A stretch of DNA of 33,276 nt. Origin: Bacillota bacterium (GTDB lineage Bacteria; Bacillota; Clostridia; Peptostreptococcales; Anaerovoracaceae). The position numbers were made by a program, and so were the translations under genes. A model generated the notes under the pieces. It was not told the DNA's origin and did not search any database. It was given only the letters and a program-made list of their open reading frames with translations. The DNA lies in NCBI GenBank assembly GCA_029219125.1, contig JAQXSU010000052.1, forward strand, positions 1-33,276, given 5' to 3'. Positions 1 to 33,276 of the stretch are shown one piece after another; position 1 is the stretch's first letter; each line of letters begins with the position of its first letter.

Positions 1-593
<593 letters not shown>

Positions 594-630
594 CTATTTT
601 CCTTCCTTCGATATTGGCCGGCTACCCGGT

Positions 631-1362
631 CTATCGATTCATTTCTTTCTTAAACCGCTCCACAATGGCTTTTTCCGCACGGGAGACGGTCATCTGGGAA
701 ACGCCCAGAGCCTGTGCGATTTCTGACTGTGATTTGTTAAACAGAAACCGTTCTCTGAATACATAACGGTATGTGTCACTCAGCTTTTCCAGAACGGTTG
801 TGATGATCTCGTTAATCTCAATACGCTCATAACCGATTTCCTCGAACCCCACATACTTTTCCAGAAGATTTTCTTCGCCGTCATCCCCCAGGCTGTTTCC
901 GGCACTGTCCAGAGAAAAAGTTCCATAAGCTTTGGCACTTTCCATGGCCTGCATAATCTGCTCATGCGAAAATCCGGTGTGTTCTGAAATTTCTTCCAGC
1001 GTAGGGGCGCGGCCCAGGCTGGTCGTCAGCTGATCCCTGACTTCCTGAACTTTCGAAGAGATTTCCTTCATACGCCTAGGTACTTTCAGGCTCCACTGTT
1101 TGTCTCTGAAATACTTTTTGATTTCTCCGAGAATGGTAGGCGTGGCAAAGCTTTTAAACTCGAATCCTTTCTCAGGGTCGAACCGTTCCACTGCAGAAAC
1201 CAGTGCAAGGGCCCCTACCTGATACAGATCATCGTAATCCACGCCTTTTCCCAGATACTTTCGAATCAGTATGTCCACCATATACAGATTTTCTTCCACC
1301 AGCTGATTTCTTAGCTCAATGGTTGGGTTCTTTGCATATTCTTTAAAAAGATCGGATGTCAT
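631..1362 (-). CDS. SigB/SigF/SigG-family RNA polymerase sigma factor, SigB-like
   Basis: Group 3 sigma-70 factor of 243 residues. Region 2 includes DYDDLYQVGALALVSAVERFDP and the core-binding/-10 helix ending FKSFATPTILGEIKKYFRD. It is followed by WSLKVPRRMKE, which is closer to Bacillus SigB than to sporulation SigF or SigG. Region 4 carries a helix-turn-helix (KSQSEIAQALGVSQMTVSRAE). The start codon overlaps the stop of the upstream anti-sigma gene as ATGA (1359-1362), implying translational coupling and a matched pair. By analogy with RsbW-SigB, the anti-sigma factor should hold this protein inactive until a signal frees it. The target regulon cannot be read from this window. An alternative is a diverged SigF, but the neighbouring genes are not spoIIAA/spoIIAB. 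Confidence 0.85.
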   Translation of the reverse strand: MTSDLFKEYAKNPTIELRNQLVEENLYMVDILIRKYLGKGVDYDDLYQVGALALVSAVERFDPEKGFEFKSFATPTILGEIKKYFRDKQWSLKVPRRMKEISSKVQEVRDQLTTSLGRAPTLEEISEHTGFSHEQIMQAMESAKAYGTFSLDSAGNSLGDDGEENLLEKYVGFEEIGYERIEINEIITTVLEKLSDTYRYVFRERFLFNKSQSEIAQALGVSQMTVSRAEKAIVERFKKEMNR

Positions 1363-1760
1363 TTATATTTCACCATTCTGATTGTTTTTTTACCCTGGGC
1401 ACTGTCAATCAGTTCTATCTCATTCATCAGTGACTGAATTACAAACACACCCAGATTTCCTTCATTCGGGCAATCCAGACATGGTTTCGCCACTTTTTCC
1501 AATACATGACCATCGCTGTTGTCTGTCACATAGATTTCCATTCTGCCTTCCTCTGCCACACATTCCACCGTGTATTCTTCGGCGAAACCGGAAAGACCAT
1601 GACAGGATATATTCTTGCATGCTTCGCTCACAGCGGTTTTTATATCCTCAATTTCTTCGATATCAAATCCCGACATATCGGCGATGGAACCGATTGCCAG
1701 CCTTACCATGGTAAGATAAGCGGGCTTTCCCGGAATCATGAATTTAATTCTGTCTGCCAT
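1359..1760 (-). CDS. RsbW-like anti-sigma factor / serine kinase
   Basis: GHKL-fold (HATPase_c_2) protein of 133 residues. Family members bind their sigma factor and, as kinases, phosphorylate an RsbV-type anti-anti-sigma factor. Visible signatures are the N-box (IEDIKTAVSEACKNISCHG, with the magnesium-binding Asn in EACKN), the ATP-binding loop starting VTDNSDG, and the lid/G2 region NEGNLGVFVIQSLMNEIEL. The N-terminal phrase IPGKPAYLTMVRLAIGSIA is typical of RsbW rather than SpoIIAB. The ATG at 1758-1760 has GGAAG about 9 bases upstream. The gene lies 30 bases after gyrA, overlaps the sigma gene by 4 bases, and has no rsbV gene beside it. The regulatory partner must be encoded elsewhere or be absent. 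Confidence 0.85.
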   Translation of the reverse strand: MADRIKFMIPGKPAYLTMVRLAIGSIADMSGFDIEEIEDIKTAVSEACKNISCHGLSGFAEEYTVECVAEEGRMEIYVTDNSDGHVLEKVAKPCLDCPNEGNLGVFVIQSLMNEIELIDSAQGKKTIRMVKYK

Positions 1761-1790
1761 CCTGACACTTCCTTTCGTTGTATACGGAAT

Positions 1791-4295
1791 TTACAGCTTC
1801 ATCTGTTCCTGACCGTCGTCACTGGTCGTCTGGTTTTCCTGACTTTCTTCCTTCTCTTCGATGGAATCGTCTCTGGCAACCTTCGCCAGTGCGATGATAT
1901 TGGCGTCTTCATTGACGCTCATAATCTTCACGCCCTGGGTGGCCCGGCCCAGTCTGGATACTTCGCTGGCCTTCATACGGATGATAATGCCGTCGGAATT
2001 GATCAGCATGATATCGTCATCTTCGCTGACTACCATCGCACCGACCAGTTCGCCGGTCTTCTTGAACTTGGCCTTATCATAGGTCAGAAGTCCCTTGCCG
2101 CCGCGAACCTGGATCTTGTAATCTTCCACTCTGGTCCGCTTTCCGTAACCGTTTCTGGTCACAACCAGCAGTTCCTGACCCGGTTCCACTAGCTGCATGG
2201 ATACCACTTCATCATCCTTTTCCAGATTGATGGCCCGGACGCCGCCGGCAATTCTGCCCATCGGACGTACATCATCTTCGGAGAAGCAGATGCACTTGCC
2301 GTGTTTGGTCACGATAATCACATTGTTTCTGCCGGTGGTCTGCTGGATGCCGATGAGTTCATCTCCATCCTTCAGATTCATGGCAATCAGGCCGGTCTTC
2401 CGGTTGGTATCAAAGTTGGACAAGGATGTCTTTTTAATAATACCCTGTTTGGTGACACCGATGAGATACTGGTCTTCGGAGAATTCCCGGATTGGAATTA
2501 CCGCAGTGACTCTTTCTCTGGACATCAGGTTAAGGAAGTTGACAATTGGAATACCCTTGGCCGTTCTGGCAGCCTCAGGAATTTCGTATGCCTTGATCTT
2601 GTGTGCTTTGCCGGTGTTGGTAAAGAACATCAGATAGTCATGAGTGGAGGTCATAATCAGATCCTTCACGAAGTCGTTTTCCTTGGTGGTAAGTCCCGTG
2701 ATTCCTTTGCCGCCCCGCTTCTGCGCCCGGTAGGTATCCACAGGCACTCTCTTCACATAACCCAGATGGGTCAGGGTAATGCAGACGTTTTCTTCCTGAA
2801 TCAGATCCTCTTCATCGATTTCCTGCGCATCTGCCTTGATCTTGGTGCGGCGCTTGTCGCCCCATTTATCCTTGATTTCCAGCAGCTCATCTTTGATCAC
2901 GCCCATCAGCTTATGAACATCAGACAGCAGTTCATTATAGTACGCGATTTTTTTCAGCAGCTCCTGATATTCATTTTCGATCTTCTCTTTTTCCAAACCC
3001 TGCAGACGTCTCAGCTGCATATCCAGAATGGCCTGAGCCTGGATCTCGGAAAGTGAGAACCGTTCCATGAGCCGTTCCTTGGCATCATTGTAGCTGGTAC
3101 GGATGATCTTTATGATTTCATCGATGTTATCCAGAGCAATTCGTAAACCTTCTAAGATGTGTGCTCTGGCTTCTGCTTTCTTTTTATCGTAAATGGTTCT
3201 TCTGGTGACAACTTCTTTCTGGTGTTTCAGGTATTCCACCAGCATATCCTTCAGATTGCAGATCTTCGGCTTGCCGTCCACCAGAGCCAGCATAATCATG
3301 GAAACGCTGTCCTGCAGCTGGGTATGCTTATAAAGCCGGTTGAGAATGATGTTGGCATTGGCATCTTTTTTCAATTCGATGACGATACGCATGCCTTTCC
3401 GGTTGGATTCGTCCCGGATGGCAGAAATGCCGTCTACCTTCTTATCCTTCACCAGTTCTGCGATTTTCTCGATCAGTCTGGCCTTATTGACCTGATACGG
3501 GATTTCCGTCACCACAATCTGCTGTTTTCCATGGGACAGTTCTTCAATCTCAGAAACAGAACGGACCAGAACCTTTCCCTGTCCTGTCCGGTATGCCTCT
3601 TTCATCGGCGTTTTCCCCATGATCATGGCGCCGGTCGGAAAATCCGGGCCTTTTACATGCTTCATCAGATCATCCACTGTAGCATCCGGGTTATCGATCA
3701 GTTCCACGGATGCATCGATCACTTCTCCCAGGTTATGCGGAGGGATGGATGTCGCCATACCTACAGCAATACCGTTGGAACCATTTACCAGCAGATTCGG
3801 GAATCTGGCCGGCAAAACTCTCGGTTCTTTTTCTTCTCCGTCAAAGTTCGGATCGAAATCCACTGTTTCTTTTTCAATATCCCGCAGCATCTGCAGTGCC
3901 AGCGGCGTCATTCTGGCTTCCGTATAGCGCATGGCGGCAGCGCCGTCTCCGTCCACAGAACCGAAGTTACCGTGACCGTCTACCAGCGGATAGCGGATAT
4001 TGAACGGCTGTGCCAGACGAACCATGGCATCGTAGATAGAGGAGTCACCGTGCGGGTGATATTTACCCATAACTTCACCGACGATACGGGCCGATTTTTT
4101 ATGTGGCTTGTCCGGCGTGACGCCCAGCTCGCTCATGCCATAGAGAATTCTTCTGTGTACCGGTTTCAGACCGTCTCTCACGTCCGGAAGGGCACGTCCT
4201 ACAATGACGCTCATGGCATAGTCGATGTAGGAATTTTTCATTTCGTCATGAATCTCATGCTGTTTCATGCGCTGATCTTCTAAAAATGTATCCAT
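1791..4295 (-). CDS. gyrA: DNA gyrase subunit A
   Basis: Breakage-reunion subunit of the A2B2 type II topoisomerase that introduces negative supercoils. The 834-residue protein has the full family length. The winged-helix/tower core carries the catalytic Tyr in [11 protein letters not shown]. The quinolone-binding stretch reads [14 protein letters not shown], with the Ser and Asp usually found in susceptible enzymes. The C-terminal beta-pinwheel has the GyrA box QKRGGKG. An acidic tail rich in E, D and Q ends the protein. A strong AGGAGGG site precedes ATG 4293-4295. It follows gyrB by 18 bases, forming the usual gyrBA operon, and the rsbW/sigma pair follows directly. Confidence 0.98.
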
Positions 4296-4313
4296 GTATT
4301 ATGCCCTCCTTTC

Positions 4314-6248
<1,935 letters not shown>

Positions 6249-6277
6249 TCATTCAAAATATAATATGACATAAGAAA

Positions 6278-6292
6278 GCCCCTTTGTGGGGC
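6278..6292 (-). promoter_or_regulatory. GC hairpin in the gyrB leader
   Basis: A perfect 5-bp stem GCCCC/GGGGC with a 5-base loop lies between the predicted gyrB promoter and the start codon. On the transcribed strand it is followed by TTTCTTA, which resembles a weak intrinsic terminator or attenuator. The stem is short and the T-run is interrupted, so a regulatory role is only suggested. Confidence 0.4.
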
Positions 6293-6319
6293 ATATTTTG
6301 ACTATAATTAATCGCAGAT

Positions 6320-6348
6320 ATTATATCACTTTTTTTGCTAAAATTCAA
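6320..6348 (-). promoter_or_regulatory. sigma-A-type promoter for gyrB
   Basis: On the minus strand TTGAAT (6343-6348) and TATAAT (6320-6325) are separated by exactly 17 bases. Initiation would fall near 6313, giving a leader of about 75 bases. The match is 4 of 6 at -35 and 6 of 6 at -10, in an AT-rich intergenic region directly upstream of gyrB. Confidence 0.75.
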
Positions 6349-6376
6349 CCTTTATTAAACTTTTTATCAAAATCGT

Positions 6377-6404
6377 AAAAAAAATCGCCCACAGGGGCGA
6401 TTTT
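6377..6404 (-). terminator. intrinsic terminator after punA
   Basis: A perfect 10-bp stem (6381-6390 with 6395-6404, arms AAAATCGCCC/GGGCGATTTT) and a 4-base loop are followed on the minus strand by a run of eight T (6384-6377). It lies 92 bases after the punA stop and would end the dnaA-dnaN-recF-punA transcript. A shorter T-run on the other side makes it possibly bidirectional. The rest of the 6237-6495 gap holds the gyrB promoter and leader and an AT-rich stretch with no gene. Confidence 0.85.
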
Positions 6405-6495
6405 CGTTTTATTTACTATATAAAAAGTATCAGGGTTATATCATTCTTGTACTAAAAGTAATAATTCGACAAAATCTGCACTTCATCTGTTTCTT

Positions 6496-7341
6496 TTACT
6501 GCAGAATTTCCTTGATTTCTTTTACCGATGCAGTGACCAGCTGACGGAATTTCGGTGCTGCCTGATTGGCTGCTTCCTGTACCTCCTCGTGGGTCAGAGG
6601 TGTCTGGCTGATACCTGCTGCCGGATTGCTGACGAAAGAAATACCACAGATTTTCATTCCCATATGATTTGCTGCGATGGCTTCCACCACGGTAGACATG
6701 CCCACTGCATCCGCACCCAGGGTATGAAGCATTTTGATTTCTGCCGGAGATTCAAAGGATGGGCCGGTAGCCTGCGCATAAACACCTTTCTGCAGCTTGA
6801 TGTTATTTTTTTCTGCTGCTTTTTTGATACACTTCTGCAGCGCCGGATCATAAACATGACTCATATCCGGGAAACGAACTCCAATTTCATCGATATTGGC
6901 GCCGATCAGAGGGTTCGGCGCAAACATGGATATCTGATCTGTAATCATCATAAAGTCGCCGGCTTCAAAGGATGGATTGATACCGCCGGAAGCATTGGTC
7001 AGAAACAGGACCTTCGCACCCATCAGCTTCATCAGGCGAATCGGGAGAACTACATCGGTAATGGGATATCCTTCGTAATAGTGGATACGTCCCTTCATGC
7101 ATACTACCGGTGTATCTTCCACATAACCAAAGATAAATTTTCCTGCATGTCCCGGAACTGTGGATACAGGAAACTCTTCTATATCGTGGTAATCCACTTC
7201 ACCCACTACCTGAATATCCTGTGCATAGTCTCCAAGCCCGGATCCCAGAACAATGGCAACTTCAGGACGGAATTTGCTGAAATCAAATTTCTTCTGAATG
7301 CTTTCATAACATCTTAATAATTTTTCATAAACTGGATTCAT
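6496..7341 (-). CDS. punA: purine-nucleoside phosphorylase (class II, trimeric type)
   Basis: Phosphorolyses inosine and guanosine to free base and ribose-1-phosphate in purine salvage. The 281-residue protein has the PNP/MTAP family motifs: VLGSGLGDYA near the N-terminus (phosphate site), STVPGHAGKFIFG, GRIHYYEGY, LTNASGGINPSF (purine site), the stretch around TGPSFESPAEI, GADAVGMSTVVEAIAA, and GISFVSNPAAGIS with the base-contacting Asn. The ATG at 7339-7341 has an AGGAG site and lies inside recF, which overlaps it by 17 bases. It is therefore the last gene of the dnaA operon and is probably translationally coupled to recF. Finding a salvage enzyme at this place is uncommon, but the protein itself looks intact and ordinary. 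Confidence 0.93.
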   Translation of the reverse strand: MNPVYEKLLRCYESIQKKFDFSKFRPEVAIVLGSGLGDYAQDIQVVGEVDYHDIEEFPVSTVPGHAGKFIFGYVEDTPVVCMKGRIHYYEGYPITDVVLPIRLMKLMGAKVLFLTNASGGINPSFEAGDFMMITDQISMFAPNPLIGANIDEIGVRFPDMSHVYDPALQKCIKKAAEKNNIKLQKGVYAQATGPSFESPAEIKMLHTLGADAVGMSTVVEAIAANHMGMKICGISFVSNPAAGISQTPLTHEEVQEAANQAAPKFRQLVTASVKEIKEILQ

Positions 7342-8446
7342 TTTTATTCTCCTTTTCTGTTACATTTCCTTCTTTTACGTAGAAGGTCTTTCCCAATGGA
7401 AGGGTTTCCAGCAGCTTATCCTGTAATTCTGTCGTGGTGATAAACATCTGAATCTCTGAAAGCGATTTTATCAGAAATTCCTGCCGCTGCAGATCCAGCT
7501 CACTCATCACATCATCCAGAAGCAGGATAGCATCTTCTCCCGTTTCTTCTTTGATCAGAGAAAGCTCTGCCAGCTTCACCGAAAGGGCAGAGGTTCTCTG
7601 CTGTCCCTGGGAACCAAAACTCCGCACGCTGATGTCATCGATATAAAATTCCACATCATCTTTATGGGGCCCTCTGGTTGTGGTTCGTTGTCTGATGTCA
7701 TTTTCAAAGCTGCTTCTGATCACCTTATAAAACGTTTCTTCTGTTTCTTCTGTCGTGGAAGAGACAGATACATTTGGTACATAAATCAGATTCAGATTTT
7801 CCTTTCCGTTTGTTATGGATTGATGAATCACCTGACTGATATCCCGCAGTTTTTCCACGAATTCCTTTCGCATCACCATAATCTGCGCACCATATCGTGC
7901 CAGCTGCATATCCCACAGATCCAATATGGAAGGATCCACTGTATCTTCCTTCAGATAGGCATTTCTCTGAAGCAGAACTTTTTTATAGCTGCTGAATGCT
8001 TCATAATACTTTGGCCTGAGCTGACAAAGTTCTCTGTCTATGAATCTTCTTCTTTTCTCCGGTTCTTCTTTTACGATTTTCAGATCTTCCGGTGAAAAAA
8101 TGACCATATACAGATTCTCCAGCAGTTCGGAAGCTTTTCGAATCCGATTCCCGTCCAGCCTGGCTGATTTTCCTTCGTTCCGGCTGTAAATCAGTTCAAC
8201 AGAAGTATTATAGTATTCTTTCTTTGCCTCTGCTTTTACTCTGGCAAATTCCGAACCAAACCGAATCAGATCGCTGTCTCTGCTGGTACGGAAAGATTTT
8301 CCCATGGAACACAAATAGATGGATTCCAGCAGATTTGTCTTTCCCTGGGCATTATTTCCCAGAATCAGATTCACATTTTTATGAAATTCTAAATGGAGTT
8401 CTTCATAATTTCGGAAATTGTGAAGTTCTATTTCTTTGATATACAT
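7325..8446 (-). CDS. recF: DNA replication/repair protein RecF
   Basis: SMC-like ABC-type ATPase that helps load RecA at gaps and stalled forks. The 373-residue protein opens with MYIKEIELHNFRNYEEL and carries Walker A (GNNAQGKTNLLESIYL), the signature region FGSQGQQRTSALSVKLAEL and Walker B (ILLLDDVMSELD). It lies only 2 bases after the dnaN stop, with no clear Shine-Dalgarno site of its own, so re-initiation after dnaN translation is likely. The small S4-domain gene (yaaA/rlbA type) that commonly separates dnaN and recF in Firmicutes is absent here. It overlaps punA by 17 bases. Confidence 0.97.
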   Translation of the reverse strand: MYIKEIELHNFRNYEELHLEFHKNVNLILGNNAQGKTNLLESIYLCSMGKSFRTSRDSDLIRFGSEFARVKAEAKKEYYNTSVELIYSRNEGKSARLDGNRIRKASELLENLYMVIFSPEDLKIVKEEPEKRRRFIDRELCQLRPKYYEAFSSYKKVLLQRNAYLKEDTVDPSILDLWDMQLARYGAQIMVMRKEFVEKLRDISQVIHQSITNGKENLNLIYVPNVSVSSTTEETEETFYKVIRSSFENDIRQRTTTRGPHKDDVEFYIDDISVRSFGSQGQQRTSALSVKLAELSLIKEETGEDAILLLDDVMSELDLQRQEFLIKSLSEIQMFITTTELQDKLLETLPLGKTFYVKEGNVTEKENKNESSL

Positions 8447-8448
8447 AC

Positions 8449-9567
8449 TTAATTATTCGTAATTCTTACAGGAAGAATCAGATATTCAAACCGGTTTCCT
8501 GACAGAGGTCTCACCAGGCATGGGCTGATGCTGCTGTTAAACAACATGACGATTTCTTCATCATCAATGACCTTCAGCACATCCATCAGATATTTTGAGT
8601 TAAAGCCGATGACCAAATCATTTCCTTCTTTAGAAATGATAACATCTTCCTTTACATTTCCTTCTTCTGATTTGGATGTGATTTCCATACTATTTTCTTT
8701 CATGTCCAGTTTGATCAGGTTATTTTTTCCTACCTTGGCCAGCAGGGATGCACGCTCGATGCTGTTCAGAAAATCACTTCTGTTTAAAACAATTCTCGTC
8801 TTGCTTTCCTTTGGAAGAATATCTCTGTACTTCACGAATTCTCCCTCCAGAAGGCGAAGCACCACGCGGATATCTTCCATCAGAAAGATAGCTCTTTTAT
8901 CGTTGATGTACAGGCGAACCTGATCGTTTTCTTCCGTTTCTGTTTCACTGATGATCTTACTTATTTCTCCAAAAATTTTGGCCGGGATCACAATGCTTTC
9001 CCGCTCTTTATTTTTCATATTTTCTCTGGTGATAGCCATACGGAATCCATCCAGAGCTACCATATTCATGCTGTCTTCTTCCATTTCCACCAGCACGCCT
9101 GTAATTACGCCGCGGGACTCGTCTATACTGGCAGCAAATGCAGTTTTCTGAATCATTTCCTTCAGCACTTCTTTACTGAAAAGAATCTGATCAGCTGCTT
9201 CTTCCGGCATGTTCAGGCTCGGAAATTCATCTGCCGGCATGCCGATTATATTAAACTCGGAGCTGGCACATCGAATTGTTACTTTTCCATCCTCATATTC
9301 GATGGTAATCATATCGTTTGGAAGCTTTCTGATAATATCTCCGAACAGTTTGGCAAATACCACGGTTTCTCCTGGAATGAAGCTCTCAACATCCAGTGTT
9401 TTTTCAATGCTCAGATCCAGGTCGGATGCAGACATGGTCAGTTTACCGTTTTCGTCCACCCGAAGAAGAATTCCTTTCAGAATTGGAATAGTGGTTCTGG
9501 ATGTAACTGCTTTGGAAACGATATTTAAGGCTTTCGATAGAGCTTGCTGATGACATGAAAATTTCAT
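8449..9567 (-). CDS. dnaN: DNA polymerase III sliding clamp, beta subunit
   Basis: Forms the homodimeric ring that tethers the replicase to DNA. At 372 residues it is the standard three-domain length. It starts MKFSCHQQALSKALNIVSKAV and ends with the hydrophobic-pocket region PCLVRPLSGNRFEYLILPVRI, which is characteristic of the clamp C-terminus. A strong GGAGGAAAAAA site precedes ATG 9565-9567. It lies 154 bases after dnaA with the probable unwinding region of the origin between them, and 2 bases before recF. It is probably cotranscribed from the dnaA promoter; a separate promoter inside the AT-rich spacer is possible. Confidence 0.97.
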   Translation of the reverse strand: MKFSCHQQALSKALNIVSKAVTSRTTIPILKGILLRVDENGKLTMSASDLDLSIEKTLDVESFIPGETVVFAKLFGDIIRKLPNDMITIEYEDGKVTIRCASSEFNIIGMPADEFPSLNMPEEAADQILFSKEVLKEMIQKTAFAASIDESRGVITGVLVEMEEDSMNMVALDGFRMAITRENMKNKERESIVIPAKIFGEISKIISETETEENDQVRLYINDKRAIFLMEDIRVVLRLLEGEFVKYRDILPKESKTRIVLNRSDFLNSIERASLLAKVGKNNLIKLDMKENSMEITSKSEEGNVKEDVIISKEGNDLVIGFNSKYLMDVLKVIDDEEIVMLFNSSISPCLVRPLSGNRFEYLILPVRITNN

Positions 9568-9579
9568 TTTTTTCCTCCG

Positions 9580-9702
9580 GTCTGTTATTCTTTATTTATA
9601 TTCTTTTATAGTAGTAATAGTAGTAGGGACTGTGGAATATGTGGATAACTTCCAGACGCCCTGAAATTCCTGAAAAATTTATTGTTTCAGAATAGTGGAT
9701 AA
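9580..9702 (-). other. oriC unwinding region: DnaA boxes, DnaA-trio and AT-rich element
   Basis: Spacer between dnaA and dnaN. Reading on the minus strand from dnaA there is a box TTATCCACT (9694-9702), a perfect box TTATCCACA (9640-9648) and a weaker abutting box TATTCCACA (9631-9639). Four bases further is a run of six triplets, TAG-TAG-TAA-TAG-TAG-TAG on the plus strand (9609-9626), which read 3'-GAT or AAT from the box side. An AT-only-like tract (about 9580-9608) follows. This order of box, trio and AT-rich DNA matches the basal unwinding system described for Bacillus subtilis oriC, where DnaA assembles on the trio strand and the helix opens. The region has no gene. Confidence 0.8.
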
Positions 9703-9721
9703 TAGATTAAATTTTACTATT

Positions 9722-11113
9722 TCAATCCATAATATCATCTTTCATCTGTTCGATCAGCTGTGCGAAAGAAGGATCAGATTTCATTTCACCTTCAATTTTA
9801 TCACAGGCATACATGACGGTGGTATAGTGTTTTCCTCCAAACATCTGCCCAATCTTCGGAAGAGAATAATCGGTCATCTCACGAATCAGATACATGGCCA
9901 CCTGTCTTGGATATGCGATGCTGTTCTGTTTCTTGGAAGATTCCAGGTCTGACATTTTAATGGAGTAGTGCTTACATATGTATTTCTTTATTTTTTCAGG
10001 CGTGACTTTTATGTCACCATCTGTAAGAATATCTTTCAGTGTTCTTCTGGCAAAGTTTTTATCTGCTTTCTCTCCGAGAAGCTGGGAGAAGGATACGATT
10101 CGTGTGAAAGCTCCTTCCAGTTCCCGGATATTATCTTTAATTTTTTCTGCAATCAGGCAGATCACATCGTAGAGATCGTCATCTACTTCGATATTCATAT
10201 TTTCTGCTTTTTTCGTCAGAATTGCAACCCTTGTTTCATAATCAGGCGGCTGTATATCAGCAATCAGATTCCACTGGAAACGGCTTCTCAGCCGATCTTC
10301 CAGATTTACCAGTTTATTTGGTGCTCGGTCGCTGGAAATGATAATCTGCTTATTGGAATCATAAAGGGTGTTGAACGTGTGGAAAAATTCTTCCTGCGTA
10401 CTGTCTTTTCCCTCCATAAACTGGATATCGTCGATGAGCATTACATCTACTTTTCTGTACTTATTTTTAAATTCACTGATTTTGTTTTCACGCAGCGCAC
10501 GAATCAGCTCATTGGTAAACATTTCTGAAGAAACATAGAGAACATTCAGACCCGGATTATGCTCCAGCAGATAGATTCCTATGGCATGCATCAGATGGGT
10601 TTTTCCAAGACCGGATCCTCCGTAGATAAACAGAGGATTATAAGCTTCTGACGGAGATTCCGCCACAGCCAGTGCTGCCGCATGTGCATACTTATTGCTG
10701 TTTCCCACCACGAAATTATCGAAATTATACCGCGGATTAAATATTTTTTCCATTCCTATTTTACTTACAGGAGTAACTGGCATATCTGGAACCGGCTCCG
10801 GAGCAGGTTTCTCTTCGTCTTCCGGAGTTTCTTTCATAAATTCATCCATGACCTTGATCACAGCCCGGTATCGGTCATGAAGTACAGTTTCCAGACAGTC
10901 TTCAATAACCTGAATATATCTGGTCCTGATAATATTCAGGATGAAATCCACATCGATGCCGCCGGAACTCTTTACACCAAGATATGCTATTTTTAATTCG
11001 CTGTCAATCTGAAAGACTTCCAGAGGCTGCAGCCAGGTATTGAAGCTGACAGCAGTCGTTAATTTCTGAAGTTCTTCTTTCAGTGCTTTTGTCGTTTTTT
11101 CATTTCTGTTCAT
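9722..11113 (-). CDS. dnaA: chromosomal replication initiator protein DnaA
   Basis: AAA+ initiator that binds DnaA boxes, opens oriC and recruits the helicase. With the ATG at 11111-11113 it has 463 residues. Domain I lies at the N-terminus with a short acidic/proline linker (EEKPAPEPVPDMPVTPVSK). The AAA+ module has Walker A GGSGLGKTHLMHAIG and Walker B VDVMLIDDIQF, with LRSRFQWNLIADIQPPDYETR as the sensor region. Domain IV is the DNA-binding part with KHYTTVMYACDKI. I chose the ATG because AAGG lies 8 bases upstream; an in-frame TTG at 11128 would add five residues but has no good site. A DnaA box sits in the predicted promoter, suggesting autoregulation. It heads the leftward operon dnaA-dnaN-recF-punA. 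Confidence 0.98.
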   Translation of the reverse strand: MNRNEKTTKALKEELQKLTTAVSFNTWLQPLEVFQIDSELKIAYLGVKSSGGIDVDFILNIIRTRYIQVIEDCLETVLHDRYRAVIKVMDEFMKETPEDEEKPAPEPVPDMPVTPVSKIGMEKIFNPRYNFDNFVVGNSNKYAHAAALAVAESPSEAYNPLFIYGGSGLGKTHLMHAIGIYLLEHNPGLNVLYVSSEMFTNELIRALRENKISEFKNKYRKVDVMLIDDIQFMEGKDSTQEEFFHTFNTLYDSNKQIIISSDRAPNKLVNLEDRLRSRFQWNLIADIQPPDYETRVAILTKKAENMNIEVDDDLYDVICLIAEKIKDNIRELEGAFTRIVSFSQLLGEKADKNFARRTLKDILTDGDIKVTPEKIKKYICKHYSIKMSDLESSKKQNSIAYPRQVAMYLIREMTDYSLPKIGQMFGGKHYTTVMYACDKIEGEMKSDPSFAQLIEQMKDDIMD

Positions 11114-11158
11114 GTATGAAACCTTCAATTCTTTTTTAAATTACATTTTCCTATTCTT

Positions 11159-11187
11159 ATTGTACAAAAATAGTTATCCACAAGCAA
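11159..11187 (-). promoter_or_regulatory. putative dnaA promoter containing a DnaA box
   Basis: On the minus strand TTGCTT (11182-11187) and TACAAT (11159-11164) are spaced by 17 bases. A perfect DnaA box on the plus strand (11174-11182) fills much of the spacer and touches the -35. DnaA bound there would block RNA polymerase, the known logic of dnaA autoregulation. The -35 match is only 3 of 6, so the promoter is a reasonable but unproven call. Confidence 0.5.
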
Positions 11188-11386
11188 GTATGAATTACAT
11201 GGAAAACAAAATATATTTTTTTATAATTTTATCCACAGGTTGAGGATAAAATTGTGCATAAGTGAATAATGTGTTTGCTTTTGTATTTTTAGCCATTTGA
11301 AACTTTATTTGCTGATTCGGCTGAATCATAAAATGTGGATTTTTTTCTATGTTTTAAACATACATGGAAAATAGTAATGTGAATAA
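11174..11386. other. DnaA-box cluster upstream of dnaA (second half of oriC)
   Basis: Within the gene-free stretch 11114-11505 there are perfect TTATCCACA boxes at 11174-11182 and 11229-11237 (plus strand). Near-matches on the minus strand are TTATCCTCA (11241-11249), TTATGCACA (11253-11261), AAATCCACA (11334-11342) and TTATTCACA (11378-11386), with a weaker one at 11261-11269. DNA between them is very AT-rich. Together with the dnaA-dnaN spacer this gives the bipartite origin layout known from Bacillus. The stretch also holds the dnaA and rpmH promoters and two palindromes (11313-11328 and 11348-11362) that I cannot assign. Confidence 0.85.
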
Positions 11387-11404
11387 TGAGAATTCATAAT
11401 TTCA

Positions 11405-11433
11405 TTGACAGAACGGAACTTTTGAAGTATACT
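11405..11433 (+). promoter_or_regulatory. strong sigma-A promoter for the rpmH operon
   Basis: TTGACA (11405-11410) and TATACT (11428-11433) are separated by exactly 17 bases. Transcription would start near 11440, giving a leader of about 65 bases before rpmH. This is the best housekeeping promoter match in the window, as expected for a ribosomal-protein operon. Confidence 0.85.
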
Positions 11434-11505
11434 ACTTAGGTATCTGTGTGCCATTGGAATTTAGATGCACACGAGCTTATTATTTTAGAAGGGAGAACAA
11501 CCAAT

Positions 11506-11640
11506 ATGAAAATGACTTTACAGCCTAAGAAACGGCAGAGAATGAAGGAACACGGCTTCAGAAAGAGAATGTCCACCAAGAACGGCAGAAACGTCCTGAA
11601 GAGAAGAAGAGCAAGAGGCAGAAAGAAATTAACTGCTTAA
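11506..11640 (+). CDS. rpmH: 50S ribosomal protein L34
   Basis: A 44-residue, highly basic protein of the large ribosomal subunit: it begins [18 protein letters not shown], continues [20 protein letters not shown] and ends RKKLTA. Length and sequence are typical of L34. An upstream in-frame ATG at 11446 would give a non-family extension; ATG 11506 is correct because the mature L34 sequence starts there and an AAGGGAG site lies about 10 bases upstream. It is the first gene after the origin on the right arm and heads rpmH-rnpA-yidD-yidC-khpB, the conserved order in most bacteria. Confidence 0.97.
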
Positions 11641-11686
11641 TTTCCTTATGTTTTGAGAGAGCAGAACACGCTCGAAAAGAGGAAAC

Positions 11687-12031
11687 ATGCTGAAAAGAAA
11701 TGTTTTGCGAAAAAAAGCAGATTTTCAGTCGATTTACAATCGTGGAAAATCTGTGGGCGACAGGTTCGTGGTGCTGTTTTACCGGCCCAACGGGCTTGTT
11801 TACAATAGGACAGGTTTTTTAGCAAGTAAAAAAGTCGGAAACAGTGTGAAAAGAAACAGGGCGAGACGGCTCATGAAGGAAAGCTACCGTCATCTGGCGG
11901 AAAGGCTTCCGCAGCATGTGCATTACGATTTTATCATCATCGCCAGAAACACCATTTCCGGAAAGAAGTGTGCAGAAGTGGAGAAGTCTCTTCTTTCTGC
12001 GATGAAACGAGCCGGAGTAATAAAGAAATAA
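11687..12031 (+). CDS. rnpA: ribonuclease P protein component
   Basis: Small basic protein that assists the RNase P RNA in 5' processing of precursor tRNAs. The 114-residue protein has the family hallmarks: an N-terminal [24 protein letters not shown] segment and the RNR-type motif [21 protein letters not shown], which binds the catalytic RNA. An AGAGGAAAC site precedes the ATG. Its stop overlaps the yidD start as TAATG (12029-12033), indicating coupled translation. Confidence 0.96.
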
Positions 12032-12261
12032 TGAAATACGTGAGTTCTTTTTTTAAAAAGATCCTGATAGGTCTGGTGAGATTTTATCAGATTTGTATTT
12101 CTCCTTTATTTCCACCTACCTGCCGGTTTACGCCCACCTGCTCGGTATATTTCATACAGGCTGTAGAAAAGTACGGAGCAATCAAGGGCACTTACTTAGG
12201 AATCAAACGGATTCTGAAGTGTCACCCCTGGCATGAGGGGGGCTACGACCCTTTGGAATAA
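12031..12261 (+). CDS. yidD: membrane protein insertion efficiency factor YidD
   Basis: A 76-residue peripheral membrane protein associated with YidC-dependent insertion. The family core is clear: [39 protein letters not shown], the conserved Cys in CRFTPTCS, and the C-terminal [12 protein letters not shown]. The ATG at 12031 overlaps the rnpA stop by one base. An in-frame ATG at 11968 inside rnpA would add a non-family extension and is rejected. It lies between rnpA and yidC, its usual place. Confidence 0.95.
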
Positions 12262-12273
12262 TGGAGGAATTGA

Positions 12274-13008
12274 ATGAGAATATTAGCGCAACCAATGGGT
12301 TATCTGCTTATGTGGTTATATGAGCTGATCGGTAACTACGGAATTTCCCTGATTATTGTTACCCTGGTCGTAAAGCTCTGTTTATATCCGCTTTATGCGA
12401 AGCAGATCATGTCAACTGCGAAAATGTCCAAACTCAATCCGAAGATTAAGGAAATTCAGCAGAAGTATGCGAAAGACCAGATGCTGATGAACGAAAAGAT
12501 TCAGGAACTGTACAAGCAGGAAGGAGTCAGCATGTCTGCCGGCTGCCTGCCGATGGTGATTCAGATGTTCATCATTATGGCTCTGTTCGCACTTCTTAGA
12601 AATCCGATGGTTTATTTCAGCAACATGGATAATGCAGACATGATGCTGTTTGCGATTCACGAACCTTTCCTTTGGATTAAGGACCTGGCGCAGCCTGATA
12701 AGTGGATTCTGCCTGTTGCGGCAGGTATTGCCACATATATTTCCTTCACCATGAATCAGAAGAATAATCTGAACGGCGGAAACAATCCTTCCATGCAGCA
12801 GATGAATGTAATGAACAAGATGATGCAGTACATCTTCCCGGTTACCATTCTGCTGATGGCCAGAAGCTATCCGGCCGGTCTGGCAATTTACTGGTTCTTC
12901 AGCCAGGTGATTCAGATATTCTATAATATCCGCTTTAACCAGCTGAGAAAGAAGCTGAATGAAGAGGAAGCACCGAAGGGAAAGAAAAAAAGCAAGGCAA
13001 GAGCATAA
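12274..13008 (+). CDS. yidC: membrane protein insertase YidC/Oxa1 family
   Basis: Inserts membrane proteins alone or with SecYEG. The 244-residue protein is the short Gram-positive form with about five membrane segments. The first hydrophobic stretch (YGISLIIVTLVVKLCLYPLYAKQ) carries a Lys where many homologues have the functional Arg of the hydrophilic groove. A charged cytoplasmic loop with MSKLNPKIKEIQQKYAKD follows, then further helices around GCLPMVIQMFIIMALFALLR and YPAGLAIYWFFSQVIQI, and a basic tail KGKKKSKARA that may touch the ribosome. No lipobox signal peptide precedes it. GGAGG lies upstream of the ATG. Confidence 0.95.
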   Translation: MRILAQPMGYLLMWLYELIGNYGISLIIVTLVVKLCLYPLYAKQIMSTAKMSKLNPKIKEIQQKYAKDQMLMNEKIQELYKQEGVSMSAGCLPMVIQMFIIMALFALLRNPMVYFSNMDNADMMLFAIHEPFLWIKDLAQPDKWILPVAAGIATYISFTMNQKNNLNGGNNPSMQQMNVMNKMMQYIFPVTILLMARSYPAGLAIYWFFSQVIQIFYNIRFNQLRKKLNEEEAPKGKKKSKARA

Positions 13009-13032
13009 GTGCATTGGAGGAACAGAATTAAT

Positions 13033-13959
13033 ATGGATTATTCTGAAAAATGGGGCACAGACGTCGATACTGCCGTGAAACTGGCACTGGACGATCTGGG
13101 GCTTACAATAGACGAAGTCGATGTGAAAGTTCTGGAAGAGCCTTCGAGAGGTTTTTTCGGTATCGGTTCCAAACTTGCAAAAGTCAGAGTTGAAAAGAAA
13201 CAGCCTGTGAAGGTGGAAGAGAAGAAGCAGGAAGTTCCTGTTCAGAAGGAAGCACCGAAAGCGGCTATTTCTGAAAAGTCTGAAAAGACAGACAGAACCG
13301 AGAAGCCTGTACGGACTGAAAGACAGCAGAAGGCGCAGACTTCCAGAGAATCTGAGAACAGAACAGCATCACCGAAGCGTAATAATAATAACAGAAGAGA
13401 CAGAAATAACCGGAACAACAAGCCTAGAAGAGATCGCAGGGACAGAGAAGTGAAAGAGTTCCAGGAACCGATCGAACCGGTTATCGCAAGAGTACCTGAC
13501 GAAGAACTGACAGTATGTGAGAATCATATCGCACTGGATTTTCTTGCCGAGGTTACCGAACAGATGGGTCTGTCTCTGGATGTTACTGCGAAAGAAGGCG
13601 GCGATGCTCTGTATATCGATATTCAGGGAAAAGATTCCGGTACAATTATCGGTAAGCGCGGTCAGACGCTGGATGCAATTCAGTACCTGACCAGCCTGGT
13701 CGTAAATAAGGATCAGGAAAAATACACCAGAGTTGTTGTTGACGCGGAAAATTACCGTGCCAAGAGAGAAAAGACGCTGGAAATGCTGGCGATCCGCCTG
13801 GCCAACAAGGTTGTGAAAACCAGAAGAAGTGTGAAACTGGAACCTATGAATCCGTACGAGCGGAAGGTAATTCACGCCACACTGCAGAACCACCCTTATG
13901 TCACTACGAAGAGTGAGGGTCAGGACCCATACAGACGGGTTATCATCGAATTAAAATAA
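13033..13959 (+). CDS. khpB: RNA-binding protein KhpB/Jag (SpoIIIJ-associated)
   Basis: Cytoplasmic RNA-binding protein of 308 residues. The Jag_N domain occupies about residues 1-55, with GFFGIGSKLAKV. A long low-complexity linker follows, rich in K, E and then N/R repeats (NNNNRRDRNNRNNKPRRDRR). A KH domain carries the GxxG loop IIGKRGQT, and an R3H domain at the C-terminus has NPYERKVIHATLQNH. I use ATG 13033, which has GGAGG about 13 bases upstream; the GTG at 13009 lies just after the yidC stop without a site. In relatives it binds many transcripts and affects envelope and division. It is the last gene of the rpmH operon. Confidence 0.94.
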   Translation: MDYSEKWGTDVDTAVKLALDDLGLTIDEVDVKVLEEPSRGFFGIGSKLAKVRVEKKQPVKVEEKKQEVPVQKEAPKAAISEKSEKTDRTEKPVRTERQQKAQTSRESENRTASPKRNNNNRRDRNNRNNKPRRDRRDREVKEFQEPIEPVIARVPDEELTVCENHIALDFLAEVTEQMGLSLDVTAKEGGDALYIDIQGKDSGTIIGKRGQTLDAIQYLTSLVVNKDQEKYTRVVVDAENYRAKREKTLEMLAIRLANKVVKTRRSVKLEPMNPYERKVIHATLQNHPYVTTKSEGQDPYRRVIIELK

Positions 13960-13966
13960 TTGGAAT

Positions 13967-13999
13967 ACAGCCCGCTTGCCTTAGAGCGGGCTGTTTTAT
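13967..13999 (+). terminator. intrinsic terminator after khpB
   Basis: A 10-bp perfect stem (ACAGCCCGCT 13967-13976 with AGCGGGCTGT 13985-13994) and an 8-base loop are followed by TTTTATT. It ends the rpmH-rnpA-yidD-yidC-khpB operon 8 bases after the khpB stop. Confidence 0.9.
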
Positions 14000-14026
14000 T
14001 CAGATAATACTGAACAGGAGTCAGAA

Positions 14027-15388
14027 ATGGAAGATACTATTGCTGCCATTGCCACGGCGCCGGGAGAAGGAGGCATCGGCATCATCAGAATCAGCGGAGA
14101 GGAGGCTCTGCCGATTCTCCAAAAGATATTCAGAGGACGAAAAACAGAGAATAAAGTTCTCACATACGGGCACATCTATGACAACTTCTCGGGAGACTGC
14201 ATCGATGAGGTCATGGCTGTCTATATGAAAGGACCGCATTCTTATACTGCTGAGGATGTGGTGGAAATCCAGTGCCACGGAAGCATTGTATCCCTTCGCA
14301 AAATCCTTTCGCTGACTCTTCGAAACGGCGCACGTCTTGCGGAACCCGGGGAGTTTACCAAACGGGCATTTCTCAACGGCAGACTGGATCTTTCCCAGGC
14401 AGAAGCAGTGATTGATCTGATTCGTGCCAGGTCAGATGCTTCTTTCGATGTTGCATTGGGTCAGCTGGAAGGAAAGCTTGGAAGTGTCGTCCGTGAAATA
14501 CGTGCAGATATTCTCGATCTTCTTGTGAATATCACAGTGAACATTGATTATCCTGACGAGGACATTGAGGAACTGACTTACGAAAATCTCCTGTCAGGCT
14601 TAACGCAGGTAAAAGAAAAAATTTCTGCCCTGCTTTCTACAGCAGATACAGGAAGAATGCTTCGCGAGGGTCTTTCCGTTTCTATTATAGGAAAACCAAA
14701 TGTGGGTAAATCCTCTCTGATGAATGCGCTGCTCAGAGAGACCCGCGCCATCGTTACGGAAATCCCAGGTACCACCAGAGACACCATCGAAGAAATGTTG
14801 TCTATACGGAACATTCCTGTGAAACTGACGGATACAGCCGGAATCCGTCAGACGGAAGATATCATTGAAAAAATCGGAATTGAAAAGAGTAAAGCATCAT
14901 TTAATCAGTCTGATCTTGTTCTTTTCATGGTGGATGGCAGCAGAGATCTGGATTCTGAAGATGAAGAAATCCTTTCTCATCTGGGAGACCGTCATGCTGT
15001 TGTGATACTTAATAAACTGGATCTTCCGCAGAAGATCACTTCTGATCAGCTTCGGCAAAGGATTCCGTCGGCTGCCATTATCGAAACTTCCCTGAAAGAG
15101 GAAAAGGGAATTGCTGAGATCGAAGATGCCATCGCAGACATGGTTTACGGCGGTCATGTGAAACAGAAAAGCAGTGTGCTGGTCACCAGCGTACGCCATA
15201 AAAATCTGCTGGATCAGGCGGTTGGTTCAGTCACTGATGCTATTTCCATGGCTGAGATTCGTCAGCCGCTGGAATTTATTGAAATTGATGTAAACCGGGC
15301 TTACGAACTGCTGGGAGAGATTATCGGCGAAACGGTGTCCGGTGATGTAATCAACGAAGTGTTTGCAAGATTCTGTCTGGGAAAATAA
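14027..15388 (+). CDS. mnmE: tRNA uridine-5-carboxymethylaminomethyl GTPase MnmE
   Basis: With MnmG it installs the cmnm5 group on U34 of certain tRNAs. The 453-residue protein has the N-terminal folate-binding domain (AIATAPGEGGIGIIRISGEEA), a helical domain, and an inserted G domain. G1 is GKPNVGKSS (residues 222-230), switch II is DTAGIR (269-274), and G4 is NKLD (329-332). It ends in FCLGK, the conserved C-terminal Cys motif essential in the family. A CAGGAG site precedes the ATG. It is the first gene of mnmE-mnmG-rsmG, after the khpB terminator. Confidence 0.97.
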   Translation: MEDTIAAIATAPGEGGIGIIRISGEEALPILQKIFRGRKTENKVLTYGHIYDNFSGDCIDEVMAVYMKGPHSYTAEDVVEIQCHGSIVSLRKILSLTLRNGARLAEPGEFTKRAFLNGRLDLSQAEAVIDLIRARSDASFDVALGQLEGKLGSVVREIRADILDLLVNITVNIDYPDEDIEELTYENLLSGLTQVKEKISALLSTADTGRMLREGLSVSIIGKPNVGKSSLMNALLRETRAIVTEIPGTTRDTIEEMLSIRNIPVKLTDTAGIRQTEDIIEKIGIEKSKASFNQSDLVLFMVDGSRDLDSEDEEILSHLGDRHAVVILNKLDLPQKITSDQLRQRIPSAAIIETSLKEEKGIAEIEDAIADMVYGGHVKQKSSVLVTSVRHKNLLDQAVGSVTDAISMAEIRQPLEFIEIDVNRAYELLGEIIGETVSGDVINEVFARFCLGK

Positions 15389-15427
15389 TCCCGGAAGATC
15401 AAATAGATGATTTAGAAGGAGCGAAAT

Positions 15428-17314
15428 ATGGAACATATTTTTATGGGGGAATACGATGTCATTGTCGTCGGTGCCGGACATGCCGGCTGTGAAGCGGCAC
15501 TGGCATGTGCCAGAATGGGAAAGGAAACCCTGCTCTGCTCCATGAATCTGGAGGCAGTGGCCATGATGCCATGCAATCCATCCATCGGAGGAACCGGAAA
15601 GGGACATCTGGTTCGGGAGATTGATGCCCTGGGCGGAGAGATGGGAAAGAATATAGATAAGACTTTTATCCAGAGCAAAATGCTCAATACAGCCAAGGGA
15701 CCGGCAGTGCATTCACTCCGGGCACAGGCTGACAAGAACCGATACCATCTGGAAATGAAAAAGACCATCGAGCATACAGAGCATCTTACCATGCGGCAGA
15801 TGGAAGTAACAGATCTGATCGTGGAAGAAGGAAAAGTATGCGGCATAGAAACAAGAACCCATACCTGGTATAAAGCGAAGGCTGTCATTCTTGCTACAGG
15901 GACCTTCCTTCGCGGAAAAATATTTATCGGTGACAGTGCATTCGAAAGCGGTCCAAACGGACTGGCTCCATCCAATGACCTGGCGGACAATCTGAAGAAA
16001 CATGGAATGAAGCTTCGCCGGTTTAAGACCGGGACACCTGCCAGATGTCTGGGCCAGAGTCTGGACTATTCCAAGATGCAGGAGCAGAAAGGTGATGAGA
16101 AGATCGTTCCGTTTTCTTTCATGAATGATGAAATCGGAGATAATCAGGTTTCCTGCTGGCTGACTTATACCAACGAAGAAACACATAAAGTGATTCGTGC
16201 CAACTTTCACCGGTCTGCACTCTTTGGAGGACAGATTGAAGGAATCGGTCCACGTTACTGTCCATCCATTGAGGATAAGGTGAACCGGTTTGCGGATAAG
16301 GAGCGGCATCAGCTGTTTATTGAACCGGAGGGACTGGATACGGATGAAATGTACATACAGGGCATGAGTTCCAGCCTGCCGGAAGATGTACAGGCGGCGT
16401 TTTACAGAACCATACCGGGTCTTGAAAATCTTCGTATCGTTCGTCCGGCCTATGCCATTGAATACGACTGCATCGATCCGCAGGATCTGCAGCTGAATCT
16501 GGAATACCGTCATATTGAAAATCTGTTTTGTGCCGGGCAGTTCAACGGAAGTTCCGGGTACGAAGAGGCCGCCGCACAGGGGCTTATGGCCGGAATCAAC
16601 GCAGCACTGAAGATTTCCGGAAAAAATCCTCTGATCCTCGGAAGAGACGAGGCTTATATCGGCGTTCTCATCGACGATCTTGTGACAAAAGGTACCAATG
16701 AGCCTTATAGAATTATGACCAGCAGAGCCGAATACAGGCTGGTTCTGCGGCAAGATAATGCAGATCAGCGCCTTACGGAAAAAAGTTACAGTATCGGACT
16801 GGCAAGTGTGGAAAGATATGATCGTTATCTGGCGAAGAAAAATGCAGTAGCCAAAGAAGCAGCACGCCTGGAGAAAAAGCTGGTGGGTCCGAAGGAAGCA
16901 AACGATTTTCTGACTGCCCGGGGAACTTCTCCGCTTCAGAATCGTGTTTCCATGGCGGAACTTCTCCGTCGTCCGCAGATTTCTTATGCAGATCTGTCTG
17001 AAATCGATGATGAAACCAGACCGCAGCTTTCCTACCATGAAGTGACACAGCTGGAAGTACAGGTGAAATATGAAGGATATATTCAGAAACAGATGGCACA
17101 GATCGAGCGGTATAAGAAGCTGGAGAATCGTAAGCTTTGGCAGCATTTCGATTACAGTCAGATAGAAGGTCTGCGAATTGAAGCCGTGCAGAAGCTGAAC
17201 CAGATTCAGCCGGAATCTGTCGGGCAGGCATCCCGCATCAGCGGCGTGTCTCCTGCTGATATCAATGTCCTTCTGGTATATCTGGAAAAACAGAGAAGAA
17301 AGGGTCAGTCATGA
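15428..17314 (+). CDS. mnmG: tRNA uridine-5-carboxymethylaminomethyl synthase, FAD subunit MnmG
   Basis: FAD- and NADH-dependent partner of MnmE. At 628 residues it has the family length. The N-terminal dinucleotide fold shows [37 protein letters not shown] and FLRGKIFIG follow. The RYCPSIEDK motif carries a conserved Cys, and [10 protein letters not shown] is the second FAD contact. The C-terminal helical domain ([19 protein letters not shown]) contacts MnmE. ATG 15428 has AGAAGGAG 6 bases upstream. It overlaps rsmG by ATGA (17311-17314), so the two are translationally coupled. Confidence 0.97.
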
Positions 17315-18021
17315 TGCAGATAAAAGATGCGTTTGACGCAGTCAGTGTATCCTGTACAACCGATATGGCGCAGCAGCTGGAACGCTACATGGAGGGCGTT
17401 TTATCCTGGAATGAAAAGGTGAACCTGACTGCAATCACAGACCGGGATGAATTCATTATCAAACACTTCCTGGATTCTGTACTTTGCTGCGGATTCCCTG
17501 AATATGAGTCTGCGAAAAAAATCATCGATGTGGGCACAGGAGCCGGCTTTCCCGGGATACCCCTTGCCGTGGTTTCCCCTGAGAAGCAGTTTATTCTGAT
17601 GGATTCTCTGAAAAAACGTCTGAACATCATTGACGAGCTGACGGATTCCATTGGGATTCAGAATGTTTCCACGGTACATGCCCGTGCAGAGGAACTGGCC
17701 AGAAACAAAGAACATCGTGAGCAGTATGATCTCTGCGTTTCAAGGGCAGTTGCAAATCTTGCAACCCTGTCTGAATACTGTCTTCCTTTCATACGGCATG
17801 GAGGTTACCTTCTGGCCTATAAGGGACCGGACGCCGATGATGAGATCGCACAGGCAAAAAAAGCTGTTTTCCTTCTGGGCGGACAGCTTGAACGTGTCGA
17901 ATCTGCTCCGCTGAATCAGTACGGCCTCGATCATCGGATTTTGTTCATAAAAAAAGTAAGAAATACGCCGGCGAAATATCCGAGAAAAGCCGGAACCCCG
18001 TCGAAAGACCCCCTGAAATAG
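17311..18021 (+). CDS. rsmG: 16S rRNA (guanine527-N7)-methyltransferase RsmG
   Basis: SAM-dependent enzyme that methylates G527 of 16S rRNA. The 236-residue protein has [24 protein letters not shown], the SAM-binding loop [17 protein letters not shown], and the conserved [17 protein letters not shown] segment. The start overlaps the mnmG stop as ATGA. The C-terminal tail is basic and proline-rich ([19 protein letters not shown]). Its last codons form the first arm of the operon's terminator. Loss of this gene in other bacteria causes low-level streptomycin resistance; the gene here is intact. Confidence 0.96.
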
Positions 18022-18042
18022 CGAAAACAGGGGGTTTTCCTT
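18008..18042 (+). terminator. intrinsic terminator overlapping the rsmG stop
   Basis: An 8-bp stem (ACCCCCTG 18008-18015 with CAGGGGGT 18028-18035) is followed by TTTTCCTTTT. The upstream arm includes the last rsmG codons, and the stop codon lies in the loop. Confidence 0.8.
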
Positions 18043-18078
18043 TTAATCTTTGCAGAAAAAAAGCAACACAACCTTTTC

Positions 18079-18098
18079 GGGAAATGTTATGATTTCCC
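18079..18098 (+). promoter_or_regulatory. inverted repeat over a possible extended -10 upstream of noc
   Basis: GGGAAAT (18079-18085) and ATTTCCC (18092-18098) form perfect 7-base arms 6 bases apart. The sequence TGTTATGAT (18085-18093), an extended -10-like element, lies between and over them. It sits about 60 bases upstream of noc. The arms equal half-sites of the Bacillus Noc-binding sequence ATTTCCCGGGAAAT, but facing outward. It could be an operator or only a hairpin in the leader. Confidence 0.4.
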
Positions 18099-18153
18099 TG
18101 AGAAGTGTGTACAGGCTTTTATTTATAAGGGCCGGAGATAAGGAGGAAGTGTT

Positions 18154-19050
18154 ATGTTAGAGATGTTGGGAAAGAAAACAGGAAGGTTTTCCGGAGCACT
18201 ACGGAATGTTCCGCCGTCCATTCCCAGGCCGCAGGAAAGGGAAGAGGATCTGACTTCTTTGAAACAGGAGGTCATTGAGATTCCGCTGCAGATGATTTTT
18301 CTCAATCCGGAGCAGCCTCGAAAGATTTTTCGTGAGGAAGAACTTACACAGCTGGCATCTTCCATTCGTGACTATGGCGTTTTGCAGCCCATTCTGGTGA
18401 AGCCGACTGCGGAAGGCAGCTTTATGGTCATTGCCGGAGAACGCCGCTACCGGGCCGCCTGTCAGGCAGGTCTTTTTACCATTCCCGCCATTGTTCGAAG
18501 TATGGAGGAAGAAGAGGCGGCACTGGTTGCTCTGGTGGAAAATGTGCAGAGAGAAAATCTTGGATATCTGGAAGAGGCACGTGCTTATAAGAAGCTGATG
18601 GATGATTTCGGTCTTACCCAGAGTGAGATTGCGCAGAAAGTCGGCAAGCAGCAATCCACCATATCCAACAAAATCCGCATTCTCTCTCTTCCTGATGATA
18701 TTCAGGAGGTACTGACAGAGCACAGGCTTACGGAACGCCATGCCAGGGCTCTTCTCCGCGTACAGGGCGAAAATGACAGACGCAAGGTGATTGCCCGGGT
18801 CATAAAAAACAATCTGAATGTGAAACAGACGGAAAAGCTGGTGGATGACCTGCTGTCGGGCCAGGAGGAACTGCGTCGGAAGAAAAACAAGGTGAACTAC
18901 ATCAGCTATAAAATTTATGTCAATACGATCCGCAAAGCGTTTTCACAGATCAAAGAGATGGAAGAAAATGCCATATTTACACAGGAAGACAAAGGTGACG
19001 TGCTTGAACTTAAAATAACAATTCCTAAGAAAGACCGATGTTTCACGTGA
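18154..19050 (+). CDS. noc: nucleoid occlusion protein Noc (ParB family)
   Basis: CTP-binding ParB-like protein that in Bacillus binds dispersed sites and the membrane to keep the division septum off the nucleoid. The 298-residue protein has the ParB N-terminal domain (LNPEQPRKIF, SIRDYGVLQPILVKP), the CTP motif GERRYRAACQAG, and VENVQRENLGYLEEARAYKKL. A helix-turn-helix follows in GLTQSEIAQKVGKQQSTISNK. The C-terminal dimer region SYKIYVNTIRKAFSQIKEM is Noc-like rather than Spo0J-like. AAGGAGG lies 7 bases before the ATG. The last codons and stop are part of a parS palindrome. A second true ParB is encoded downstream, supporting Noc for this copy. Confidence 0.88.
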   Translation: MLEMLGKKTGRFSGALRNVPPSIPRPQEREEDLTSLKQEVIEIPLQMIFLNPEQPRKIFREEELTQLASSIRDYGVLQPILVKPTAEGSFMVIAGERRYRAACQAGLFTIPAIVRSMEEEEAALVALVENVQRENLGYLEEARAYKKLMDDFGLTQSEIAQKVGKQQSTISNKIRILSLPDDIQEVLTEHRLTERHARALLRVQGENDRRKVIARVIKNNLNVKQTEKLVDDLLSGQEELRRKKNKVNYISYKIYVNTIRKAFSQIKEMEENAIFTQEDKGDVLELKITIPKKDRCFT

Positions 19051-19068
19051 AACATCGGTCTTTTTTTC
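19030..19068 (+). terminator. intrinsic terminator of noc, built on the parS palindrome
   Basis: A perfect 34-base palindrome centred between 19046 and 19047 (17 bp per arm) is followed by a run of T ending at 19067. It starts inside the last noc codons. The stem is long and the T-run strong, so the RNA should terminate well, although a perfect palindrome must leave a few central bases unpaired as a loop. Confidence 0.85.
19039..19054. other. parS centromere site
   Basis: The 16 bases TGTTTCACGTGAAACA are an exact match to the conserved bacterial parS sequence bound by ParB/Spo0J. The site lies 85-100 bases upstream of the parA start and about 8-9 kb from the origin. It encodes the last residues of Noc and its TGA stop. 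ParB loading and spreading should start here. Confidence 0.97.
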
Positions 19069-19077
19069 TAAAACCAG

Positions 19078-19106
19078 TAGAAATGAATCCGAAAATAATA
19101 TATAAT
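19078..19106 (+). promoter_or_regulatory. sigma-A-type promoter for parA-parB
   Basis: TAGAAA (19078-19083, 4 of 6 matches to -35) and a perfect TATAAT (19101-19106) are spaced by 17 bases. It lies between the noc terminator and parA, and 24 bases from parS, so ParB spreading could affect it. Confidence 0.6.
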
Positions 19107-19152
19107 AGTATCTGTCAATGCAAAGAGAAATAATACAGGAGGGATGACTACT

Positions 19153-19923
19153 TTGGGAAAAGCAATCGCAATATTTAATCAAAAGGGTGGAGTAGGAAAA
19201 ACGACAACAAATATCAACCTGGCAGCTTGCCTTGCAATCAAGGGAAAGAAAGTGCTGATACTGGACATCGACCCGCAGGGAAACACCACCAGCGGAATCG
19301 GTGTATCTAAAAAGAATTTAGATAAGACAGTATATAATATTTTAGTGGATGAGAGCTTTGACCCACAGGAAGCAATTATACAGACAACTGTAGAAAATCT
19401 GGATCTGATTCCGGCGAGTGTAGATCTGGCAGGAGCAGAAGTTGAACTGGTACAGATGAAGGGAAGAGAAATTTCACTGAAGAAGGGGCTGGATAAGATA
19501 CGTCATATGTACGATTATATATTTATCGATTGTCCGCCGTCACTGGGACTGTTGACGATCAATTCTCTTACAGCCGTAGACAGCGTACTGATTCCGATCC
19601 AGTGTGAATTTTATGCACTGGAGGGAGTGAGCCAGCTGGTGAGCACCATTGAACTGGTAAAGAAAAGCCTGAATCCGAAGCTGACAGTGCAGGGTGTAAT
19701 TCTCAGTATGTTTGACGGAAGAACGAATCTGTCTCTGCAGGTGGTGCAGGAAGTGAAAAAATATTTCGGAGGAAAAGTGTATTCCACAGTTATTCCCAGA
19801 AATGTACGTTTGGCTGAGGCACCGAGTTATGGTATGCCGATCACCGAATACGATCCGAAATCCAAAGGAGCGGAAGCGTATATGGATTTTGCGGAAGAGT
19901 TCTTAGAACTGGAGGAAGAGTAG
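19153..19923 (+). CDS. parA: chromosome partitioning ATPase ParA/Soj
   Basis: Deviant-Walker ATPase that works with ParB-parS in origin segregation and, in Bacillus, also regulates DnaA. The sequence contains AIFNQKGGVGKTTTNINLAA (Walker A with signature Lys), LDIDPQGNTTSGIG, and the switch region FIDCPPSLGLLTINSLTA. The first in-frame ATG (19144) directly abuts the AGGAGGG site, leaving no spacing. A TTG at 19153 has ideal 9-base spacing and gives the usual family start (M)GKAIAIFNQKGG. I therefore use TTG, giving 256 residues. It is followed by parB after 1 base. Confidence 0.95.
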   Translation: MGKAIAIFNQKGGVGKTTTNINLAACLAIKGKKVLILDIDPQGNTTSGIGVSKKNLDKTVYNILVDESFDPQEAIIQTTVENLDLIPASVDLAGAEVELVQMKGREISLKKGLDKIRHMYDYIFIDCPPSLGLLTINSLTAVDSVLIPIQCEFYALEGVSQLVSTIELVKKSLNPKLTVQGVILSMFDGRTNLSLQVVQEVKKYFGGKVYSTVIPRNVRLAEAPSYGMPITEYDPKSKGAEAYMDFAEEFLELEEE

Positions 19924-19924
19924 G

Positions 19925-20827
19925 ATGGCAGCAGCGAAAAAAGGAGGACTGGGCAGAGGCCTGGACGCACTGTTTGCAGATGTACCGGTTTCTGCGCCGG
20001 AAGAAGAGACAAAGGAAGAAGGAAAAAGTGAAGAAGTGGCGGCTGAAGACAGAGTGAATTATATCGATATTCACGAAATCATGCCCAATGTAAATCAGCC
20101 AAGAAAGACATTTCCTGAAGAAAAAATTGAAGAACTGGCGGATTCAATCCGTGAACACGGAATCATACAGCCTATAGTAGTGAGAAAAAAACAGAAGGGA
20201 TATGAAATCGTTGCCGGAGAAAGAAGATGGCGTGCTGCCATGAAAGCCGGATTGTCTGAAGTGCCATGTCTTCTTCGCGAACTGAGTGACGAACAGAATA
20301 TGCTCATCGCCATCATTGAAAATATGCAGCGTGAGGATCTGAATCCGATTGAAGAAGCAGAAGGGCTGCACCAGATGATCAGTACCTTCGGACTGACACA
20401 GGAACAGGTATCGAAAAGTGTGGGAAAGAGTCGGCCATATATTACAAATTCCCTTCGTCTTTTGAAACTCCCCGAATATATTCGTGTAAAGGTTTCTGAA
20501 GGAGAGCTGACCGCAGGTCACGGAAGGACTCTCATAACTGTGGAAGATGTAAATCTGCAGCGACAGCTTTGTGATAAGATCGTAGAAGAAGGACTTTCTG
20601 TTCGACAGACAGAGAAACTGGTTGCAGAACTGGGAAAAGGACCGAAAAAAAAACCGGCACAGAAACAGAAAAATCCAGACACACTGCGCGTGGAAGAAGA
20701 ATTGAAAACCATTCTGGGAACGAGAGTCAACATAGTGGAAAAAGGAAAAAAAGGAAAGATAGAGATTGAATGCTTTAGCCGCGATGAAATGAATCGTCTC
20801 ATAGAACTATTGAAAAAACTGGGTTAG
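19925..20827 (+). CDS. parB: chromosome partitioning protein ParB/Spo0J
   Basis: CTP-dependent DNA clamp that loads at parS and spreads. The 300-residue protein begins with the ParB-type peptide KKGGLGRGLDALF, which stimulates ParA, and an acidic linker. Next come the N-terminal domain (IMPNVNQPRKTFPEEKIEELADSIREHG), the CTP motif GERRWRAAMKAG and ENMQREDLNPIEEAEG. The helix-turn-helix is GLTQEQVSKSVGKSRPYITNSLRLL, and the C-terminal dimer domain (LKTILGTRVNIVEKGKKGKIEIE) ends the protein. The site GGAGGAAG is in the parA tail. It is cotranscribed with parA and the DUF1294 gene. Confidence 0.97.
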   Translation: MAAAKKGGLGRGLDALFADVPVSAPEEETKEEGKSEEVAAEDRVNYIDIHEIMPNVNQPRKTFPEEKIEELADSIREHGIIQPIVVRKKQKGYEIVAGERRWRAAMKAGLSEVPCLLRELSDEQNMLIAIIENMQREDLNPIEEAEGLHQMISTFGLTQEQVSKSVGKSRPYITNSLRLLKLPEYIRVKVSEGELTAGHGRTLITVEDVNLQRQLCDKIVEEGLSVRQTEKLVAELGKGPKKKPAQKQKNPDTLRVEEELKTILGTRVNIVEKGKKGKIEIECFSRDEMNRLIELLKKLG

Positions 20828-20834
20828 AGGGAGA

Positions 20835-20850
20835 TGTTTCACATGAAACC
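20835..20850. other. degenerate parS-like site at the DUF1294 start
   Basis: TGTTTCACATGAAACC matches the 16-bp parS at 14 positions. The mismatches are one of the two central bases (A for G) and the last base. It overlaps the start codon of the gene after parB. The central change probably weakens binding, so it may be a secondary or decayed site. Confidence 0.4.
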
Positions 20851-21124
20851 TTTACTGTGGATAGCTGCTCTGTGGCTGATATGGAATCTGTTCACATTTC
20901 TTCAGATGGGAATGGACAAAAGAAAAGCAGTAAAAGAAAAACAGAGAATCAGTGAAAAAACTTTACTTTTATCGGCGTTTTGCATGGGAGCTGTGGGAAG
21001 CGGCGCAGGGATGCTGGTCTTTCACCATAAGACGAAAAAATGGAAGTTTCGGATTCTGGTTCCGCTGGCATTGGCAGTCAATCTGGCGGTGATTTGCATC
21101 GGAATATATCTGATACAGAATTAA
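20843..21124 (+). CDS. DUF1294 family small membrane protein
   Basis: A 93-residue protein with hydrophobic segments near each end (LLWIAALWLIWNLFTFLQM and ILVPLALAVNLAVICIGIYLI). The DUF1294 core shows MDKRKAVKEKQRISEKTLL, the Gly-rich AVGSGAGMLVFHHKTKKWKF, and a further basic patch. The function of the family is unknown. I choose ATG 20843 because GGGAG lies 9 bases upstream; the earlier in-frame ATG 20834 directly abuts that site. It follows parB by 15 bases and ends the parAB operon at a strong terminator. The start region is part of a parS-like sequence. Confidence 0.85.
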   Translation: MKPLLWIAALWLIWNLFTFLQMGMDKRKAVKEKQRISEKTLLLSAFCMGAVGSGAGMLVFHHKTKKWKFRILVPLALAVNLAVICIGIYLIQN

Positions 21125-21131
21125 TAGGAAG

Positions 21132-21166
21132 AAAAGAGGGTCTCAGGAAAGAGACCCTCTTTTAGA
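21132..21166 (+). terminator. intrinsic terminator after the parA-parB-DUF1294 operon
   Basis: A perfect 13-bp stem (21132-21144, AAAAGAGGGTCTC, with 21151-21163, GAGACCCTCTTTT) has a 6-base loop. The flanking A and T runs make it look bidirectional. It lies 7 bases after the DUF1294 stop and only 25 bases before the next start codon. Confidence 0.9.
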
Positions 21167-21188
21167 CCATTCAGGATGAGGAATATTC

Positions 21189-21737
21189 ATGAATATAACA
21201 GACATACAGAATAACGAAAGAGACAAAAGGCAGGAACGGGGAGAAGGTCTGCTGGAGAAATGCAGAGAAATATTGCAGAAAGAAAAAATTCCGGCAAGCG
21301 AAAAAATCAAAGCTCTGAAAATAAATGACGGGATCCGAAGCCGGTTCGGCAGCTGCAGAAAAGTACAATCAGAGCAGAAAGAGAAAGAGGAATATATCAT
21401 AGAAATCAGCGGAAGGCTCATGGAAAGTGAAGATAAAGTAATTGAAACCGTTCTCCTTCATGAACTGCTGCATACCTGTTATGGATGCATGAATCACGGG
21501 AAGCGATGGAAAAGGTATGCAATGCAGCTGAATCAGAAATACGGATATGAAATTAAACCAACAGCACGATATGAAGCCTTCGGTCTGGAGGATCCCGGCA
21601 GCAGAGAACAGATCCGATACAGAATCGTATGCAGGGAATGCGGCATGGAGATTATAAGAAGACGACGCTGCAAGTTGGTGGAAAATACTGACAGATACCG
21701 ATGCGGCAAATGTGGAGGAAAGCTTGAAATTCGATGA
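21189..21737 (+). CDS. SprT-like zinc metalloprotease family protein
   Basis: A 182-residue protein of the SprT/Spartan-like family. The HExxH motif lies in LLHELLHTCYGCMNHGKRW (His91, Glu92, His95, with His103 as likely third ligand). The C-terminal zinc ribbon has Cys148/Cys151 and Cys172/Cys175 (CRECGM and CGKCGG). An upstream helical/charged region (residues 1-45) and the phrase SRFGSCRKV complete the family pattern. The cellular substrate of bacterial members is not established; eukaryotic Spartan degrades DNA-protein crosslinks. GAGGAA lies 6 bases before the ATG. It follows a strong terminator with no visible promoter in the 25-base gap, so its transcription is unclear. Confidence 0.85.
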   Translation: MNITDIQNNERDKRQERGEGLLEKCREILQKEKIPASEKIKALKINDGIRSRFGSCRKVQSEQKEKEEYIIEISGRLMESEDKVIETVLLHELLHTCYGCMNHGKRWKRYAMQLNQKYGYEIKPTARYEAFGLEDPGSREQIRYRIVCRECGMEIIRRRRCKLVENTDRYRCGKCGGKLEIR

Positions 21738-21904
21738 ATTCTACTACATCTTGTAGATGAAAAACAGAAAGAAATGTGGTAAAATATATAGAAGTGCCTT
21801 TCAAAACAGATGAAATCGTCTGCATCGGTTTTGTGGCGGGATTATCACAGAATCAACACCGAGGCGGAAGGCCGGGTATGATATAATGGATGGAGGAGGA
21901 GGCC
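21738..21904 (+). promoter_or_regulatory. gdpP leader with a possible promoter and RNA structure
   Basis: The stretch between the SprT-like gene and gdpP has no gene. An extended -10-like TGGTAAAAT (21777-21785) lies near its start without a good -35. Downstream is a nested hairpin: CAAAAC and GTTTTG arms enclosing CAGATG/CGTCTG-type pairing around the loop AAAT (about 21804-21835). The last part, before GGAGG, is GC-rich. I could not match it to a known riboswitch. Confidence 0.35.
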
Positions 21905-23686
21905 ATGTCTGAGCGAAGACTTGAAAAAATCATTTCTTCATATATACCGATGCCTGTCTGCATTATCAACAGACTGGGCAAGGTGGTGGAAGCCAACAGC
22001 AGAATCGGCGAGGTATTCCTCTATGACGGAATTGGGGGCGGCGATATTTTCGCGCTGACCGGAATTCGTGCTGCAGATTTATATGAAGCGGCTGAAAAAG
22101 ACCAGCATCCTCTGCTGAAGCGAAACGATAAGATTTTTCGTCTCATGCTCCAGAAGGGATCTGACCTGAAGAGCGAGGAAGATGGCGATCTGACCATTGT
22201 CTTCAATGATGTCACAGGGCTTGAGGATCTGAAAGACCGATATAATAATGAAAAAGCATGTATGGCAAAGATCCAGGTGGACAATTACGATGAATTGACC
22301 TCCAGTACAAGCACAGAAAAGAGGCTGATTCTTTCCGGTGAAATTGACAGGCTGATCAGGCGCTGGTGCGGAAGAGTCAATGCATCTGTCAACCGGGTAA
22401 GGAATAATGCATATGTGGCGTGGTTTGAACAGCAGTATCTGGATCGTCTCATCACCAATAAATTTGATATTCTTGACGAGATCCGTAATGTGGAGACCGG
22501 TGCGGATTTTCCTGCCAGCCTGAGCATTGGCGTAGGTGTGGGAGGAAAAAACCCGGCACAGACAGAGGAGTATGCCGACGCTGCTCTTGATCTGGCTCTG
22601 GGACGGGGCGGAGATCAGGCTGTGGTGAAGCGCAATCTGAAGATCGAATACTACGGCGGCAAACTGCAGACAGTAGAAAAGAGCAATAAAGGGAAATCAA
22701 AAATTGTCGGTCATGCACTGAAGCAGCTTGTGGTGCAGGCAGGAAAGGTCTTTATCATGGGTCATCAGAATCCGGATATGGACTGTTTCGGGGCTGCTCT
22801 GGGTATTTCACGGTTCTGCGAACTTTTCGAGAAAAAGGCAAATATCGTCATTGACGAATATAATGATGCGCTGCAGAGCATCTATCTGCAGGCGAGACAG
22901 AGTGAGAATTATCAGCTGATCAGCAGTGAAAAAGCGATTAGCCTGGTGGATGGAGAAAGTCTGGTTATTGTACTGGATACCCATCGGCCGAGTATGACTC
23001 AGTGCCCGAAGCTGCTGGAGATGACTGACAGAATCGTTGTTATCGACCACCATCGCAAGATGGAAGAATTCATTGAGAATCCGACGCTGGCTTATATGGA
23101 GTCATATGCATCGTCGACATGCGAACTGGTGGCGGAAATTCTGCAATATATGGCGAGCAAAAAAAGCCTGATAAAGCTGGAAGCAGAAGCACTTCTGGCA
23201 GGGATTACGGTAGATACCAACGGGTTTGCCCTGAAAACCGGAGTACGAACTTTTGAAGCAGCTGCGTGGCTCAGAAGGCAGGGTGCAGATACCACGGAAG
23301 TAAAGCGCTTCTTCCAGAAAGACCCGCTCAGCTTTCAGATTAATGCGGAGGCCCTGGCATCGGCAAGATTTTTTGAAAACGGTGTGGCAGTGTCAATTTG
23401 CCGTCAGCCCCATGCAGATGAGCAGGTCATCTGTGCCCAGGTGGCAGACCAGTTGCTGACTGTGAAAGGAGTGAAAGCATCCTTTGTTATCGGGGTTAAC
23501 GGAGAAGGAAGAACTGTAATCAGCGCCAGGTCTATGGGTGCGGTCAATGTGCAGGTAATTATGGAAAAATTCGGAGGCGGCGGGCATCTGACCACGGCAG
23601 CCGCACAGGTAGATATGCCGAAAGAAGAAGCGGCAAAAAAAATAATAAAGATTATGGAGGAAATGTTAAATGGTAGTAATTCTTAA
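21905..23686 (+). CDS. gdpP: GdpP-like c-di-AMP phosphodiesterase (PAS-GGDEF-DHH/DHHA1), lacking membrane helices
   Basis: Hydrolyses c-di-AMP to pApA in relatives. From ATG 21905 (GGAGG about 8 bases upstream) it has 593 residues. In order: PAS-like domain (about 1-110), degenerate GGDEF (about 125-245, ending GRGGDQAVVK), DHH domain and DHHA1. Catalytic metal ligands are visible: GHQNPDMD (His287, Asp291, Asp293), LDTH (Asp358), IDHH (Asp381-His383), VDTNG (Asp437), and GGGGH (His561). The two N-terminal transmembrane helices of standard GdpP are missing; an in-frame stop at 21884-21886 excludes an upstream extension. It overlaps rplI by 17 bases, the common gdpP-rplI-dnaB order. Confidence 0.9.
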   Translation: MSERRLEKIISSYIPMPVCIINRLGKVVEANSRIGEVFLYDGIGGGDIFALTGIRAADLYEAAEKDQHPLLKRNDKIFRLMLQKGSDLKSEEDGDLTIVFNDVTGLEDLKDRYNNEKACMAKIQVDNYDELTSSTSTEKRLILSGEIDRLIRRWCGRVNASVNRVRNNAYVAWFEQQYLDRLITNKFDILDEIRNVETGADFPASLSIGVGVGGKNPAQTEEYADAALDLALGRGGDQAVVKRNLKIEYYGGKLQTVEKSNKGKSKIVGHALKQLVVQAGKVFIMGHQNPDMDCFGAALGISRFCELFEKKANIVIDEYNDALQSIYLQARQSENYQLISSEKAISLVDGESLVIVLDTHRPSMTQCPKLLEMTDRIVVIDHHRKMEEFIENPTLAYMESYASSTCELVAEILQYMASKKSLIKLEAEALLAGITVDTNGFALKTGVRTFEAAAWLRRQGADTTEVKRFFQKDPLSFQINAEALASARFFENGVAVSICRQPHADEQVICAQVADQLLTVKGVKASFVIGVNGEGRTVISARSMGAVNVQVIMEKFGGGGHLTTAAAQVDMPKEEAAKKIIKIMEEMLNGSNS

Positions 23687-24116
23687 CAGAGACATAAAGG
23701 GAACAGGAAAAGCCGGCGACGTGGTAAAAGTCAGCGACGGATACGCAAGAAATATGCTGATTCCGAGAGGATGGGCAACGGAAGCCACAGAAGGAAATGT
23801 GCGCAGCCTGGAAAAGCAGAAAGCCATCGCAGCTGAAAAAAAAGCTGAAGAAAAAGCGGCTGCACAGGCACAGGCAGAAAAAATCAAGGCACTGTCTGTT
23901 ACGATAAAAACGAAAGCAGGCGACGGCGGAAGAATTTTCGGGTCAATTACTTCAAAAGATATCGCAGATGCTCTGAAGGCACAGCACAAGCTGACAGTAG
24001 ATAAGAAAAAAATCCAGCTGGACAGCCCTATCAAGCAGACCGGCGAAACGGAAGTTGCCATAAAACTGTATCCGGAGGTTGCAACGACACTGAAGGTGGT
24101 CGTTACTGCAGAATAG
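23670..24116 (+). CDS. rplI: 50S ribosomal protein L9
   Basis: Large-subunit protein of 148 residues with two domains joined by a long helix. The N-terminal domain begins MVVILNRDIKGTGKAGDVVKV and contains YARNMLIPRGWATEA. The connecting helix is rich in K, E and A, and the C-terminal domain shows IFGSITSKDIADAL. The RBS GGAGG lies inside the gdpP end and the two genes overlap by 17 bases, which couples translation. Confidence 0.97.
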   Translation: MVVILNRDIKGTGKAGDVVKVSDGYARNMLIPRGWATEATEGNVRSLEKQKAIAAEKKAEEKAAAQAQAEKIKALSVTIKTKAGDGGRIFGSITSKDIADALKAQHKLTVDKKKIQLDSPIKQTGETEVAIKLYPEVATTLKVVVTAE

Positions 24117-24161
24117 AAATACAGAAGAAACCGGAAACAGCAAACAGAATGGAGTATATCA

Positions 24162-25481
24162 ATGGTAGAAAGGATTCCGCCGCATAATGAGGAAGCAGAG
24201 CGGTGCGCACTGGGTGCGTCCATGCTCAGCAAGGATGCACTGTATGATGTAATCGAAGAAGTGACCGCAGACGATTTCTACAATGAAAATCACCGGGAGA
24301 TATTCAAGGCCATCATGGATCTGTACAGGGAAAACGCACCGGTGGATATGCTGACAGTGTGTGAGACCCTGAAAAAAAAGAAGGCACTGGATATTGTGGG
24401 AGGAAGAGCATATATCGCCACTCTCACGACGGAGGTGCCATCCACAGTCAACGCTGGAGAATATGCGAAAATTGTCTCGGAAAAAGCAGCCCTCAGACAG
24501 CTGATTAATACAGCAGAAGAAATTATGAATAAGGGCTACGAAGGAAAGGATGATGCAAAGGAGGTCCTTAACTTCGCAGAGGCCGGTATATTTCAGATTG
24601 GACAGAAGCGCCAGAAAAGCGATTACACCCAGATTCAGGACATTCTGCTGAAAAATGTGGAGATTATTGATGCGGCATCGAAGAATCAGGGAAAAGTCGT
24701 GGGAATTCCCACCGGCTTTAAGGATCTGGATGAACTGACATCAGGACTTCACCGTTCTGATCTGATCATCCTGGCAGCACGGCCGGCCATGGGAAAAACC
24801 GCGTTTGCACTGAACATTGCACAGCAGACGGCTGTTAAGGCAGGCTCTTCTGTGCTGATCTTCAGTCTGGAAATGTCCAAGGAGCAGCTGGGACAGCGGC
24901 TTCTTGCCATTCAGGCCAGAGTAGAGATGCAGAAGCTGAAGACAGGCACCCTGGACCGCAAGGATTGGGATCGGCTGAATATGGCTCTGGACGAGCTGCA
25001 CAATTCAAAAATATTTATTGATGATACGCCGGGCATTTCCATCATGGAAATGCGTAATAAATGCCGCCGGCTGAAGGCGGAGCATGGACTGGACCTGGTG
25101 GTGATCGACTATCTGCAGCTGATGCAGTTTGACGGCAGGGCAGACAGCCGCCAGCAGGAAATATCTGCAATTTCCAGACATCTGAAACTGCTGGCCAGAG
25201 AAATGGACTGTCCGGTCATCGTACTGTCCCAGCTGTCCCGTGCGCCGGAACTCCGGCAGGATCACCGGCCGATTTTATCAGATCTGAGAGAATCCGGTTC
25301 CATTGAACAGGATGCAGACATTGTAATTTTCCTGTACCGGGATGACTACTATAATCCGGATAACAGTGAGAAACACGGTATCTGCGAAGTCAATGTGGCC
25401 AAGCACAGAAGCGGTCCTACGGATAAAGTAGAACTGACATGGGTGGAACGATACACCAAATTCAGCGATAAAGCATTGTAA
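24162..25481 (+). CDS. dnaB: replicative DNA helicase DnaB
   Basis: Hexameric 5'-3' helicase at the replication fork (called DnaC in Bacillus). The 439-residue protein has the N-terminal helical domain (PPHNEEAERCALGASMLSKDA), the linker, and a RecA-like motor. Walker A is ARPAMGKTAFALNIA, and Walker B is LDLVVIDYLQLM. The conserved segments SRQQEISAISRHLKLLARE and LSDLRESGSIEQDADIV are intact, as is the C-terminal EVNVAKHRSGPTDKVEL. GGAG lies upstream of the ATG. It lies upstream of the dnaD-like gene, whose product carries a putative helicase-contacting domain. Confidence 0.97.
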   Translation: MVERIPPHNEEAERCALGASMLSKDALYDVIEEVTADDFYNENHREIFKAIMDLYRENAPVDMLTVCETLKKKKALDIVGGRAYIATLTTEVPSTVNAGEYAKIVSEKAALRQLINTAEEIMNKGYEGKDDAKEVLNFAEAGIFQIGQKRQKSDYTQIQDILLKNVEIIDAASKNQGKVVGIPTGFKDLDELTSGLHRSDLIILAARPAMGKTAFALNIAQQTAVKAGSSVLIFSLEMSKEQLGQRLLAIQARVEMQKLKTGTLDRKDWDRLNMALDELHNSKIFIDDTPGISIMEMRNKCRRLKAEHGLDLVVIDYLQLMQFDGRADSRQQEISAISRHLKLLAREMDCPVIVLSQLSRAPELRQDHRPILSDLRESGSIEQDADIVIFLYRDDYYNPDNSEKHGICEVNVAKHRSGPTDKVELTWVERYTKFSDKAL

Positions 25482-25511
25482 ATCGGAAAGCGTAAGCGGA
25501 AAGGAGCAGCG

Positions 25512-25703
25512 ATGATCACGAAAGACATGACCGTTATTGAAGTTCTGAATATGGGGCAGCAGTATGGCCGGGTGTTCGATAAATTCCTGCTGACTTGCGC
25601 AGGCTGTCCGGGGGCTGAAAGCGAAACACTGGAAGAGGCAGCAAAAGGACACGGCGTCAGGCTGGAATGCCTTCTGGCAGAGCTGAATCAGGTGGCAGAA
25701 TAA
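25512..25703 (+). CDS. DUF1858 small redox-disulfide type protein
   Basis: A 63-residue protein of the DUF1858 family, often annotated as hybrid-cluster-associated redox disulfide protein. The pattern is MTVIEVLNMGQQYGRVFDKF followed by LLTCAGCPGAESETLEEAA, with a CxxC pair typical of this family. Family function is not established; a thiol-redox or regulatory role is inferred from the cysteines. AAGGAG precedes the ATG. It is inserted between dnaB and the dnaD-like gene, and is probably in the same transcript. Confidence 0.8.
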   Translation: MITKDMTVIEVLNMGQQYGRVFDKFLLTCAGCPGAESETLEEAAKGHGVRLECLLAELNQVAE

Positions 25704-25721
25704 TGCTGACGGAGGCCTTAC

Positions 25722-27005
25722 ATGAATTATATCAAAGGAAAGATAAAAGATTTTTATCTTCTGACAAGTGAAATAGAAAATATCTTTTTAAATGAATATA
25801 TGCCGGGTGCGCCGGGAGATCATGTGAAGGTCTACCTGTTTGGATACATGTATGCACAGCAGGGAGAAGAAATGAGCCATGAGACGATGGCGCGCCAGCT
25901 TCGTCTGTCATTGGATCAGGTGAATCAGGCATGGACCTACTGGGCGGATATGGGCGTTGTAAAAAAACATCCGAGGAAGGATGCGGACAGCGGAAGCAGT
26001 CAGCTGAATTACGATGTGGAATTTCTCCATCTGCGGGAGCAGATGTACAGAAGTCCCCTGACTGCAGCGCAGGAGGAAACAGAATCCTATGGAGAGGAAC
26101 CCGACGGTCTGCTGCAGAATGAGAATGTGAAGACACTCCTTGGAGATATTCAGCGGATTACAGGGCGAACTCTGAGCACAGGGGAAGTTCAGGAAATTCA
26201 CAGCTGGCTCACTGATCTTGGAGCAAAGCCGGAAGTCGTCGAGCAGGCTTACAGTTACTGTGTGAACCGTGGAAAAAGCAATGTAAAATACATATCCAGA
26301 GTGGTGATGCAGTGGACGGAGCAGGGATTTCAGACAAAAGAAGAGGTACAGAAGTATCTGGATGAACTGGATCAGCGATTTGGAATGCAGAAGAGAATTC
26401 TCCAGTCGCTGGGCATGAATCGAAGCGCAACAGAAGCAGAGAAGGAATTGATAAACCGCTGGTTCGACGAAATGCATTTCAGCCTGGAACGCATACTGGA
26501 AGCCTGCGGACGGACCGTATCCATTTCCAATCCAAATCTTCGCTATGTAAATAAAATACTGGAAAACTGGTATCAGGAAGCGAAGAAGGATGGAAGAGAC
26601 GTAAATAAGAAAGTAACAGTCACTCAGACTGTACTCAATAGATACTATGAATTCCTTCGGAAGAAGGAAGAAAAGGAAGCGCAGGAACGGAAGGAACAGA
26701 TTTATGAAAAGCTGCCTCGCATTGAGCAGATTGACAGGATGCTTTCTGAACTGGGCAGCAACATTTCCCGCAGTCTTCTTTCCGGAGGTAAACGAAGCGA
26801 TATCGAAGAAATACGGTGTCAGATGAAAGAACTGGAAAGTGAACGGGCTGTTCTTCTTACAGAAAACAATTTCCCGATTGACTATACAGACTTGAAGTAT
26901 TCTTGCGAAATCTGCAGGGATACCGGTATGACAGAAGACGGACGCCGGTGCGCCTGCACGGGAAAGAGAACAGAAGAGGCAGAATTATGGCAAAAATCAA
27001 ACTGA
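25722..27005 (+). CDS. DnaD-like primosome protein fused to a DnaC/DnaI-type N-terminal zinc domain
   Basis: A 427-residue protein. Residues 1-100 look like a winged-helix domain. Two DnaB_2/DnaD-type repeats follow (about 132-205 and 222-287), each ending in a YxxxIxxxW-type motif (YISRVVMQW and YVNKILENW). From about 300 to the end the sequence resembles the N-terminal part of the clostridial DnaC/DnaI helicase loader: EKLPRIEQIDRMLSELG, LLTENNFPIDYTDLKYSC, then CEIC (395/398) and CAC (410/412) as zinc ligands. It ends ELWQKSN, where loaders continue into the AAA+ ATPase, which is missing. GGAGG precedes the ATG. It probably acts in helicase loading; the fusion reading rests on pattern memory, not a search. 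Confidence 0.75.
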   Translation: MNYIKGKIKDFYLLTSEIENIFLNEYMPGAPGDHVKVYLFGYMYAQQGEEMSHETMARQLRLSLDQVNQAWTYWADMGVVKKHPRKDADSGSSQLNYDVEFLHLREQMYRSPLTAAQEETESYGEEPDGLLQNENVKTLLGDIQRITGRTLSTGEVQEIHSWLTDLGAKPEVVEQAYSYCVNRGKSNVKYISRVVMQWTEQGFQTKEEVQKYLDELDQRFGMQKRILQSLGMNRSATEAEKELINRWFDEMHFSLERILEACGRTVSISNPNLRYVNKILENWYQEAKKDGRDVNKKVTVTQTVLNRYYEFLRKKEEKEAQERKEQIYEKLPRIEQIDRMLSELGSNISRSLLSGGKRSDIEEIRCQMKELESERAVLLTENNFPIDYTDLKYSCEICRDTGMTEDGRRCACTGKRTEEAELWQKSN

Positions 27006-28582
27006 AAAAACCACAGAGGAAGCACCAGGACCTGATTGTGGATCTGGGTGCAGGACTGATCAATGTAGCGGATGAGATCCTCGATGAAGTCGGCGAAATT
27101 GCCAGGGACGGCGGAGAACTGATCATCGATGTGGCAGCGGGTGCGGTGAAACTGTTTGATAAAACAGCCGATATCATCGACTGGATTGCAGGTAAGACTT
27201 TCATTCTTGCTGCCAGAAAGGTACACGACGGAAGAATGAAGCTTCACTCCTATCGTCGTGAACTGATCAAGCTGTTCATGGTAGCTCTGATAGGAGGAAC
27301 TGCCATCATCGCTCTGATTTCACTGGTAACCGATTACGAATACGCATATAACGGAAGAACGCTGGGTCTGGTAAGAGACCAGCAGGATGTATTGGAAATT
27401 CTGGACCTGGTCAGCGAGGAACTGACACAGGAATACGGTTCCAGCATCACCATTGATCCGGAAACAGATATTACTTTTACACCGGTTTTTTCCTATGGAC
27501 AGGAAATTGACGATGCGGACACCGTGCTGAAGCGTTTCACATACATGGGTGATATTCAGGCGCAGGCATATGCCATCTATGCGGATGGCGAGCTTCTGGC
27601 CGTAGTGGAAAGTGAAAAGACAGCAGAGGAAGTCCTGGACAAAGTACTGGACAACTACCTGAAGAATGACAATAACGTTGAGTATGAATACGTGGGTTTC
27701 GCAGAGGAAATTGAAATTGAACCGTACAACACCTCTCTGGCCAACGTAACAAGTAAAAACGCAGCCTATAATAAGATCAAGAGCGGCGGACAGCAGGAGG
27801 TCACTTATGAGGTGGTGGCCGGGGATACGCTGTCCGGCATCTGCGAAAAACTGGACGTGAGTCTGAAAGAACTGCAGTCCATGAATGAGGGGCTGGGTGA
27901 AAACGATACCCTTCACGTGGGAGATAAGTTTGTCATATCACAGGAAGTTCCGCTGCTGACCGTAGAAACCGTGGAGGTATCCACCTATGCGGAGACAATT
28001 AAATACGAAACAGAATACAAAGAATCCAGCAATTATTATGAAGGTGAGGAGGTAGTGACCCGTGCAGGCAAAAACGGGAAAGCCAGAATCACTGCCAGAA
28101 TCACACGGCATAACGGAAAGCTCGTGGAGAAAGATGTCCTGAAGGAAAAAGTCATTACAGAACCGGTAAGCAAGATTGTAGTCAAGGGTACGAAGAAGGT
28201 TCCGCCGAAAAAAGGAACCGGAACATTTATCCGCCCGGTTAATGTGGCAGTATACTCCGGATATGGTTATCGCTGGGGCCGCATGCATTACGGTATCGAC
28301 CTGTCCTGCAGCATCGGGACGCCGATCCATGCAGCCGATGGCGGTACAGTCACCTATGCAGGCTGGTATTACAGCTACGGCTATACCGTGATCATCGACC
28401 ACGGCGGTGGATTCACCACCCTGTATGCGCACTGCAGCCAGCTCAATGTGGGAGCAGGCCAGAAAGTATTCCAGGGTGAAACCATTGCACTGGTAGGAAA
28501 CACCGGCAGAAGCACAGGACCGCACTGTCATTTTGAAATCATGAAGAACGGCGTCCATGTGAACCCGTCCAACTACGTATAG
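26987..28582 (+). CDS. membrane-anchored M23 peptidase with LysM and G5 domains
   Basis: Predicted cell-wall endopeptidase of 531 residues. Residues 1-95 are cytoplasmic, with a basic start and long amphipathic helices; a single transmembrane segment spans about 96-114. Outside the membrane come an uncharacterised region (about 120-265), a LysM (about 271-318, VVAGDTLSGICEKLDVSLKEL), a G5 domain (about 330-403), and a C-terminal M23/LytM domain. Zinc and catalytic residues are present: His434 and Asp438 in HYGID and His513/His515 in HCHFE. ATG 26987 has AGAGG 7 bases upstream and overlaps the dnaD-like gene by 19 bases. The intact site suggests an active enzyme; a sporulation or division role is possible. 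Confidence 0.88.
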   Translation: MAKIKLKKPQRKHQDLIVDLGAGLINVADEILDEVGEIARDGGELIIDVAAGAVKLFDKTADIIDWIAGKTFILAARKVHDGRMKLHSYRRELIKLFMVALIGGTAIIALISLVTDYEYAYNGRTLGLVRDQQDVLEILDLVSEELTQEYGSSITIDPETDITFTPVFSYGQEIDDADTVLKRFTYMGDIQAQAYAIYADGELLAVVESEKTAEEVLDKVLDNYLKNDNNVEYEYVGFAEEIEIEPYNTSLANVTSKNAAYNKIKSGGQQEVTYEVVAGDTLSGICEKLDVSLKELQSMNEGLGENDTLHVGDKFVISQEVPLLTVETVEVSTYAETIKYETEYKESSNYYEGEEVVTRAGKNGKARITARITRHNGKLVEKDVLKEKVITEPVSKIVVKGTKKVPPKKGTGTFIRPVNVAVYSGYGYRWGRMHYGIDLSCSIGTPIHAADGGTVTYAGWYYSYGYTVIIDHGGGFTTLYAHCSQLNVGAGQKVFQGETIALVGNTGRSTGPHCHFEIMKNGVHVNPSNYV

Positions 28583-28590
28583 TACCTGAT

Positions 28591-28619
28591 GCAGGTCAGT
28601 TCTGAACTGGCCTGCTTTT
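28591..28619 (+). terminator. hairpin terminator after the M23 peptidase gene
   Basis: An 11-bp stem (28591-28601 with 28605-28615; one T-G wobble pair) closes a 3-base loop and is followed by TTTT. The T-run is short, so termination may be partial. It separates the gdpP-to-M23 operon from the yabP operon; the rest of the 28583-28689 gap shows no gene. Confidence 0.65.
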
Positions 28620-28689
28620 CCATATACTCATACCAGAGCTTCTGCATGTTTTCACACAGGAAGCAGAGGAGCAGAACAGGAGGACGTAT

Positions 28690-28953
28690 ATGGATAATCA
28701 TCACATCACCATCGATAACAGGCAGCGGATGACCATTACAATGGTGTCAGACGTGGACGCCTTCGACGAAGAGACTCTATGGGCAAACCTGAAGGAAGGC
28801 GGTCTGGAAATCACCGGCCAGAAACTGAATATTGAAAAACTTGACCTGGAACAGGGACTGCTGGTGATTACCGGCGAGATCTGTTCCCTCTGTTACACCG
28901 ATCGAAAAATAAAAGAGAAGAAGAAGCTGTTCGGAAGGTCTGCCCAGAAATGA
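28690..28953 (+). CDS. yabP: sporulation protein YabP
   Basis: An 87-residue protein of the YabP/YqfC family, required in Bacillus for normal sporulation. Recognisable segments are HHITIDNRQRMTITMVSDVDAFDEETLW, LEITGQKLNIEKLDLEQG, and LVITGEICSLCYTDRK. The opening and the VDAFDEE and L.I.G.L...L.L..G phrases are typical of the family. Its stop overlaps yabQ as ATGA (28950-28953). An AGGAGG site is upstream. In relatives it is transcribed by sigma-E; I could not identify a convincing sigma-E promoter here. Confidence 0.92.
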   Translation: MDNHHITIDNRQRMTITMVSDVDAFDEETLWANLKEGGLEITGQKLNIEKLDLEQGLLVITGEICSLCYTDRKIKEKKKLFGRSAQK

Positions 28954-29417
28954 CGCAGCTGATTCGGGAGCAGCTGGGCGCCATAGGGCTCATGGCCTGC
29001 GGAGGCATGGCTGCGGGTCTGATATACGAATGCATTTCCGTAATTGCAGATATTCTTCGCAAAACAGACTCTCCCGACATTTCGGAAAAGAGCCGGGTGC
29101 GGGGTCTTCTCGCCGGGGTGGTTGAGGCGGCAGGATTGCTGCTGATCGGCTGGTGCAGCAGTGTATTTCTATATTACAGCAGCGGAGGGAAACTGACGAT
29201 ACAGGGTATTTTGAGTTTTTTTGCAGGACTCTGGATCTGGAAAAAACAAGTGTATACAAAAGAGGGGGAGAAAGAACATGGCAAAGAAAGGAAGCCGGCT
29301 GCGGGAATTCGAGAAGAATCATCGGGTGCTGGATATCACCAGCGCACAGAAAGAGAGGCAGAAGAAAAAAAGCAGCCGAAAGCCGCAGGAAGAAAAAAAA
29401 GAAGATATCGCAAATAA
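28950..29417 (+). CDS. yabQ: spore cortex biosynthesis protein YabQ
   Basis: An integral membrane protein needed for spore cortex formation in Bacillus. Hydrophobic segments lie at about residues 7-35, 52-77 and 83-98. The call rests mainly on these and on position directly after yabP and before divIC. The reading frame runs to 155 residues, but from about residue 105 the translation becomes charged and low in complexity (EGEKEHGKERKPAAGIREESSG onwards). That tail overlaps the start of divIC in another frame by 140 bases. The real functional part may therefore end near residue 105, with the tail forced by divIC coding. Start overlaps the yabP stop. Confidence 0.8.
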   Translation: MTQLIREQLGAIGLMACGGMAAGLIYECISVIADILRKTDSPDISEKSRVRGLLAGVVEAAGLLLIGWCSSVFLYYSSGGKLTIQGILSFFAGLWIWKKQVYTKEGEKEHGKERKPAAGIREESSGAGYHQRTEREAEEKKQPKAAGRKKRRYRK

Positions 29418-29727
29418 AAAAAAGCGCCGGGTAAGCTGGGTCAGAGTCATCGGTCTGGCAGTCTGCGCTGTCTTTCTGCTGGTTGTAGGGATCTCCGTGA
29501 AGAATATTTATGATCTGAAAGAACGGGAAGCGGATTTGCAGAAAGAAAATCAGAAGCTGGAACAGATCAAGGAAGAACTGACTGTGGAACTGGAAAATGT
29601 AAATACGGATGAATACATCGAAGAAAAGGCCAGGCGCGAGCTGAAGCTGATCCGGCCCAATGAGCTGGTTTTTTATTTCCCGGATGATTTCCGGCTTCAA
29701 CAGGATGAAGAAGAGAGCGAAGAATAA
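29278..29727 (+). CDS. divIC: septum formation initiator family protein (DivIC/FtsB-like)
   Basis: A bitopic division protein of 149 residues that in relatives bridges FtsL and DivIB at the septum. A charged cytoplasmic N-terminus (1-52) is followed by one transmembrane helix (about 53-73, VIGLAVCAVFLLVVGISV). Next is a short coiled coil (about 78-108) and the family tail VNTDEYIEEKARRELKLIRPNELVFYF. I choose ATG 29278, with AGAGGGGGAG just upstream; an in-frame TTG at 29221 would add 19 residues without a site. Its start lies inside the yabQ frame by 140 bases. The acidic C-terminus ends QQDEEESEE. It is followed after 2 bases by rnmV. Confidence 0.9.
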   Translation: MAKKGSRLREFEKNHRVLDITSAQKERQKKKSSRKPQEEKKEDIANKKKRRVSWVRVIGLAVCAVFLLVVGISVKNIYDLKEREADLQKENQKLEQIKEELTVELENVNTDEYIEEKARRELKLIRPNELVFYFPDDFRLQQDEEESEE

Positions 29728-29729
29728 GT

Positions 29730-30284
29730 ATGGAAAAACTGAAAGTACAGGAGGTCATCGTCGTAGAAGGCAGGGACGACACCAATGCAGTACTGCGTGC
29801 AATTGACGGGATGACCATTGAGACCCATGGCTTCGGTATCCGGAAGGAAACCTGGGAGCTTCTGGAAAAAGCATATAGGGAGAAAGGACTGATTATATTC
29901 ACCGATCCGGATCACAGCGGGGAAGAAATACGGCGAAAGCTGACAGAGCGGTTTCCGGGCAGCCGGCAGGCCTTCCTCGCCAGAAAGGCTGCAGAAAAAA
30001 AAGGGGACATCGGTATCGAAAATGCTGCCCCGGAAGACATTGCTGCAGCCATTTCCATGGCACATTATACAGACCGGCAGGAACGTGATGAATTTACAGA
30101 AGAAGATCTGTATGCAGCAGGTCTCCTTGGCCGCAGCGATTCCAGAGAGCGGCGGCAGTCCCTGGGCGCAGCCCTGGGCATCGGCTACGGAAACGGCAGG
30201 ACGTTCCTGAAAAAGCTGAACCAGTTTCACATCAGCCGGGAGGATTTTGAGAACAAACGAAAAGAGACAGAGGCAGGGAAATAG
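29730..30284 (+). CDS. rnmV: ribonuclease M5
   Basis: TOPRIM nuclease that matures 5S rRNA by cutting its precursor. At 184 residues it is family-sized. TOPRIM motifs are IVVEGRDDT (Glu13) and IFTDPDHSGEEIR (Asp59, Asp61). Further family segments are FGIRKETWELLEKAY and the C-terminal GLLGRSDSRERRQSLGAALGIGYGNGRTFLKKLN. No strong Shine-Dalgarno site precedes the ATG, which lies 2 bases after the divIC stop, so coupled translation is likely. It precedes rsmA, the common rnmV-rsmA pair. Confidence 0.95.
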   Translation: MEKLKVQEVIVVEGRDDTNAVLRAIDGMTIETHGFGIRKETWELLEKAYREKGLIIFTDPDHSGEEIRRKLTERFPGSRQAFLARKAAEKKGDIGIENAAPEDIAAAISMAHYTDRQERDEFTEEDLYAAGLLGRSDSRERRQSLGAALGIGYGNGRTFLKKLNQFHISREDFENKRKETEAGK

Positions 30285-30285
30285 A

Positions 30286-31152
30286 ATGAAATTATACGCA
30301 CCATCTACAGTGAACGACATCAGAAAGCGTTACGGCTTTCATACGACCAAAAGCCTGGGGCAGAATTTCCTGACCGATAAGGCCATCATCGATCAGATCA
30401 TTGAGGGGGCAGATATCGGTCCGGAGGATCTGGTGATTGAAATCGGACCGGGTCTGGGGGTCATTACATGGGAAGCAGCACAGAAGGCGAAAAAAGTAAT
30501 CGCAGTGGAGATCGATAAGAAGCTGCTGCCGATTCTGGAAGAAACGCTGGCGGATTGCCCAAATGTGGAGATTCTCAATCAGGATATTCTGAAAACAGAC
30601 GTGAACAAACTGATTGCGGATGAAAGAAAGAAGGGAATCGGGCAGGTGAAAATTCTGGGGAATCTGCCGTATTATATCACGACACCGATCATCATGAAAC
30701 TGCTGGAGGATGGGGTAGAAGCCGAAAGCATTACAGTAATGATGCAGAAAGAGGTCGCCGACCGGATCCAGTCTTTGCCGGGGAAAAAGACATATGGAGC
30801 CATTTCTGCTGCAGTGCAGTACTACTGCCAGCCGGAAATCGTGGCGAAAGTGCCGAGGGATGTGTTTATTCCGCAGCCTAATGTGGATTCAGCGGTGCTG
30901 AAGCTGACAGTCAGGAAAGAAAAGCCGGTGGACGTCACCGATCATGATCTGTTCATGGCATGCATCAAGGCAGGATTCGGACAGAGAAGAAAAACGCTGG
31001 CAAATTCTCTGACGGGGATTGACGGTGTGGGGAAAGAACTGGCTGCAGAAGTTCTCGCAGCCTGCGGCATTGACAGCAGCAGGCGCGCTGAAACGCTGGA
31101 TTTAAATGAGTTTGCGGCATTGTCCAATGAACTGAAAAAAAGAATGGGATGA
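30286..31152 (+). CDS. rsmA: 16S rRNA (A1518/A1519-N6)-dimethyltransferase KsgA/RsmA
   Basis: SAM-dependent enzyme that dimethylates two adjacent adenines in helix 45 of 16S rRNA. The family marks are HTTKSLGQNFLTDKAII, the SAM loop VIEIGPGLGVIT, the acidic EIDKKL, and the catalytic NLPYYITTPI. The C-terminal AGFGQRRKTLANSL segment binds RNA. With ATG 30286 it has 288 residues, starting MKLYAPSTVNDIRKRYGF. An in-frame ATG at 30247 inside rnmV would add 13 non-family residues and is rejected. It begins 1 base after the rnmV stop. Confidence 0.97.
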   Translation: MKLYAPSTVNDIRKRYGFHTTKSLGQNFLTDKAIIDQIIEGADIGPEDLVIEIGPGLGVITWEAAQKAKKVIAVEIDKKLLPILEETLADCPNVEILNQDILKTDVNKLIADERKKGIGQVKILGNLPYYITTPIIMKLLEDGVEAESITVMMQKEVADRIQSLPGKKTYGAISAAVQYYCQPEIVAKVPRDVFIPQPNVDSAVLKLTVRKEKPVDVTDHDLFMACIKAGFGQRRKTLANSLTGIDGVGKELAAEVLAACGIDSSRRAETLDLNEFAALSNELKKRMG

Positions 31153-31191
31153 GATTAGAGCGTACAAAAGCAAAAAAACAGGGGGAAAAGT

Positions 31192-33249
31192 ATGGAAAAA
31201 TTCGACAAGTTTGAGAAGCTGGACCGGCAGATTGAGCAGACCATCCATGAGGTGGGATCCATGAACCGTCATGCTTTTTTCGAGAAATTTATACACAACA
31301 GCTTTGCCTTCGCGGTGGTATGGGCATTGTTTCTGAATCTGGTCATTGAAACACTGGGCAGGTATCCAACTACTTCCATATGGGGCGGAATACAGTTTAT
31401 GGCGGGACATCCGATGGTTTTCTGCTATAACGCACTGCTGATTTTCAGCACACTGCTGGTAGCGTCTGTTTTTCGGCGGCGGACATTTGTCTTTACGATT
31501 ATCACGATTTTCTGGCTGGCCATCGGAATCACCAATGGTGTGATCCTGACACAGCGCATGACACCGTTTACCGTGAAGGACCTGAGTAATCTGGAGGATG
31601 GGGCAACCATTGTTACCACATATCTGTCCAGGACAGAGATCATTCTGATCGGAGCTGGTATCCTGCTGGCGCTGGCAGGACTGGTACTGCTGTTTCTCAA
31701 AGGTCCGAAAAAGAAAGGGCTGGTTAAGTGGAAGCGGAATCTGGTCGTGGTAATTCTGATGATTGCCATGTGCTTCGGTGCTACTTCGTTCATGGTGAAA
31801 ATCGGAAAGGTGGAAACCTTCTTCGGAAACCTTGCATATGCATACCGGGATTACGGTGTGGTATACTGCTTCATCAACACCTGGCTCAATACAGGGATCA
31901 GTAAACCGTCCGGCTATAATGAGAAAAATATCAAAGGGATATTCAATGATGATGAACTGGGAGAAGACGGCGTCATGCTTCTGGAGAACAAGGATGTGGA
32001 TGAAGAATATCCGAACATTCTGTTCCTGCAGCTGGAGTCTTTCATCGACCCGTCCACGGTAGAATATCTAAAACTGTCCGGTGATACCTGCCCGAACTTC
32101 CGGGCTTTGGCAGAACAGTATTCCAGCGGAGAACTGACTGTACCGGCCTGCGGTGCTGGAACAGCCAATGTGGAATTCGAGGTGCTGACCGGACTGTCGG
32201 TGAAATTTTTCGGACCGGGAGAATACCCGTATAAGGCGGTACTGAAGGACAAGCCTGCCGAAAGCCTGGCCTTCGATCTGAAGAGTCTGGGCTACAGCAC
32301 CCATGCCATTCACAACCACCGTGCAGTGTTCTACAACCGGAACACGGTGTTTGCCAATATCGGGTTCGATACCTTTACCAGTATTGAATATATGAACAAC
32401 GTGGTGAAGACACCGAAGAACTGGGCCAAGGACCGGGTGCTGACAGAATGCATCACGGACGCCCTCAAGTCCACGAAAAGCCGGGATATGATCTATACGA
32501 TTTCTGTCCAGGGACACGGCAAGTATCCGACGGAGCAGGTCCTTCAGAACCCGGCGATTGAAGTGCTGGAGGCGCCGACGGAGGAACTGAAGTGGAAATG
32601 GGAATACTATGTAAACCAGGTCTATGAAATGGATCAGTTTATCAAAGAACTGACGGATACTCTGGCAGAGTATGATGAACCGGTGATCCTGGTCATGTAT
32701 GGAGACCACATTCCGGCCATCGAAGTGGAAGAACAGGATCTGAAAAATCACAACCTTTATGGCACGGAATATATTATCTGGTCCAACTACGATCTGCCGA
32801 AGGATGACGAGGATTTGCATGCGTACCAGCTGGCGGCCCATGTGATGGATCGGATCGGTATGGAAGTGGGTACCACTTTCACCTATCAGCTGAACCACAG
32901 AAACAGCGAAACCTATCTGCAGGATCTGAAAGCGCTGGGATATGATATGCTGTACGGGAAGAATTATATTTACGGCGGAACCAGCCCGTTTGAGGCATCG
33001 GATCTGAAGATGGGTGTCAACACCATAAAGATTACTGATGTGGTAAAAATCGGTGAAAAATACTATATCAAGGGCGAAAACTTTAACCAGTACAGCAAGG
33101 TGACGCTGGACGGAAAGGAACTCTCCACCATTTATCTTGGGAAAAACGTGCTTGGACTTCTGGAAGATGTGGATCCGGAGGATGCACCGAATATGAAGGT
33201 AAGCCAGATAGAAACCAAGAGCAATGAAATATTAAGTACAACGGAATAG
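31192..33249 (+). CDS. LTA synthase (LtaS)-family membrane sulfatase-fold enzyme
   Basis: Polyglycerol-phosphate transferase-type protein of 685 residues. Five transmembrane segments (about 36-55, 72-92, 98-118, 148-168 and 183-202) are followed by an extracellular sulfatase-fold domain. Key residues by analogy to LtaS: Glu282 in LESF, the nucleophile Thr324 in CGAGTANVEFE, His442 in VQGHGKYP, and Asp505-His506 in YGDHIP. All are present, so the enzyme should be active. A C-terminal region (about 605-670) looks like an IPT/TIG-type beta-sandwich (YYIKGENFNQYSKVTLDGKEL). It may make lipoteichoic acid or a related polymer, or modify envelope lipids; the substrate cannot be read from sequence. 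AGGGGG precedes the ATG. Confidence 0.88.
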   Translation: MEKFDKFEKLDRQIEQTIHEVGSMNRHAFFEKFIHNSFAFAVVWALFLNLVIETLGRYPTTSIWGGIQFMAGHPMVFCYNALLIFSTLLVASVFRRRTFVFTIITIFWLAIGITNGVILTQRMTPFTVKDLSNLEDGATIVTTYLSRTEIILIGAGILLALAGLVLLFLKGPKKKGLVKWKRNLVVVILMIAMCFGATSFMVKIGKVETFFGNLAYAYRDYGVVYCFINTWLNTGISKPSGYNEKNIKGIFNDDELGEDGVMLLENKDVDEEYPNILFLQLESFIDPSTVEYLKLSGDTCPNFRALAEQYSSGELTVPACGAGTANVEFEVLTGLSVKFFGPGEYPYKAVLKDKPAESLAFDLKSLGYSTHAIHNHRAVFYNRNTVFANIGFDTFTSIEYMNNVVKTPKNWAKDRVLTECITDALKSTKSRDMIYTISVQGHGKYPTEQVLQNPAIEVLEAPTEELKWKWEYYVNQVYEMDQFIKELTDTLAEYDEPVILVMYGDHIPAIEVEEQDLKNHNLYGTEYIIWSNYDLPKDDEDLHAYQLAAHVMDRIGMEVGTTFTYQLNHRNSETYLQDLKALGYDMLYGKNYIYGGTSPFEASDLKMGVNTIKITDVVKIGEKYYIKGENFNQYSKVTLDGKELSTIYLGKNVLGLLEDVDPEDAPNMKVSQIETKSNEILSTTE

Positions 33250-33276
33250 GCGCTGTACGAAATAAAAAACAGGAAA

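Follow-up and report, generated by a model that had tools for sequence, protein, structure and literature searches.

A predicted basal unwinding system between dnaA and dnaN in a draft Clostridia genome, and a DnaD-loader fusion in its family

Results and discussion

The dnaA-dnaN spacer and the bipartite origin

Our analysis indicates that the interval flagged in the window (the window being the whole stretch of 33,276 nucleotides analysed here; the flagged interval, positions 9580 to 9702) is very probably a basal unwinding system (BUS), corresponding to oriC2 in a bipartite chromosomal origin. The element is already known in kind and the window adds a fresh example, in which the predicted opening site, its strand and the direction of DnaA loading are narrowed to a few bases in a draft Clostridia genome. 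The real novelty lies outside the flagged interval, in a DnaD-type protein fused to part of a helicase loader, with no full AAA+ loader found in the tested genomes of its family and sister family; the helicase-loading partner of this origin seems to have lost the ATPase on which the textbook Firmicutes loaders rely.

Both genes that border the spacer are on the minus strand. The dnaA gene occupies 9722..11113 (ATG at 11113, with the frame open back to a TTG at 11128; PF00308 and PF08299), and dnaN, for the beta clamp of DNA polymerase III, occupies 8449..9567 (PF00712/PF02767/PF02768), leaving a spacer of 154 bases. Read in the sense of dnaA, the spacer contains an additional DnaA box with one mismatch, TTATCCACT (9694..9702, minus strand), the perfect box TTATCCACA (9640..9648, minus strand) abutting the proximal box TATTCCACA (9631..9639, minus strand), which has two mismatches to the consensus, the G+C-rich 4-nt spacer GTCC (9627..9630, minus strand), six DnaA-trios (9609..9626, plus strand), TAAAAGAATATAAATAAAGAATAAC, and the dnaN ribosome-binding site CGGAGG (9574..9579, minus strand), which was read from the sequence. 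The perfect and the proximal boxes are equivalent to B. subtilis boxes 6 and 7, respectively. Read 3' to 5', the trios are GAT GAT GAT AAT GAT GAT (five GAT and one AAT, all 3'-(G/A)AT-5') and run away from the boxes. The plus strand, 5'-TAGTAGTAATAGTAGTAG-3' at these positions, is the predicted single strand bound by DnaA, and its minus-strand complement, CTACTACTATTACTACTA (CTA CTA CTA TTA CTA CTA), shows the motif recognised by DnaD, 5'-TnnT-3' (PMC10201434), five times opposite the trios. The tract at 9580..9608, distal to the trios and overlapping the dnaN leader, is 83% A+T and is likely the DNA unwinding element.

A BUS consists of tandem DnaA boxes, a short spacer, trios that share one register and have A in the middle, and an A+T tract, and it has been searched for as a box with at most two mismatches, a spacer of at most 16 bp and at least three NAN trios, tandem boxes being common (PMC8287927). 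The window has the tandem pair, a spacer within that limit and of the typical kind (about 4 bp and G+C-rich), six in-register 3'-NAN-5' trios, five of them the preferred 3'-GAT-5', and the A+T region beyond them. The first-pass annotation had placed six triplets, all of the 3'-(G/A)AT form, in the spacer downstream of dnaA, with an A+T-rich tract past them, and its register, coordinates and location proved exact. It also put a DnaA box 4 bases from the trios; the distance is right, but that box is the degenerate one, and the perfect box lies just beyond it. The predicted unwinding site that it proposed gains support from the BUS features, which are found in the correct order, spacing and strand, and from the sharing of the trio string with C. 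difficile.

The whole window has a single run of six exact YTA triplets, and shuffles of the window gave a mean of 0.02 six-YTA matches even with up to two mismatches allowed. The combination of a box, 4 nt and six trios never appeared when the spacer was shuffled 20,000 times with its dinucleotides preserved (0/20,000) and, given this result and the uniqueness in the window, a chance origin of the array is excluded. These results bear on the reading that the triplets are a chance A+T-rich repeat or a part of the dnaN promoter or leader and that the origin lies elsewhere. The array does lie less than 60 bp from the dnaN start codon, and promoter-like matches over the surrounding 4 kb numbered 16 against 10.6 in shuffled sequences, which is little above the shuffles. 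However, 108 Clostridia genera share the register and strand of the array, its 4-nt spacer and its length of six units, and C. difficile opens at the same string (PMC7561715); we regard this reading as extremely improbable. Spo0A-like boxes were at the shuffle level in number, and Rfam and tRNA scans gave no match.

A second, oriC1-like cluster of DnaA boxes, also pointed out in the first-pass annotation, lies upstream of dnaA, between it and rpmH (11174..11386), and consists of two perfect boxes (11174-11182 and 11229-11237, plus strand) and three one-mismatch boxes (11241-11249, 11253-11261 and 11378-11386, minus strand). The GC skew, which was computed within the window because the source genome is available as an incomplete draft in 324 contigs, switches at about 11 kb, beside dnaA, where negative values give way to positive ones. 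The boxes on either side of dnaA and the skew switch fit the bipartite oriC of Firmicutes. The same skew switch, together with the most A+T-rich 40-bp stretch of the window (90%, at about 11190, amid the DnaA boxes), would also suit unwinding at the upstream cluster, with the dnaA-dnaN element merely titrating DnaA or regulating dnaN. We consider this very unlikely: the sole six-trio array of the window sits in the dnaA-dnaN spacer, and C. difficile needs both regions, yet opens in oriC2 (PMC7561715).

Several neighbouring features of the window were recorded in passing. A Noc-like parB gene (18154-19050) has a perfect parS, TGTTTCACGTGAAACA (19039-19054, plus strand), at its 3' end, and a parS copy with two mismatches (20835-20850, plus strand) lies just past a second parB (19925-20827). 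These two ParB-family genes flank soj/parA and both score under the NCBI Noc cut-off; no Noc binding sites were found in the window. In the otherwise usual replication operon, a purine nucleoside phosphorylase gene (6496-7341, minus strand) lies between recF and gyrB, and no gene was found in the dnaN-recF interval. Directly after gyrA there are genes for an RsbW/SpoIIAB-like anti-sigma kinase and a SigB/SigF/SigG-type sigma factor (631-1760, minus strand).

Conservation of the trios in Clostridia

We surveyed the dnaA-dnaN spacers of genomes that were picked by their DnaA and not by their trios. A locator of boxes alone was abandoned, because the proximal box unit is either 8 or 9 nt long, and the boxes plus trios 1-2 were used instead; trios 1-2 are thus a part of the locator. 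The order-wide pattern CACANNNN(YTA)5 was excluded from the statistics, since it presupposes the trios. The survey yielded 121 arrays from 108 genera and 39 families, and a second set of 43 arrays was collected from other genomes with a pattern blind to trios 4-6.

The arrangement of two boxes, 4 nt and six trios is kept between dnaA and dnaN across the sampled Clostridia, and in 24 of the 121 arrays, from 9 families, the 18-base trio string is identical to the letter. The 4-nt spacer has a mean G+C of 78%. The array ends sharply after six units: the frequency of YTA is about 75% at trio 6 and 9% at position 7. Trios 1-3 are almost fixed, trio 3 being (G/A)AT in 116 of 121 arrays. At trio 4 there are 68 AAT, 21 GAT and 32 others, and departures from (G/A)AT number 16/121 at trio 5 and 30/121 at trio 6. 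When arrays with a sole departure at one of two trios were compared in pairs, trio 4 exceeded both trio 3 (30 versus 3, p = 1.4e-6) and trio 5 (29 versus 13, p = 0.02), and it did not differ from trio 6 in the paired test. The minimum numbers of changes on the DnaA tree were 24 for trio 4, 5 for trio 3, 11 for trio 5 and 26 for trio 6. Trios 1-3 are therefore held far more tightly than trio 4, a strong result that agrees with the published importance of the proximal trios; for a local dip at trio 4 compared with trio 5, the counts are suggestive but short of proof. In the set of 43 arrays, departures at trios 4 and 5 numbered 8 and 2 (p = 0.11 for this set alone), and the ratio of AAT to GAT at trio 4 was 28:7; pooling the 121 and 43 arrays gave p = 0.003 for trio 4 versus trio 5, with a statistic that ignores relatedness. 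Two arrays from the genus of the window (L003 and L004) have TAA at trio 4, where the central A is gone, with trios 1-3 and 5-6 intact. The survey thus provides a testable position-by-position picture, with a sharp end after six trios and a loose trio 4. Separately, in three members of the family of the window (L158, L159 and L162) the trio array looks largely degraded next to recognisable boxes.

Unequal roles of the trios would be a refinement of the BUS explanation and are compatible with it: trios 1-3 would start the opening, trio 4 would be a tolerated weak link, and trios 5-6 would be kept partly for a DnaD element on the opposite strand. The paired counts, the tree changes and the 43 further arrays point this way, B. 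subtilis trio 4 (CTT) is likewise odd, and in B. subtilis a changed distal TnnT (trios 5-6) weakens the recruitment of DnaD but does not impair unwinding by DnaA (PMC10201434). However, the contrast between trios 4 and 5 is modest by both the held-out and the pooled values, and the distal TnnT is kept in 107 of 121 arrays against 108 and 105 for its neighbours; a DnaD recognition element (DRE) as the sole cause of the conservation of trios 5-6 was rejected, the distal TnnT being no better kept than those neighbours. Moreover, AAT at trio 4 could be plain inheritance, because T/C exchange is about as frequent at trios 1, 2 and 5. We put this refinement forward tentatively, and lean somewhat against it.

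DnaA and the proposed opening of the origin

The DnaA encoded in the window can be aligned over its full length with the DnaA of the B. subtilis BUS structure, 8btg (E 1.2e-124). Of the trio-capturing residues known from cryo-EM of the B. subtilis BUS, E183, N187, I190, N196, K222 and E228 (B. subtilis numbering) are identical, and the substitutions I193L, R202K and E223D are conservative, so that the trio-capturing residues expected with a BUS are conserved in this protein. R202 makes a guanine contact in B. subtilis; K at this position is also found in 15 of the 121 sampled relatives, and no association was found in the 121-array survey between residue 202 (R or K) and the number of G-first trios. 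This replacement and the weakness of the box nearest the trios are counterpoints to the BUS reading. The sequence elements, their spacing, uniqueness and conservation, and the reading residues of DnaA are established for the window.

In B. subtilis, box-bound DnaA nucleates an ATP oligomer onto the trio strand, two bases are captured per trio, and the strands separate (PMC6669920, PMC10721633). For the window, we infer from B. subtilis and C. difficile that DnaA binds and unwinds the DNA, that a loop forms with the upstream box cluster and that DnaD is recruited. DnaA would use its domain IV to dock on the boxes at 9640-9648 and 9631-9639, which share one orientation, and the ATP-DnaA oligomer would extend through domain III along the plus strand from 9626 to 9609, the 3'-(G/A)A-5' dinucleotide of each trio being captured by one protomer pair. 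The minus strand would be peeled off, the A+T tract upstream of dnaN (9580-9608) would then open, and the DnaD-type protein could recognise the freed minus strand, with helicase loading to follow.

Helicase loading

The window encodes a replicative helicase of the DnaB family that would act at this origin (24162..25481, plus strand; PF03796 and PF00772) and a DnaD-type protein fused to a DnaI-like loader N-terminal domain (25722..27005, plus strand; PF07261, TIGR01446 and NF005304). The fusion protein has two DnaB_2 stretches (PF07261) followed by a loader-type, Zn- and helicase-binding N-terminal domain; its C-terminal approximately 120 residues match positions 7-121 only of the 330 of NF005304 (E 3.5e-24), with the C-x2-C...C-x-C Zn motif present, and the protein ends after this motif. 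With the DnaI/DnaC AAA+ loader family (NF005304/PRK06835, PF01695) it thus has in common the N-terminal domain and the Zn cysteines, whereas the AAA+ domain and Walker A of a DnaI/DnaC loader are absent from the fusion (25722-27005). An AlphaFold model gave a mean pLDDT of 79.5 (about 87-93 in the loader-type domain) and a pTM of 0.37, at which the domain arrangement is not reliable. A structure search of the PDB with this model recovered DnaD folds and no loader fold, and no DnaI structure came up when the PDB was searched by sequence with the loader-type domain at the C-terminus. Since the structure search gave no loader fold, the loader-type domain is assigned by its sequence family.

The same fusion arrangement was found in the genomes of the window's family (f1) in which the whole gene is readable and in those of a sister family (f9) (relatives L281-L304); in the remaining families of the order, DnaD and the loader are separate genes. 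At the curated cut-off of NF005304, none of the 23 f1 and f9 genomes tested, most of them at least 98% complete, gave a full-length loader, and all 12 genomes tested outside these families did. None of 16 genomes, among them that of the window (G000), gave a match to DciA (PF05258), with the positive controls detected. In the window genome, the PF01695 matches of note were DnaA and a PhoH-like open reading frame only; the latter, on contig C318, had come up as a possible AAA+ match and was judged by eye to be PhoH-like and not a loader. Some f1 genomes have an extra AAA+ protein, of which only the ATPase part was matched, below the cut-off. It looks accessory, because its presence differs within one genus: it was found in G015 and was not among the matches listed for the single-contig G098.

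When the families were scored by type, the fused versus separate state required one change on the DnaA tree. Because of this single change and because no loaders of the DnaI/DnaC or DciA type were found, we moderately favour the view that in f1 and f9 the opening is conventional and the helicase is delivered without an AAA+ loader: the loader would have lost its ATPase, its helicase-binding domain would have been fused to DnaD, and the helicase would be connected with DnaA and the opened DNA by a single protein that is not an ATPase. In B. subtilis DnaI, the N-terminal domain is the Zn-containing helicase-binding part and the AAA+ domain is gripped by the DnaB tail (PMC13326638); with a DnaD/DnaB-type protein covalently joined to the loader N-terminal domain, that grip would become unnecessary. 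Walker mutants of the C. difficile loader still load or activate the helicase (PMC5204125). If the loss of the ATPase is true, these families are a natural test of whether ATP hydrolysis by the loader is needed at all. We found no description of a fusion of DnaD with the loader N-terminal domain in the open-access literature. According to Brezellec et al., an order, class or phylum that has dna[CI] genes has them in all of its species, named exceptions aside; f1 and f9 would contradict this generalisation.

Comparison with known origins

Among the closest known systems is Clostridioides difficile oriC1/oriC2, which has the same 18-base trio string between dnaA and dnaN, within the oriC2 sequence CACCTACTACTATTACTACTATGA, and a second box cluster upstream of dnaA; in P1-nuclease assays with purified DnaA, opening occurred in oriC2 when oriC1 and oriC2 were both present (PMC7561715). 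A scan of named genomes found the extended string of the window in five Clostridium species or strains. C. difficile has a full-length AAA+ loader (CD3654) beside the DnaD-like CD3653, whereas the window's family is without a separate loader.

The B. subtilis incC BUS (DnaA-boxes 6/7 and trios; CTACTATTACTTCTACTA, PMC10201434) shares with the window the tandem co-oriented boxes, the short G+C spacer, the six trios, the A+T tract, the location between dnaA and dnaN and the reading residues of DnaA. The trio order is CTA CTA CTA TTA CTA CTA in the window and CTA CTA TTA CTT CTA CTA in B. subtilis, where every trio except trio 4 is GAT or AAT. The B. subtilis DRE has five TnnT steps opposite the trios, as has the window, which thus carries, by sequence, both parts of such an element (at least two TnnT and a DnaD homologue), the homologue here being the fusion protein. 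The window differs from B. subtilis in the K for R202 of its DnaA and in the helicase-loader machinery that acts downstream.
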